Positions 1 through 64,000 of a DNA stretch of 64,000 nt are shown one piece after another. The position numbers and the translations under genes are program-made. The DNA is from Nitrospirota bacterium (GTDB lineage: Bacteria > Nitrospirota > Thermodesulfovibrionia > Thermodesulfovibrionales > JdFR-85): assembly GCA_015492645.1 (NCBI GenBank), contig WGER01000029.1, forward strand, positions 36,244 through 100,243. Direction: 5' to 3'. Each line of letters begins with the position of its first letter. The stretch's first letter is position 1. The notes under the pieces were generated by a model. It was given only the letters and a program-made list of their open reading frames with translations, did no database searches and was not told the origin of the DNA.

Positions 1-530
1 TTTTGGAAGTATCTGAATAGGTTCCACCTGAGCCTCATGGGTAGCCACCTTAAGTCCTTCTGCTCAGATAGATAAAACCTTTCAGGGATAAGTAACAGAT
101 CATACCTTGGTGTGATGGCCCCCGGGTTGTATCTCTTATGGAGAGGCACTATCCTGCCTGTTCCTTTCAAAACAGTACCTGGCGGAAGGGGGGTATGGAG
201 GAATATCCCGGCAGATGATGCTCCTCTCAGATACACCTCCTGTATCCATCCCCTTTCCGTCTTCTTTGGGAGGTCTGCCACTGTAGCAACAAAGGATACC
301 TCTGAAAAGAGTGGCTCTTTGGCATCCCTGTCCAGCAGACGGCAATAGGAATAAAGGATACAGACAATGAGTAGCAGGAACAAGGGAAAGGACCTCTTAA
401 TGCCCCATACTCTGTATAAAAAGACAGCCTGTAACGACAGTAAGATCAATAGAGACAATGGAAAGTAGGCCAGCAGGGACCCAAGGGCGAGCCCTTCAAT
501 AGCGAAGAGGTAAAACGCCAGGGGGTTCAC
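1..530 (-). CDS. ComEC/Rec2-family protein, N-terminal (DUF4131-like) part, truncated by window edge
   Basis: Not in the ORF track. Reading the minus strand from a GTG at 528-530 gives an open frame to base 1: MNPLAFYLFAIEGLALGSLLAYFPLSLLILL...GTVLKGTGRIVPLHKRYNPGAITPRYDLLLIPERF. Hydrophobic N-terminus plus NPG motif resembles ComEC N-terminus. GTG overlaps the glmM stop (GTGA). Confidence 0.55.
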   Translation of the reverse strand, partial: MNPLAFYLFAIEGLALGSLLAYFPLSLLILLSLQAVFLYRVWGIKRSFPLFLLLIVCILYSYCRLLDRDAKEPLFSEVSFVATVADLPKKTERGWIQEVYLRGASSAGIFLHTPLPPGTVLKGTGRIVPLHKRYNPGAITPRYDLLLIPERFYLSEQKDLRWLPMRLRWNLFRYFQ

Positions 531-1870
531 TCCTCACAGAGTCTCCTGATCGCCTCTGCCACCTCTTCTGCTATCTCATGAACCTTCTCTGAATCAGGTC
601 CCTCTACCATTACACGGATCTTACTCTCTGTACCCGAGGCCCTCACAAGGACCCTTCCATCAGGGGAAAGCCTCTTCTCTGCCTGTCTTACCAGTTCATG
701 GACCCTCCTGTCTTCTACTATCCTTCTGTCTTTCACCTTCAAATTAACAAGGACCTGTGGATAGAGGAAGATGTCCGACGTCAGTTCTGAAAGAGGTCTC
801 TCCTTCTTTTTCATCAGATAGAGCATCTGGAGGGCGGTTACAGGCCCGTCTCCTGTGGTGTTGTAGTCAAAGAATACGATATGTCCTGACTGCTCTCCTC
901 CAAGGTTGTATCCCCCTTTTCTCATCTCCTCCACCACAAATCTGTCTCCAACAGGGGTCCTTACGACAGAGATACCCCGACTGTTCAGATACCTCTCCAC
1001 TCCGAGATTGGTCATCACCGTCACAACAACTGTGTCCCTCTGGAGCCTTCCCTCCCTTTTCATCTCCTTTGCCCATACTGCCATCGCCCTGTCACCATCC
1101 ACCTCATTACCCTTTTCATCCACAAACATACATCTGTCTGCATCACCATCATGGGCTATTCCGAGGTCTGCCCCCTGCCTGAGCACCTCCTCCTTCAGGT
1201 GAGTCAGGTCAGTAGAGCCACAGCAGTGGTTTATATTTATCCCGTCCGGACTGTTGTTTATTGGTATCACCTCTGCTCCGAGTTCGCCAAGTACAGTTGG
1301 TGTGATCTTATATGCTGCACCATTGGCGCAGTCAACTACCACCTTCAGCCCCTCAAGTGTTACTCCCTTGGGAATTGTTGATTTTATAAACTCAATGTAT
1401 CTTCCAGTGGCATCTTCAAGCCTGTAGGCCTTCCCTATGGAGGCCCCTGCAGGTCTCTGTCCCATATCACCTTCCAGTACAAGGGCCTCTATCGCCTCTT
1501 CCATCGAGTCAGGCAGTTTAAATCCGTCAGGGCCGAAAAACTTTATCCCGTTGTCCTGGAAGGGGTTGTGTGATGCAGAAATAACTATCCCTGCATCCAT
1601 CCGCATTGTCCTTGTGAGAAAGGCGATCCCAGGAGTAGGGATGGGACCAACAAGGACCACATTCATCCCCATGGAACATATCCCGGAGGTGAGGGCACTT
1701 TCTATCATGTATCCCGAGAGCCTTGTGTCTTTACCTATCAGTATCCTGTTCCTTCCACCCTCTTTCTTCAGGACCCGTGCTGCGGCCATTCCTATCCTAA
1801 CCACAGTCTCTGGTGTCATGGGTTCACTGTTTACCTGGCCACGGATACCATCAGTACCAAAAAGTCTCAT
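527..1870 (-). CDS. glmM: Phosphoglucosamine mutase
   Basis: MRLFGTDGIRGQVN N-terminus, ISASHNP catalytic serine motif, DGDADRC metal-binding motif. Confidence 0.97.
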   Translation of the reverse strand: MRLFGTDGIRGQVNSEPMTPETVVRIGMAAARVLKKEGGRNRILIGKDTRLSGYMIESALTSGICSMGMNVVLVGPIPTPGIAFLTRTMRMDAGIVISASHNPFQDNGIKFFGPDGFKLPDSMEEAIEALVLEGDMGQRPAGASIGKAYRLEDATGRYIEFIKSTIPKGVTLEGLKVVVDCANGAAYKITPTVLGELGAEVIPINNSPDGININHCCGSTDLTHLKEEVLRQGADLGIAHDGDADRCMFVDEKGNEVDGDRAMAVWAKEMKREGRLQRDTVVVTVMTNLGVERYLNSRGISVVRTPVGDRFVVEEMRKGGYNLGGEQSGHIVFFDYNTTGDGPVTALQMLYLMKKKERPLSELTSDIFLYPQVLVNLKVKDRRIVEDRRVHELVRQAEKRLSPDGRVLVRASGTESKIRVMVEGPDSEKVHEIAEEVAEAIRRLCEE

Positions 1871-1894
1871 AGGACCCCCCTCTTATTGTATTGG

Positions 1895-2560
1895 TCAAGA
1901 CTGCCTTTCTCTCCATACAACCCTTACCGCATCCTGCATCAGCCTTACCCTCTTATGTGGAGGTATCAGACGGAGTTTCAACTCACCTGGACCTGGTTCC
2001 CCATTGCGGGTCTCGGTCCGTAACATCTCCTCCCTCAACTCTTCAGTACTCACATAATCTGTATTGGTGACTATCCTTGATGGACCCTCTATCTCAACCA
2101 CAGGAGGTTCAACCTCAAGGACGTATCTGTCTCGGATACCCTTCGAGGTATTGAGTCTTACAGGCACTACCCTCCTCTGCCTCCTGTCAAGATAGAGTTT
2201 GATCTGTGTTGGATATATTTCGGAGATGGTGATTGCCGAAGGCACAGAGATATCCTTCTTGCTGAGTTCATACACCACCTCACCCTCTGTAGTTCCTCTG
2301 AGGTCCACCCTCACCCTCAGGTCTTCCGGTTTCAAACTCCTCAGTATCCTCTCACTACCAAAGAGTGTCACCTTTACAGTCTCTGTGTTCTTCTGCAGGA
2401 GTTCAAATCCCTGAGGGACATTGATATACTCAATGGGGAGTGCTAAGGTCATCTCTGAAACACCCTTTGCGGATATGATATACCACAGCAAAATCGCTAT
2501 CAACAGAGAGACCACCTTCAATCCCAGATTGCTCAAAACCATCTCTCTGGTAAACTTCAA
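1895..2560 (-). CDS. YbbR-like domain protein (CdaR-type)
   Basis: N-terminal TM helix, YbbR-like repeats, position between cdaA and glmM. Confidence 0.85.
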   Translation of the reverse strand: MKFTREMVLSNLGLKVVSLLIAILLWYIISAKGVSEMTLALPIEYINVPQGFELLQKNTETVKVTLFGSERILRSLKPEDLRVRVDLRGTTEGEVVYELSKKDISVPSAITISEIYPTQIKLYLDRRQRRVVPVRLNTSKGIRDRYVLEVEPPVVEIEGPSRIVTNTDYVSTEELREEMLRTETRNGEPGPGELKLRLIPPHKRVRLMQDAVRVVWRERQS

Positions 2561-3333
2561 CGGGACCTCCTTTCGGCCTTTCTCTCAGTGAAGACCCTTG
2601 TGAGGTAGTCCATAAGGGTCGCCATATCCATAGGCCCCTGAAGCCTGCCATATTCAGCCACTGAGATCATACCCGTCTCTTCTGATACCACAACAACCAC
2701 TGCATCTGACTCCTCTGTAAGACCGAGAGCAGCCCTGTGCCTTGTTCCAAGGGAACGGCTGATATCTGATCTAAAGGTGATGGGGAGAAAGCATCCAGCA
2801 GCCACCACCCTCTCTCCCCTTATCACAACTGCACCATCATGTATAGGAGAGGAGGGATGAAAGATACTCAGCAGGAGTTCCTTTGAGACCCTTGCATCAA
2901 GGGGGGTACCGATCTCCACCAGTTCATTCAGTGCCATATCCCTCTCCAGCACTATGAGTGCACCTATCTTCCTGTTGGCCATTGTAATGGCTGCCCTTAC
3001 TATCTCATCCACTGACTTCATCTCTGATGCAGGAGCAAGGGTGGGCATGAAGGGAGGCTGTCCCATCCTGGCAAGGGCCTTCCTTATCTCTGGTTGAAAG
3101 ATGATGATAAGGGCAAGGACCACCTGGGCCCAGAAACTCTGAATGATCCAGTAAAGGGTGTGCAACTGGAGCAGGTCCGACAGAAAGAAAACACCGAGCA
3201 ACACCAGAAGCCCCACTATCATCTGTATCGCCCTTGTCCCCTTTATGAGGAGTAAGACCCTGTAAACAACAAAGGCAACAATAAGGATATCCAGTATGTC
3301 CTGCCATCTCAGATGTCTGAGGAGTTCCTTCAT
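2557..3333 (-). CDS. cdaA: Diadenylate cyclase (DAC / DisA_N domain), CdaA-type
   Basis: DGA (SPIHDGAVVIRGERVVAAGCFLPIT) and RHRAALG motifs, three N-terminal TM helices; start adjusted to MKELLRHLRW. Confidence 0.93.
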   Translation of the reverse strand: MKELLRHLRWQDILDILIVAFVVYRVLLLIKGTRAIQMIVGLLVLLGVFFLSDLLQLHTLYWIIQSFWAQVVLALIIIFQPEIRKALARMGQPPFMPTLAPASEMKSVDEIVRAAITMANRKIGALIVLERDMALNELVEIGTPLDARVSKELLLSIFHPSSPIHDGAVVIRGERVVAAGCFLPITFRSDISRSLGTRHRAALGLTEESDAVVVVVSEETGMISVAEYGRLQGPMDMATLMDYLTRVFTERKAERRSR

Positions 3334-3334
3334 C

Positions 3335-4693
3335 TTATGAGCCGTGGAGGTCTCTCTGGATGGGATCCTCTGATTCAGCCGCCTTTGGCTCAATAGGTAA
3401 AAGGATGCCCACCGTGCTGTTGTCCTCTGTCAGATACTTCCTGGCCACCCTCTGTACATCTTCAGGGCTCACCCTGTTAAGTGCCTCCAGATACCTCTCC
3501 TTCAGTTGCCACCCCCCTTTTATCTCGAACATGCCCAGTAGTTCTGCCTGGAAGAAAATAGAGTCCAGCCCCATCAAAAGCGACGCCTCTATCTGGTTCT
3601 TCGCTTTCTGCACCTCCCTTTCCGATGGTGGAGATTCCTTTATCTCCTCAATCACCTCCCAGAGGGCGTCCTCCAGTCTCTTAACATCTACACCTGATGA
3701 GGCGGTCGCCCCGGTAAAAAAGAGGAAAGGGTCAAGAGATAGAGAACTGTAGGAGGCAAAGGTCGATACCGCAAGTTGTTCCTCTCTCACCACACTCTTA
3801 TACAATCTGCCACTCTTACCAGACAGTATTGAACTGAGGACCTCAAGGGGTGCACTGTCTGGATGGGGGAAAACGGGTGTATGAAAGGCCATAAGAAGAA
3901 AGGGTAGTTGGGCCTCTTTTTTTAGATAAACCCTCTTCTGGCCCCTCTGGGGAGGTTCCTCAGGTGAACTAACCTCATCTGATGGGCATATCGGTGCATC
4001 AGCCAGTGAGTCCTTTATCTTCTCATATATAACCTCTGGTTCTACATCACCTGCAATCACCACAAAGGCATTGTCAGCACAGTAAAATCTCCTGTAGTGC
4101 CTCTCAAGGTCATCCTTTCCTATCCCTTTGAGGTCAGACATCCATCCTATTATCGGTCTTCGGTAGGGGTGCACCTTAAATGCGGTCGCCACCACCTCCT
4201 CATAGAGCAGACTCTGCGGGTCATCCTCATATCTGAGTCTCCTCTCTTCCATCACCACATTCCTCTCATACCTTACATCCTCTTCGGTGAAGGTGAGGGC
4301 CTTCATCCTTTTGGCCTCAAGGGCAAGGGCGATATCAATCCTGTCAGATGGAAGTGTCTCGTAATACATGGTATAGTCTCTTGTGGTAAAGGCATTGTCC
4401 ACCCCTCCATTCTTCTGGATCAATCTGGAGAACCCCTTTGTTCCTTTAAACATCATATGTTCCAGCAGGTGGCTGATACCACTCTTGCCACCAGGCTCAT
4501 CTTTTGATCCTACCCTATACCAGATCTGGATTGTCACCAATGGTGCCTTATGATCTTCTGAGACCAGGACCTTCATCCCATTGGGTAAGAGAAACTCCCT
4601 CACCACCTGTCCCTGATATACAGAGACCTCTGATCCCTCTGCCCGGAGAGGCAACAGCAACACAAGGAGTATGAAAACAGCAGTTATTCTCAT
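3335..4693 (-). CDS. M16-family zinc peptidase (secreted, signal peptide)
   Basis: HLLEHMMFKGT (HxxEH) motif, N-terminal signal peptide. Confidence 0.92.
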   Translation of the reverse strand: MRITAVFILLVLLLPLRAEGSEVSVYQGQVVREFLLPNGMKVLVSEDHKAPLVTIQIWYRVGSKDEPGGKSGISHLLEHMMFKGTKGFSRLIQKNGGVDNAFTTRDYTMYYETLPSDRIDIALALEAKRMKALTFTEEDVRYERNVVMEERRLRYEDDPQSLLYEEVVATAFKVHPYRRPIIGWMSDLKGIGKDDLERHYRRFYCADNAFVVIAGDVEPEVIYEKIKDSLADAPICPSDEVSSPEEPPQRGQKRVYLKKEAQLPFLLMAFHTPVFPHPDSAPLEVLSSILSGKSGRLYKSVVREEQLAVSTFASYSSLSLDPFLFFTGATASSGVDVKRLEDALWEVIEEIKESPPSEREVQKAKNQIEASLLMGLDSIFFQAELLGMFEIKGGWQLKERYLEALNRVSPEDVQRVARKYLTEDNSTVGILLPIEPKAAESEDPIQRDLHGS

Positions 4694-5190
4694 CTCAGGT
4701 CCTCTAATTCGTGGTGCATCTTTATGAACCTCTCTACGGATGGATGGTCCGGGCCAAGGACCCTTTTGAACCTCTCAAGCGCCTCTTCGTAGGAGACCTC
4801 CCTATCGCCATCTATGAGGTTGTCAGCATAGGCCACTATCTTTTCTTCCAGGGTCTCTGGTATATAGTCCCTGGGGGGCAGCCCCAGGGTCTCTGCCTCC
4901 TCCTTTGAAATCCCCGCGCCTATGTGTCTCTCCACTATCCTGATAATCCTCTCATCCACACCCCACTGCCTTGCCATCTCTGCACCGACCACTGCATGGT
5001 TAATACCATGGGTCTTTGTCCTGCCTATGTCATGATATATCGCACCAAGTTCCACCAGTCTCCTATCCACAAGGGCATTTAAAGAGTCCGCAATCCTGAG
5101 GGCAACCCTTCTGACAGCAAGGATATGGCCTCTCAACTCAGGGCCGCAGCCAAGACACTCAAGAAGCCTGGCTATCTCCCTCTCTTCCAA
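4690..5190 (-). CDS. HD-domain phosphohydrolase (HDIG-type)
   Basis: LGAIYHDIGRTKTHGINHAVVGAEMA HD motif. Confidence 0.85.
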   Translation of the reverse strand: MEEREIARLLECLGCGPELRGHILAVRRVALRIADSLNALVDRRLVELGAIYHDIGRTKTHGINHAVVGAEMARQWGVDERIIRIVERHIGAGISKEEAETLGLPPRDYIPETLEEKIVAYADNLIDGDREVSYEEALERFKRVLGPDHPSVERFIKMHHELEDLR

Positions 5191-5196
5191 GGCCCC

Positions 5197-7281
5197 TTAC
5201 TTCTCCTTCTCTTTCTCAGCCTTCTTCTCCTCTATTATCTTCTGGGCTATATGCGGGGGGACCTCTTCATAGTGGGAAAACTCCATGGTATAAAGGCCCC
5301 TACCTGAGGTGAGACTGTGGAGTTGGTTGGCGTAGGTAAGCATCTCTGCCATGGGCACAAGTGCTGTGATCTTCTGGTTGCCACCAGCCTGTGGTTCCAT
5401 CCCCTGGACCTTCCCCCTCTTCGCATTCAGGTCTCCAATAACGGCTCCAAGGGTCTCTTCAGGGGTTATCACCTCCACCCTCATGATGGGCTCAAGGAGT
5501 ACGGGTTTGGCCTCCATTGCGGCCTTCTTTATGGCAAGGGAGCCGGCTATCTTGAAGGCGAGTTCAGAGGAATCAACAGAGTGGTAGGAACCGTCATACA
5601 GTGTGACTCTGAGATCAACCATAGGATATCCGGCAAGTATCCCCTCTCTGAGCGCCTCTACTATACCCTTCTCCACAGCAGGTATGTACTGCTTGGGTAT
5701 AACACCACCCACAATCTTGTCCACAAACTCAAAGCCTGCCCCCCTCGGCAGGGGCTCTATCTCTATCCAGCAGTCGCCATACTGTCCTCTACCACCGGTC
5801 TGCTTCTTGTATTTCCCCTGTGCCTTCGCTCTTCCCTTTATCGTCTCTCTGTAGGGCACTTTGGGGGTCTTCATCTCAACCTCAACACCGAACTTCCGCT
5901 GAAGCCTCTGTAATGCGACCTCAATATGTAGTTGGCCCATGCCTGACAGTATCAACTCATTCGTCTCCTCATCTCTGTGGTACCTAAGTGTGGGATCCTC
6001 CTCACCGAGTTTCTGGAGGGCAGCACTTATCTTCTCCTCATCGCCCTTACTCTTCGGGGCTATCGCATAAGAGAGGATTGGCTCTGCAAACCTTACAGGC
6101 TCATACACAACAGGGGCACTCTCATCACAGAGTGTATCCCCTGTGTTGGTGTTTTTCAGTTTTGCCACAACAACGATCTCACCAGGACCTGCTGTCTGGG
6201 CAGAGACCTGTTTCTTCCCAAGCAGGTAGGACACCTGTCCAATCCTCTCCTTGGTGTCTGTGGATGCATTATATACAGTGGAATCGGCCTTCAGCACCCC
6301 GGAATACACCCTCATTACTGTCAGTTTACCTGCAAAGGGATCTGAGATGGTCTTGAACACATAGGCGGAAAGGGGGGCATCCGGTGAGGGATTTCTTGTC
6401 ACCTCTGTATCACCCTTGGGGTTCCTCCCCTTCAGTGGTCTTATACGTGCCATCTCCTCCGGTGAAGGCAGACACAGAAGGACGGCATCCATCAGGAGAT
6501 CAACCCCGATGTTTGAGGTGGCAGAACCACAGACCACTGGTACAAACCTCCTGGTGAGGGAGCCCTCTCTCACCCCCTTCAGCAGTTCCTCCTCTGTCAA
6601 CTCTCCCCCCTCCAGGTATCTCTCCAGCAATTCGTCATCCGCCTCTGCAATCTTCTCAACCAGTTTCTTCCTGTACTCCTCGACCTCCTCTGAGGAGGAG
6701 ACATCTGTCTCTACCCTCTTACCTCCTTCCCATCTGTAGGCCTTCATCCTGATCAGGTCTACTATACCTGAGAAGGACTCACCTTCCCCCATAGGGATGT
6801 TCAGAGGTATAGCCTCTGTCTCAAAGGCCTTCTCTATCTCTCCGATAGCACGTGAGAAGTTGGCATTCTCCTTGTCCATCTTGTTGACAAAGATGAGCCT
6901 CGGTAGTTCATACTCACAGGCATACCTCCAGACCTTGTCCGTCTCTGCCTTCACCCCTGAGATTGCACTTACTATTATTACCGCCCCGTCAGAGACCCTG
7001 AGACAACCCCTTGTCTCTTCAATGAAGTTCAGAAATCCTGGTGTGTCTATGATATTCAATCTATGGCCATTCCAGTCACAGTACGCAACCGCAGAGGTGA
7101 TGGACATCTTTCTCTCTATCTCTTCAGGCTCATAATCAGTAACGGTATTGCCTGCCTCTGTGGAACCAAGCCTGTCAATCATTCCAGCCTGCAAGAGCAT
7201 CGCCTCAACCAGAGAGGTCTTCCCTGCACCGCTGTGGGCTACGACCGAAAAGGTCCTCACTTTCTTCACATCCTTAACCAT
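5197..7281 (-). CDS. Translation elongation factor G family protein (EF-G2-like)
   Basis: P-loop AHSGAGKTSL, NKMD, full-length EF-G domains. Confidence 0.92.
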   Translation of the reverse strand: MVKDVKKVRTFSVVAHSGAGKTSLVEAMLLQAGMIDRLGSTEAGNTVTDYEPEEIERKMSITSAVAYCDWNGHRLNIIDTPGFLNFIEETRGCLRVSDGAVIIVSAISGVKAETDKVWRYACEYELPRLIFVNKMDKENANFSRAIGEIEKAFETEAIPLNIPMGEGESFSGIVDLIRMKAYRWEGGKRVETDVSSSEEVEEYRKKLVEKIAEADDELLERYLEGGELTEEELLKGVREGSLTRRFVPVVCGSATSNIGVDLLMDAVLLCLPSPEEMARIRPLKGRNPKGDTEVTRNPSPDAPLSAYVFKTISDPFAGKLTVMRVYSGVLKADSTVYNASTDTKERIGQVSYLLGKKQVSAQTAGPGEIVVVAKLKNTNTGDTLCDESAPVVYEPVRFAEPILSYAIAPKSKGDEEKISAALQKLGEEDPTLRYHRDEETNELILSGMGQLHIEVALQRLQRKFGVEVEMKTPKVPYRETIKGRAKAQGKYKKQTGGRGQYGDCWIEIEPLPRGAGFEFVDKIVGGVIPKQYIPAVEKGIVEALREGILAGYPMVDLRVTLYDGSYHSVDSSELAFKIAGSLAIKKAAMEAKPVLLEPIMRVEVITPEETLGAVIGDLNAKRGKVQGMEPQAGGNQKITALVPMAEMLTYANQLHSLTSGRGLYTMEFSHYEEVPPHIAQKIIEEKKAEKEKEK

Positions 7282-7291
7282 ATTACCCCCT

Positions 7292-7747
7292 TTATGTTAT
7301 AGATTCAGAAGTATCCCCTTCTGATGAGATGACCTCCTCCACGATCGGTTTGTACTCTATCCGTCTTTCCATCCTTGATGTGATCAGCCTGACTATTACA
7401 AAGGCGAGACCGAAGGCCCCGAATCCCAGGGCAGCGGCGAGAAGATCAGGGTCAAAACCTCTGAAGACCCCCGACAGGATCTCCTTCCCCACTACTGCTC
7501 CGATTATAAGGGCAAGGGCCGGGATACCATAGATGATCACCGAGCCCTTCAGATAGGAATATGGCCTGAAGACCACCTTCACCCTGTCTCCCACCTCAGC
7601 CTTTGCCTGATTAAATGCCTCTATGATCGCTCCCCCCTCTGTAAGCATACACTTTCCCTCTGTACATTTATCGCAGATACTCTTCCGTTCCACAAGGACC
7701 GTTGCAAGGACCCCCTCTGTCTTCTGCACAACACCAATCTCTTCCAT
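7292..7747 (-). CDS. SoxR-reducing system RseC family protein
   Basis: N-terminal small Cys motif (CDKCTEGKCML), two TM helices, RseC/MucC architecture. Confidence 0.75.
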   Translation of the reverse strand: MEEIGVVQKTEGVLATVLVERKSICDKCTEGKCMLTEGGAIIEAFNQAKAEVGDRVKVVFRPYSYLKGSVIIYGIPALALIIGAVVGKEILSGVFRGFDPDLLAAALGFGAFGLAFVIVRLITSRMERRIEYKPIVEEVISSEGDTSESIT

Positions 7748-7792
7748 TCTTTAAGGATTTTAACAAAAAAACCCTCCTCACTTCCAATACCG

Positions 7793-7854
7793 AAATTTGC
7801 TGTTAGAGTTTCTGTCAATGCTATAATAGCGCCCTAAATTGCCGTTAGAGTTTC
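7793..7854 (+). repeat. Two direct copies of AAATTGCYGTTAGAGTTTC
   Basis: 7793-7812 aaatttgctgttagagtttc and 7836-7854 aaattgccgttagagtttc; contains GTTAGAG core also found in attC-like sites at 61-64 kb. Confidence 0.7.
7822..7827 (+). promoter_or_regulatory. Possible sigma70-type -10 (TATAAT) upstream of the candidate ncRNA
   Basis: gcTATAATagc; TTGCTG at 7797 is a weak -35 candidate with long (19 nt) spacing. Confidence 0.3.
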
Positions 7855-7885
7855 AACCACAATGTGAGAGGATTCACACAGTAGG

Positions 7886-8036
7886 TAAGGCGGGTAGTGC
7901 TGGTGAGGCATCAAATTCAGCGATACCTTTAGTGCAGAGGCCAGTGCCACAACCTCTGTGTCTGAAGAAGGTTACAACCTAATGTAATAAAACTCATCGC
8001 ATAATTTGTGTCCGAACCAGCACTGCCCGCCTAAGG
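7886..8036 (+). ncRNA. Candidate structured RNA closed by a 17-bp stem
   Basis: aggcgggTagtgctggt (about 7888-7904) pairs with accagcactGcccgcct (about 8016-8032), single G-U wobble on the + strand; internal cagagg/cctctg stem. No coding ORF here. Confidence 0.35.
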
Positions 8037-8181
8037 AATCTGTCGCATAAATCCTTTTGAGTGATTAAGATAGGCAGCCTTTAAGGTAATACCATGCTAA
8101 ATCCCTGCAGGTGCTGTAAGTAAACGTGGGGCAGTGCCTTGATGATTGAGGATCTGTCGTACACTCCTTTAACTTGGAATT

Positions 8182-8202
8182 CCCCGTGGTCTTGCCACGG
8201 GG
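8182..8202. repeat. REP-like palindrome CCCCGTGG-TCTTG-CCACGGGG
   Basis: Perfect 8-bp inverted repeat in ttggaattccccgtggtcttgccacggggtagttcatt; context resembles RAYT/IS200-IS605-type palindromic units. Confidence 0.45.
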
Positions 8203-8242
8203 TAGTTCATTATCGCGGTTACAAGCCCTGGCCGGATGATGT

Positions 8243-8830
8243 TTAGTAGTTTTTCTTCAGTTCCTTCAGTATCTGTTTGCCTATGTCCTTTAGAGTCTCA
8301 AAAACCCCCACACCCTCAGTGGCTATCGCCTCATAGTAGGGGACATTATTGGGGTTCAGGACCCTCTGCATCTCTTCCACCGGTACTATATTGGGCAGGT
8401 CTCTCTTATTGTACTGGATGGTGAATGGGATCCTCTCCAGGTCATATCCATACTCTGCCAGGTTTATCTTCAGATCCTCCAAACTCTCGATATTTGCATC
8501 CATCCTCTCGATCTGGCTGTCAGCCACAAAGACCACACCATCCACACCCTTCAGAATCAGTTTCCTGCTTGCTGCATAAAAGACCTGGCCTGGTACGGTA
8601 TAGAGATGGAATCTCACCCTGAAACCCCTGATGTCTCCAAGCGCCAGTGGAAGAAAGTCAAAGAACAGCGTCCTCTCTGTCTCTGTGGCTAAGGAGATGA
8701 GTTTACCCTTCTGCTCTGGAGCCGTCTTTTTGTAGATATACTGCAGATTTGTGGTCTTACCACAGAGGCCTGGCCCATAATACACAATCTTACAATTTAT
8801 TTCCCGCGTGGAGTAATTGATGAATGACAC
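8243..8830 (-). CDS. mglA: MglA-like small Ras-family GTPase
   Basis: KIVYYGPGLCGKTTNLQYIY P-loop, VPGQ, NKRDLPN motif. Confidence 0.93.
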   Translation of the reverse strand: MSFINYSTREINCKIVYYGPGLCGKTTNLQYIYKKTAPEQKGKLISLATETERTLFFDFLPLALGDIRGFRVRFHLYTVPGQVFYAASRKLILKGVDGVVFVADSQIERMDANIESLEDLKINLAEYGYDLERIPFTIQYNKRDLPNIVPVEEMQRVLNPNNVPYYEAIATEGVGVFETLKDIGKQILKELKKNY

Positions 8831-8839
8831 TTTCTTACC

Positions 8840-9328
8840 TTACCCAAAGAGTTTCTCAATATCTTCATCTGTTATATCTGCAAAGGGAGATATCTCTTCC
8901 ACCTTCTTTTCTGGTCTCCTGGTCTCGAGTTCACTGAAGACCTGTTCCAGCACCTGCGACGACTTCTTCACCCTGAGTCTGACAAGTCCGAGGGAAGACC
9001 TCTGATCAAATACCACCACGAGTATGACCTTATTTGCCACAAGGGAGATATGGATATTGTCCCTTTCACCCTCGTGAAAGAGTATGGAAAACTCCTTCTG
9101 GCCGAGCAACTTGGCGATACCACCTGTGGCTGCAATATTGCCGGCAGTCAGTGAAGCAAGCGCGGTTGTATCAATATTTCTTGTTTCGCCCACGGAGGCG
9201 ATGAGTTGTCCATTTCTGTCTACAAGGAAGACGAGTTTTGCGTTGGAGAGTTGATAGAGCCTTCTCAACTCCTCATCGATCCTCTTGAAGGCATCTTCAT
9301 AGAGTACGAATTCAGCCATAGCCTTCAA
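8840..9328 (-). CDS. Roadblock/LC7 domain protein (MglB-like)
   Basis: Roadblock fold pattern (VFLVDRNGQLIASVG...LASLTAGNIAATGGIAKLLG), adjacent to mglA. Confidence 0.85.
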   Translation of the reverse strand: MKAMAEFVLYEDAFKRIDEELRRLYQLSNAKLVFLVDRNGQLIASVGETRNIDTTALASLTAGNIAATGGIAKLLGQKEFSILFHEGERDNIHISLVANKVILVVVFDQRSSLGLVRLRVKKSSQVLEQVFSELETRRPEKKVEEISPFADITDEDIEKLFG

Positions 9329-9346
9329 TGAGTTTCAAATCCTGTC

Positions 9347-10309
9347 CTAAGAGGCAGTCTCTTCTTCCTGATCCTTCCAGAATGCCTCCTCTCTCAAGAG
9401 TGCCTCCCACTCCCTGTCCACATATTCCTGAATCTGTTGAAGGATGTGCTCATTGTCGGGTGAGAAGAGGTGTCTGAACCTGCCCTGTGTCTTCAGGAAC
9501 TCCACAACGGGCCTCTTTTCCTTCGGTTTGTAGTTTATTGTGAGTCTGCCATTTTCATATTCGTACAGTGGCCAGAAGCAGGTCTCTACCGCCAGTTTCG
9601 TATCCTGTATCGTCGTGTTGGTGCCGGTCCTCCAGCCGCGGTTACAGTGGGCAAGGATATTAATAAAGGCGGGTCCATCCACATCCAGGGCCTTACGGAC
9701 CTTGGTCATCAGGTCACGCCAGTGAGCAGGAGTAGTCTGGGCTACATAGGGGATCCCATGGGCAGCCATTATCTTTGTGAGATTCTTTCTGGGTTGCAAT
9801 TTGCCAGGGATCACCTTCCCAGCAGGTGAGGTGGTGGTATTAGCACCCAGCGGTGTGGCGCTCGAACGCTGAATACCCGTGTTCATATAGGCACCGTTGT
9901 CATAGCAGATATAGACTATATCATGACCCCTTTCCATCGCACCTGACAGGCTCTGGAAACCGATATCATAGGTCCCGCCATCACCGCCAAAGGCTATAAA
10001 CTTTATCTTCCTGTCAATTTTGCCCTTCTTCCTGAGTGCCCTGTACATCGTCTCCACCCCTGATATGGTGGCTGCAGCATTCTCAAAGGCGGTATGGATC
10101 CAGGGTATCCTCCAGGCGGTATAGGGATATATGGTTGTGGAGACCTCAAGGCAGCCAGTTGCATTGGCAGCCACAACAGGCACCTCTGCTGCAAGAAGCA
10201 CCTGCCTGACGGCAATCGGTGCCCCACAGCCCGAGCAGAGTCTGTGACCTCCTGTGAGGAGTTCCTCCTTTTTCGAGAGTTCCTTTAATCTTAAAGGGGT
10301 TGTGCTCAT
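9347..10309 (-). CDS. porB: 2-oxoacid (pyruvate):ferredoxin oxidoreductase beta subunit
   Basis: TPP-binding FGGDGGTYDIGFQSLSGAMERGHD...YDNGAYMNTGIQRS. Confidence 0.93.
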   Translation of the reverse strand: MSTTPLRLKELSKKEELLTGGHRLCSGCGAPIAVRQVLLAAEVPVVAANATGCLEVSTTIYPYTAWRIPWIHTAFENAAATISGVETMYRALRKKGKIDRKIKFIAFGGDGGTYDIGFQSLSGAMERGHDIVYICYDNGAYMNTGIQRSSATPLGANTTTSPAGKVIPGKLQPRKNLTKIMAAHGIPYVAQTTPAHWRDLMTKVRKALDVDGPAFINILAHCNRGWRTGTNTTIQDTKLAVETCFWPLYEYENGRLTINYKPKEKRPVVEFLKTQGRFRHLFSPDNEHILQQIQEYVDREWEALLREEAFWKDQEEETAS

Positions 10310-10329
10310 CTCTCCTCTCCTTATCTGAT

Positions 10330-11508
10330 TTATTCTCTCACACCGAGGTAGTCCTTCTGGACCTCTACCTCGCCGGTCTCAAGCACCTTCACCATTTGCT
10401 GAATCGCCTGTTCCGCATGCTCTGGCATAAAGTCCCTGCCACCAAGACCGTAGATCCAGTTCAACATGAGGGGTCTTGCCCCATTTGTAGTAAATGCAGA
10501 GGCCACCTCCATGTATGTGGGGCCAAAACCGCCAAAGGAGTCCGCCCTGTCAAGTACACCCACCACCTTTGCATTCCCTAAGGCCTCTGCCACCTCCCTG
10601 TAGGGGAATGGCCTGAAGAGCCTGGGCTTGAGCAGACCCACCTTAATACCTCTGTCCCTGTAACTGTCCACCACATCCTTCATGGTCCCGGCAGCAGAGT
10701 TCAGTATCACCACCGCAATCTCTGCATCATCGAGTCTATAGGATTCAAAGAGGCCGTAACTCCTGCCACTTATCCTTTCAAACTCCTTCGCCACCTCCAG
10801 CACGACATCTTTCACATGGAGCATCGCCTCGTGCTGCTGTCGCTTGAATTCCATGTAATAGTCAGGCAGGACAAGTGGGCCATAGGTGACCGGGTGATCC
10901 ACATCAAGCAGGGGATAGGTAGCCCTGTACTCACCTACAAATTCCTTCACCACATCGTCAGGCAGAAGTTCCATACTCTCTATTGAGTGGCTTATTATAA
11001 AGCCGTCCATACAGACCATCACCGGAAGCCTCACATCAGGATGTTCTCCAATCTTTACTGCCTGGATCACATTGTCATAGGCCTCCTGGGCATTCTCTGA
11101 GTACAGTTGTATCCATCCACTGTCTCTTGCCCCCATACTGTCTGAATGGTCTCCGTGTATGTTGATTGGTGCAGAAAGGGCCCTGTTTACCACCGGCATA
11201 ACTATGGGAAGCCTCATACCTGAGGCGATATAAAGCATCTCCCACATCAGGGCGAGACCCTGTGAGGAGGTTGCTGTCATCACCCTCCCACCACCTGCAG
11301 CAGCCCCGATGCAGGCACTCATTGCACTGTGCTCACTCTCAACAGTTATGAGTTCTGTGTCCACCTCCCCATCAGCCACAAAGGTGGCAAACCTCTGCAT
11401 TATCTCTGTCTGGGGTGTTATGGGATAGGCGGCACAGACATCAGGATTAATCTGTTTCATTGCTGTGGCAACCGCCTGGTTACCAGTTAATGCGAGTTTC
11501 TTCCCCAT
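10330..11508 (-). CDS. porA: 2-oxoacid (pyruvate):ferredoxin oxidoreductase alpha subunit
   Basis: GNQAVATAMKQINPDVCAAYPITPQTEI, EHSAMSACIGAAAGGGRVMTATSSQGLALM; start adjusted to MGKKLALTG. Confidence 0.93.
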   Translation of the reverse strand: MGKKLALTGNQAVATAMKQINPDVCAAYPITPQTEIMQRFATFVADGEVDTELITVESEHSAMSACIGAAAGGGRVMTATSSQGLALMWEMLYIASGMRLPIVMPVVNRALSAPINIHGDHSDSMGARDSGWIQLYSENAQEAYDNVIQAVKIGEHPDVRLPVMVCMDGFIISHSIESMELLPDDVVKEFVGEYRATYPLLDVDHPVTYGPLVLPDYYMEFKRQQHEAMLHVKDVVLEVAKEFERISGRSYGLFESYRLDDAEIAVVILNSAAGTMKDVVDSYRDRGIKVGLLKPRLFRPFPYREVAEALGNAKVVGVLDRADSFGGFGPTYMEVASAFTTNGARPLMLNWIYGLGGRDFMPEHAEQAIQQMVKVLETGEVEVQKDYLGVRE

Positions 11509-11795
11509 CACTTGCCCTCCTCTACCATCACTATCGCCTTCTGCCCCTTCTTGCCCGGGCACTCATTGGCACAGATTCCACATCCCTTACAGTGTAGATA
11601 GTCAAAGTCCTCCCGCTTGCCATCCTTCACATTAACAGCCCCATCCGGACAGTAAATCCAGCAGAACAGACACTGTATGCAGTTCTCAGGCTTCCAGACA
11701 GGCCTGAAGGCCCGCCATGAGCCTGTATTGTACTGCACTGCATTACCTGCATCCGGTATAACACCGCCCATCGGTATATCTCTCCATCCCTTCAT
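11508..11795 (-). CDS. porD: Pyruvate:ferredoxin oxidoreductase delta subunit (2x[4Fe-4S])
   Basis: CIQCLFCWIYCPDGAV and CKGCGICANECP. Confidence 0.92.
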   Translation of the reverse strand: MKGWRDIPMGGVIPDAGNAVQYNTGSWRAFRPVWKPENCIQCLFCWIYCPDGAVNVKDGKREDFDYLHCKGCGICANECPGKKGQKAIVMVEEGK

Positions 11796-12367
11796 CCCTC
11801 TTTCACCTCCTCATAACCCCTTCTTGTTGCCTCAAGATTGGCAACTATCACCTTCTCTGAGAACTTACTCCCGAAACTCGCCTTCACGTCCTCAAGAAGT
11901 GTATCAAGGTCAACAATACCTGATGCCCTGGCAAGGGCACCGAGCATAGTGGAATTCGGAAGTGGCCTTCCTATAGTGTCAATGGCAATCTTTGTGGCAT
12001 CAACGGTAAATACCTTCTGAGTTGGTTTCAGATTCAGTTTCTGTCTCAACTCCTCAGGACTGTGAGAGGTATTCACCACAAAGATGGCATCATCAGGAGC
12101 ACCCTCGGTAACATCAATGCTCTCTATCAGGGTCGCATCCACTACCACCACTATGTTCGGCCTCGTTACCGGGGCATGGATCCTCAATTCCCTGTCACTG
12201 ATTCGGTTATAAGCCCTCACAGGGGCGCCTGCCCTTTCAGGTCCGTATTCAGGAAAGGCCTGGACATTCTTGCCCTTGCTAAGACACGCATCTGCAAGGA
12301 CCTTTGCTGCCGTTACTGTCCCCTGACCTCCTCTGCCATGCCATCTGATCTCGATGGTTTCTCCCAT
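11792..12367 (-). CDS. porC: Pyruvate:ferredoxin oxidoreductase gamma subunit
   Basis: EIRWHGRGGQGTVTAAKVLADA; start adjusted to MGETIEIRW. Confidence 0.92.
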   Translation of the reverse strand: MGETIEIRWHGRGGQGTVTAAKVLADACLSKGKNVQAFPEYGPERAGAPVRAYNRISDRELRIHAPVTRPNIVVVVDATLIESIDVTEGAPDDAIFVVNTSHSPEELRQKLNLKPTQKVFTVDATKIAIDTIGRPLPNSTMLGALARASGIVDLDTLLEDVKASFGSKFSEKVIVANLEATRRGYEEVKEG

Positions 12368-12447
12368 GTCTCCTCCCGAGATAATGAAGTTATTGTAGAG
12401 GATTGAGCCTTTATAATGCAAGTTAAGCACAGGGGGCTGAAGGCCCT

Positions 12448-14448
12448 TCAGGCCTTCAGCCCTGTGACCTCCACCTGCCTCAGCCAGAGTAGCCTTGAGC
12501 CCTCTATCACAGAGTTGTTCAGGGCAGGGATGAGTTCTGATGGGTTGTACTGGAGGTCATCCCTCTTTCTTATCTCTGCTGGGGTGAGTGTTGGCTTGAA
12601 TGCCTTGAGTTGTTTTTTAACATCAGCAGTCTTCGCCACCTTCAGTTCCTTCTCCATCACCTTTGAAAGCCCCCTCAGGGTCTCTCTCACTGTCCTTGAC
12701 TCCCCGTAGGGATCCACCGCCTGCTCAACGGTCTTAAGATGTCCCATATAGTCCACGATACTACCAGACATCTCGTACACAGTTGTGGTCGGCAGAACAA
12801 GGTCAGCCTCCATCGCAAGCGAACTCATATGTGTGTTCTGAACAACCAGAAAATCAACATCTTCAGGCCTCTTTATAGGCACCTCTCCCAGACAGTACAT
12901 GACCCTTGTTGCACCACCTACAAGTTCCCTGTATCTATAACCACTACCGACGAAACCCATAAGGAGTGTCCCCTTCGCATTCGCCTCAACCGGCACAGAA
13001 AGCACCCCGCCCTTAAGGATACCGAAGGCCTTTGTAGACTCAAAGAATAAAGGAGTAGTGATGACCAAAGGGGAGTCTGCATCAACAAACATCTGGGCAG
13101 CCTTTTCGGCATCCTCGGTAACAGGGACATCCGGCAGGCTGACAGACTCGGGCTGTCTGAGACCCTTCTTTGATAGTGCCCGCAGCAGACTGCTGATCCC
13201 GGAGACCTCCTCTCCCTCCAGAACAACATGGGCAACATCCCCAAGAGTAGTTCCGCCTATCACCACCAGTTTCGCACCCCTTGCCACCTTCTTTCTTATC
13301 GAGGCATCAAGGGCTGCCAGTACCCGATCCCACTGGGATGCAGACAGGCCGACAACCACCAGCAGGTCAGACTCCTGTATATCATAGGATGGACCGAGCA
13401 GTGAATCGGCATCTGCGTACAGGCTCACCGTGGAGTCATAACTGTTTATACCTGTGGACTCCGCAAAGGCCCTGAGCGTCAGGAGATCCTCATTCAGGAG
13501 GTTGCCTGTGGTGATGATTCCCACCTCTGCCGGATTTCTCATCGCCTCAGCCATACTCTCAAGCGCCTCCTGCCAACTCACGGGCCTCAATTCCCCGTCA
13601 ATCCTCTTGAGGGGCTCTGTTATCCTCTTATCAGAGTTTATAAAATCAAAACCGAACCTTCCATAGGCACAGATATAATGGTCAACCCTCTCCTCAGGTG
13701 TGCCTATATTCACCTTTGCCACATCCCTGCCGTGTACACTCACCACCGTGCTACAACCACAGCCACAACCGAGACACACTGATCCGAACCTCCGGTACTC
13801 CCACTCCCTTCCCTTCCGCCATCTGTCAGCCTCAAGGAGGGCATTCACTGGACAGGCATCCACACAACTGCCACAGAAGGTACAGCCAGCCTCGTGCAGG
13901 GGTCTATCCTCTGCAGTCACCACCCTGGAACCCACTCCTCGGCCATAGAAGTCAAGCACAGAGGTCCCCTGTTCCTTACAGACCCTCACACACCTCCCAC
14001 AGAGTATGCAGTAGTCAGGGTCACGCTTTATAAAGGGGTTTTTGTCGTCCACAGGAAAACCAAACTTTTTACGGGTGAATGAACTCTCCTTCACCTCGTA
14101 TTCATAGGCATACCTCTGAAGGTCACATACTCCCGCCTTCGTACAGGTCATGCAGTCAAGCGGATGCATGGAGACTATCAGGTCCACCACAAACCGTCTC
14201 AACTCCCTTATCTTCTCACTGTCAGTGACCACATCAAGGTCCTCCTTCACACGGGTGTTACAGGCGATGGTCATCCTTCCACCAATCTCAACCATGCACA
14301 TCCTGCAGGCACCTATCCCCTTCATCCCCTTGATATAGCAGAAATTGGGTATATGTATCCCCACAGACTCCGCAGCGTCAATCAGATTTACCCCTTCAGG
14401 AAGCCTGTATTCCTTACCGTCTATCCTCACCCTCACCTTCTTAGCCAT
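12448..14448 (-). CDS. NuoG-like / molybdopterin-fold iron-sulfur subunit (NADH:acceptor oxidoreductase type)
   Basis: N-terminal [2Fe-2S] CYIKGMKGIGACRMCMVEI, His-Cys type cluster, CILCGRCVRVCKEQG and CTFCGSCVDACP, then CLGCGCGCSTV molybdopterin-oxidoreductase fold. Confidence 0.85.
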   Translation of the reverse strand: MAKKVRVRIDGKEYRLPEGVNLIDAAESVGIHIPNFCYIKGMKGIGACRMCMVEIGGRMTIACNTRVKEDLDVVTDSEKIRELRRFVVDLIVSMHPLDCMTCTKAGVCDLQRYAYEYEVKESSFTRKKFGFPVDDKNPFIKRDPDYCILCGRCVRVCKEQGTSVLDFYGRGVGSRVVTAEDRPLHEAGCTFCGSCVDACPVNALLEADRWRKGREWEYRRFGSVCLGCGCGCSTVVSVHGRDVAKVNIGTPEERVDHYICAYGRFGFDFINSDKRITEPLKRIDGELRPVSWQEALESMAEAMRNPAEVGIITTGNLLNEDLLTLRAFAESTGINSYDSTVSLYADADSLLGPSYDIQESDLLVVVGLSASQWDRVLAALDASIRKKVARGAKLVVIGGTTLGDVAHVVLEGEEVSGISSLLRALSKKGLRQPESVSLPDVPVTEDAEKAAQMFVDADSPLVITTPLFFESTKAFGILKGGVLSVPVEANAKGTLLMGFVGSGYRYRELVGGATRVMYCLGEVPIKRPEDVDFLVVQNTHMSSLAMEADLVLPTTTVYEMSGSIVDYMGHLKTVEQAVDPYGESRTVRETLRGLSKVMEKELKVAKTADVKKQLKAFKPTLTPAEIRKRDDLQYNPSELIPALNNSVIEGSRLLWLRQVEVTGLKA

Positions 14449-14473
14449 TGAGTCCTCCTTTAAAGATTTTATT

Positions 14474-15073
14474 TCAGACCCCCACCTGCTGGGGCTCTTG
14501 CTCTGCGACATCCACTATCTCTATCGCCCCATACTGGCAGACCTTTATACACTCACCACACCTGCTGCACCTCTTATCCACTATCTCAAAGGGGAGATAC
14601 CCCGTTCTATAGGGTGCCTTCTTCTCACCCACAATCGCAAAGTCCTTGCAGACCTCAAGACAGTCTCCACACATGGTGCATTTTTCAGGAATCACCCTGT
14701 ATCTGATGAGCGCCTTACAGACCCTTTCAGGACACCTACCGGTGGCATGGGCGACATAGACATCCTCCTGCTCCTTTAGACTCTTCTCTATGTACTCAGC
14801 CACATCCTTTCCCCTCTTACACATAGAGGAGATGAACATCTTGGGAACAATCTCTCTTATCGCATCTATGTCCTCCCTGCCACCACGCCCCTCAATCAGG
14901 TTCCTCACCCTTATCCTCATCTCGTAACTACCCATCGGACAGGGCAGACACCTGCCACACATCGGCCCATCAATAAACTCATCTAACAGACGTATCACCC
15001 TGTGAAGGAGACACCTTTCAGACTCGATCTCCTTAAAAATATCCTTCAGGGTCTTGGCCTTCTCATCACTCAT
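14474..15073 (-). CDS. Stand-alone NuoF C-terminal-like iron-sulfur protein with ferredoxin domain
   Basis: CGRCLPCPMGSYEMRIRV NADH_4Fe-4S-type motif plus two CxxCxxCxxxC motifs; no FMN/NAD domain; start adjusted to MSDEKAKT. Confidence 0.8.
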   Translation of the reverse strand: MSDEKAKTLKDIFKEIESERCLLHRVIRLLDEFIDGPMCGRCLPCPMGSYEMRIRVRNLIEGRGGREDIDAIREIVPKMFISSMCKRGKDVAEYIEKSLKEQEDVYVAHATGRCPERVCKALIRYRVIPEKCTMCGDCLEVCKDFAIVGEKKAPYRTGYLPFEIVDKRCSRCGECIKVCQYGAIEIVDVAEQEPQQVGV

Positions 15074-15084
15074 AGATCCTCCTT

Positions 15085-16980
15085 TCAGACCTTCTCTGTA
15101 ACTTCTTTTTTCCTCGGTACCTTCTCTATCTTTACAGCACCTATCGGACATGCCAGATAACAGGCCTTACACTTCACACAGACTGACTGGTCAATGTAGA
15201 ATTTATCCCTCAGTTCCTTCACAGCCCCATATGCACATGCCTGCTTGCAGAGCCCGCAGAGGAAACACTCGGTATGTTCTATCCTGAAAAGTCCCAGCCC
15301 CTTACAGACCTTTGCCCTGCAGTACTTGTCGTAGATGTGTTCCTCGTATTCCTCTCTGAAGTACCTCAGGGTACTCAACACGGGGTTGGGTGCACTCTGA
15401 CCCAGACCGCACAGGGAGGCCGCCTTCACCCTATGGGCGAGTTTCTCAAGTCTCTCAAGGTCTTCAGGTTCGCCCTCACCACAGACAATCCTGTCCATTA
15501 TCTGGAGCATCTGGTAGGTACCTATCCTGCAGGGGGGGCACTTACCACAGGACTCTGCCTGGGTAAAACTCAAGAAGTATCTTGCCACATCCACCATACA
15601 GGTATCCTCATCCATCACCACCATCCCGCCTGAACCCATCATGGAGCCGAGTTCCCATAGAGAGTCAAAATCCACAGGGGTGTCCAGGTGCTCCTCAGGG
15701 ATGCACCCCCCGGAGGGACCACCTGTCTGGACCGCCTTGAACTTCTTATCACCAATAATGCCGCCGCCTATATCGAAGATTATCTCCCTCAGGGTGGTAC
15801 CCATCGGGACCTCCACCAGACCGGTGTTTTTCACCTTTCCTGTAAGAGCGAAGACCTTGGTCCCCGGTGAGTTGGGTGTGCCGATGCACCTGAACCAGTC
15901 TGCTCCCTTCTCTATTATCACGGGCACGCAGGCAAAGGTCTCCACATTGTTCAGGTTTGCCGGGTAGCCCCAGGGACCACCCCCGGGCTCCGAGACCCTC
16001 GGTGGCCTCGCCCTCGGGAATCCCCTCTCACCCATTATGGAGGCAACCAGTGCCGTCGCCTCACCACAGACAAAGGCACCTGCACCCTCACGAATATCGA
16101 GGAAGAAGTCAAAACCTGTGCCGAGGATATTCTCTCCCAGAAGCCCCAGGTCCTCTGCCTGCTGGATCGCTATCCTGAGGTTCTTCACCGCTAAGGGATA
16201 CTCATGCCTCACATAGATGAAGCCATACCTCGCCCCAATCGCATATGCACAGAGGAGCATCCCCTCTATAAGGCTGTGGGGATCACCCTCCATGATTGAC
16301 CTGTCCATGAACGCACCTGGATCACCCTCATCCCCGTTGGCTATTACCATCTTGATGTCACCAGGGGCGTGCTTCGTATGCCTCCACTTTCTGCCTGCTG
16401 GAAAGCCTGCACCACCACGGCCGCGGAGATTAGCCCTGTCCACCTCATCAAGCACCTCGTCAGGGCTCATGCTACTAAGGGCCTTCTCAAGGGCCTTATA
16501 CCCGCCAACTGCTATGTAGTGGTAGATGTTGCGGGGGTCTATTCTCCCGTTGTTCCGGAGGGCTACCCTCACCTGTTTCTTGTAAAAAGGCAACTCGTCC
16601 ATCAGTTCATAGGGCTCTGAATAGAGGCTCTCCCTCTCCATCAGGTGTCTGACAGGATATCCCCCGGTGAGGGTCCCTGACACGATAGCCTCAGCGTCAT
16701 CACTCCTGACCTTCCTGTAGAAGTAGCCGAAGGGTTCCACCTTCATCACCGGCCCCTTCTGACAGAGACCCTGGCAGCCCGTCCTCACAATCTGGACATC
16801 CAGACCCCTCTCTTTCGCCTTCTGTTCAATGGCCTCAATCACCTTCAGTGAGCCCGATGCCATACAGGCGGTCCCGGTGCAGGCTCTTATTATCTCCTTG
16901 TCTCTGGGGAAGGTCTCCTCCTGCAGAAGGAGCCTCAGGTTTCTCAGTTCCTCTATACTCTTAAGCCTTCCCATCACCAT
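15085..16980 (-). CDS. NADH-binding flavoprotein subunit, NuoF/HydB-like, with C-terminal ferredoxin domain
   Basis: N-terminal thioredoxin-like [2Fe-2S], LRGRGGAGFPAGRKW NADH/FMN motif, ESCGKCPPCRIGTYQM, C-terminal 2x[4Fe-4S]. Confidence 0.93.
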   Translation of the reverse strand: MVMGRLKSIEELRNLRLLLQEETFPRDKEIIRACTGTACMASGSLKVIEAIEQKAKERGLDVQIVRTGCQGLCQKGPVMKVEPFGYFYRKVRSDDAEAIVSGTLTGGYPVRHLMERESLYSEPYELMDELPFYKKQVRVALRNNGRIDPRNIYHYIAVGGYKALEKALSSMSPDEVLDEVDRANLRGRGGAGFPAGRKWRHTKHAPGDIKMVIANGDEGDPGAFMDRSIMEGDPHSLIEGMLLCAYAIGARYGFIYVRHEYPLAVKNLRIAIQQAEDLGLLGENILGTGFDFFLDIREGAGAFVCGEATALVASIMGERGFPRARPPRVSEPGGGPWGYPANLNNVETFACVPVIIEKGADWFRCIGTPNSPGTKVFALTGKVKNTGLVEVPMGTTLREIIFDIGGGIIGDKKFKAVQTGGPSGGCIPEEHLDTPVDFDSLWELGSMMGSGGMVVMDEDTCMVDVARYFLSFTQAESCGKCPPCRIGTYQMLQIMDRIVCGEGEPEDLERLEKLAHRVKAASLCGLGQSAPNPVLSTLRYFREEYEEHIYDKYCRAKVCKGLGLFRIEHTECFLCGLCKQACAYGAVKELRDKFYIDQSVCVKCKACYLACPIGAVKIEKVPRKKEVTEKV

Positions 16981-17467
16981 TACTCCTTTCTATCGCCTCT
17001 ATCACATCATCCACCTTCTTTGGAGTCAACTCACCAACCACCTCCTCATTTATGGTCACGACAGGGGCGAGCCCACAACAGCCGACACATCCGACCGTCT
17101 CAAGTGTCATGGTGAGGTCAGGGGTGGTCTCACCCACATCTATCTTGAAGTGTTCCTGGAGCCTCTCGAGCACCTTTGGGGCCCCTCTCACATGACAGGC
17201 GGTCCCCATACAGACACGGACTATCTTCCTGCCCCTTGGTGTGAAGTGGAACTGATGGTAGAAACTGGCAACTGAGTATATCTCTGCAAGGGGCAGTCCC
17301 AGTTTCCTTGACAGGTTCTGCAGGACCTCCGGTGGCAGATACCCATGCTCCTCCTGGATCCTGTGGAGGGTTGTTATAAGAACACCCCTCTTCTTCTCAT
17401 ATTCAGACAGGATCTCACCCACCCTGCCAATCTCTCTTTCTACATCAAGACCCTCTACCACATCCAT
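16961..17467 (-). CDS. NuoE-like [2Fe-2S] thioredoxin-fold subunit
   Basis: VCMGTACHVRGAPKVLERL ... TVGCVGCCGLAPVVTINEEVVGELTP. Confidence 0.93.
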   Translation of the reverse strand: MDVVEGLDVEREIGRVGEILSEYEKKRGVLITTLHRIQEEHGYLPPEVLQNLSRKLGLPLAEIYSVASFYHQFHFTPRGRKIVRVCMGTACHVRGAPKVLERLQEHFKIDVGETTPDLTMTLETVGCVGCCGLAPVVTINEEVVGELTPKKVDDVIEAIERSNGDGKA

Positions 17468-17479
17468 ATCTTACCTCCT

Positions 17480-19468
17480 CTACTTCAGACCCTCATGGGG
17501 TCTTGAGAGTTTCTCCAGTTTACGCCTGTCCTCCATACTCATCAGTTTGCGCTCCACACCGAACCTGCCCGGCTCGTACTTCCTCAGTTTCAGGGCCTCG
17601 CGCTTCTTGTCTATATGTTCAAGGGCCTTCCTCAACATCACCTCTGGATCGGGTATAAATTCCAGTTTTCCACCAACCCTCTGCTCCCATACCTCTGTCA
17701 TTATCCTTTTCACCTCTGAACTCGCCTCCACCGGACTCTCCGAACCGAATATCACATACATGCCCGAGGCGACAAAGTATGTGCCTATCGCAAGGGCCTT
17801 CTCACTCATCCACTCAGGTGCAAGCCCTACTGCCGGCAGGTCTGAGATATCATCCCCGAGTCCACCTTCGTGTACCATATGGGTCGCTATGGTGAGAATC
17901 CTTGAGTTGTCCACACATGCACCCAAGTGCAGAATGGGAGGACAGCCTATCGCCTCACAGACCTCCCTGAGCCCGGGACCTGCCATCTCAAGGGCCACCT
18001 CGGGTCTCATGTAACCTGCCTTTGCACAGGCATGGGCACCGCAGCCTGTGGTCACCACAAGGACATCATTCTTGATGAACTCAATCGCAAGGTAATCATG
18101 ATAACTGTCCTGCATTATCCTCGGGTTGTTACAACCAACTATGCCTGCCACACCTCTGATTCTTCCCGCCATTATCGCGTCATTAAGGGGTCTGAAGGAG
18201 GCCCTGAAACGGCCTCCCTGCATGTAGTCTATGTACTCATGAGAGAAGCCAGCAATAAGGGGGGATGTCTCATGAACCCTGCTGCCTGAGGCGGTCCTGT
18301 TGGCATAGTTATCTATCGCGAGTCTCAGTATCTGCCTGGCGACCTCCTTTGCCCTCCGTTCATCATACTGGATATGCACCGCATCCTTTATCTTCCCTTT
18401 GTAGGAGGTGGTTATCACCTTCGTATGGAACTTCTTTGAGGCCTCAACTATTGCGGGCATTATACACTGAACATCCACCATCACTGCCTCTGCAAGTCCC
18501 GTCATGATCGCCAGTTCCTGGTTCAGAAAACCACCGGCAGTGGGGATACCATGCCTCATCAGGACCTCATTGGCAGTGCAGCACATACCGACCAGGTTTA
18601 TCCCCTTCGCACCCTTCTGTCTTGCATACTCCAGTATCTCCGGCTCCTGGGATACCTCCACTATCATCTCAGCAAGAGTGGGCTCATGACCATGGACAAC
18701 CACATTCACCTCGTCCTCTTTCATTATCCCGATGCTCGCCTGCGCCCTCACGGGTCTAGGTGTCCCGAAGAGGATGTCGGTGATATCGGTACTGAACATA
18801 CATCCACCCCATCCATCGGCAAGGGAGACCTTGAGTGCTGCCATCATCAGGTTTTCAGGGTCCTGGTCCACACCCATATTCGTCCTGTGCAGGGCCTCTG
18901 CCACCTCCCTGTCTATTCCTCTCGGCACTATACCCCACTTTCTCCAGACCTCCTGACGCTTCTTCGGTGCCCTCTTCACAAAGGCGATCTCACCCTTCTG
19001 CTGTCCGAACTGTTCAATGATCTTCAAAGCCACATCCTTTGCGACCTCCTCCTTCGTCCTACCCTCTGTGGGTATCTCCAGGATATCGGCCAGTTTCTTC
19101 AGTTTCTGGGTGTCCCTCACCTTGAAGTCAGGGGCCTCGCCGGTGGCCGCCTCAAGGAGTGTAAAGGCCATATCCCTTGCATGGTCACTGTGGGCAGCAG
19201 TACCCGCAGCCACCATCCTGAGGAAGTTCCTGGCAGACACAACGGGCAGTGTGGCCCCACATACACCCCTCGCTGTCTCCTCTGCATCAGGGCCAACAAG
19301 CCTGCATGGGCCCATAAAACAGATCTTACAGCATGCACCGCTGTGTCCGATAGGGCAGGGCTTCAGTTTCTCTGCCCTATCAAAGGCGGTCTCCAGTCCC
19401 TGGGCCTCAGCCCATTCTATAATCTCTTCTGCCACCTTATCTGCACTCTTTGGTGTCCTTGGTGCCAT
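17480..19468 (-). CDS. cooS: Anaerobic Ni carbon-monoxide dehydrogenase catalytic subunit
   Basis: PCPIGHSGACCKICFMGPCRL cluster ligands, VTTGCGAHACAKAG, HLGACVDNSRI. Confidence 0.95.
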   Translation of the reverse strand: MAPRTPKSADKVAEEIIEWAEAQGLETAFDRAEKLKPCPIGHSGACCKICFMGPCRLVGPDAEETARGVCGATLPVVSARNFLRMVAAGTAAHSDHARDMAFTLLEAATGEAPDFKVRDTQKLKKLADILEIPTEGRTKEEVAKDVALKIIEQFGQQKGEIAFVKRAPKKRQEVWRKWGIVPRGIDREVAEALHRTNMGVDQDPENLMMAALKVSLADGWGGCMFSTDITDILFGTPRPVRAQASIGIMKEDEVNVVVHGHEPTLAEMIVEVSQEPEILEYARQKGAKGINLVGMCCTANEVLMRHGIPTAGGFLNQELAIMTGLAEAVMVDVQCIMPAIVEASKKFHTKVITTSYKGKIKDAVHIQYDERRAKEVARQILRLAIDNYANRTASGSRVHETSPLIAGFSHEYIDYMQGGRFRASFRPLNDAIMAGRIRGVAGIVGCNNPRIMQDSYHDYLAIEFIKNDVLVVTTGCGAHACAKAGYMRPEVALEMAGPGLREVCEAIGCPPILHLGACVDNSRILTIATHMVHEGGLGDDISDLPAVGLAPEWMSEKALAIGTYFVASGMYVIFGSESPVEASSEVKRIMTEVWEQRVGGKLEFIPDPEVMLRKALEHIDKKREALKLRKYEPGRFGVERKLMSMEDRRKLEKLSRPHEGLK

Positions 19469-19511
19469 CTTATTTACCTCCTTCGGTCATTATCTCAGGC
19501 ACTGCCCGAGA

Positions 19512-21725
19512 CTATATAATCGGCTCCATCTCCAGGGCAGGATGTCCCACCTTCTGGAGCCATTCAAGCAGTTTCTCCGAATCCTCACATATCGTCTCAT
19601 CGGCAATCTTGTCCAACAGATCAGGCACTCCTTCCTCAGCGGCCCTCTGCTGGAACTTCTCCTTCACCCTCTCCTTCAGGGCCTTGGTCATCCAGACTAT
19701 CCTTTTAATACCACCGTCACCTGCAAGGAACTTCCTGCTCGTGATGAAGTTCACCCCTATCCCCATGAACCCGGGGGTCTGCACCCCTCCACCCACAGTG
19801 CCTGCCAGGGTGGAAAACTTCATCCCTATGGGGGTCATCCCTGTATGCCCCCTCTGTACAATCATCACCCCGTTTGCCTCAGGTATTATCGCCACAATAC
19901 ACTCAAAACAGCCGCAGGAGGTCATCGGGTTCTCCATTATTGTGTAGAGATTAAGGGTCTCAACCGCTCCTCCTGATGCCTTCTTCAGGTATTCATCCAC
20001 ACCTGAGTATCTCCCATATCTCGGATCAATCAACTCACCCTTCGGTATGGGCTCATTCCCACCCGTTGGATCAATCTCGTAGGATGCCTTACAGTCGAGC
20101 CAGTTGTAGGCACCACAGAGACCAAGCCTTTCAGGGGTAATCACACACACATGGGTGGGAGCAAAACTCTGACACAGAAGGCAACTGTAAAAGGTGTCCA
20201 CACTGTCATCTGTCAGGGCTGCAAGCCTCTCGTCCCTCGCCTTCCACTCCTTTCTCGCCTCCTCACGCCACTTTATCACATCCTCCTCGTCGGTAAACAG
20301 TGTCACCTGGACCTTGTCCACAATCGCAGAGAACCTCTTGTGGGTCATCGCATGGTGTATCTTTCCAATATCCTCAAGGCTGAAGCCAGCCTGCTTTGCT
20401 GCGTGGCTTATACGTATCCAGTTTATATCCCTCTGGCCCATATGCCAGATACCCTGACCTTCGTTTATATTGTGGTGTAGCCTCCTTTCTATGATGGGCA
20501 GGAAGTCAGATTGTAGCCTCCTGCCGGCGACCTCCACCAGGATTCCCAGGGGCATCACTCCACCCTGCTCATACCGTTCCTTCCAGTTATTACCGACGAT
20601 GTTTATCTTCCCGTCCTCTATCTCATCCATCTCTCTCATCCTCACCCACTCAAAGGCAGGTGAACGGGTTCCACCAAATTCAATAAAGGTCTCCTCCTTC
20701 CTGATCCTCTCTCCCTCGAAGGCCGGTCCATAGGATATAGGGATCGGGGGTTTCTCCACGATCACCTTCAGTCCCCTCACCTCAATCGCCCTCTGGACGA
20801 TCCTATCGTGGTCGAGTTCCTTGTCCACCTCTTCATAGGTGCACACACCTGTCGGATGGATTACAGGTACATCGGTGTCACAGATCGCAGGGAATCCCAT
20901 GTTTATAGCCCCCGCTCCTGTGGCCCACTTTATGTCGTCCAGTTCACCCAGGACAAGGGCAAAGGCAAAGACACGGTCCTTCGTATACTTCAGGTTGGCC
21001 CTGTAATCACCAGGTTTATGTCCACCGAAAATGAGGGCCGCCCTGATCGCCCAGTCAAGGGCATAGAGGGTATGCTCGGTGGTGGTACCAAGAGGCACCA
21101 CATACACATCCCAGCCCAGTTCAATCCCCTTACTCAGCAGTTGCCTGGTAACACTCGTCACCCTGCCCGTTTTGTCAGGGGCCTGCCCTGAGAGAAACAC
21201 CAGTATGTTCTTCTCCTGCAGTTCCCTGACGATCTTTACTGCCGTGTCTTCATCAGGGGCGGCCCCGATGATTGCTGCAAACCCGGGCATCCTGCCGTCC
21301 ACCAACTGGATACCCAGATTTCTCTGGATGGTATCAGTAATAAATCCGTTGTACTCGTAACCTGTTTCAGGGTCCCTGTCAGGCTCAAGCCCCTCAATGT
21401 ACCTCAGGGCCAGGTATATCTCCTCACACCAGAGTGTGGCCATCCCTGAGTCTAGGGCCTCACCCAGATATGGCCTCCATAGATGCTCCTCAGGCTCCTC
21501 ATGCAGCAGTTCTCTGGCCATCATGAGGGCCTCTTTCATATCCTTCAGTGTCTTCACCTCAAACCCGGTCATAGCATAAATCATCGGCAGATAGAAGGCA
21601 GTATCGGGAAACTCGAACCGGTGGTCCTCACCTTTTTCTGCAATCACCTTCTGTAGGAGTTCCTCTGTCTGACGATAGACTTTATGGGCCCCCCTGATAG
21701 CAGCCGAGGCTATTATCTTCGACAT
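19512..21725 (-). CDS. acsB: CO-methylating acetyl-CoA synthase (A-cluster subunit)
   Basis: FYSCLLCQSFAPTHVCVITPERLGLCGAYNWLDCKASYEIDPTGGN and MTSCGCFECI A-cluster ligands. Confidence 0.96.
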   Translation of the reverse strand: MSKIIASAAIRGAHKVYRQTEELLQKVIAEKGEDHRFEFPDTAFYLPMIYAMTGFEVKTLKDMKEALMMARELLHEEPEEHLWRPYLGEALDSGMATLWCEEIYLALRYIEGLEPDRDPETGYEYNGFITDTIQRNLGIQLVDGRMPGFAAIIGAAPDEDTAVKIVRELQEKNILVFLSGQAPDKTGRVTSVTRQLLSKGIELGWDVYVVPLGTTTEHTLYALDWAIRAALIFGGHKPGDYRANLKYTKDRVFAFALVLGELDDIKWATGAGAINMGFPAICDTDVPVIHPTGVCTYEEVDKELDHDRIVQRAIEVRGLKVIVEKPPIPISYGPAFEGERIRKEETFIEFGGTRSPAFEWVRMREMDEIEDGKINIVGNNWKERYEQGGVMPLGILVEVAGRRLQSDFLPIIERRLHHNINEGQGIWHMGQRDINWIRISHAAKQAGFSLEDIGKIHHAMTHKRFSAIVDKVQVTLFTDEEDVIKWREEARKEWKARDERLAALTDDSVDTFYSCLLCQSFAPTHVCVITPERLGLCGAYNWLDCKASYEIDPTGGNEPIPKGELIDPRYGRYSGVDEYLKKASGGAVETLNLYTIMENPMTSCGCFECIVAIIPEANGVMIVQRGHTGMTPIGMKFSTLAGTVGGGVQTPGFMGIGVNFITSRKFLAGDGGIKRIVWMTKALKERVKEKFQQRAAEEGVPDLLDKIADETICEDSEKLLEWLQKVGHPALEMEPII

Positions 21726-21850
21726 CCTGACCTCCTCGCTCCAGATTTTGTTTTCATCTCAACTTAAAAGAGCACCGGGTGGCCGATGCCCTTAATAAAA
21801 TTTTTAAACATTTAACTTTCTAAAGTCAATCTGTTTTTATCCAGACCCCT

Positions 21851-23197
21851 CTATGCTGCAACCTTCTGTCTGAGAAAGGAAGGCAACCCGTTCGCCTCCC
21901 TCGGGCCAACAGTCACTGTCCAGCCCTCCAGTTTCTCCTCAATCGCACCCTTCAGTATTGCAACATACCCGGGTATTATCAGTTCCCTGTGTTTTATCTG
22001 GCTCTCTATCCCGCTTTCTTTGATGAAGTTGGCGATCTTTGCACCAGTAAATTTCCCTGCAGCCCAGGCGGTCAGCACGCTCAGTCCCTCACAGTCCATA
22101 ACAGCAAGCCAGGCCGGGACCTTGGAATTCTCAACCTCTCCAGAAACTATGAAGTAAGTGAGAGAGAAGTTTGTCGTGATGAGAAGCGGTGAATTCTCAT
22201 CTGGCTCCCCGATCTTGTATATCTTCTGCTCCACCTGCATCGGCACCTGTGGATCAGTATAGATATTCTGTCTCAGGGTAAACAGGGCAAGGTTCTTCCA
22301 CTTCTCTGCAGAGGACATCACCACCACAGAGGCGTACTTACATATCCCGAGGCCTGCAAGGAGTGTCTCATACAGTGGGTCTTCCCTCTGCACAAAGTTT
22401 ATCACAGGATAACCGAGTGGCTTGAAGTTCTTCTTTATGGCTGCCCTCCTGATGAGGGTATTATGTTCCAGTATCTCAGGTGCCTTTCTCGCCCCTGAGT
22501 CTACCACAATATCCTCAACCCCTAAGGATTTCACCTTCTCTGTTAGTGCACTGAGGGCCTCCAGGTCGTCTGCCCTCACACCCACAGAGGCCTTCGCCTC
22601 CTTCGCGATCGGGACCATCTGCTCAGCATTCGCCTCTGTTACCCCATATAGCAGTGCCCCCTTGCCTGAGAATAACCCCATGACCGTCTTTGCTGCATCT
22701 GGGCTCTCAGTAGATACAATCACAGGCACCTCCGGTGCCTTCTCAGCCACTGTCTTTGCAAGTGTCTCAAACCTTTCCACCTCACCAGAGGCGTTGGTGA
22801 TACAGATCGCATCCACCCTCAGCAACTGCCCAACTCTGTTTATCTCAGAGGTGAGCACCGCCTGGACCTTTTCCATCTGTACAGCCTCATCCTCTGTATC
22901 CTTTATCTCAAGGGCCAGAACGGTCGGGTTTACGAATTTCTTTTCATGCCTGAACAGGACCGTCTCTTCTCCCATCTTCACGGCCTTATCCCCCGTACCC
23001 AGTGTGATAGGCCTCACTGGAGGGGCAGCAGCCTCACCCAGGATCCTCTTTGCCTCTTCTGAGACATCTGGACACTTGTCCAGTGATGTCTGACGCTGGG
23101 CGAGTTTCATTGCGAAGGCAAGGCAGGTAGGGAACCCGCATTTTTTACAGTTAGTCTTTGGAAGGAGTTTAAATATCTCAACACCTGTTAACGCCAT
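21851..23197 (-). CDS. acsC: Corrinoid/iron-sulfur protein large subunit (CdhE/AcsC)
   Basis: N-terminal CKKCGFPTCLAFAMKLAQRQTSLDKCP [4Fe-4S] motif. Confidence 0.94.
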   Translation of the reverse strand: MALTGVEIFKLLPKTNCKKCGFPTCLAFAMKLAQRQTSLDKCPDVSEEAKRILGEAAAPPVRPITLGTGDKAVKMGEETVLFRHEKKFVNPTVLALEIKDTEDEAVQMEKVQAVLTSEINRVGQLLRVDAICITNASGEVERFETLAKTVAEKAPEVPVIVSTESPDAAKTVMGLFSGKGALLYGVTEANAEQMVPIAKEAKASVGVRADDLEALSALTEKVKSLGVEDIVVDSGARKAPEILEHNTLIRRAAIKKNFKPLGYPVINFVQREDPLYETLLAGLGICKYASVVVMSSAEKWKNLALFTLRQNIYTDPQVPMQVEQKIYKIGEPDENSPLLITTNFSLTYFIVSGEVENSKVPAWLAVMDCEGLSVLTAWAAGKFTGAKIANFIKESGIESQIKHRELIIPGYVAILKGAIEEKLEGWTVTVGPREANGLPSFLRQKVAA

Positions 23198-23218
23198 CTC
23201 AAACCTCCAGGTCTTAGT

Positions 23219-24160
23219 TTAAGCGAACATCTCATCAATAAAGGTATTTACAAGGCTCACCGCATCGGGATGTCTCATTATCAGCAGTTCTGCACCGGCG
23301 AGCATCAGTGTGGTTGCAGTAAGCGCCTCCCAGAGTATTCCCCTCTCCCTGAGACTGCCCCATTCTGGCAGATCCTGTTCTGAGGCCTGAGTTTCCTTTA
23401 TCTTCCAGACATACATACCCACATCAGCCACCATTGGAGGCTGCATCACGGGATCTGCCTGTGCCAGTGCTGCAAGCCTGATCCTCTCCATCACCGAGTA
23501 TGTATACTCAATCCCGTAACCAAGGGCAGAGCACATGGGGTCTGTAATCAGTCTCTCCTTCTCAAAGCCCATCTGGGTGATCAGGATATTCAACTGCTTG
23601 GAGAGGTTTATATCAAGTTCACTCATGGCGATCAGTTTGTGACCCGAGGCCATGGCTGCGGCTGCGATTGTCTTGTAATTCGCCTCCTGTGCCTTACCTA
23701 TCACACAATTACGGCCCTTTGATGCCTCTGCCACCTTTGGAAGGACCTCGGCATCTTTCTCAATATGGTTACTGCCAAGAATGATCAGTGGCACCTTTAC
23801 GGCATTGAGGACATCCGTTACTACCTTCACTGCATCCTCTGCTGAGAGGTTCTTCTGATCAGGATGGGTACCGATGAGCCTCAGTGTGATGGACTTTGCC
23901 CCGAGGCTCTCCTGACAGAACTGGGCCCACTTTACAGGGTCATCGGAGACATCACTGTACGGCTCCCTCACCACCTCAGGCCAGTCCTGAGGGGGTACAT
24001 CCTGTATCTCATAAGATATGAGGGGCCTGTGAGGTATCTCTCCTTCAAACCTGTGGAAGGGTAGGGTGTTTTCGCCTCCAAAGGTCTCCTGGACCTCCGT
24101 ACCAATGGTTACTGGATAGACCCTTCCTCTAAAACTCTCTTTTGGCGGCGTAAAGGCCAT
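23219..24160 (-). CDS. acsD: Corrinoid/iron-sulfur protein small subunit (CdhD/AcsD)
   Basis: TIM-barrel CdhD family pattern, position between acsC and acsE. Confidence 0.92.
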   Translation of the reverse strand: MAFTPPKESFRGRVYPVTIGTEVQETFGGENTLPFHRFEGEIPHRPLISYEIQDVPPQDWPEVVREPYSDVSDDPVKWAQFCQESLGAKSITLRLIGTHPDQKNLSAEDAVKVVTDVLNAVKVPLIILGSNHIEKDAEVLPKVAEASKGRNCVIGKAQEANYKTIAAAAMASGHKLIAMSELDINLSKQLNILITQMGFEKERLITDPMCSALGYGIEYTYSVMERIRLAALAQADPVMQPPMVADVGMYVWKIKETQASEQDLPEWGSLRERGILWEALTATTLMLAGAELLIMRHPDAVSLVNTFIDEMFA

Positions 24161-24171
24161 CTCAACCTCCC

Positions 24172-25029
24172 TTACATCTCAAGATAGGAATGGGCATAAA
24201 GGGTATTACCAAGTATAACATCAATCGTCTTCTTCATTACGGTCATCTTCTCTTTGTCCTCTATCTCCTCTCCATTGAGGACCTTATCAAAAAGGGGCTT
24301 TTCCTCCATCGCCTCCTTTATCTCTGCGGGGTCTGCAATGGCAGCATCGAGTCCGGCATTTAACAACATGAGGAAATAGTACTTATTGAGTATCGGTCTT
24401 ACATGTTTTGGGCAGCCATTTGAGACATTGCTGAGGCCCACCACGGTCTTCATCGGAGGGTCATTCAATTGCTTGAAGACCTCTATCGCCTTAATCACCT
24501 TAAGGGCCTGGTCCTGCGTCGTTGCTATCTGGAGCACCAAGGGATCAAGATAGACATTCTCCAGAGGAACACCGTATTCCATAGCCCTTGCCATTATCTC
24601 TGCTGCAATGGCCGCCCTGTCATGCTCATCAGCAGGGAGCCCACCCTTACCAACAGTAAGGGCTATAATATCACAGTTGTACTTGGCTGCAAGTTCCAGC
24701 ATCGGAAACCTCTCAGGATCGTTGGAGGTGGAGTTTATCATGGGTCTGCCATAGTCATTGTTATGGACCTTCAGTCCGGCCTCCACAGCATTATAATTTG
24801 TGGTATCAAGACATACTGGCAGTGGAACCGCCTCCTGTATTGTGGTCACCATCCACTGCATCAACTCCTCTCCACCATCCTCTGCAGGTCCGATATTTGC
24901 ATCAATCATGCCAGCACCGTTTTCGTACTGAATCCTGGCAATCTCCTGAATTGGCGCCTTGTCCCTCTTCATCATTGCCTCTCTGACCCTCTTTGCGATA
25001 ATACTCAACTTCTCACCTATTATCAGCAT
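24172..25029 (-). CDS. acsE: Methyltetrahydrofolate:corrinoid/iron-sulfur protein methyltransferase
   Basis: Pterin-binding TIM barrel (MIDANIGPAEDGGEELMQW, LDTTNYNAVEAGL, GLSNVSNGCP). Confidence 0.93.
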   Translation of the reverse strand: MLIIGEKLSIIAKRVREAMMKRDKAPIQEIARIQYENGAGMIDANIGPAEDGGEELMQWMVTTIQEAVPLPVCLDTTNYNAVEAGLKVHNNDYGRPMINSTSNDPERFPMLELAAKYNCDIIALTVGKGGLPADEHDRAAIAAEIMARAMEYGVPLENVYLDPLVLQIATTQDQALKVIKAIEVFKQLNDPPMKTVVGLSNVSNGCPKHVRPILNKYYFLMLLNAGLDAAIADPAEIKEAMEEKPLFDKVLNGEEIEDKEKMTVMKKTIDVILGNTLYAHSYLEM

Positions 25030-25188
25030 ATCCCTTCTCCTTAATAAAGATAGTCTCTAAAGATAGGTCAAAAAGAATAACATAAAAAAACTCAAATAGT
25101 AAAGAGGGATTTTTATTTATTTTTATTATGATAGGATTAATGAGGATGCCCCTGTCGGTGATCCATTCAGGTGTTCATGATAATGCCT

Positions 25189-25228
25189 GTCCAGGCTTCT
25201 GCACATGTCTGAAGAAGTGGACAGGGAG
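25189..25228 (+). other. Stable inverted repeat CCTGTCCA...TGGACAGG in the acsE/mqnE divergent intergenic region
   Basis: cctgtccaggcttctgcacatgtctgaagaagtggacagg; nested CTTC/GAAG pairing. Confidence 0.5.
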
Positions 25229-25323
25229 TTCCAGGGGGTTACTTTGCCTGTTTTGCCCGAAAGTCTATCGGCAAACGGGATTGATCGATCTTGTTTTAAT
25301 TTAATCAGTCACCACTGTCCTGA

Positions 25324-25329
25324 TATAAT
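25324..25329 (+). promoter_or_regulatory. TATAAT -10-like box 5 nt before the mqnE ATG
   Basis: tgaTATAATaaataATGgcc. Confidence 0.35.
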
Positions 25330-25334
25330 AAATA

Positions 25335-26438
25335 ATGGCCCTTCAGAAGGTACAGGAAAAGGTCCTTTCGGGTAAGAGGCTTACTGAAGAGGAGGCCCTC
25401 TTACTCTACGATAGTGATGAGATTCATCAGATAGGCATCCTGGCTGACCATATGAAGGGCAGAATCAGTGGTGAGTATGTCTATTTTATACTCAACAGAC
25501 ATATAAATCCTACCAACATCTGTGTTAATAGATGCGGATTCTGTGCCTTCAGCAGGTCCCCTGGTGAGGAGGGAGCCTACGAACTCACCACAGAGCAGAT
25601 ACTTCAGAAGATACAGGAGGCAAGGGAACCAATAAGGGAGGTACATATTGTGGGAGGCCTTCATCCCTTCTGGACGCTTGAACACTATACCGGGATGTTA
25701 TCGACGATAAAGGAACACTTTCCCCATATCCGGATAAAGGCCTTCACCGCTGTAGAGGTTGACCATATCTCGAGGGTTAGCGGGCTTGAAGTGGGGGATG
25801 TCCTGAGGGCCTTAAAGGATGCAGGGTTAGACCTGATGCCAGGAGGTGGCGCAGAGATAATTGATCCTGAAGTGAGAAGGGCCCTCTGTCCTGAGAAGAT
25901 ATCTGGTCAGCGGTGGCTCCAGATTCACAGGACCGCCCATCGACTGGGGATAAAGACCAATGCCACAATGCTTTACGGGCACATAGAATCTCACATTCAC
26001 AGGATAAGACACCTTGCTGCGCTCAGGAGACTACAGGATGAGACTGGTGGCTTTCAGGCATTCATCCCGCTCAGATACCACCCCACCAAAGATGGCTCGA
26101 GGTCCTACCCCGGGATCGAGGACCTCAAGACAATAGCAATAAGCAGGCTCTTCCTTGACAACTTCCCTCATATAAAGGCCTACTGGGTGATGCTCGGTGA
26201 GAAACTCTCACAGGTCGCCCTCCTTTTTGGGGCCGATGACCTTGAGGGCACAGTGATAGAGGAGAGGATAACACATTCTACAGGCTCTCAAGGACCGGAA
26301 TATCTCAGCCGTGAAGACCTTCTCTATCTGATCCAGAAGGCAGGGAAGGTCCCTGTAGAAAGGGACAGTTTCTATAATCCCATAAGGGTGTATCATGAAG
26401 AGGTTGGACAAACAAGAGGCGTTGGAACTGTTCACTGA
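25335..26438 (+). CDS. mqnE: Aminofutalosine synthase (radical SAM)
   Basis: ICVNRCGFCAFSR radical SAM motif, IREVHIVGGLHPFW, KAFTAVEVDHISR. Confidence 0.93.
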   Translation: MALQKVQEKVLSGKRLTEEEALLLYDSDEIHQIGILADHMKGRISGEYVYFILNRHINPTNICVNRCGFCAFSRSPGEEGAYELTTEQILQKIQEAREPIREVHIVGGLHPFWTLEHYTGMLSTIKEHFPHIRIKAFTAVEVDHISRVSGLEVGDVLRALKDAGLDLMPGGGAEIIDPEVRRALCPEKISGQRWLQIHRTAHRLGIKTNATMLYGHIESHIHRIRHLAALRRLQDETGGFQAFIPLRYHPTKDGSRSYPGIEDLKTIAISRLFLDNFPHIKAYWVMLGEKLSQVALLFGADDLEGTVIEERITHSTGSQGPEYLSREDLLYLIQKAGKVPVERDSFYNPIRVYHEEVGQTRGVGTVH

Positions 26439-27426
26439 GGCCCCTCTGCTTGAACTCGGCAGGATGGCGGACGAGGTAAGAAGGGAATTTCATCCTGAAG
26501 GGGTGGTCACCTTTGTGGTTGACAGAAACATCAACTACACCAATGTATGTATAAACAGATGCCTCTTCTGCGCCTATTACCGTGACAGGGATGACCCTGA
26601 GGCGTTTATTTTAGACAGAGAGAGTCTGAGTCAGAAGATCAGAGAAACCCTGGAACTCGGAGGGACTCAGATCCTCCTGCAGGGCGGACTCCACCCCGAC
26701 CTTGGTCTCCAGTACTACAGAGACCTTTTCCGTTTTATTAAATCCCGCTTTGGTATCCACATCCATGGGTTATCACCACCTGAGGTGGTCTATATCGCAA
26801 GGAAGGAGGGACTGACCGTGAGGGAGACACTGCTCGCCTTGAAAGAGGCGGGTCTTGACTCCATACCCGGTGGAGGTGCTGAGATACTCTCTGATAGGGT
26901 ACGTAAGGTCCTGAGTCCGAGAAAGATAGGGTCTTCAGAGTGGCTTGAGGTGATGGAGGAGGCCCACAGGATTGGCATGAAAACAACAGCCACAATGATG
27001 TTCGGTTCTATAGAGACCCCTGAAGAGATAATAGGGCATCTGGAAGCGATAAGAGAACTACAGGACCGAACAGGGGGGTTCACCGCCTTTATCCCCTGGA
27101 GTTTCCAGCCCAAAAACACAGCCCTATCACATTTAAGGCCAGCCACTGCCACTGAGTATCTCAGGGTCTTAGCGATCTCAAGACTCTATCTTGACAATAT
27201 AAGAAACATTCAGGCATCATGGGTAACACAGGGGCTGGGCATAGCTCAGGTGGCGCTGAGGTTTGGGGCGAATGATCTGGGCTCCACCATGATTGAGGAG
27301 AATGTCGTAAGGGCAGCGGGGGTGACTTACAGGGCGCACCTTCAGGATTTGATCCAGATCATAAGGGATGCAGGATACAGAGCGGCCCAGAGGAACACCT
27401 TTTACGAAATATTACGGTATTTTTAA
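26395..27426 (+). CDS. mqnC: Cyclic dehypoxanthinyl futalosine synthase (radical SAM)
   Basis: VCINRCLFCAYYR, GGTQILLQGGLHPDLGLQYY, HGLSPPEV; overlaps mqnE by 44 bp. Confidence 0.93.
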   Translation: MKRLDKQEALELFTEAPLLELGRMADEVRREFHPEGVVTFVVDRNINYTNVCINRCLFCAYYRDRDDPEAFILDRESLSQKIRETLELGGTQILLQGGLHPDLGLQYYRDLFRFIKSRFGIHIHGLSPPEVVYIARKEGLTVRETLLALKEAGLDSIPGGGAEILSDRVRKVLSPRKIGSSEWLEVMEEAHRIGMKTTATMMFGSIETPEEIIGHLEAIRELQDRTGGFTAFIPWSFQPKNTALSHLRPATATEYLRVLAISRLYLDNIRNIQASWVTQGLGIAQVALRFGANDLGSTMIEENVVRAAGVTYRAHLQDLIQIIRDAGYRAAQRNTFYEILRYF

Positions 27427-27467
27427 GGGGAAGGTAAAGAGGTGAAAATCATCTTTGGAGGTGATTT

Positions 27468-28067
27468 ATGAAGAAACCTATAATGAAGGACTATATCCTG
27501 GAACTCCACGAGATGTGTGTGAAGGCAGAAGAGGCCCTTTCATCGCTTTATAATGCCTTTATCTATAATAAGGAGTCGTTCATTAAGGAAGCAGACAAAT
27601 ATATCAAAGAAATAGAAAAGAAAGAAAAGGACCTTACCCAGAAATTGATTGATCTGTCTGCCACAGATGAGGTGGCCCGTGTATACGTTACAGTGCCAGT
27701 ACATCTGGAACGGATCGCCTCCAACCTGAAACACATAGCCAGGGCAATCTCAGCAAAGATAGAGGAAAACCTGCTGTTCAGTGATAAGGCGGTGGAAGAG
27801 ATCAACTACCTCTTCAGCAGGGTCAAGGAGATGATAGCGAATCTGAGTGACCTTATGTTAGCCCGTAATATCTTTCTTGCAAACTATATAAGTGAATCAG
27901 AAAAGGATGTGGAGAGGGCCGCATCAGAGTATGCAACACTACACGAAGAACGATTGATTGAAGGTCTCTGCCTGCCTAAGGCATCAGGGGTGTATGTGGT
28001 ACTGCTGGATTCGATAAAGAGAATTGCCTGGAATGCGAAGGAGATCGCCAGGAAACTATCAAAGTAG
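27468..28067 (+). CDS. PhoU-like all-helical protein of unknown role
   Basis: Heptad-rich helical sequence with LERIASNLKHIARAI motif resembling PhoU/UPF0111-type domains. Confidence 0.5.
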   Translation: MKKPIMKDYILELHEMCVKAEEALSSLYNAFIYNKESFIKEADKYIKEIEKKEKDLTQKLIDLSATDEVARVYVTVPVHLERIASNLKHIARAISAKIEENLLFSDKAVEEINYLFSRVKEMIANLSDLMLARNIFLANYISESEKDVERAASEYATLHEERLIEGLCLPKASGVYVVLLDSIKRIAWNAKEIARKLSK

Positions 28068-28968
28068 TTTCACTCCATCATACCTCAGACTCACAGAAGA
28101 GGAACTGCTCAGGCGTGCAGAAGAGGCCCTTGAGATACTCCGTAACTGTACCCTCTGTCCGAGACACTGTGAGGTAGATAGAGTTTCTGGAGAAAGGGGG
28201 TTTTGCAGAACCGGTGATATGCCGATCATCTCAAGTTGGGGGCCTCATTTTGGTGAAGAGCCACCACTTGTTGGTCGGGGAGGTTCAGGAACGGTCTTTT
28301 TCACACACTGTAACTTAGGGTGTCTTTACTGTCAGAACTACACAATCAGCCACCTTGGCGAAGGACAGGAGGTCTCCTTTGAGAAACTCGCCTCTGTGAT
28401 GCTCTCACTGCAACAGATGGGCTGTCACAATATAAACCTTGTAACACCAACCCATCAGGTACCCATGATACTGATGGCCTTGGTGATCGCAAGACAAAGG
28501 GGGCTGAGTCTGCCCATAGTCTACAACTGTGGAGGCTACGAATCTGTACAGACCCTGAAACTCCTGGAGGGAATAATTGATATCTACATGCCTGATTTCA
28601 AATACTGGGACAGTGATGTGGCCAAAAGGTATTCCCTTGCTGAGGACTACCCCGACAGGGCGAAAGAGGCCCTGAAAGAGATGCACAGGCAGGTAGGTGA
28701 TCTTGTGATAAATGCCGAGGGGATTGCTGAGAGGGGTCTTCTGGTAAGACATCTGGTTCTGCCAGGTGGATTGGCAGGCACTAAAGAAGTGGTGAGATTT
28801 ATTGCAGAGGAGATCTCACGGGATACATATATAAACATCATGGACCAGTACCATCCATGCTACAGGGCCTTTGATCATCCACCCCTGGACAGGAGGATCA
28901 CCTCTTCAGAGTTTAGGGAGGCGGTCGAGTTTGCAAGGAGGGCGGGACTCAGGAGGATACTCTACTGA
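28024..28968 (+). CDS. Radical SAM protein, pyruvate formate-lyase-activating-like
   Basis: CTLCPRHCEVDR, THCNLGCLYCQNYTIS radical SAM motif. Confidence 0.85.
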   Translation: MPGMRRRSPGNYQSSFTPSYLRLTEEELLRRAEEALEILRNCTLCPRHCEVDRVSGERGFCRTGDMPIISSWGPHFGEEPPLVGRGGSGTVFFTHCNLGCLYCQNYTISHLGEGQEVSFEKLASVMLSLQQMGCHNINLVTPTHQVPMILMALVIARQRGLSLPIVYNCGGYESVQTLKLLEGIIDIYMPDFKYWDSDVAKRYSLAEDYPDRAKEALKEMHRQVGDLVINAEGIAERGLLVRHLVLPGGLAGTKEVVRFIAEEISRDTYINIMDQYHPCYRAFDHPPLDRRITSSEFREAVEFARRAGLRRILY

Positions 28969-28969
28969 G

Positions 28970-29236
28970 ATGTCACCCCTTTTGAAGATAGTCTTCAGTC
29001 GTTTAACCGTTACCACCCTCAGACAGGCCAAGAGGCTGGTAAAGATAGTAATCGGCTTCACCCTTCTGATAATTGGCCTGGTGATGATAGTCACACCGGG
29101 GCCGGCCACAGTCGTGATACCCCTTGCGCTTGGTATACTGGCAGGGGAGTTTCTCTGGGCCAAATGGCTCCTCAACAAATTCAATTATGGCCTCACCAGA
29201 CTATGGGGGATAAGGTGGAAGAGAAGAAGGCACTAA
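28970..29236 (+). CDS. PGPGW-type small transmembrane protein
   Basis: IVTPGPATVVIPLALGILAGEFLWAKWLL; start adjusted. Confidence 0.7.
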   Translation: MSPLLKIVFSRLTVTTLRQAKRLVKIVIGFTLLIIGLVMIVTPGPATVVIPLALGILAGEFLWAKWLLNKFNYGLTRLWGIRWKRRRH

Positions 29237-29712
29237 TACTACTTCTTATCCTGACATTGATTGCCGGATGTGGCTATTCTTTAAAAAGGCCCTATACCAC
29301 CAGGACAGTACATCTCATAGATGTCCAGAATCTCACCACAGAACCCGGACTGGATGACCTCTTCAGAAGGGTGTTTACTGAGATGGCACTCCTGTACAAT
29401 GTGAAACTTGACAGGGAAGCGGACATACAGTTAGAGGTGAAAATCTCCCGATTCGATCTGCAGATAATAACCCTTAAGAGGGACCTTGCAGCAGAGTATT
29501 CAATAACATTAATGGCAGATGTCTCTGTCAAAACATCCTCAGACATCAGGAACCTGAAGAATGTCTCTTCTGACTATCTTGAGACCTTTGTCTCTCCTCA
29601 GAGTGTCTCAGCAATTCAGGCAGAGAAGGAACTGGCCTCTGAGAGGGCCATGGCAGAACTCTGCAGAAAGATACTACTGGAGATGGAGTTTAATCTCGGC
29701 ATATGGGATTGA
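29203..29712 (+). CDS. lptE: LptE-like LPS-assembly lipoprotein
   Basis: Lipobox LTLIAGCGYSLKRP; LptE-like beta pattern; directly upstream of holA. Confidence 0.75.
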   Translation: MGDKVEEKKALILLLILTLIAGCGYSLKRPYTTRTVHLIDVQNLTTEPGLDDLFRRVFTEMALLYNVKLDREADIQLEVKISRFDLQIITLKRDLAAEYSITLMADVSVKTSSDIRNLKNVSSDYLETFVSPQSVSAIQAEKELASERAMAELCRKILLEMEFNLGIWD

Positions 29713-30578
29713 AGAGACTTTTCAGGGAGATTGACAGGGGGCTCAAAAGCCCTGTGTATATAATATATGTGGAGGACCCTTTCCTGATCACCCAGATCAT
29801 AAATCGTCTCAAAGATGGTCTCCCTGAGCCGGAAAGGGAAATAGCCATAACTGTTTACGATTTTGATTCTGCAGAGAGGCCATCTATGAAAGACCTTCTC
29901 CAAGACCTGAATACTCCAGGATTCCTCGGGAAAAAAAAGACTGTCGTCTTAAAATGGGCTGACAGATTGAAGAAGACAGAAAAAGAGGACCTTCTCGGTT
30001 ATCTCGGAAATCCCTCCCCAGATGTGCATCTCCTTATTATTCTCAGACAATTGCGAAAGACAGAGGATCTGCCCGGGCAATTTCCTACATTCCACATCCA
30101 TCTTAACCGGGGGAATCTCTACTCCTATATCAGGGATGTTGCGTCCCAGAAGGGGCTCAGACTTTCAGAGGAGATGGTTAAGGCAATCGCTATTGTTTCT
30201 GGTGGCGATGCTGGCCTGATAAACAACGAACTGGAAAAGTTGAGTCTTCTTGAAGGAACTTCATCCGACAAGGATTCAAGGAAAATCCTTAAACCCCACC
30301 TTCTATCTCAACCCTCAAATGTCTTCTCACTTGCAGAGGCAATCCTGAGAAGGGACAAACAGAGGGCCTTCCAATTGCTATACATGCTATCAGATTATGA
30401 CCCCTCACAGGTGGTAGGTGCACTAAACTGGGCATTTAAAGAGTCATTGAAAAAGGGGGAACACTCACAGGATTTTTATAGACAGGCATTTCAGATCCTG
30501 CTTGAAGCGGATCTGAATATCAAAAATACAAGAAAATATCCCCTGGAGCATCTGCTCTTCAGGCTGTTTCTTCTTTGA
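29703..30578 (+). CDS. holA: DNA polymerase III delta subunit
   Basis: HolA family pattern (LNTPGFLGKKKTVVLKWADRLK... ISGGDAGLINNELEKLSLL), adjacent to rpsT. Confidence 0.82.
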   Translation: MGLKRLFREIDRGLKSPVYIIYVEDPFLITQIINRLKDGLPEPEREIAITVYDFDSAERPSMKDLLQDLNTPGFLGKKKTVVLKWADRLKKTEKEDLLGYLGNPSPDVHLLIILRQLRKTEDLPGQFPTFHIHLNRGNLYSYIRDVASQKGLRLSEEMVKAIAIVSGGDAGLINNELEKLSLLEGTSSDKDSRKILKPHLLSQPSNVFSLAEAILRRDKQRAFQLLYMLSDYDPSQVVGALNWAFKESLKKGEHSQDFYRQAFQILLEADLNIKNTRKYPLEHLLFRLFLL

Positions 30579-30840
30579 GGACCCTATTTGCCTTTTTCAT
30601 CAGGCGTGATATCCTCCGTGAGGCCGTATTTCTATGGATTACCCCCTTTGAGGCAGCCTTGGATATGGTCCTTATGGCCTCCCTCAGGTGAGTCTGGAGT
30701 GCCTCACGGTCCTTCTCAAGGATAGCCATTTCCACCTTTTTTGTGAAGGTCTTGATACGACTCTTCCAACTCTGATTCCTGAGTCTCCTCTTTTCCGCCT
30801 GTCTCACCCTCTTGAGGGCACTCAAATTCTTCCTGGGCAT
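30559..30840 (-). CDS. rpsT: 30S ribosomal protein S20
   Basis: ALKRVRQAEKRRLRNQSWKSRIKTFTKKVE ... KGVIHRNTASRRISRLMKKAN. Confidence 0.95.
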   Translation of the reverse strand: MPRKNLSALKRVRQAEKRRLRNQSWKSRIKTFTKKVEMAILEKDREALQTHLREAIRTISKAASKGVIHRNTASRRISRLMKKANRVLKEETA

Positions 30841-30891
30841 CTACTCCTCCTCTTCAGTTTATTAGATTATATTTAAAAGATGATCAATTCA

Positions 30892-31545
30892 TCAACTCTT
30901 CTTCTCTGCACTCAGTGACTTCAGGACCTTTATCCCCAGCGGGGTAATGGTGTACCCCTTCCTCTGACTGCTCCTGATAAGGTTCATCTCCTTCAACTGC
31001 TTCATGTTTCTCCTTATATGCTCTGCAGGTATCTTCAATTGCTTCTCCAGGTCCTTTGAGGGTATGTAACCATGTTCTCTAAGCAACTTCAGGGTCTTTA
31101 TGATCCAGGGCCTTGCATTTTTCTGGTCAGCAATGATCAACTGCTCCTTCAGTTCATTCAACTCAGAATCCTTTACATTGCCCATTGCCTTCTTGTAATC
31201 CTCGATGTCCTCCCCGATAAACTCGAACTCCACTCTCACTGCCCTCTCCTTCTCAAAATCCACCTCTCTGTCAGCAAGTTCCTCAAAATCTCTTCTGAAC
31301 TCCTCGAGGCTCTTTGCACCACACCTCTTCGCCTCCTCTTCCGTTACCTCACTGAGCCTCTTAAAATCTACATCAAGGACCCTAACAAGGCCGACCTGAT
31401 GTGCCCTGTAGATCTTGCCTCTCAGGACCCTGAGGGTGTCCCAGGGCTGGAAAGTGAGGGTTATCCTGCCCTGCTTTATATCTTCATGATATTTTTTTAG
31501 GAACCTGAACATCCTCTTCCTCCTTACTCTCACTTCATAGGACAA
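30892..31545 (-). CDS. ASCH-like domain fused to C-terminal winged-helix domain
   Basis: ITLTFQPWDTLRVLRGKIYRAHQVGLVRVLDVDFKRLSEVTEEEA ASCH-like; C-terminal wHTH. Confidence 0.55.
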   Translation of the reverse strand: MSYEVRVRRKRMFRFLKKYHEDIKQGRITLTFQPWDTLRVLRGKIYRAHQVGLVRVLDVDFKRLSEVTEEEAKRCGAKSLEEFRRDFEELADREVDFEKERAVRVEFEFIGEDIEDYKKAMGNVKDSELNELKEQLIIADQKNARPWIIKTLKLLREHGYIPSKDLEKQLKIPAEHIRRNMKQLKEMNLIRSSQRKGYTITPLGIKVLKSLSAEKKS

Positions 31546-31602
31546 AAAAATTTCAACTTATTCTATAATAACATTTTTTGGCAAAAATTTAAACCCCTCC
31601 CG

Positions 31603-31684
31603 GAATTGCCGTTAAAAATAATTGCTTTTTGAAGTAGTTCCTGCTGCCTTCCAGAGTTTTGATTGAAATTCTATCGACAATTTA
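31603..31684. repeat. Small palindromic intergenic element (MITE-like), copy 1
   Basis: Ends ggaattgccgtta / ttctatcgacaattt; reverse complement aaattgtcgatagaatttcaatcaaaactctggaaggcagcag aligns to 46167 copy. Confidence 0.6.
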
Positions 31685-32010
31685 GGGACCCCTTCTTGGT
31701 TTGCCTGTTGTTACTATTTTAAGTCACCTCAGTAGTGTCCGGTAAAAATTTATGGTTTTTAATAGGCACAATTATGAAGGGCATAAAGATATCGTATATG
31801 TGGAAATAAACAGAGGAAGGCCATCCTGTAGAAGACAATACAGGAATCTTAACCAGAGGCGATATTTGTTGATAAGATGGAAAAGAGAAACTGGAAGCCT
31901 CCAGAGAATCATCCCTGGAGAAGATAGGACAAAGTTAAAACCAGAAATGTGACATCAGCAATAATGTGATCCCCCTTAGAGTCAAATAGGCGACCGCCTC
32001 AAACTACAAA

Positions 32011-34359
32011 TTGGAACCAGAATTGAGGCACAGAAAATCTATGATTTATGTTATACTAAACTGCCTTAAAACTAAAAAATCACCATTAAAGGAGATTGAG
32101 ACTTTGGTAAAAAGCAGATCTCTGGGGCTGAGGCTTATAACGTCTCTCCTCTTTTTATTCTTCTTTGTCGCCTTTGCCTATGCGCAGATAGAACCCCCTG
32201 TGGTTGAGATTGAGATAAAGGGGTTGAAGAGGATCGAAAAGGGGGCCATACTGAGGAGGTTAAAACAGAAGGTGGGAATGCCTCTGTCAAGGCTTGCCAT
32301 ATCAGATGATATAAAAAACATCTATAAGATGGGTTATTTTGAAGATGTGAGGGTGGAGGCTGAGCCTGTAGAGGGGGGGGTAAAGGTGATTTATATTGTG
32401 AAGGAGAAACCCACCATAGTAAGAATCAACTTCTGGGGCAACAGGAAGTTCAAAGACGAAACCCTCCGTGAACAACTCACCATTTCAGTGGGTTCCATCT
32501 CCGACGTAACCCTTATTCAGGAGAATGTGGCAAGATTGAAAAACTTCTATGAGAGCAAGGGATACTATCTTGCCCAGATAGTGCCGGTGGTGAAGAGGGT
32601 AAGGGATGACGAAACTACAGTTACCTTTATGATAAAAGAAGGTCCGAAGGTGAAGATAAAAAAGATAGTAATAGAAGGCAACTCCGCCCTCTCTGACAGA
32701 AAGATAAAGAAGGTGATGAAGACAAGACCATGGTGGATATTCTCCCTTCTCACAAAGAGTGGATACTATAATAGCCAGATAATGAAGCAGGACATTCAGA
32801 ATATCAGACACCTCTACTATAATCATGGTTATTTAGACGTGGTGGTCTCCGAACCAGAAATCATATTGGATAAGAACAGGATGACCATCAAGATCACAAT
32901 CTCTGAGGGGAAACAGTACAGGGTGGAAAGGGTAACCTTAGAGGGTTATGAGCCTTCTGAAAAGGAAGACATCCTTAAACTTCTCAAGATCAGGGAAGGC
33001 GATATCTTCAGCCGAAAACTCCTTCAGGAGAGTATACAGTCGATTGTGGATTACTATACAGAACGGGGATATGCGATGGCCACTGTGGACCCAATAGTGT
33101 TACCTGACAGACAGACTCTCAAGACTACCGTGACACTCAGAATCAACAGAGGGGCCTTATACAGGATTGGTAGAATAGAGGTTATGGGTAATACCAAGAC
33201 CAAAGACAAGGTTATAAGGAGAGAGATGAGACTGGATGAGGGTGACGTCTTTAACAGCAAACTGCTGAGGAGGAGTTACGAGAGGATAAATAATCTGAAC
33301 TTTTTTGAGACGGTTGAGTTAATCCCGAGGCCCGATCCAGAAAGGAGGGAGATTGATATAGACATCAAGGTAAAGGAAAAGCCCACAGGTTTTCTCAGCA
33401 TAGGGGGTGGCTACAGCACAGTAGATAAATTTGTTGCCATGATAGACCTCACCCAGGCAAACCTCTTTGGTACAGGCAGATATATAAAACTCCGTGGAGA
33501 GTTTGGTGGAAGGACCACCTTCTATGAACTCTCTTACCGTGATCCCTGGTTTCTGGACAGGCCCGTATCCTTCAACCTCAGCGCCTACAATATAGAGAGG
33601 GACTACATAGCCTACTCAAAGAGGGCAACAGGCGGGTCTGTGGGATTTGGCAAACGGTTCCGGGAGTACTGGAGCGCCAGCATTACCTATTCCTTTGAGA
33701 GGGCAACCGTCTTTGACGTCTCTGAGGATGCCTCCAAGGTGATAAAGGAGCAGATTGGCACAAACACCACCAGCAGCATCACCCCTGCCATAACCCGTGA
33801 CAGCCGTGACAACTACATCGATCCCTCAAGAGGCTCAAGGAACAGTCTATATGTTACCTTTGCAGGGCTTGGAGGCACCAATAAGTTTATAAAGGGGGTT
33901 ATTGACTCCGCATGGTTCTTTCCTGTGACAGAGAGGACTGTCTTTTCAATAAGGGGCAGAGTGGGATATGCAGAGGGGTTGTTTGGAGAGAAATTGCCAC
34001 TGTATGAGAGATTCTATGTAGGTGGTCTTTATACCGTGAGAGGACTGGGATTTGGCGAGGCAGGGCCAAGGGATGAAGAGGGTGAGGTGATAGGAGGGAA
34101 AAAGGAACTGATTATAAACCTGGAATACAAGTTTCCCTTGGTGGAAGAGGTGAAACTGAAGGGTGTCGTCTTCTTTGATGCAGGCAGGGCCTACGACGAC
34201 AATGAGGACTTCGGTACAGATCTGAGATATACCACAGGAGTTGGTGTACGGTGGATATCACCGATGGGCCCGATCAGGATAGACTATGGATTTAACCTTG
34301 ACAGACGGCCTGATGAGAGTGCAAGCAGGGTAGAGTTCGCCTTTGGGACCTTCTTCTGA
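32011..34359 (+). CDS. bamA: Outer-membrane protein assembly factor BamA
   Basis: Five POTRA repeats then Omp85 barrel (GLGFGEAGPRDEEGEVIGGKKELIINLEYKFPL... GVGVRWISPMGPIRIDYGF); start uncertain. Confidence 0.95.
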   Translation: MEPELRHRKSMIYVILNCLKTKKSPLKEIETLVKSRSLGLRLITSLLFLFFFVAFAYAQIEPPVVEIEIKGLKRIEKGAILRRLKQKVGMPLSRLAISDDIKNIYKMGYFEDVRVEAEPVEGGVKVIYIVKEKPTIVRINFWGNRKFKDETLREQLTISVGSISDVTLIQENVARLKNFYESKGYYLAQIVPVVKRVRDDETTVTFMIKEGPKVKIKKIVIEGNSALSDRKIKKVMKTRPWWIFSLLTKSGYYNSQIMKQDIQNIRHLYYNHGYLDVVVSEPEIILDKNRMTIKITISEGKQYRVERVTLEGYEPSEKEDILKLLKIREGDIFSRKLLQESIQSIVDYYTERGYAMATVDPIVLPDRQTLKTTVTLRINRGALYRIGRIEVMGNTKTKDKVIRREMRLDEGDVFNSKLLRRSYERINNLNFFETVELIPRPDPERREIDIDIKVKEKPTGFLSIGGGYSTVDKFVAMIDLTQANLFGTGRYIKLRGEFGGRTTFYELSYRDPWFLDRPVSFNLSAYNIERDYIAYSKRATGGSVGFGKRFREYWSASITYSFERATVFDVSEDASKVIKEQIGTNTTSSITPAITRDSRDNYIDPSRGSRNSLYVTFAGLGGTNKFIKGVIDSAWFFPVTERTVFSIRGRVGYAEGLFGEKLPLYERFYVGGLYTVRGLGFGEAGPRDEEGEVIGGKKELIINLEYKFPLVEEVKLKGVVFFDAGRAYDDNEDFGTDLRYTTGVGVRWISPMGPIRIDYGFNLDRRPDESASRVEFAFGTFF

Positions 34360-34401
34360 ATATAGAGGTCAGACAGATAAAAAAACATAAAGGAGGACGA
34401 C

Positions 34402-34938
34402 ATGAAACGGCTTGTCTGGATCGGGACTTTGATAGCAATCCTCATCCTGCAATGGACAGTGGCAGGAACAGCAGACAGTGATGTAAAGATAGCAATAGTG
34501 GACCTCAGGAAGGCATTGAATGAATCAGAGGCCGGGCTGAAGGCAAAGGCATCGCTTGAGGAGATGATCAAACAGAAACAGAAGGCGATCGACGAAAAGG
34601 GCAAGGAGATTGAGGCACTGAAGGAGGAGATCGAGAAGAAGTCATCCGTCCTTTCAGAGGAAGCCCTCCGTAGCAAACAGGACGAACTTGACAGAAAGAT
34701 GAGGGAGTACAAGAGGTTTGTTCAGGATGCCCAGGAGGAGGTGAAAAAGAAGGAGAACCAGTTGACAGCAGAGATACTAAAAGAACTCAGAGAGATTATA
34801 AACGAGATAGGAAAGGAAGAGGGTTACTCTGTTATACTGGAGAAGGCAGAAGGGGTGGTCCTCTATTATAACGAGGCCGTAGATATTACCCAGAAGGTGA
34901 TAGACAGATATAACAAGAAATTCAGACAGGGCAAATGA
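34402..34938 (+). CDS. OmpH/Skp family periplasmic chaperone
   Basis: Signal peptide, coiled-coil Skp pattern, bamA downstream. Confidence 0.88.
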
Positions 34939-35960
34939 GACTGAGGGAAGTGGCAGATATCCTGGAAGGCACCCTCTATGGTCCTGATGATATAGAGATA
35001 ACCTCCGTCTGTTCAATAGAAGAGGCAGAAGAGGGCTCGATCACCTTCCTTACAAACCGAAACCTCATCGAGAAACTGAGGGGCTCAAGGGCGTCCGCTG
35101 TAATTGTATCCGAGTACTTAGAGGATCTGCCGATACCCCAGATTGTTGTGAAGGACCCACGGTACGCCTTTGCTCAGATCCTCAGACATCTCTATGTCAG
35201 ACCTCATCCTCCAAAGGGGGTGATGGAAGGGGCATATGTCTCGCCTACGGCCTCACTGGGCAGAGACATCACACTGTACCCAAATGTCTATGTATCTGAT
35301 GGAGTAAGGATTGGTGACAGGAGTGTCCTTTACCCGGGTGTGTACATAGGGGAGGGGAGCACTATTGGAGAAGACTGTTTAATCTACCCCAATGTGACAA
35401 TACGGGAAGGGGTAAGAATCGGCTCAAGGGTAACGGTTCATTCAGGCACCGTGATAGGCTCCGACGGATTCGGATACGTAATGCACGAGGGCAGACACGA
35501 AAAGATCCCCCAGGTGGGGGGAGTGGTGATTGAAGACGATGTAGAGATAGGTGCCTGTGTTACTATTGACAGGGCTACTACAGGTAATACCGTGATAGGG
35601 GAGGGGACCAAGATTGACAATCTTGTACAGATAGGGCATAATGTCAAGATTGGCAAACACTGTATCATAGTGGCACAGGTGGGAATAGCAGGGAGCACTG
35701 AACTGGGCAATTATGTGACCCTTGCAGGGCAGGTTGGAATCTCAGATCATCTCAAGATAGGAGACGGTTGTATAGTGGGGGCAAAGTCCGGGGTGATGAG
35801 GAATCTCACCAGAGGGGCCTATTCCGGGATCCCTGCTACTGAACACCGGAAGTGGCTCAAGACACAGGCAATAATTGAGAGACTACCTGATATATATAAA
35901 AAGATAAGGGAGTTGGAAAGGGAACTGGAAAAATTGAAGTCAGGAGGTGGAGATGGTTAA
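34935..35960 (+). CDS. lpxD: UDP-3-O-acylglucosamine N-acyltransferase
   Basis: Hexapeptide repeats, GSDGFGYV motif. Confidence 0.95.
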
Positions 35961-36387
35961 CATCAAGGAGATAATGGATATCCTGCCACACAGGTATCCC
36001 TTCCTGATGGTGGACCGGGTGATAGAGATAGAGGAAGGCAAGAGGGCAGTAGGGATCAAAAACGTCACCATCAATGAGCCCTACTTTCAGGGGCACTTCC
36101 CAGGGCATCCGATAATGCCAGGGGTCCTGATCATAGAGGCCCTTGCCCAAGTCTCAGGAGTGCTCGCATTCAAGTCAGGCGTCACCGGGAAGGCCACATA
36201 CTTTCTGAGCGTAGAGAAGGCAAAGTTCAGGAAACCGGTGGTGCCGGGAGACCAGTTGAGACTGGAGGTGACGGTACTGAGGGGCAGGGGCTCTGTCTGG
36301 AGGTTTGAGGGCAGGGCCTTTGTGGACGATAACCTCGTTGCCGAGGCCGAGTTTACCGCTATGGTGACCGACAGGGAGATCGCCTGA
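35947..36387 (+). CDS. fabZ: 3-hydroxyacyl-ACP dehydratase
   Basis: [13 protein letters not shown] and [20 protein letters not shown]. Confidence 0.96.
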
Positions 36388-37187
36388 TGCCCGAGATACA
36401 TCCAACAGCAATAATAAATCAGGGGGCAGAGATAGATGAGGATGTTGTGATAGGTCCCTACTGCATCCTGGGAAGTAAGGTGAAGATCCGGAAGGGCACG
36501 GTCCTCATGAACAATGTGGTTGTGGAAGGAGACACCACAATAGGTGAGGATTGCAGGATCTTCCCCTTTGCCACCATTGGATTACCCCCCCAGGACCTGA
36601 AGTACAAAGGAGAGCCAACAGGTGTCAGGATCGGCAGGGGTAACATAATCAGGGAGTTCATAACGATTCACAGGGGTTCTGTGGGTGGTGATGGATACAC
36701 CGATATAGGGGACAACAACTTCCTCATGGCATATGTGCATATTGCCCATGACTGTAAGATCGGCAGTGGTATAATCATGGCAAATGCTGCCACACTGGCG
36801 GGTCATGTGGTGGTGGAGGACAATGCGGTGATAGGTGGGCTTGTTGCGGTCCATCAATTCACAAGGATAGGTGCCTATGCAATGGTCGGAGGATTCAGTG
36901 GAGTGGGCCAGGATGTACCACCCTATACAATTGCAGCAGGACCAAGGGCAAAACTCTATGGTCTTAATGTGGTGGGGTTGAAGAGACACGGTTTCTCTGA
37001 GGAGACCATATCAGAACTGAAGAGGGCCTATCGTATACTCTTCAGACAGAAACTCTCCCTTACAGAGGCGATCAAGAGGGTCCAGCAGGAACTGCCCTAC
37101 ACTGATGAGATTGCCCACCTCATAGAATTTATAAATGCCAATAAAAGGGGCATCTGCAGGGCTGCCAGGGAGGGCGCCTCACTATAA
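36387..37187 (+). CDS. lpxA: UDP-N-acetylglucosamine O-acyltransferase
   Basis: Hexapeptide repeats, LYGLNVVGLKRHGFS. Confidence 0.95.
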   Translation: MPEIHPTAIINQGAEIDEDVVIGPYCILGSKVKIRKGTVLMNNVVVEGDTTIGEDCRIFPFATIGLPPQDLKYKGEPTGVRIGRGNIIREFITIHRGSVGGDGYTDIGDNNFLMAYVHIAHDCKIGSGIIMANAATLAGHVVVEDNAVIGGLVAVHQFTRIGAYAMVGGFSGVGQDVPPYTIAAGPRAKLYGLNVVGLKRHGFSEETISELKRAYRILFRQKLSLTEAIKRVQQELPYTDEIAHLIEFINANKRGICRAAREGASL

Positions 37188-37198
37188 AAACTGGACCT

Positions 37199-38023
37199 AT
37201 GAAGGCAACCCTTGCAGTGATCGCAGGAAGCGGAACCCTGCCGGTGATAGTGGCAGAAGAGGCCAGGAGGCAGGGATACAGCGTTATTTACATAGCACTT
37301 GATCCCATAGCAGAACATCCGGTGCCTTCCACTGTAAGGACAGTAAGGGTGAATGTGGGCAGGTTCGGAAAACTCCTGAAGATCCTCCGCAAAGAGGCCG
37401 CACAGTATGTAGTGATGGCAGGGAAGGTCCCCAAGTCCCTCATGTACAGGGGCAGTGTGGTGCCAGATATAAAGGCACTCCAGATAATGATGAAACTTAA
37501 GGACAGAAGCGATGACACCATTATGCTGACAGTTGTGAAGGAGATCGAGGCCGTGGGGCTCAAGGTCCTGAACACCACCGACTTTACAACACCCCTTATG
37601 GCACCTGAGGGATGCATCACCCGGAGGAAGCCCCAACGCTCTGAGTTAGAGGATATAGAGTTTGGTCTCAGAATGGCAAAGGAGGTGGGACGGCTGGATA
37701 TCGGACAGACAGTGGTGGTCAAGAATACAGCGGTGATGGCAGTAGAGGCGATTGAGGGGACTGATGAGGCGATTAAAAGGGGAGGCAGACTGGCAGGCCC
37801 TGGTGCAGTAGTGGTGAAGGTGAGTAAACCTGGGCAGGACCTGAGGTTTGATGTCCCTGTAGCAGGGGTTCAGACAGTTGAGAGCATGGTGGAGGTGGGG
37901 GCATCGGTACTGGCCGTTGAGGCAGGCCATGTGATACTGCTCCAGAGAGAGGAGATGATCAGCCTGGCAGACAGGGCGGGTATATCCATTGTGGGTGTGA
38001 AATACTCTGACAGGGATGATTAA
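37199..38023 (+). CDS. lpxI: UDP-2,3-diacylglucosamine pyrophosphatase, LpxI type
   Basis: LAVIAGSGTLPVIVAEEARRQG, FDVPVAGVQTVESM. Confidence 0.92.
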   Translation: MKATLAVIAGSGTLPVIVAEEARRQGYSVIYIALDPIAEHPVPSTVRTVRVNVGRFGKLLKILRKEAAQYVVMAGKVPKSLMYRGSVVPDIKALQIMMKLKDRSDDTIMLTVVKEIEAVGLKVLNTTDFTTPLMAPEGCITRRKPQRSELEDIEFGLRMAKEVGRLDIGQTVVVKNTAVMAVEAIEGTDEAIKRGGRLAGPGAVVVKVSKPGQDLRFDVPVAGVQTVESMVEVGASVLAVEAGHVILLQREEMISLADRAGISIVGVKYSDRDD

Positions 38024-38663
38024 ACTCCTCATATTCGACCTTGACGGGACCTTGGTGGACTCCCTGAGAGATATCGCTGAGGCAATAAATCATGCTATCA
38101 GACCCCTGGGGTATGAGCCTCTCGGACCTGAGGAACTCATGCCACTGGTAGGCCGGGGTATCACCAGACTGATCGAGGGATTGTTACGAAATGAGACAGA
38201 GGAGGTGAGGAGGAAGGCCCTTGACAGTTTCTTACAGTACTACTCAGAGCACCTGACTGTACATACCCGACCCTACCCCGGAGTAAGGGAGACCCTCGAG
38301 GGACTGAGGCATTACCGAAAGGCGGTGCTCTCAAACAAGAGGGAGGGCCTCACCAGGAGGGTCCTTGAGTCCCTGGGCCTCCTCCGGTATTTTCATCATG
38401 TCCTGGGCAGTGACAGTCTGGGCGAAAAGAAACCCTCTCCTCTGCCAGTAAGATACCTGCTCGAAAGGGAGGGCCTCAGCCCTTCCGAGGCTATTATTAT
38501 TGGTGACAGCGAGATAGACATCCAGACGGCCCGTAATGCAGGGGTTAAATCAGTTGCCGTATGTTATGGATACAGGCCTGTCGAGATGCTTCAGGGAGCA
38601 GACTATTACATCCGGGACAGCCTCCTTGAGTTGCCGGCCCTCCTCACCGAAATAGATCCATGA
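38016..38663 (+). CDS. HAD-family phosphoglycolate phosphatase-like
   Basis: LLIFDLDGTLVDSLRDIAEAIN; IGDSEIDIQTARNAG. Confidence 0.88.
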   Translation: MIKLLIFDLDGTLVDSLRDIAEAINHAIRPLGYEPLGPEELMPLVGRGITRLIEGLLRNETEEVRRKALDSFLQYYSEHLTVHTRPYPGVRETLEGLRHYRKAVLSNKREGLTRRVLESLGLLRYFHHVLGSDSLGEKKPSPLPVRYLLEREGLSPSEAIIIGDSEIDIQTARNAGVKSVAVCYGYRPVEMLQGADYYIRDSLLELPALLTEIDP

Positions 38664-39514
38664 GAATAGGTCTGCATACCTCCATCTCAGGAGGACTTCA
38701 TCTGTCTGTAAAAAGGGCCCACAGTCTTGGATGTACGTGTATGCAGTTGTTCTCACACAACCCGAGGGGGTGGGGGAGGAGACCATTCAGAGCATATGAA
38801 ACAGAAGAGTTCAGGAAACTCAGAATCGAGTGGGACATCTCACCATGCTTTATCCATGCCTCATACCTGATAAACCTCTGCAGTCCTGAGGCACGTCTCT
38901 GGCAGGACTCGATAGACCTCCTCCTCTACGAGGCAGAGGCTGCAGAGAGGCTCGGCGTTGACGGGGTGGTGCTACATCCGGGCAGGGGGAGAGGTCAGCC
39001 CCTCAACAGGGCCATAAAAAGGGCAAAGGAGGCCCTGCGGGTCCTATGGCAAGCAGTAGGTGAGCCTGTGTTTGTGATTGAGAATACGGCAGGACAGAAG
39101 GGCGAGATAGGGGCATCTGTGGAGGAGATGATCCAACTACTGGATGGCCCTGGTGCAGGGTGTGTGAAGGGGATATGTATAGATACCGCACATGCCTTTG
39201 CTGCAGGGTACGATATAAGGGATCCCCAGGTCATGAAAGAGATGGTGAAGAGGATAGAGGACTCGCTTTCACCACTCAGAGTGGTCCTGATACACCTGAA
39301 CGACACTAAGAGCCCCCTCGGTGGAAGGGTGGACAGACACGAACATATAGGTATGGGGCAGATAGGACTTTCAGGGTTCAGGAGGTTGCTTAGAGAACTG
39401 CCATCACGGGATATCCCTCTGGTGCTTGAGACCCCGAGAAAGACCGATGATGATGACAGGAGAAACCTCTCACTGGTAAAGAGACTCCTGTCAGAGGGGC
39501 AGAGGCCCCCCTGA
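38660..39514 (+). CDS. nfo: Endonuclease IV (AP endonuclease)
   Basis: GLHTSISGGLHLSV, IENTAGQKGEIG, CIDTAHAFAAGYD, HLNDTKSPLGGRVDRHEHIG. Confidence 0.95.
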   Translation: MRIGLHTSISGGLHLSVKRAHSLGCTCMQLFSHNPRGWGRRPFRAYETEEFRKLRIEWDISPCFIHASYLINLCSPEARLWQDSIDLLLYEAEAAERLGVDGVVLHPGRGRGQPLNRAIKRAKEALRVLWQAVGEPVFVIENTAGQKGEIGASVEEMIQLLDGPGAGCVKGICIDTAHAFAAGYDIRDPQVMKEMVKRIEDSLSPLRVVLIHLNDTKSPLGGRVDRHEHIGMGQIGLSGFRRLLRELPSRDIPLVLETPRKTDDDDRRNLSLVKRLLSEGQRPP

Positions 39515-39520
39515 CAGCAC

Positions 39521-40702
39521 TCAGTGTGCTACCTCTTCGTACCCTACTGACTCCCTCACTGATATTACTATCTTATAAAGCACCGTGAGTACCAGAAAAC
39601 CCACTGCCCACACACCAAGGGTGATAATGGTCTCAGGCAGTGTAGGCCAGTACTCAAAGACCCTTTCAAAGGGGTTGGGAACAAAACCACCAATTATCAG
39701 GCCAAAGCCCTTATCCAGCCACAGCGACAGAAACACTGAGGCAGCAGCCACTGTGAGTGTCGTCTCGTTCCTCCTGGTAGGAGGTATAACGAGCAGAATA
39801 ATAGAAAAGACGGCCAGCAGTACCGATATCCACATAAGGGGTACAAGCCTTCCATGCCCCTCCAGTCCGAAGAACAGGTACTTAAATGGATGCAGGTGCC
39901 CCGGTATCTGGCTGTATCCAACAGTGAAGAGTTCTAACAGGAAGAAGAAGAAGTTCACAATCATTGCATAGGTGACTATTTTTGCCACTGACTGGATCTG
40001 CTCCCTGCCAGGGTCAAAGGATGTGTATCTCCTCACAAGCAGTGCAAGAAGCAGGAGCAATGCAGGCCCGGAGGAGAAGGCAGAGGCAAGAAATCTCGCT
40101 GCCATTATCGCGGTGAGCCAGAAGTGCCTGCCAGGCAGTCCCTGGTAGATGAAGGCCGTAACTGTGTGGATACTGATTGCCCAGGGTATAGAGATGTATA
40201 TAAGAGGCTTTATCCACTTTGGGGGAGGAGCACCCTTGTACTCTGCATGCAGTGTATTCCAGCCGATGAGGATGTTCAGAAGGAGATAGCCGGACAGGAC
40301 AACCGCGTCCCAGAAGAGTATCGATCTCGGTGTTGGATGAAGTATCACATTGAATATCCTCATGGGCTGTCCCATGTCAACGAATATAAAGAGCAGACAC
40401 ATTGTTACTGCCGCGACAGCGAGGAACTCTCCCAAGATCACTATCCTGCCGAACTTCTTGTAGTTGTGCAGGTAATAGGGAATCACTATCATAACCGCAG
40501 AGGCTGCCACTCCAACCAGGAAGGTGAACTGACCGATGTAAAGACCCCAGGAGACATCCCTGCTCATCCCTGTGATACCCAGTCCTATCTTCAACTGAAA
40601 CAGATATGTTATAAACCCGGCGAATATGATCCCGAGCAGGACAAAGATGAGTGTCCAGTATCTCTTACTTCCAACCAGTGCCTTTTCAAACATGATCCTC
40701 AC
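39521..40702 (-). CDS. dsrP: DsrP, NrfD-like integral membrane subunit
   Basis: NrfD-type multi-TM protein in dsrMKJO context. Confidence 0.9.
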   Translation of the reverse strand: MRIMFEKALVGSKRYWTLIFVLLGIIFAGFITYLFQLKIGLGITGMSRDVSWGLYIGQFTFLVGVAASAVMIVIPYYLHNYKKFGRIVILGEFLAVAAVTMCLLFIFVDMGQPMRIFNVILHPTPRSILFWDAVVLSGYLLLNILIGWNTLHAEYKGAPPPKWIKPLIYISIPWAISIHTVTAFIYQGLPGRHFWLTAIMAARFLASAFSSGPALLLLLALLVRRYTSFDPGREQIQSVAKIVTYAMIVNFFFFLLELFTVGYSQIPGHLHPFKYLFFGLEGHGRLVPLMWISVLLAVFSIILLVIPPTRRNETTLTVAAASVFLSLWLDKGFGLIIGGFVPNPFERVFEYWPTLPETIITLGVWAVGFLVLTVLYKIVISVRESVGYEEVAH

Positions 40703-41477
40703 CTCCTATTATGTAAAAGACGGCAGGCTGTGTGCCTAATTCCGGTTTTCTCCTGATACTGAAGTGTTCAGCAAGATATCGACGGACCTCTGAATTCGGG
40801 TCGTTGAGATCGCCGAAGAGCATCGCCCCGTTGGACTTCTCCACACAGGCAGGTCTTTTGCCCTTTTCAAGCCTCTCAACACAGAAGGTACACTTCTCCA
40901 CCACACCAGGGCCTCTCATCGGGTACTCTGGATTCGGGTCCTTCACGAACTTCTTGGGATCACGCCAGTTGAAACTCCTCGCCCCATAGGGACATCCGGC
41001 CATACAGAACCTGCAGCCTATGCATCTGTGATAGTCCTGGGCAGTTATACCGTCAGGCCGCTTGAAGGTGGCCTTGGTGGGGCAGACCCTCGTGCAGGGT
41101 GCATTGGTACAGTGATTGCAGAGGAGAAGTATTGGCTTTTCCTCAATCTCAGGTGGAACATAGGGGTTCATCTGACCGGGAAAGGAGTGTTCAAAGTCCT
41201 CAGTCCATATCCACTTTATCTCGTCTTCAGGGTCCGGCATCTTTGGCACATTATGTATCCTGTGGCAGGCATCAATAACCCTCTGGTAATCCTCCTCTGT
41301 CCTGAACTTTCTGAGGTCAATCACCATCGCCCATCTCTCAGCATTGAGTCTCTCGTCGGTAGGGGCAAATTCAGAAGAGGCGATCCTTGCCCTCACAAAC
41401 AATTGGGCACCCCCCACCCCGATTCCTATACAGGTAAGGCCTGCTAATCTCAGAAACTCTCTTCTATCCATTCCCAT
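40686..41477 (-). CDS. dsrO: DsrO, periplasmic ferredoxin-like subunit (Tat-type N-terminus)
   Basis: MGMDRREFLRLAGLTCIG signal; CNHCTNAPCTRVCPTKA and CIGCRFCMAGCPYGAR. Confidence 0.9.
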   Translation of the reverse strand: MGMDRREFLRLAGLTCIGIGVGGAQLFVRARIASSEFAPTDERLNAERWAMVIDLRKFRTEEDYQRVIDACHRIHNVPKMPDPEDEIKWIWTEDFEHSFPGQMNPYVPPEIEEKPILLLCNHCTNAPCTRVCPTKATFKRPDGITAQDYHRCIGCRFCMAGCPYGARSFNWRDPKKFVKDPNPEYPMRGPGVVEKCTFCVERLEKGKRPACVEKSNGAMLFGDLNDPNSEVRRYLAEHFSIRRKPELGTQPAVFYIIGGEDHV

Positions 41478-41489
41478 CTCAGACCTCCT

Positions 41490-41873
41490 CTATTTTGCAA
41501 AGTGACAGTCCCAGCAATAGGGAGATACCCCGGCATGTTTGTGACACTCATCGCAGAACTTCTTCTTGTCAGAATGACACCTCATACAGGTATTCTGCAG
41601 GCTGATGAAGTAACTCTCACCCCTGGAGTTGATGTATGTCCTCTTGCCCTCCCTCAGGGCCGCATCTCTCCAATCCACAAGGAGTTTCATATGCTCCGCC
41701 CTCATGTATTCCTTTGGCTCAACACACTTCTTCACCTCCATCTTCTGGATCTCAGGGGTATTCAGGTCAGGCTTTGGTGGTTTGTAGGTCTTACCAAAGT
41801 TACTGTAGATGGGGAAAAGGGCAAAAAGGAGAAATATCACAATCCCCGTAATTATCTTTCCACCGTCATACAT
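41490..41873 (-). CDS. dsrJ: DsrJ, triheme cytochrome c
   Basis: Three CXXCH motifs (CMRCH, CDECH, CWDCH), N-terminal anchor. Confidence 0.9.
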   Translation of the reverse strand: MYDGGKIITGIVIFLLFALFPIYSNFGKTYKPPKPDLNTPEIQKMEVKKCVEPKEYMRAEHMKLLVDWRDAALREGKRTYINSRGESYFISLQNTCMRCHSDKKKFCDECHKHAGVSPYCWDCHFAK

Positions 41874-41894
41874 TCTCTCTGACCTCCTCTATTG

Positions 41895-43532
41895 TTATTC
41901 TTCCTCCTCTTCTTCCTCTTCAAACCCTGGCAGTGGCTCCAATCTGAGGTCCATCGTCCTCTTCTTCTCACCCGTCATTACCAGGGCATTACCCACCAGT
42001 TCGTGGACCCCACAGACCTCCACCCCGGGTACCCAGTACTGCATCAGGGTTGGCAGGGCCGCCCTGTCTATAGCACAGACATTGGCAAGCATGTTTACAC
42101 CATACTTTTCATGCACATACCTCACAGCATTCGCCCTTGGCAGGCCTCCCCTCATCCTGAGTTCCATATTCTCTGAGGCATTCAGTCCTGAGCCACTGCC
42201 GCAGCAGAATGTTTTCTCCCTGATGGTGTTCTCTGGCATCTCATAGAAGTGGTTGCAGACATTCTTGATCACATACCTGGGCTCCTCAAAGAAGCCCATC
42301 CCTCGGGAGGTGTTACAGGAGTCATGGAACGTGACCCTGAGGTGATCATTGCGGCTTGGGTCGAGTTTGAGTTTGCCGTGCCTGATGAGATCTGCCGTAA
42401 ACTCAACCACATGGACCACCTTGGATGCACTGGCATGTTCAAATACCGTACCTGTGATCGGAGATTTAGGAGTTTCCAGATTCTCCGGCGGCTTCCAGAA
42501 AGTGGCCAGGTACTGGTGCCATAGCCTCCACATATGCCCACACTCACCACCAATTATGAACTTTACTCCTAACCTCTCTGCTTCTGCGTACACCTTGTAG
42601 TACAGCCTCTTTGCCATCTCCAAGGAGGTGAAAAACCCGAAGTTTCCACCCTCTGAGGCATAGGTGCTCCATGTATAGTCGAGACCCAGTTCATGGAAGA
42701 GCATCAGATAGCCCATAGCGGTGTAGACGCCTGGCACCGCAAAGAGGTCACCTGAAGGGGTAACAAACAGGATCTCTGCCCCCTTTCTGTTAAAGGTGGG
42801 TTCAATCCTGATACCTGTAATCTCCTCTATGTCATCACACATCATCTCGATGTTGGACTGGATGGTGTGTGGCTCCAGCCCGAGGTGGTTACCCTTATGG
42901 TAGCAGTTTGCCACAGGACCCATGATCCAGTCGGTGTTACAACCCAGGAGGTTTACCAGTTCACGGACCATTATGGTTATCTCTGCAGTGTCAATCCCGT
43001 AAGGACAGAATACTGAACACCTCCTGCACTCGGTACACTGATAGGCGTAATACCAGAGTTCCTTGAAGACCTCCTCGGTGAGTTCCCTCGCACCAGCGGT
43101 CCTCTTGAGCAACTTTCCACCCGTGGTAAAGTACCTCCGGTAAATTGAACGGAGGAGTTCTGCCCTCAGGACCGGCATGTTCTTTGGGTCACCAGTGCCT
43201 ATGTAGAAGTGGCACTTGTCCGCGCAGGCACCACACCTCACGCATATATCCATGAACAGACGGAAGGATCTGTGCTTCCGGAGCCTGTCCTCCATCCCCT
43301 CAAGGAATATCTCCTTCCAGTTCTCGGGCAGTTTCCAGTCCTCATCAGAGGTGGACCACTCCCTCGGGTTTGGCATGTCCACTTCTTCCAGATACTTTGG
43401 CCTTGTCCCGTAGCAGTACATACCCGGCCGGAACTCCACCTTTGTGTCAATCCAGGGTCCCTTTGGTGTCTTCCTGTAATCTAAGGTCTTGGTAATCTCT
43501 TCTGGTTTTGGTGGTTTAGCAGCCTTTGCCAT
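41895..43532 (-). CDS. dsrK: DsrK, HdrD-like iron-sulfur subunit
   Basis: CVRCGACADKCHFYIGTGDPKNMPVLRAELLRSIYRRYFT; CTECRRCSVFCPYGIDTAE; CCGSGSGL. Confidence 0.93.
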   Translation of the reverse strand: MAKAAKPPKPEEITKTLDYRKTPKGPWIDTKVEFRPGMYCYGTRPKYLEEVDMPNPREWSTSDEDWKLPENWKEIFLEGMEDRLRKHRSFRLFMDICVRCGACADKCHFYIGTGDPKNMPVLRAELLRSIYRRYFTTGGKLLKRTAGARELTEEVFKELWYYAYQCTECRRCSVFCPYGIDTAEITIMVRELVNLLGCNTDWIMGPVANCYHKGNHLGLEPHTIQSNIEMMCDDIEEITGIRIEPTFNRKGAEILFVTPSGDLFAVPGVYTAMGYLMLFHELGLDYTWSTYASEGGNFGFFTSLEMAKRLYYKVYAEAERLGVKFIIGGECGHMWRLWHQYLATFWKPPENLETPKSPITGTVFEHASASKVVHVVEFTADLIRHGKLKLDPSRNDHLRVTFHDSCNTSRGMGFFEEPRYVIKNVCNHFYEMPENTIREKTFCCGSGSGLNASENMELRMRGGLPRANAVRYVHEKYGVNMLANVCAIDRAALPTLMQYWVPGVEVCGVHELVGNALVMTGEKKRTMDLRLEPLPGFEEEEEEEE

Positions 43533-43536
43533 GGTC

Positions 43537-44574
43537 TCACTCCTTTTCTTCTTGTTCTTTTTCTTCTGTTTCCTCTTCTTCTATATCTTTCTCTACAGGG
43601 ATACCTGCCATCTTCATCTTCTCCCTGAATTCCTCTTCATACTCCTCATAGGTATGTACCTTCACAGGATAATCCCATGGATTTATATGCCTCTTCATAC
43701 GGCTGTTATTGGCGAGGTTCCTGGTGGGTGAAAGAAACACTCCACCTAAGTGAACCAGTTTACTGAAGGGAAAGTACGCGAATAGCACAGAGACCAGAAA
43801 GATGTGCACATAGAATATCACACCTATACCCTCAGGCACCTTCGGATGGAATGTGGCAAGTCCCATGGTGAGTTCCTTCACCTTCGTGATGTCCGTCTTG
43901 ATGAAGTACCTCATGAGGATACCAGAACCAGCGATCCCCATTATAAGCAGAAGTGGAAAGTAATCAGCAGGTAGAGAGATGTATCTCACCTGAGGGATGT
44001 ATAACCTCCTCAGGAAGAGATAAAGCGCCGCAAAAAAGAGCACCACACCTGTTAACTGCAGGTGGGGATGCCCTATCTGGAGGAAGCCATCGAAACTATC
44101 AATAATGGAGACCAGTTTTGAAGGTGGCTGGGTAAAGAACCTGAGGTGTCTCAGAAAGACGATCAGAAATGAGTAGTGGAAGGCAATCCCGCCGAGCCAC
44201 AACCATTTGGAAGAACCATAAACCGGTCTGAAGCCCGGCCCCATCTCGGTCCTCAGATTCCTGAACAGTGACCTGAAGGCCACAACCTCAAGGAACATCC
44301 TGAGAAAGACCTCCCAGCCGGTGGCAGGGCTTTCCAGTTTGCTGTACTTTATCCATGACAGGCTCTTCTGCTGGCCACAGGTGGTGGGAATATGGAAAGG
44401 AACCGGGGTCTTACCCCATTGCACTACCCGGTATATCAGTCCCACTAAGAATACCACAAGGGCCAGATAGGGGAAGACCACACCAAAAATGACAGAGAGG
44501 TTCAGAAGCCCTGCCCCTATTAAAGCAACCAGGATCAACCCTACCACAACCCAAAAAGAGAACCACACACCCAT
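43537..44574 (-). CDS. dsrM: DsrM, cytochrome b-type membrane subunit
   Basis: Multi-TM NarI-like sequence upstream of dsrK. Confidence 0.9.
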   Translation of the reverse strand: MGVWFSFWVVVGLILVALIGAGLLNLSVIFGVVFPYLALVVFLVGLIYRVVQWGKTPVPFHIPTTCGQQKSLSWIKYSKLESPATGWEVFLRMFLEVVAFRSLFRNLRTEMGPGFRPVYGSSKWLWLGGIAFHYSFLIVFLRHLRFFTQPPSKLVSIIDSFDGFLQIGHPHLQLTGVVLFFAALYLFLRRLYIPQVRYISLPADYFPLLLIMGIAGSGILMRYFIKTDITKVKELTMGLATFHPKVPEGIGVIFYVHIFLVSVLFAYFPFSKLVHLGGVFLSPTRNLANNSRMKRHINPWDYPVKVHTYEEYEEEFREKMKMAGIPVEKDIEEEETEEKEQEEKE

Positions 44575-44658
44575 TTATGACCTCCTTTTAAATGCTTTCT
44601 TAAAGGGTGTGTCTGTTATCAACACACCCACACAATGGCCTACCTCAAGATATCTGGC

Positions 44659-45180
44659 TCACCACTTGTGTTTGTCCAGTTCGTCAAGCAGTTTCGCCCT
44701 CTCAAGCAGTTTGTAGGTCATGTTTTTCAGTTCTGTGGCCTTCAATTCGTAAATCTTCTCTCTACATTCCATGAATATATCAAAGGCGAGTAGCGCCAGT
44801 TTGTCCACACTACTGTCAAACTCTCTCAACTGTCTCCTGATCTCTGGTTCATCAAGCCTCATCCCTACTTCTGCCCTCACAATATCCTTGAGATGAAAGA
44901 CAAACTCAACTGCCTCTGAAGGTTTAAAATCCTGAACTGCCCTGATCCTGATGATTCTGTCGAGGAAGGTCTGGACCTCCTCCTCCCCTTCTCCTACTAT
45001 GTAATCTATTATCCCCTCAATCCCTTCTTTAATTGTACTTCCAACAGGATTGGTAAAGGGATCCCTCTTGCTCTTCAGAAATGCCGCCGTCTCTTCGGGA
45101 TAGGTCTCAATGATATAATCGAACCATCTCCGTACAATCCCATCTCTCCGCGTCCTGAGAACTTCCCTCAGTTGCTCCAT
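44659..45180 (-). CDS. RsbRD N-terminal-like (heme-free globin fold) protein
   Basis: RDGIVRRWFDYIIETYPEETAAFLKSKRDPFTNPVGSTIKEGIEGI. Confidence 0.75.
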   Translation of the reverse strand: MEQLREVLRTRRDGIVRRWFDYIIETYPEETAAFLKSKRDPFTNPVGSTIKEGIEGIIDYIVGEGEEEVQTFLDRIIRIRAVQDFKPSEAVEFVFHLKDIVRAEVGMRLDEPEIRRQLREFDSSVDKLALLAFDIFMECREKIYELKATELKNMTYKLLERAKLLDELDKHKW

Positions 45181-45222
45181 CGGACCAACAAAGAGGTGCT
45201 CCCAGTTGGGAGCACCAGTCCC

Positions 45223-45558
45223 TTATACGCAACCAGTTGGTTTTGGCAGACCTGCATACCTACAGGCCTGTTTTGCAGGGCCATCTGGAAAGAGTTGATA
45301 CAGGTACTTGGTGTTCCCTTTCTCAGGCCCCATTGTCTTCTTGATCTCCTTCACGAGTATCTTGATCATTGGCGCTATCTGGTACTTCTGATAGTAGTCC
45401 CTCAGGAAGTTGATTATCTCCCAGTGCTCCTGGGTCAGTTCAATCCCATCCTGCTTTGCCATATACTCTGCCAACTCAGGAGACCAGTCATCCAGATTCT
45501 GTAGATACCCCTCCTCATCGACTTCCAACTGTTTGCCCTGAAATTCTAATGTCGGCAT
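45223..45558 (-). CDS. dsrC: DsrC/TusE family sulfur carrier
   Basis: YLYQLFPDGPAKQACRYAGLPKPTGCV C-terminus with both redox cysteines. Confidence 0.96.
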   Translation of the reverse strand: MPTLEFQGKQLEVDEEGYLQNLDDWSPELAEYMAKQDGIELTQEHWEIINFLRDYYQKYQIAPMIKILVKEIKKTMGPEKGNTKYLYQLFPDGPAKQACRYAGLPKPTGCV

Positions 45559-45712
45559 GGTCAGACCTCCTTTTTTTGAGTTTTTGGGGTTTCAGCGCCC
45601 CTCTGAAAATTTTAGTTATAAATTCTCTTCATAATTCTATTTGAGTATAAACATATTACATACATCACATAAAGAGGTCAAATTAAAAATTTTAATATTT
45701 CTATTTTGAGGT

Positions 45713-46111
45713 CTAATTTTTCATCCTTCTGAGAAACAGGATCTTTGCAGTGTAACTCCTGACCCCGAACATGACGGGTCTTGGTATCAGTTTGTGATTT
45801 CTGACGTCATAGTTCAATATCCTCTCCTCATAATCCACCTCAGGGGTCAGGGACAGCGCCTCCTGCCAGTCAAATCCTGTCAATAGCACGAGTGCATCCA
45901 TGAGGGCCTCACCAAGATTTCTGCCCGTAGGGTCACAGGTATAGACCGCACCACAAACACACCTGCCACCATAAATCTCCCCCAGTTCGTAGGAAACATC
46001 CGTTGGTCTTTCTATTAGCGCCTCACAAAATGGGCATCTCGGCTCAGTGAGTGTGGACTTATCTTCCCTCTGCCTCCTGCTGACCTTATATCCGGGGAGG
46101 TTGGACATCAT
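45713..46111 (-). CDS. Zinc-ribbon-like hypothetical protein
   Basis: CPFCEALIERPTDVSYELGEIYGGRCVCGAVYTCD. Confidence 0.55.
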   Translation of the reverse strand: MMSNLPGYKVSRRQREDKSTLTEPRCPFCEALIERPTDVSYELGEIYGGRCVCGAVYTCDPTGRNLGEALMDALVLLTGFDWQEALSLTPEVDYEERILNYDVRNHKLIPRPVMFGVRSYTAKILFLRRMKN

Positions 46112-46166
46112 TACAAACTATTATACCAAATTACCTCTGTCCAAAAAAACTGTGCGCATTAGATAG

Positions 46167-46301
46167 ATTGCCATTAGAATTTCAATAAAAACTCTGGAAG
46201 GTGGCGGGAGTTTCTACCCAGGAAAATCTCCGATTTTCCTGGGGACCCCTACATTCTGAGACATTTCCAGCGACCTATCAACCGTATTCTAACGCCAATT
46301 T
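46167..46301. repeat. Small palindromic intergenic element (MITE-like), copy 2
   Basis: Ends attgccattagaat / attctaacgccaattt; apical 27-bp palindrome CCCAGGAAAATCTCCGATTTTCCTGGG at 46217-46243. Confidence 0.7.
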
Positions 46302-46305
46302 GGGA

Positions 46306-46420
46306 TTAGATCAAAAAGGTAGTGTCCGTGAAGTGTTCTATAACAGCCAGAGAAGGGTGCCTGTGTTGCTGGTTTTGAGACAATACAGGCGCCCTCATTT
46401 TATCAGAATTTTTGATCTAA
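46306..46420 (+). repeat. Second inverted-repeat element, TTAGATCAAAAA ... TTTTTGATCTAA with internal hairpin
   Basis: 12-bp perfect terminal IR (46306-46317 / 46409-46420); inner stem agggtgcctgtgttg / caatacaggcgccct with two G-U pairs on + strand. Confidence 0.65.
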
Positions 46421-46481
46421 CACGCCACGGTGTCTCTCTGGTCTTATCCAATGACAATCCCATCTTCAGGTTACAAGTAGA

Positions 46482-47621
46482 TTAGAACTCGAGCACGTCT
46501 CTTAAGACCTCCTCTACAGCCTCCAGGGTGGCCATCGCCTTTCTCGGCTGTTCTGTCACCTTGAAGACGATGTCAGGGTCCTTCAGCCCACTGCCTGTGA
46601 GGGTGCAGACCACGGTCTGGCCCGGTCTGAAGTATCCCTGGCTGTGGAGTTTCAAAACCCCTGCGAGGGATGCTGCAGAGGCAGGCTCACAGAATATACC
46701 TTCCATAGAGGCGATAAGCTTGTAGGCATGGAGGATCTCTTCATCGGTGACCGCCTCGATCCTGCCCCCTGATTCATCCCTGGCCTCAAGGGCATATTTC
46801 CAACTGGCCGGGTTACCAATCCTTATGGCAGTTGCAACGGTCTCTGGGTTCTCCACCACCCTTCCCAGCACTATCGGTGCGGCACCCTCTGCCTGAAACC
46901 CGAGCATCTTTGGTAAACTCTGGATCCGACCACCCTGATAGTATTGCTTGTACCCCCTCCAGTAGGCTGTTATATTGCCGGCATTCCCTACGGGCAGGGC
47001 ATGATAGTCAGGTGCCCTGCCGAGTTGATCACAGACCTCAAAGGCTGCTGTCTTCTGACCCTCAAGCCTGTAGGGGTTAATGGAATTTACAAGGGTTATG
47101 GGGTGTCTGTTCACCATTTCCCGAACAATACCAAGTGCCCTGTCAAAGTTGCCGTCCACCTGCACCACTATTGCACCATGTACAAGGGCCTGAACCAGTT
47201 TTCCAAGGGCGATCTTCCCCTCGGGGATCAGGACAATCGCCTTGATTCCTGCCCTTGCTGCATAAGCAGCAGCAGATGCTGAGGTGTTACCGGTTGATGC
47301 ACAGATGACCGCTCTCGTCCCCTCCTCCATAGCCTTTGAGATAGCCATTGTCATACCCCTGTCTTTGAAGGAACCTGTGGGGTTAGCGCCGTCAAATTTG
47401 AAGTAAAGGTCAAAGGGAAGATCAAACCTCCTCTTGATATTAACGGAATTGATCAAGGGCGTATTGCCTTCATACAGGGTGACTATTGGTGTCTTTTCTG
47501 TAAGAGGGAGAAACTCTCTGTAGTGATATAGGACACCCCTCCATCGATTTTCAAGAGATCGTTGATCACACATTCGATCATCTTGGTCTGCCTGGCCGAC
47601 CATCTGCTCTGCGTTACTCAT
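46482..47621 (-). CDS. thrC: Threonine synthase (PLP fold II), paralog 1
   Basis: [50 protein letters not shown] supports start at MSNAEQ. Confidence 0.9.
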
Positions 47622-47652
47622 CCCCACGTATCCTCCTTTCAACCAAGAGAGT

Positions 47653-47889
47653 CTATTCTATTATATCACCCTCCACATACTCCACAATAACGCCTTGATC
47701 CCTCAGGGACTGGAGCCCCTTATTCAGATTATCCTCTTCCCCTTCAAGTTCAAGCACCATCTCTCCCACTGTCTCTGTAACCCTTGCCCTCCTGATATTC
47801 GGCATCACATCATACTTTTTGGCCATCGTAAAGAGCACAGGCTCCTTGATGAGGTGTTGTGGAAAGGTCAATTTAACCCTTACTTTCAT
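47653..47889 (-). CDS. NIL domain protein
   Basis: [48 protein letters not shown]. Confidence 0.85.
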
Positions 47890-48188
47890 TAGATCCCCCT
47901 TCCTGGCACCTTACCGGTCCCTCCCGCTATTGCCGGTACAATTGATACCTCGTCTCCGTCCTTTACCTCTGTCTCCTCTGCCTGCATAAAGCGTATGTCC
48001 TCTTCATTGACATAGACATTCACGAATCTCCTGATCTTTCCATTCTCTGTGACCCTTTCTGCCAGCCCTGGATAACGGCTGTCCAGGTCCATAATCAGGT
48101 CAATCACCTTTCCTGGTTTGCCCTCCACCACCTCCTGTCCCTTTGTTAACCTCTGAAGAGGCGTTGGTATCCTTACTTTGACTGCCAT
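47889..48188 (-). CDS. MoaD/ThiS-family ubiquitin-like protein with C-terminal extension
   Basis: VKVRIPTPLQRLTKGQEVVE...DGDEVSIVPAIAGG followed by TGKVPGRGI. Confidence 0.85.
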   Translation of the reverse strand: MAVKVRIPTPLQRLTKGQEVVEGKPGKVIDLIMDLDSRYPGLAERVTENGKIRRFVNVYVNEEDIRFMQAEETEVKDGDEVSIVPAIAGGTGKVPGRGI

Positions 48189-48245
48189 TTTTTACCTCCC
48201 AAGGGAAAGGTTTCCCACCCCCAGGTGGGTTATCTATTATGATGC

Positions 48246-49484
48246 TTAGAGAATCCTCATCTCCTTCAGCGTATCCTCAAATGATTCAATATTAGGCTTG
48301 ATAAAGATGGGAGACTCCATCCGTTCATCAAGTGCTTCCTTTGTCTTTAATCCATTGCCTGTTATACAGAGTACCGTCAGATCATTTTTCCCAATATAAC
48401 CCTGCTCAATAAGTCTCTTTGCAGTGGCGACAGTCACACCCCCGGCGGTTTCAGCAAATATCCCTTCTGTCTCTGCCAGTAACTTCATCCCTTCCACTAT
48501 CTCATCGTCCGTGACCTCTTCTCCAAAACCACCTGACTCCTTAACAGCCTTGTAGGCATAGTATCCATCTGCCGGGTTCCCTATTGCAAGAGACTTTGCA
48601 ATCGTCTGGGGCTTTACTGGTTTTATTACATCTGTATCGTTCTTTATTGCTGTCACTATAGGGTTACACCCCAGGGCCTGTGCTGCAAAGACCTTTGTGT
48701 TCATTGTCTTTATCATACCGAGTTCCTTCATCTCCTTCAGGGCCTTCCAGATCTTTGTGAGTAGTGAACCGCTTGCACAGGGGACCACCACATTGTCAGG
48801 AGCCCTCCAGCCCAGTTGTTCTACTATCTCGAAGCCTATGGTCTTTGAGCCCTCAGCATAATAAGGTCTGATGTTGATATTGACAAATGCCCATCTGTAA
48901 CGGTTTGCGATCTCTGAGCAGAGACGATTCACCTCATCGTAGTTACCATCAACAGCAATAAGGTAGGGCCTGAATATCAGGGACGACACTATCTTGCTCT
49001 GCTCTAAGGTGGCAGGTATAAAAATAAAACGTCTGAACCCTGCCTTTGCCCCCTGAGCGCTCACCGAATGGGCAAGATTGCCCGTGCTGGCACATGCCAC
49101 TGTATCGAAACCAAACTCCCTTGCCTTTGTTAGTGCAACTGCCACCACCCTATCCTTGAATGAGAAGGTGGGATGGGCCACTGTATCATCCTTCACATAT
49201 ATCTCTTTCACCCCAAGGGCCTTAGCGAGGTTGTCCGCCTTCACCAGAGGTGTAAAGCCGGAGTAAAGGCCGGCCTGGGGAGGACCATCTATCGGCAGGA
49301 GTTCTTTGTATCTCCAGAGATTCTCGTCTCTCTTCTCAATTTTCTTTTTAGAAATGGCCCTCTTTATCTTATCGTAATCATATATCACTTCAAGTGGGCC
49401 AAAACAGAATTCACAGACATAGATTGGCTCCACAGGATACTGTCTGCCGCACTCTCTACACTTCAGACCCCTGACATAACCCAT
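48246..49484 (-). CDS. thrC: Threonine synthase-like PLP enzyme, paralog 2 (N-terminal zinc ribbon)
   Basis: LKCRECGRQYPVEPIYVCEFCFGPLEVIYDYD; TFSFKDRVVAVALTKA. Confidence 0.88.
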   Translation of the reverse strand: MGYVRGLKCRECGRQYPVEPIYVCEFCFGPLEVIYDYDKIKRAISKKKIEKRDENLWRYKELLPIDGPPQAGLYSGFTPLVKADNLAKALGVKEIYVKDDTVAHPTFSFKDRVVAVALTKAREFGFDTVACASTGNLAHSVSAQGAKAGFRRFIFIPATLEQSKIVSSLIFRPYLIAVDGNYDEVNRLCSEIANRYRWAFVNINIRPYYAEGSKTIGFEIVEQLGWRAPDNVVVPCASGSLLTKIWKALKEMKELGMIKTMNTKVFAAQALGCNPIVTAIKNDTDVIKPVKPQTIAKSLAIGNPADGYYAYKAVKESGGFGEEVTDDEIVEGMKLLAETEGIFAETAGGVTVATAKRLIEQGYIGKNDLTVLCITGNGLKTKEALDERMESPIFIKPNIESFEDTLKEMRIL

Positions 49485-49652
49485 TCTGCTGCCTCCTTAT
49501 ATAACTGAAGAAATCCCGACTTTCTGAAATAACTTTTATTTTGGATTTTAAATTCTAAAATCTTTCACTATCAGGTGTCAACCAGTCACCAGTATTTGCC
49601 TAATCTGGTCCTGTTGAGATAATATTGAAAATCAAAGCCCTGAGGAGGAACA

Positions 49653-50129
49653 ATGAAGGCAAGAGACATTATGGAGCCCATCAAAGACACCTTGAAACCC
49701 GAGGATACCCTGAAAGAAGCGGTAAGGAAGATGAAGGTTGCCCTGAGAGATAGAGAAGGCAAAGTGGGGGTAAAGGGGCTTCTTGTGCTTGACAGGGGAG
49801 GCAATATAGTGGGGATGGTATCCATGAAGGATGTGCTGAAGGCGATCATACCGAAATACATGGAACTTTCAGAACTGGGGGAGTTCACATGGGATGGGAT
49901 GCTGGAAGAGATGGCAAAGAAGGTGGCAGACAAGAGGGTCGAGGAGTTTATGACGAAGGAAGTTATTACAGTCCCTGAGGATGCCCCCTTAATGGAGTGT
50001 GCATCCCTGATGGTCAAACATAACATACAGAGGTTACCGGTGGTAAATACAGAAAACAGGCCAATGGGGATGATCTATCTGAGGGACCTCTACTACGCAA
50101 TTGTAAAGGTACTGGTTGAGGAAAGGTGA
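49653..50129 (+). CDS. CBS-domain pair protein
   Basis: MKARDIMEPI... VEEFMTKEVITVPEDAPLMECASLMVKHNIQRLPVV. Confidence 0.88.
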   Translation: MKARDIMEPIKDTLKPEDTLKEAVRKMKVALRDREGKVGVKGLLVLDRGGNIVGMVSMKDVLKAIIPKYMELSELGEFTWDGMLEEMAKKVADKRVEEFMTKEVITVPEDAPLMECASLMVKHNIQRLPVVNTENRPMGMIYLRDLYYAIVKVLVEER

Positions 50130-50141
50130 ACAGGTCCTGTT

Positions 50142-51218
50142 ATGAAGATCGGGATCCTCGGTCTGGCAAACTCTGGTAAAACAACTGTTTTTAATGCCCT
50201 TACCGGTTTAGACCTACCAACCACACCCTACATAACTACAGAGGGGCATCTACATGAAGGGGTGGTAAAGGTCCCTGATGATAGGCTCAGACGCCTTGCC
50301 GAACTCCTTAAACCTCCGAGGGTCACCCCTGCTACTGTGATATTTATGGACTATCTGGGCATCAGCCGTGGGGACCCCAAACATAACCAGAGGGTCCTCG
50401 AGGCCCTGAAGGAGGCGGATGCCTTTTTATATGTGATCAGGGCCTTTGACGACCCCTCTGTTGTCCACCCCTTTGGCAGGATAAATCCCCTTGAGGACCT
50501 CAAGACACTGAGGATGGAATTAATACTCACTGACCTTGATCTGGTGGAAAAGAGACTGCAACGGATCGAGGAATTGAGAAAAAAGGGGAAAGAGGTGAAC
50601 AGGAGGGAAGAGGAGGCCCTCAGGAGGTGTCTTCAGTCTCTTGAGTCTGAAACACCTCTAAACCAGGCCCCTTTGACAGATGATGATAGAGAGGCCCTCA
50701 GGCACCTGTACTTCTTCACGGTAAGGCCAGAGGTGGTATTGATTAACCTCTCGGAGGCAGAGTTAAAGGGAGATCATGAGATAATGGAGGTGTTCAGAGG
50801 ATACCTTGGAGAGGATATCCCTGTCCTTACCCTTTCTGCAAAGATAGAGATGGAGATTGCACAACTGCCCGAAGAGGATAGGGCACCATTTCTCAGAGAG
50901 ATGGGCATTCAGGAACCTGTGATACAGAGGGTCATCCGAACCTGCTACAGACAACTCGGCCTCATATCGTTCTTTACATTCAATGAGAAGGAACTGAGGG
51001 CATGGACTGTTAGAGAAGGAACAACGGCCTGGGAGGCTGCTGGCAGGGTCCATTCGGACATACAGCGGGGATTTATAAAGGCCGAGGTGATAGGTGCCGA
51101 AGAGTTTCTCAGGATCGGCTCCATGGCAGAGGCGAGACAGAGAGGATTACTTCGTCTGGAGGGGAAACGGTATATCGTTACTGATGGAGACATAATAAAC
51201 TTCAGGTTCAATGTGTAG
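50142..51218 (+). CDS. ychF: YchF/OLA1-family ATPase (DUF933 C-terminus)
   Basis: GILGLANSGKTTVFNALTG; C-terminal TGS-like FFTFNEKELRAWTVREGTTAWEAAGRVHSDIQRGFI. Confidence 0.9.
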   Translation: MKIGILGLANSGKTTVFNALTGLDLPTTPYITTEGHLHEGVVKVPDDRLRRLAELLKPPRVTPATVIFMDYLGISRGDPKHNQRVLEALKEADAFLYVIRAFDDPSVVHPFGRINPLEDLKTLRMELILTDLDLVEKRLQRIEELRKKGKEVNRREEEALRRCLQSLESETPLNQAPLTDDDREALRHLYFFTVRPEVVLINLSEAELKGDHEIMEVFRGYLGEDIPVLTLSAKIEMEIAQLPEEDRAPFLREMGIQEPVIQRVIRTCYRQLGLISFFTFNEKELRAWTVREGTTAWEAAGRVHSDIQRGFIKAEVIGAEEFLRIGSMAEARQRGLLRLEGKRYIVTDGDIINFRFNV

Positions 51219-52059
51219 GGAGTCTCTCTTTCCTTATAGCCTCGGCAACCCTTACTACAGGAACCATCTCCTTTACATCATGAACCCTCACAATAGAGGC
51301 ACCCTTGAGGACTGCTACAGCCACTGCTGCTGCAGTTCCCTCAAGCCTCTCTGAAGGTGGCACTCCACCAAGCACCATCCCTATAAATGACTTTCTGGAG
51401 GGCCCGATCAACAGAGGTCTGCCAAGGACTGAGAATCTCTCCAGTCTATTAATTATCTGGAGGTTATGTTCAGCAGTCTTTCCAAACCCTATACCTGGGT
51501 CCACCACGATACGATCTTCACCTATCCCATGGGCCCTGGCAATCTCGATGCCTTCCCTCAGATATCCTATTATCTCACCAAACAGGTCGTCATAGTGGGG
51601 ATTGGTCTGCATATCCTTTGGTGTGCCCTTTATATGCATTATCACGACAGCCGCATCTGAATCTGCAACCACCTCTGCCATTTTTGGATCAAACCTTAGG
51701 CCACTGATGTCATTGACTACACTGGCACCTGCCTCAAGTGCCCTCTTCGCCACTTCAGCCTTGTATGTATCAATCGATATAGGGACAGAGAGCCTCTTCG
51801 CCAGGGCCTCTATAACAGGTATTACCCTCCTCAGTTCCTCCTCCAGTGGTACCGGTTCTGACCCTGGTCTTGTAGATTCCCCTCCTACATCTATTATATC
51901 TGCACCTTCTTCTTCCATCTGCAGTGCCCTATCCACTGCCCTTTTTGAATCAAAAAACCGACCCCCATCAGAGAATGAATCAGGGGTGACATTCAGGATA
52001 CCCATTATGAGGGTCTTTTCTGAGAGGTTATAACTCCGATTCCGAAAGGACAGTTGCAT
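51208..52059 (-). CDS. folP: Dihydropteroate synthase
   Basis: [26 protein letters not shown]; start chosen at MQLSFRN, overlaps ftsH 3' end. Confidence 0.94.
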
Positions 52060-53878
52060 CAGAGGTCTTTCTCTTACTGATCGTCTCTTCAATCACCCTG
52101 TCTATCTCTGAGGCGTCCAGGGTCTCTTTCTCCAGCAGCCGATTTGCAAGTGCTTCAAGGATATCTCTATTCTCCTTCAGGAGGTTCTTGGCATCATCGT
52201 ATGCCTCCTTCACAATCCTCCTCACCTCCATATCTATCTCCTCTGCCGTCTTCTCACTGAAGTCCTTGTGGCGTGCTATCTCTTTGCCCAGAAAGATGTG
52301 TTCCTCTCTCTTACCATAGGTGAGAGGGCCGAGTCTCTCGCTCATTCCCCATTCACAGACCATTTTTCTCGCCAGTTCTGTGGCCCTTTCAAGATCATTA
52401 CCAGCACCTGTAGTCATGTGTTTGAGGGCTATCTCCTCGGCAGCCCTTCCACCGAGAAGGACCCTCATCGTCTTTAAGAGGTAGTCCTTGGAATAGGTGT
52501 ATCTATCGTCCATTGGCAATTGCTGGGTAACGCCAAGTGCCCTACCCCTTGGTATGATACTGACCTTATGAATAGGATCTGTACCAGGGATCAATTTTGC
52601 CACCAATGTATGGCCTGCCTCATGATAGGCTGTGTTCTTCTTCTCCTCTTCACTTATAATCATGCTCTTCCTTTCTACACCCATAAGGACCTTGTCCTTG
52701 GCCTCATCAAAGTCTTCCATCTCCACCCTGTTCTTCGACTTCCTTGCAGCAAGCAGGGCCGCTTCATTAACAAGATTTGCAAGGTCAGCACCGGAGAAAC
52801 CAGGAGTGGATTTGGCTATCACCTCCAGGTCTACATCCTCAGCAAGGGGGATGTTCCTTGTATGGACCTTCAGGATCTCGAGCCTACCCTTCACATCGGG
52901 TGAGGGAACCACTATCTGCCGGTCAAACCTCCCCGGCCTCAGCAACGCTGGATCCAGTACGTCAGGCCTATTTGTGGCTGCTATTACAATAATCCCTTCC
53001 TTCCCCTCAAAACCGTCCATCTCAACCAGCAACTGGTTGAGGGTCTGTTCCCTTTCGTCATGGCCACCACCCAGACCTGCCCCCCTGTGCCTGCCCACAG
53101 CATCTATCTCATCTATAAATATGATACAGGGGGCATGTTTCTTAGCCTGGTCAAATAGATCTCTCACCCTTGAGGCCCCCACCCCTACAAACATCTCCAC
53201 AAATTCGGAGCCAGAGATAGAGAAAAACGGCACATCTGCCTCTCCTGCAATGGCCTTGGCCAGCAGTGTCTTACCCGTACCTGGAGGACCCACCAGAAGC
53301 ACCCCTTTGGGGATCTTTCCACCAAGCCGTGTAACCTTCTCCGGGTCCTTCAGGAAGTCTATTATCTCCTGGACCTCTGTCTTTGCCTCCTCTATCCCTG
53401 CCACATCCTTGAATGTGATCTTCTTGGATTTGTCAGAGACGAGCCTCACCCTCGCCTTACCAAATGAGAGTGCCTTATTGCCCCCTACCTGCATCTGTCT
53501 CATGAAGAATATCCAGAGGAGTGCAAAGAAGATTATGGGTCCCCAGGAAAGGAGGAAACTCACATACCAGGGACTCTGGGCAGGCGGTTTGACGACAATC
53601 TTGACACCCCTCTCCCTCAGTTCCTTAATAAACTCTGGATACTTTTCTACATAGGTCTTAAAGGTTGTACCATCCTTCAGGACACCTGTGACCTCATTTT
53701 CCTTAATTGTCACCTCCACAATCTGGGATGCCTCCAGTTTTTCGACAAAATCAGAAAATGTTATCTCCTTATACTGCTTGGTTGGGGTGTTCAGCAGGTC
53801 AAAGAGGATTATCATCAGTGCCCCGATAAGCAGCCATATAAAGAGGCTACGATAGATATTCAAGTCTTTCCTCCTCAT
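52028..53878 (-). CDS. ftsH: ATP-dependent zinc metalloprotease FtsH
   Basis: AAA+ [23 protein letters not shown] zinc motif. Confidence 0.97.
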
Positions 53879-54192
53879 GCCCCTTTATGCCCTTCAGAGG
53901 AAGGAACCATAAAAGAGCAGATTTCAAAAGGCTAACACCTTTCTTTAATTTTATCAATCTTCTTTTCTAAAGGTCAATTTTTGGTGCAGTGCCCAGTGTA
54001 AGAAGTTGGTTTAGGAAAGGTACTTTTGATCACCCTCACACCTGCCCTCGCCCTCAGAGAGGGAGTTTCATCTGTTAAGAGAGTTTCTTGCTTTAGGTGC
54101 CCTGTTAGAGGTGGCCGTGGTTTGTCCTCACGGAATTCGGAGGAATGCCGCGTGGTTGACTTCTCCAAGTCCTTTGAGTATAATACTTTTCA

Positions 54193-55374
54193 ATGATTTT
54201 GCTAAAAAGATATCTCTATGCTGGATGGGCTTTGCTGATCATTCTTCTCTTGTCCTCTCCCTCCCTCTCTGCTCAGAACACAAAAGGCACAAAGAAGTTT
54301 CCTGATTGTAAGATGTGCCACAAGTACATGGCAACAAGGAAGGTGGTTCATCCCGCTATAACGGCCCTTGGGTGTACTTCATGCCATACACAGCCTCATC
54401 AGAAAAACCCCAAATTCAGGAAGTTCCTTTTTGCGGATGTGCCTGAACTCTGTTTTGGCTGCCATGACAGGAGTATCTTTGAAAAGGCATACAAACACCC
54501 ACCTGTAGCAGAAGGGCAGTGTTTGATGTGCCACGATGTCCATTCCTCTGATAATGAAAAACTCCTTCTTCAACCTCAACCAGACCTATGCTATGGCTGC
54601 CATGGAGATGAAAGATTCAAGAACAATTCTATTCATCCGCCCGTACAGGCCGGCATGTGTACAAACTGTCATGATCCTCACAGTAACAATGCCCCTAAGA
54701 TGTTACCATCAGAGGTGCCTGGTGTATGTTTCAATTGTCATGATAAAGAAAAGTTTGTTTCAGACAAAAAGAGGTATCACCACTCACCCGTATACAGGGG
54801 CCTCTGTCTCAACTGTCATGATCCCCATGCAGCACCAGCCGGAAGGCTTTTGGAAGCCGATGTCCCGGAGTTATGTTGGAAGTGCCATCTGCAGGAGAGA
54901 TTCAAGGACAAGAGGTATCATCCGCCTGTTAAGGATGGCCTATGCATGAGTTGCCATGAGCCCCATCAGTCAGATGCCAGAAAATTAACTGTAAACAGGA
55001 TCCCATATCTATGTTTCAACTGTCATGGCAGTGAGGAGTTTGAGAGGAAGAATGTACATCCCCCTGTGGCCGCAGGGATGTGTACAGTCTGCCACCAGGC
55101 CCACGCCTCATCCTCAATCGCCCTGCTCAAGGACTCTATCAATGTAACATGTCTGAATTGTCATCCAAGGATAATAAAGACACCTCATCCCATCGCATTT
55201 TTCACAGGTCAGGGGCACCCGCTTGAAGGAAGGAAGGACCCAAAGTCAAGGTACGGGGTTCTTTCCTGTGCAAGTTGTCACAATCCCCATAGTTCAGAGT
55301 ATACAAAACTCTTTCGCTATCCTGCCACAACTCCCACAGAACTGTGTAAGAATTGCCATGAGTATATGAAATAA
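54193..55374 (+). CDS. Multiheme c-type cytochrome, 15 CXXCH motifs
   Basis: Counted CXXCH: CKMCH, CTSCH, CFGCH, CLMCH, CYGCH, CTNCH, CFNCH, CLNCH, CWKCH, CMSCH, CFNCH, CTVCH, CLNCH, CASCH, CKNCH; signal peptide. Confidence 0.93.
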   Translation: MILLKRYLYAGWALLIILLLSSPSLSAQNTKGTKKFPDCKMCHKYMATRKVVHPAITALGCTSCHTQPHQKNPKFRKFLFADVPELCFGCHDRSIFEKAYKHPPVAEGQCLMCHDVHSSDNEKLLLQPQPDLCYGCHGDERFKNNSIHPPVQAGMCTNCHDPHSNNAPKMLPSEVPGVCFNCHDKEKFVSDKKRYHHSPVYRGLCLNCHDPHAAPAGRLLEADVPELCWKCHLQERFKDKRYHPPVKDGLCMSCHEPHQSDARKLTVNRIPYLCFNCHGSEEFERKNVHPPVAAGMCTVCHQAHASSSIALLKDSINVTCLNCHPRIIKTPHPIAFFTGQGHPLEGRKDPKSRYGVLSCASCHNPHSSEYTKLFRYPATTPTELCKNCHEYMK

Positions 55375-55576
55375 ATGCACTGTAGGTATCACTGAAATCT
55401 GTACTTTTCGGCAACTCTGGTTGGTATAGAACACATCGCAGACATCATCTTTGAACTCACGCAGGGATTTGACTTTTTAAAAAATTCTCTTTTATTATGT
55501 TTATATCCTAACAAAGGGAGGTAGGGCGCGAGTCAGGCCAAAGAAAATCCTTATTTCTGGGCAGGAGGGTGATAGC

Positions 55577-55843
55577 ATGGTTTATACCTGTCCAAAATGT
55601 GGTTTAACCACCTACACAGCAGACCCCTCGCAGAAGGACCTCTGTCCAAACTGTGACATGGAGAGATATCTCATATTCAACCCCAATCTCTTTACTCTCT
55701 GTCCCACATACTCAAATATGAAGTTCATTGTTGACAGACGGAAGACGTCCTACCCGGTTGACAAGGATCGAAGAGAAGAGACAGAGGTCATCCCGGTCGC
55801 CTGGCTCGTGGTAAAGAGAAAGAAGAAAGTGGGTCATGGATGA
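55577..55843 (+). CDS. Zinc-ribbon hypothetical protein
   Basis: YTCPKCGLTTYTADPSQKDLCPNCDM; overlaps larB start. Confidence 0.6.
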   Translation: MVYTCPKCGLTTYTADPSQKDLCPNCDMERYLIFNPNLFTLCPTYSNMKFIVDRRKTSYPVDKDRREETEVIPVAWLVVKRKKKVGHG

Positions 55844-56588
55844 GGGGTATCTGCGGGAACTGATCCAGAAACTGAAGAATGGTTCCCTCTCTGAAGATGA
55901 CCTGATCCAGATACTGAAGAGCCTGCCTTTTGAGAAGGTCCGCTCCAGCCACATAGACCATCACAGACATTTGAGGCATGGTATACCGGAGGTGGTCTTT
56001 GCGAAGGACAAACCAGTGGAAGATGTAGTTGCGATCGGCAGGAGGATATATGAGAAGAGCGGCAGAGTCCTGATCACCAGGGCCAGAGAGGAGATCTACA
56101 GGGCGATACAGATAAAGGAGGCAGAATTCTTTCCCCGTTCAGGTGTGATCGTTGCAGGGATTCCTCAAGACAGGGTTGGTTTGATAGCCATTGTCTCTGC
56201 TGGCACCTCTGATGGACCTGTAGCAGAAGAGGCGGACCTCACGGCAAGTTTTCTCGGTAGTAAGACCCTTTTGATTGAGGATGTCGGTGTCGCAGGTATA
56301 CACAGGCTCTTTGCCTACATGGACTCCCTGATGCAGGCCAATGTGGTGATTGCAGTTGCAGGGATGGAAGGGGCCCTTCCCACAGTGGTCGCCTCTATTA
56401 CAGGTAAGGTGGTAATCGGGGTGCCCACTTCAACTGGATATGGTACCTCTCTCGGGGGGCTCACCCCGCTCTTTTCAATGTTAAACACATGTGTACCCCT
56501 GATAACAGTGGTTAATATTGACAACGGGTTCGGAGCAGCCTGTGTGGCTCACAAGATAAACCTCTTGGTTGCATCAGAGGAGACCTGA
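55836..56588 (+). CDS. larB: Nickel pincer cofactor biosynthesis protein LarB
   Basis: AIR-carboxylase-like fold: VAGIPQDRVGLIAIVSAGTSDGPVAEEA, VAGMEGALPTVVASIT. Confidence 0.92.
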   Translation: MDEGYLRELIQKLKNGSLSEDDLIQILKSLPFEKVRSSHIDHHRHLRHGIPEVVFAKDKPVEDVVAIGRRIYEKSGRVLITRAREEIYRAIQIKEAEFFPRSGVIVAGIPQDRVGLIAIVSAGTSDGPVAEEADLTASFLGSKTLLIEDVGVAGIHRLFAYMDSLMQANVVIAVAGMEGALPTVVASITGKVVIGVPTSTGYGTSLGGLTPLFSMLNTCVPLITVVNIDNGFGAACVAHKINLLVASEET

Positions 56589-57653
56589 GTATCTGTAATA
56601 GGCAGCACAACTCCCCTCTGTGCTCACCATACAGGCCCCAACAGGATGTTCTGGTGTGCACTTCCTTCCAAAGAGGGGACATTCAGGAGGCAACCTCTTG
56701 CCCCGCAGGACATCACCACACCTGCACCCCTTTGGCTCCTCTGCCCTGGGGACCTCTACAGGGAAATGGACCCTGGCATTCCTGTGGGTGAACTCCTCTC
56801 GTAGGTCAAGCCCGCTTCGGGGTATGGTACCAATTCCCCTCCAGTGAGTGTCTGCTGGCCTGAAGACCCTTTCAATTAACTCAACCGCCCTGGGGTTACC
56901 CTCGGGCCTTACCACCCTCCTGTATTGGATCTGGACCTCTGCCCTGCCCTCCAGGAGTTGATCCAGAATCATGAGTATTCCCTCAAGGATATCCGGCCCT
57001 TCGAATCCAGTTATCACAGAGGGAACCTTATACTCTGAGGCTATAAACTCATAAGGTCCAGATCCGATTATGGTACTCACATGTCCGGGTAGTATAAATC
57101 CATCTATCTCTGTCTCAGAGTCTTCAAGGAGTGCCCTCAGGGCAGGGGGAACCAGTTTATGACAACTGTACAGATAGAGGTTTTCGATACCAAGGTTGTC
57201 TGCCTCAACAAGTGTGGCAGCCACAGATGGTGATGTTGTCTCAAAACCTGTGCCAAAGAAGATCACATCTCTATCAGGATTCCTCTTTGCAGTCTCAAGA
57301 CAGTCCATCGGAGAATAGACTACCACCACCCCAGCCCCCTCTGACCGTGCATGATAAAGGGAGAGCCTTGCTCCAGGCACCCTCATCATGTCTCCAAAGG
57401 TGGCCAGTATTACACCCCTCTGAAGTGACAGTGCTATAGCCCTGTCCACATCCTCTATTGAGGTCACACATACAGGACAGCCAGGACCGCTCAACAGTGT
57501 TATATCCTCGGGCAGGAGCGCCCTGATCCCATGCCTGAATATGGCTACAGTATGGGTGCCGCAGACCTCCATTATCTTGATCCCTCTGCCGAGGGACCTC
57601 ACTGCCCTTCTTATACCTGATGTGAGCAACTCTATGTGTCTGTCAATATCCAT
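56574..57653 (-). CDS. hypD: [NiFe] hydrogenase maturation protein HypD
   Basis: MEVCGTHTVAIFRHGIRALLPEDITLLSGPGCPVCVT. Confidence 0.96.
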   Translation of the reverse strand: MDIDRHIELLTSGIRRAVRSLGRGIKIMEVCGTHTVAIFRHGIRALLPEDITLLSGPGCPVCVTSIEDVDRAIALSLQRGVILATFGDMMRVPGARLSLYHARSEGAGVVVVYSPMDCLETAKRNPDRDVIFFGTGFETTSPSVAATLVEADNLGIENLYLYSCHKLVPPALRALLEDSETEIDGFILPGHVSTIIGSGPYEFIASEYKVPSVITGFEGPDILEGILMILDQLLEGRAEVQIQYRRVVRPEGNPRAVELIERVFRPADTHWRGIGTIPRSGLDLREEFTHRNARVHFPVEVPRAEEPKGCRCGDVLRGKRLPPECPLFGRKCTPEHPVGACMVSTEGSCAAYYRYSGLL

Positions 57654-59928
57654 TGTTTGCCTCTGTATGGAGTGCTGTCAGAAATGCCTGTCCCAGTGAG
57701 ACAGAGGCATCATTTGGTGGAAACTCCCTGTGGGTAAAACACTGAAGCCCCTCCTCCTTGAGCCTCCTCTTCATCCTCCTGAGGAGGTAGTGGTTCTGGA
57801 ATACCCCTCCTGACAGTACCACATCCCTAATCCCTGTCTGTCTGGAGATCCTCTTTACACTCATTACAGTTGCCTCCACCACGGTATTATGAAACCTTGT
57901 TGCAATCTCCTGAACAGGACGACCACCGGCATACTCCCTCACAAGGTCCTCCACAGTTGGCCTGTAGTCTATTTCAGAAGGAACTGAGTCTGTCAGTTCA
58001 AATCTGTAAAACCTGTCTATTCCATCAGTAACAGTTGATTCCAGTGCGATCGGGGCCTCTGCCTCAAAGGTATTCACATCCTTCACCGCCAGAAGTGAGG
58101 CTACACCATCAAAGAGCCTTCCACATCCTGAACTCATGACCGTAAACCCACCCATCTGCAGTAACCTCTGTATCATCTCCACCCTCACAGGGGTCACCCT
58201 TTCGGCAAGGCCAAGGCGTTCTATCCATCTGTCTGTCTCTGAGGAGAAGGTCTCTTTAATGAGAGCAATGGCTACCCTCCAGGGTTCCCTTATGGCTGCC
58301 TCCCCCCCTGGCAGTGGGATGTATCTCAGATGGGCGAGCCTCTCAAATCTGCAACCCTCCACGAGTAAAACCTCAAAACCCCACAGCCTCCCATCAGTCC
58401 CATAGCCAGTGCCATCAAGTACCACCCCTATCACAGGCCCATTCAGGTCAGCCTCGGCCAGTACAGAGGCAACATGGGCATGATGGTGCTGCCAGTAGAT
58501 AACAGGCAGACCCTGCCGCTCGGCCCAGAGTCTGCTGTGATACTGGGGGTGCATATCAGTTGCTATAATCCTGGGAGTGACCCTGTAGAGCCTGCACAGG
58601 TTTTCCACCACTTCCTCAAAAAACTGCAGTGTCTCATAGTTTTCCATATCCCCGATATGCTGGCTCACAATGGCGTATCCCTCCTTTGTGAGCGTGAATG
58701 TATTCTTCAGATCTCCACCTGTTGCAAGTGCCTCAGGGGTATGAATCTTTAACTTCACCGAGTTTGGCACATACCCCCTTGCCCTCCTTATCACCAACTC
58801 TGCTGAGAGCACAGAATCATCCACCCTCATGTAGATGTCCCTGTTATGAAATAGAAAGGCGTCCACAATCCCGCTAAGCCTACTCAGTGCATCATCCTCT
58901 CTGTGTACTATCGGTTCCTCAGAGAGGTTACCACTGGTCATCACAAGTGCCTTGAAGTTGGGGGCCCTGCCTGCAGGGTAGTAGAAAAGGAGGTGGTGCA
59001 GGGGGGTGTAAGGCAACATGAAACCGAGGAAGGGGTTCTGAGGTGCTACCCATTCGAGGAGTCTGCCCCTCCTTCTCAGAAGCACAATCGGCCGTTCCTT
59101 GGACAGCAGGAGACGCCTCTCTTCATCTGAGATATGACAGTACTGCTCTATGGTCTCTATATCCGGGGCCATAAGGGCGAAGGGCTTATTCCCCCTCTTC
59201 TTTCTCTGTCTCAGGATCGATACCACTTCTCTGTTTTCAGCATCACAGGCTATATGAAACCCTCCAAGACCCTTTACTGCCACAATCCCTCCCTCCCTTA
59301 AAATTGAAATACAGGCCTCCAGAGGGTCTCTCTCCTCATACATGGCAAAACGGGAAGAGTTTACCTTTAAATAAAGGTGGGGGCCACACTCTGGGCAGGC
59401 ATTGGGCTGGGCATGAAAACGTCTATTCGTCGGATCGTGATACTCCTCTGCACAGACCTTACACATCTCAAACTCTGCCATTGTGGTATTGGGTCTGTCA
59501 TAGGGAAGCCCTCTTGTTATTGTATATCTGGGACCACAGTTTGTACAGTTTATAAAGGGATAGAGATATCTCCTGTCCGAAGGGTCCATCAATTCCCTGA
59601 GACAGTCCTCACATACCGAGACATCGGGACTCACATGGGTAAAACTACCCTCCTCCTCACTCTCGAGTATCTGGAAGTCAGGATACCCGATCTCCTGTAG
59701 TTCTTCCACCTGAATATCCTCAATCCTTGCCAGGGGTGGTGGCGATTCCCTCAATGTGCTCAAAAACTGCTCTGTCCCATCTCCTTCCACCTCTATGACC
59801 ACACCCTTAGAGGTATTCTTCACGAAACCCCGGAGATTCAGTCTCCTTGCAAGATTATACACAAAGGGCCTGAATCCTACCCCCTGTACCACACCTTTTA
59901 CCTTTATCCTCTGGCGGGACATGGACAA
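57643..59928 (-). CDS. hypF: [NiFe] hydrogenase maturation carbamoyltransferase HypF
   Basis: Acylphosphatase domain VKGVVQGVGFRPFVYNLA, zinc fingers CEDCLREL/CTNCGPRYTI, YrdC domain. Confidence 0.96.
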   Translation of the reverse strand: MSMSRQRIKVKGVVQGVGFRPFVYNLARRLNLRGFVKNTSKGVVIEVEGDGTEQFLSTLRESPPPLARIEDIQVEELQEIGYPDFQILESEEEGSFTHVSPDVSVCEDCLRELMDPSDRRYLYPFINCTNCGPRYTITRGLPYDRPNTTMAEFEMCKVCAEEYHDPTNRRFHAQPNACPECGPHLYLKVNSSRFAMYEERDPLEACISILREGGIVAVKGLGGFHIACDAENREVVSILRQRKKRGNKPFALMAPDIETIEQYCHISDEERRLLLSKERPIVLLRRRGRLLEWVAPQNPFLGFMLPYTPLHHLLFYYPAGRAPNFKALVMTSGNLSEEPIVHREDDALSRLSGIVDAFLFHNRDIYMRVDDSVLSAELVIRRARGYVPNSVKLKIHTPEALATGGDLKNTFTLTKEGYAIVSQHIGDMENYETLQFFEEVVENLCRLYRVTPRIIATDMHPQYHSRLWAERQGLPVIYWQHHHAHVASVLAEADLNGPVIGVVLDGTGYGTDGRLWGFEVLLVEGCRFERLAHLRYIPLPGGEAAIREPWRVAIALIKETFSSETDRWIERLGLAERVTPVRVEMIQRLLQMGGFTVMSSGCGRLFDGVASLLAVKDVNTFEAEAPIALESTVTDGIDRFYRFELTDSVPSEIDYRPTVEDLVREYAGGRPVQEIATRFHNTVVEATVMSVKRISRQTGIRDVVLSGGVFQNHYLLRRMKRRLKEEGLQCFTHREFPPNDASVSLGQAFLTALHTEANNGY

Positions 59929-59929
59929 C

Positions 59930-60005
59930 TGGAGGCGGCGGCCGGATTCGAACCGGCGAATGGAGGTTTTGCAGACCTCTCCCTTAGCCGCTTGGGTACG
60001 CCGCC
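59930..60005 (-). tRNA. tRNA-Cys (GCA), CCA encoded
   Basis: GGCGGCGTACCCAAGCGGCTAAGGGAGAGGTCTGCAAAACCTCCATTCGCCGGTTCGAATCCGGCCGCCGCCTCCA folds as a cloverleaf; U73 discriminator. Confidence 0.95.
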
Positions 60006-60039
60006 TGAGAAATACTGAGTCAAGGTATTGAAACTATTA

Positions 60040-60115
60040 TGGAGCGGGCGACGGGATTCGAACCCGCGACCCCAACCTTGGCAAGGTTGTGCTCTACCAG
60101 CTGAGCTACGCCCGC
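60040..60115 (-). tRNA. tRNA-Gly (GCC), CCA encoded
   Basis: GCGGGCGTAGCTCAGCTGGTAGAGCACAACCTTGCCAAGGTTGGGGTCGCGGGTTCGAATCCCGTCGCCCGCTCCA. Confidence 0.96.
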
Positions 60116-60116
60116 A

Positions 60117-60380
60117 CTAATTCCTTCTGTTATGAGGTTCCAGCGAGTCAATAACCTTCAAGAGCACCTCGTTCTTCTCAGCCTTCGCCTCCATCTCTTT
60201 CAACTTCGCCTCAAGATCCTTTAGCCTTTCAGCCGTCTTCTTTTCCATCTCAGAGAGACGATGATAATACAGGACCTTCAGTTGCTCGTATTCCCTCTTC
60301 AGGCTTTTATACCTGATTTTATAATAGAATTCTCCGCATGATAAACCCAATCTCCTGAGAAGCCTCGATATGAAATCCAT
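60117..60380 (-). CDS. Small coiled-coil hypothetical protein
   Basis: Heptad-rich sequence SEMEKKTAERLKDLEAKLKEMEAKAEKNEVLLKVID. Confidence 0.5.
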   Translation of the reverse strand: MDFISRLLRRLGLSCGEFYYKIRYKSLKREYEQLKVLYYHRLSEMEKKTAERLKDLEAKLKEMEAKAEKNEVLLKVIDSLEPHNRRN

Positions 60381-60453
60381 AGAAGGCCTCCAAAGTCTCC
60401 AATTATTTTTATCATATCCCCTTCTGGATTGTCAACATTACGGAATTACTGTA

Positions 60454-60820
60454 AATTGCCATTAGACTTTAGTCAAAGCACATTATAGGTGGCGGGGGTT
60501 CCTGCCCAGGAAAATCGCAGATTTTCCTGGGTCCCTCTCAGCCGAAAGACAGAAATCAGAAGTCAGGAATCAGAGCTCAGAAGACCCCTCTGTCTGAGTT
60601 CAGACCTCTGACTTCCGACCTCTGTTCGGCGACACTTCCAGTGCCTTGCCAAAGTTAACCACCTTCACCTTTCACCCCACCTCATTCCATCCCCTTCAAG
60701 GGGGGAGTAGGGAGGGGGTCCTGTCGCATTAATTCAGTTTTCTGCCCCGAAAATCAAAGATAGGGACCCCCATTTTGAGACATCCCCCGCCGTCTTTTAC
60801 TCATTATTTCTAACGGCGAA
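60454..60820. repeat. Small palindromic intergenic element (MITE-like), copy 3, with internal insertion
   Basis: Ends aattgccattagac / tttctaacggcgaa; same ggtggcgggggttcctgcccagg and palindrome CCCAGGAAAATCGCAGATTTTCCTGGG (60505-60531) as 46.2 kb copy. Confidence 0.65.
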
Positions 60821-60863
60821 TCCGGGTGTAAAGAATCATAGGTTTTTCAGGACCTGAGTCCCT

Positions 60864-60890
60864 CCCCCCAAAATTTCTGATTTTGGGGGG
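60864..60890. repeat. 27-bp palindrome CCCCCCAAAATTTCTGATTTTGGGGGG
   Basis: 11-bp perfect arms; same length and layout as the apical palindromes of the MITE-like elements. Confidence 0.6.
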
Positions 60891-61107
60891 CCCAACCCAA
60901 AGGCCCATTTTTAATTTATCAGGAATCCAATTATGACTAACAAGCGGTAATCTGTGAGAAGGTTCCCAGATCTTGATCTTAGTTAAATCTGTAATTGTCT
61001 CCCTTATTTTCTCTGCCGAGGCAGAAACAAAAACTGAAATCTTGTTTTTTCAATAAGTTCAGAGTTCAGACAACTACTTTATCCTGACACCCAAACTCAG
61101 CGGATTA

Positions 61108-61467
61108 TTAGATAGGTTGTATTCTTCTTTTTATCTCCTCTCGTAACTGTTTTAACTCTTCTAAAACTTCTATATCTATACTATCATCTTTTAGAAATTT
61201 TTCTGCTAATTGAATAGCTTCTCCAATTAAAAATAATGCTTCTTTTAATCTGCCTTTCATCATATAAACTCTAGCTAAGCCTTCATATCCATCGTGATGT
61301 TCAGGTTGCGATAATATTAACTCTTTGAATTTCTTTTCTGCTTTCTCAAACTCTCCCTTTTTAAGAAGCCCCATCCCTTCATTGTACCAATCCCAATCAT
61401 CTTCTTCATGGGCTTTAATATATGGAATTTCTTGCCGTAACATTTTTAAAAATTGTTCACGAATCAT
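61108..61467 (-). CDS. TPR-like repeat protein
   Basis: GLLKKGEFEKAEKKFKELILSQPEHHDGYEGLARVYMMKGRLKEALFLIGEAI. Confidence 0.7.
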   Translation of the reverse strand: MIREQFLKMLRQEIPYIKAHEEDDWDWYNEGMGLLKKGEFEKAEKKFKELILSQPEHHDGYEGLARVYMMKGRLKEALFLIGEAIQLAEKFLKDDSIDIEVLEELKQLREEIKRRIQPI

Positions 61468-61499
61468 CTTTTTCAATCTCTATTTCTCTATTTTCTTTT

Positions 61500-61560
61500 C
61501 TCTAACGTGATGAGTAACAGGCGCGACGTAAGGAGCTTCCTGCTGACCCAATTGGAACTC
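61500..61560 (-). repeat. Degenerate attC-like site
   Basis: Minus strand: ttccaattgggtcagcagg...cctgttactcatcacGTTAGAG; R' present, R'' box degraded. Confidence 0.4.
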
Positions 61561-62254
61561 ACTTCCATATGTCATTAATTTCAAAAAGTTGAATCCGATC
61601 ATTGAAAATCTCCAATACATATTTTCCAGTAATGATATAAATTCGAGCGAATTCATTCAGAACCCCACTTCTATTTACGAACTCCCTTAGACAACAGGCG
61701 GCTTTGCGACGATCAACTGCGGGTAGCGGCCAATTGTCATAAATAAGAAGCCAGTCTTGCTCAAATCTCTCAAACCCATCTTTTCGGAGTGTAGCCACCT
61801 TTTGCTCGATAAAGTGGAACATTGCATCGGCCCACTCTGTTTCAACTGAGTCACCAGCCCATCCATTACCAGGTTGGTTGGCTTCAATTTCTTCAACCAG
61901 ATCCTTTGCGGACTTCCGGGTCTCTCCGGGGTGATGGTGTGAAATGAAAAATTGATCCGGTCTATTCCCCTTTTCTCTCAGTACTGTTCTATGTGCATCG
62001 TTTTGAGGAACTGCTTCAGTATGCTCAATACCTATCTGCATAGTCCCCAAAATGAGCAAAAAATCAGGGCGCTCTCTCCGAATTAAGCAGAGCGGATATG
62101 AAAGACGGCCTTTCCCAACTAAGGTACTCAGCAAGTAGGCAATAGCATATCGCTCCGTATGCTCTTTCGTGCGACCCTCTGATCTTCTTGGGACAGATAC
62201 ATCTATATTAGATAAGATTCTTAATAATTCAGAATCACTATATGCTTGGAGCAT
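61559..62254 (-). CDS. Hypothetical protein, PD-(D/E)XK nuclease-like pattern
   Basis: RRERPDFLLILGTMQIGIEHTEAV resembles a PD-x(n)-ExT/ExK core; start adjusted to the ATG at codon 10 because the longer start lies inside attC. Confidence 0.5.
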   Translation of the reverse strand: MLQAYSDSELLRILSNIDVSVPRRSEGRTKEHTERYAIAYLLSTLVGKGRLSYPLCLIRRERPDFLLILGTMQIGIEHTEAVPQNDAHRTVLREKGNRPDQFFISHHHPGETRKSAKDLVEEIEANQPGNGWAGDSVETEWADAMFHFIEQKVATLRKDGFERFEQDWLLIYDNWPLPAVDRRKAACCLREFVNRSGVLNEFARIYIITGKYVLEIFNDRIQLFEINDIWK

Positions 62255-62268
62255 GTACCACACCTTTA

Positions 62269-62325
62269 GATCTAACGCCAATTTCTGCGGCGGCTTTAGC
62301 CGTCCGCAGGAAAGGGTGGTTAGGA
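62269..62325 (-). repeat. attC-like recombination site
   Basis: Minus strand: TCCTAACCACCCTTTCCTGCGGACGGCTAAAGCCGCCGCAGAAATTGGCGTTAGAT; R'' TCCTAAC, R' GTTAGAT, stem CTGCGGCGGC/GCCGtCCGCAG with one extrahelical base. Confidence 0.8.
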
Positions 62326-62631
62326 AATTCTGTATTTTTCTATTGCATCTTCAAACTGTCTTTTGCCATGTATCACTGCAATTATTAATATTTGTCTCTC
62401 TTTCACCTGATAGACAAGACGGTAACTATAGACTATCAACTCTCTTATATCTTCCCTCCCTATTTCTGGGACAACTCTTCCAATTTTCGGAAATTCTTTC
62501 AATTTCTCTGTGGATTGAAAAATCTTATTCACTACAGACTTTGCATAAAACTTTGAATCTCTTTCTATATACTCTGCAATAGACTCAATATCTTCTATCG
62601 CTTCTGGAGACCATACTATTCTGTAATCCAT
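62320..62631 (-). CDS. ParE/RelE-family toxin
   Basis: YRIVWSPEAIEDIESIAEYIERDSKFYAKSVVNKIFQSTEKLKEFPKIGRVVPEIGREDIRELIVYSYRLVYQV. Confidence 0.92.
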   Translation of the reverse strand: MDYRIVWSPEAIEDIESIAEYIERDSKFYAKSVVNKIFQSTEKLKEFPKIGRVVPEIGREDIRELIVYSYRLVYQVKERQILIIAVIHGKRQFEDAIEKYRIS

Positions 62632-62804
62632 TTACTTAATCTCTTTTTGGCCTGTTCATGGGAAATAGTGCCTTCTTTCTCAGCGCGCTCTATTCCTTTC
62701 TGGATTTTTCCCAAGACATAAAGATGGTATTGTATATCTTCTATAGTGCAATCGTCTGGAAGTCTTTCCAGTAAAGTTTTAATTTCTTCTTTTACCGTAT
62801 TCAT
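62616..62804 (-). CDS. Antitoxin partner of the ParE/RelE toxin
   Basis: Small acidic/helical protein overlapping the toxin start; KRLSKWITE C-terminus typical of this antitoxin type. Confidence 0.8.
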   Translation of the reverse strand: MNTVKEEIKTLLERLPDDCTIEDIQYHLYVLGKIQKGIERAEKEGTISHEQAKKRLSKWITE

Positions 62805-62837
62805 TGCTAACCTCGCGTTATCGTTTTCTATATTTTA

Positions 62838-62893
62838 CCATAACGCCAATTTCTGCGGCGGCTTTTGCCGTCCGCAGGAAAGGGTTGTTAGAA
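62838..62893 (-). repeat. attC-like recombination site, near-identical to the 62269 copy
   Basis: taacgccaatttctgcggcggcttttgccgtccgcaggaaagggttgttag differs from 62274-62323 copy at two positions. Confidence 0.8.
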
Positions 62894-63118
62894 TCATTGT
62901 ATCTCAAATTCTTCTTTTGGTATTCCTGATTGTCTGATGATAGACATCAATGTGCCTCTTTTTATCTCTTTATGGTCTGGTACTGGAACGGTTATGGTGC
63001 TTTTCCCCATTTGTTTTTGCATTACTATATGGCTTCCTCTTTGTCTTATTTCCTTGAAGCCATATCTTTGAAGTATCTTGCAGACTTCCCTCCCAGACAG
63101 AATTCTCAGTTTGGGCAA
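62894..63118 (-). CDS. hicA: HicA-family toxin
   Basis: LRILSGREVCKILQRYGFKEIRQRGSHIVMQKQ... VPDHKEIKRGTLMSIIRQSGI. Confidence 0.92.
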   Translation of the reverse strand: MPKLRILSGREVCKILQRYGFKEIRQRGSHIVMQKQMGKSTITVPVPDHKEIKRGTLMSIIRQSGIPKEEFEIQ

Positions 63119-63332
63119 CTGCTACCTCAAAAGGAGATATGTATATATCCTCTTTTAACCTTTCTTTGATTTCTTCAGGTGAGGCATGTTCAAAAAACAG
63201 AGTTACCGCCTCTTCTAAATTCTTCTTTGCTTCTTCAATAGAATGTCCCTGGCTTGCTATGTCCAGTTCTGGACATAAAGCAACAAACATGTCTTCTTCT
63301 TTTTGAATTATGGCTGTAAACCTTTGCTTCAT
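62970..63332 (-). CDS. hicB: HicB-family antitoxin with C-terminal run-on
   Basis: QRFTAIIQKEEDMFVALCPELDIASQGHSIEEAKKNLEEAVTLFFE; start adjusted to MKQRF. Confidence 0.88.
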   Translation of the reverse strand: MKQRFTAIIQKEEDMFVALCPELDIASQGHSIEEAKKNLEEAVTLFFEHASPEEIKERLKEDIYISPFEVAVAQTENSVWEGSLQDTSKIWLQGNKTKRKPYSNAKTNGEKHHNRSSTRP

Positions 63333-63392
63333 AACAAATACTAACCTATAAACCTTTTGGTATGCAAGTGCCAGCAATGATGCCTTTTGTTT

Positions 63393-63459
63393 TTATAACA
63401 TTGAACTCACCTGCCGAAAATGCGAGAGCATTTTCGGCAGGTGTAGCGGTTCGTTAGAG
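63393..63459 (-). repeat. attC-like recombination site
   Basis: Minus strand: CTCTAACGAACCGCTACACCTGCCGAAAATGCTCTCGCATTTTCGGCAGGTGAGTTCAATGTTATA; R''/R' TAAC/GTTA, L boxes GAAC/GTTC, long apical stem. Confidence 0.8.
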
Positions 63460-63460
63460 T

Positions 63461-63688
63461 TTAGGTTTTTATATATTCTTTCTCTATTTTCTCTTTTGCA
63501 CCTGATGGAACCTCTATTGATACAAAATATTCTTCAGGATATAGATAGTCTTCTCCGCTTTCATCTATAATCCTGATATATCCTTCCATTTCATCTTCTT
63601 TAATCACAGGATAAATCTTCCATTTCTCCAGAGATGCTGGATATTCTTTATTTTCTATGCATAATACAAATTTGCCTATTCTTCTCAT
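63461..63688 (-). CDS. Conserved hypothetical small protein
   Basis: FVLCIENKEYPASLEKWKIYPVIKEDEMEGYIRIIDESGEDYLYPEEYFVSIEVP; stop directly abuts attC. Confidence 0.7.
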   Translation of the reverse strand: MRRIGKFVLCIENKEYPASLEKWKIYPVIKEDEMEGYIRIIDESGEDYLYPEEYFVSIEVPSGAKEKIEKEYIKT

Positions 63689-63930
63689 AATTTTTCTAAA
63701 ATCCTTTTGATCTTAAATTCCTTCTACTCAATTCCATGTGCCTCATACCAATGTATTTCCGCTCAGTAAATCTGACCACTCCTTAGTTTTATTTTAGCAG
63801 TTCCTTTAAGTTTTCGCCATCTACCTTTGCCATAAATTCTTTCAAGTCTTCTTAATTGACGGATAGACTTGCCAACAGCAATTGTTTCTATATTTTCAAT
63901 CTTTCCAATTATTTCAAAATACAAATATGG
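63685..63930 (-). pseudogene. Degraded small conserved protein (two in-frame stops)
   Basis: EIIGKIENIETIAVGKSIRQLRRLERIYGKGRWRKLKGTAKIKLRSGQIY*AEIHWYEAHGIE*KEFKIKRILEKL, read by hand; stops are TGA and TAG; ATGA overlap with downstream gene. Confidence 0.65.
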
Positions 63931-63963
63931 TCATGCTCCCTTGTTTACCTTTATTTTTTAAAT

Positions 63964-64000
63964 ATCTCTAACGGTCAACATCAGCGGCGGCGCGGCTTCC
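63964..64000 (-). repeat. Start of another attC-like site, cut by the window end
   Basis: Minus strand end: ...ggaagccgcgccgccgctgatgttgaccGTTAGAG. Confidence 0.6.

Follow-up and report, generated by a model that had tools for sequence, protein, structure and literature searches.

Two near-identical repeats near the right-hand end of this 64,000-nucleotide stretch (the window; G000:C29:36244-100243, its right end being the end of contig C29 at position 100243) raise the question of whether they are attC sites of integron gene cassettes and, if so, what kind of element holds them. The original prediction took them for two attC sites flanking a ParE/RelE cassette in a chromosomal integron. We hold with high confidence that the best explanation overall is that both repeats are true attC sites, belonging to integron gene cassettes of a Nitrospirota chromosome, and that the cassettes have moved as units.

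The repeats and the cassettes they bound

A repeat search of the window gave two 51-nt repeats, at 62273-62323 and 62841-62891, which are spaced 568 bp apart and identical at 49 of 51 positions (96%), the two differences being a T/A in the loop and a G/T in the R''-side spacer. The flanking of the ParE/RelE cassette by two such sites, as predicted, holds for the attC identity, the strand and the cassette boundaries alike. The features of the region, with sites scored by covariance model R1 (described below), are as follows.

60915..61062, + strand: decayed remnant resembling a C70 cassette gene (76.8% over 151 bp to L008:11308-11456)
61559..62275, - strand: probable next cassette, ORF of about 231-240 aa (ORF listing)
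62272..62325, + strand: attC site 1, bottom strand, closing the ParD/ParE cassette (R1 81.9 bits, folding, identity to site 2); R' core 62272-62276 CTAAC, R'' 62319-62323 GTTAG
62276..62843, - strand: ParD/ParE-like cassette of 568 bp, running from one inferred G^TT cut point to the next (homologous blocks L020 and L070)
62320..62631, - strand: ParE/RelE-superfamily toxin, 103 aa (PF05016, 76 bits, E 2.7e-21; TIGR02385, 41.6 bits, cutoff 27.9)
62616..62804, - strand: putative antitoxin, 62 aa, overlapping the toxin start (position; co-conserved with the toxin, 90-92% aa in L020 and L070)
62840..62893, + strand: attC site 2, bottom strand, closing the HicBA cassette (R1 84.9 bits, folding)
62844..63398, - strand: HicBA gene cassette (homologous block in G002, L062, and in JdFR-85, L022)
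62894..63118, - strand: HicA toxin, 74 aa (Pfam PF07927, E 3.1e-21)
62970..63332, - strand: HicB-like ORF from MKQRF (tblastn to L062, 88.8%)
63396..63459, + strand: second-type attC, bottom strand, with a long stem (fold z -8.45; same element in L018 at 38-96 and in L071)
63399..63971, - strand: third cassette, with two small ORFs (63461-63688 and 63763-63924), bounded by attC-like elements
63968..64000, + strand: first part of another attC (CTAACGGTCAACATCAGCGGCGGCGCGG...), truncated at the contig end (sequence; arm CAGCGGCGGC as in other sites of the order)

When the + strand was folded, as the original prediction had proposed, sites 1 and 2 gave -14.1 and -14.8 kcal/mol (z -3.85 and -4.46), values that none of 200 dinucleotide shuffles of either repeat matched; both strands of both repeats in fact fold better than 200 of 200 shuffles. 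The R boxes and L stem were paired, the spacer unpaired and the extrahelical bases conserved. The right arm of the + strand, GCCG-T-CCGCAG-G-AAA, pairs with TTT-C-TGCGG-CGGC (TTTCTGCGGCGGC), leaving a T plus one of two adjacent Gs unpaired on the R''-L'' arm. The extrahelical T of the prediction is present, and the arm can have a second extrahelical base, this G, which the prediction did not see. The minimum free energy structure instead takes the G into a T.G wobble. The spacing is T-N5-G or T-N6-G, depending on which of the adjacent Gs bulges; T and G about 6-8 nt apart on the R''-L'' arm are a criterion for attC (PMC2727003), and every integrase tested excises T-N6-G sites, VchIntIA showing some exceptions (PMC3053210). 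The extrahelical bases belong to the R''-L'' arm, on the strand that does not carry the genes, where a bottom strand should have them (PMC2727003), which bears out the predicted orientation, with cassettes on the minus strand.

In attC register, GCCAA stands unpaired against GGGTG/GGGTT and the terminal loop is 4 nt; when single sites are folded freely, some of this spacer pairs weakly. The R boxes of site 1, CTAAC/GTTAG, are complementary and its R' core fits GTTRRRY, while the R' of site 2, GTTATGG, fits that consensus imperfectly. A G after the AAC of R' is typical of attC (PMC2727003). The parE stop codon overlaps R'' of site 1. An Rfam search of the region returned a tRNA plus sub-threshold chance matches and nothing else.

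In every cassette one toxin-antitoxin operon, or else one or more small genes, precedes the attC, and all cassettes share one orientation, on the minus strand. Read on that strand from the right, the order is partial attC, two-ORF cassette (which the second-type attC closes), HicBA, ParD/ParE and an ORF of unknown family, with decay by 60.9 kb. The array is lower in G+C (0.36-0.43) than the flanking chromosome (about 0.50). The ParE/RelE pair is assigned as toxin and antitoxin by family models for the former and by position for the latter; neither the 62-aa putative antitoxin, nor the HicB-like ORF, nor the ORF at 61559-62275 matched a family in Pfam or NCBIfam. This last ORF is most likely the next cassette; a clear attC at its 3' end was sought by eye and none was found. 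The original prediction saw the two clear sites and missed two further attC sites of other types. The second-type site lacks, in the window copy, a bulged T kept in the relative L018, and a match to the 3' end of the third cassette (87.5% over 64 bp) lies where contig G002:C22 ends.

Two side observations concern single genes. The HicB-like ORF extends beyond the stop position of its G002 homologue and overlaps hicA in another frame. Outside the array, by eye and from sequence only, positions 54193-55374 hold a multi-haem cytochrome c-like ORF with CxxCH repeats of about 46 aa, near hypF/hypD-like genes (57643-59928 and 56574-57653) that were likewise named by eye.

A site family across the order, and the exchange of cassettes

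Covariance model R1 was built from 15 sites of the window's genome and its relatives. Genome-wide searches with it and with BLAST, on which the site count rests, gave only five clear sites in the window's genome (sites 1 and 2 of the window, a pair at the end of C70 and one weak site on C41), together with one further marginal R1 match. Four of the five lie in two arrays at contig ends, and the C41 site is isolated. The original prediction had named copies spread through the genome away from cassettes as the finding that would speak against it, and this is not the distribution found. It had also described high attC similarity within the array as characteristic, which is true of sites 1 and 2 but not of the other window sites and the C70 sites, which are of other or diverged types.

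Across the order, 29 of 61 genomes contain R1 matches at E <= 0.001. Forty-four sites in Nitrospirota relatives fit one covariance model, which excludes a chance origin of the repeats. Standard pairs make up 88.6% of this alignment, and 77.9% of R helix cells are paired. It contains 84 double-changed pair cells against 34.6 in shuffles and has a covariation score of 0.321 against 0.152, with none of 500 shuffles reaching any measure; because the sites were aligned by fitting to the model, the counts lean towards structure, but slid versions drop to 35-54% paired. An earlier covariation count on 15 close sites was uninformative, whereas the 44-site set is informative. Of the 44 sites, 42 retain the extrahelical T, and the extrahelical G is present in 36 of 42. 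Pattern matches also occur outside the phylum, in Pseudomonadales, Acidobacteria and a proteobacterium (L017, L019, L021) and on a viral contig (L023). Two of these were set aside as chance hairpins, L021 as a 70-bp tandem repeat and L023 for having no R boxes.

In the relatives, attC matches often fall within a few hundred bases of contig ends (for example G002:C22, G006:C159, G011:C223 and G004:C63), which suggests that assemblies of metagenome-assembled genomes (MAGs) in this family break in cassette arrays and that array sizes are underestimated. A longer attC type lies beside the short one at L020:3421-3491 (weak R1 match, fold), so the L020 array also mixes types.

Comparing 60.4-64 kb of the window with the relatives' loci by BLAST, we found the ParD/ParE cassette in WFVK01000159.1 (L020; 94.8% over 575 bp) and in G006:C57 (L070; 92.8% over 572 bp), in both cases with none of its window neighbours. 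On the upstream side the window, L020 and L070 all share ...CATAAC and then diverge (GCCAATTT, the GGCC end and ATCAAGGAAA); on the downstream side the homology starts at the AAC of attC. The HicBA cassette is common to G002 (L062, 89.4%) and to JdFR-85 (MTOU01000013.1, L022, 93.2%, up to the contig end there), and a different downstream cassette follows in each genome. That the same cassettes lie between different neighbours in related genomes means that they have moved. Cassettes have been exchanged singly, and the breakpoints fall at the R' core, as integron recombination would produce them. Such exchange between genomes supports the identity of the repeats; we consider the observation confirmed and take them to be real attC sites of integron gene cassettes.

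In three relatives the toxin frame is split over two frames beside an intact antitoxin (ParE-like at L020:4088-4397 and L070:2020-2327, HicA at L062:1898-2099), while both toxins are intact in the window. The split frames could be toxin inactivation or sequence errors in MAGs.

Other origins for the sites bear on the same evidence. Transcription terminators, or palindromic repeats of a REP or MITE-like kind dispersed in the genome, could look like attC and would also give strong hairpins at gene 3' ends and an isolated copy such as that on C41. No terminator-like site was found, however, so the repeats are not read as transcription terminators; both edges of the homology blocks fall at the R' core, beyond which the neighbours differ; the R boxes and the extrahelical bases on one arm are conserved; and sites of the same type flank cassettes beside intI in G026. 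Given also the five clear sites of the genome-wide search, we reject this origin as barely credible. Nor do we favour the spread of cassettes by segmental duplication or by homologous recombination between similar repeats in place of site-specific recombination. Near-identical attC copies could indeed recombine within a genome, but what the genomes share stops at the AAC of R' instead of running on through the adjacent attC, L070 continuing with ATAACATCAAGG where the window reads ATAACGCCAATTT, and we regard this route as very improbable.

The integrase and the kind of element

A whole-genome profile search for intI gave a best TIGR02249 score of 76.6 bits in the window's genome, against a cut-off of 265, and the sub-cut-off matches are two Xer-like genes only. 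In the order, 14 of 61 genomes pass the cut-off, among them two members of the same family, G002 and G007. JdFR-85 (G001), of the same genus, has only a 119-aa C-terminal intI remnant, next to aroC (L067:119-594; aroC named by eye from its translation). A motif, AACATACTTTATCTTATTGTCYAACTTGC, lies upstream of both this remnant and the intact intI of G007 and is probably attI; no copy was found in the window's genome with up to 3 mismatches allowed, a search that a diverged attI could escape. The truncated integrase and likely attI of JdFR-85 are an integron platform in decay.

Could the window nonetheless hold part of a complete chromosomal integron, with intI and attI in an assembly gap beside the contig ends of C29 or C70? 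In its favour, the MAG contig of the window breaks off within an attC, which leaves room for intI in such a gap, C70 ends in a cassette, and G002 and G007 of the same family carry intact intI. Against this, a genome of 91 contigs with an estimated completeness of 100% has no intI at the cut-off and no attI motif, and where the same-genus JdFR-85 keeps its C-terminal relic, the equivalent aroC neighbourhood here has no intI adjoining. On balance a complete integron is a possibility that we consider somewhat unlikely. The array is best called a CALIN, meaning clustered attC sites with no integron integrase (PMC8618304), or else an integron end, the platform having been lost or left unassembled: two clear attC sites and two of other types lie within 1.7 kb with no intI, in an array cut by the contig end. 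The attC array of the original prediction thus stands, but its label of chromosomal integron was overstated, and CALIN is safer because no intI or attI was found in the genome.

Taking the array as a CALIN or integron end, we can outline how it may have formed. With the + strand single-stranded, each site would fold into a hairpin with R boxes, an unpaired spacer and the two extrahelical bases, T and G. This would be the form that an integron integrase binds and cuts at G^TT in R', and cutting there would lead to the exchange of cassettes as whole units. From the structure and the exchange, we infer that IntI does this cutting and recombines these sites. The array would then have been filled by an integrase since lost from the genome (or unassembled), and would now be static or dependent on integrase supplied in trans, with the toxin-antitoxin cassettes probably stabilising it. 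A more speculative version, which we rate as unlikely, is that the integrase was lost in the lineage while arrays persist, and that neighbouring Nitrospirota integrases act in trans on the shared attC type, so that cassettes circulate between genera. If true, this would amount to a shared pool of toxin-antitoxin cassettes with few resident integrases.

Comparison with known systems

The literature covers integrons, CALINs and toxin-antitoxin cassettes well (PMC8618304), and this is ordinary integron biology, the array being a further example of a well-known element. In Nitrospirota, attC sites are mentioned once, in passing (PMC9668308), and a 2021 review does not list the phylum (PMC8618304); our literature search, with many journals outside its coverage, found no dedicated study of Nitrospirota attC sites. 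The locus gives this phylum a further documented array, whose cassettes have been exchanged one by one between genera. It also completes a natural series within one family, from intact intI through a truncated relic to none detectable, which is useful for asking how integrase-less arrays form.

The array resembles CALINs (PMC8618304) in having several attC sites and cassettes with no intI detected in the genome; it differs in that the window contig ends inside the array, so that the absence of a nearby intI is unproven. With sedentary chromosomal integrons such as the Vibrio superintegron it shares cassettes in one orientation, lineage-typical attC sites and toxin-antitoxin cassettes, but the window array is short, mixes attC types and is without an integrase, and its attC sites are about 51-54 nt where the superintegron has long VCR repeats. 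Like attC sites of class 1 integrons (T-N6-G type, PMC3053210), the window sites have an extrahelical T and G about 6 nt apart on the R''-L'' arm and, at site 1, an R' core of GTTRRRY, whereas the sequences are unrelated and the GTTATGG of site 2 is off consensus. A further likeness is to the complete integron of G026:C77, from a relative in the same order, which has an intact intI of 411 aa (12553-11318, minus strand), unlike the window, and cassette ORFs on the plus strand, divergent from intI; its attC sites at 14702 and 15206 (minus strand) match the same R1 model and carry the same extrahelical T and G.
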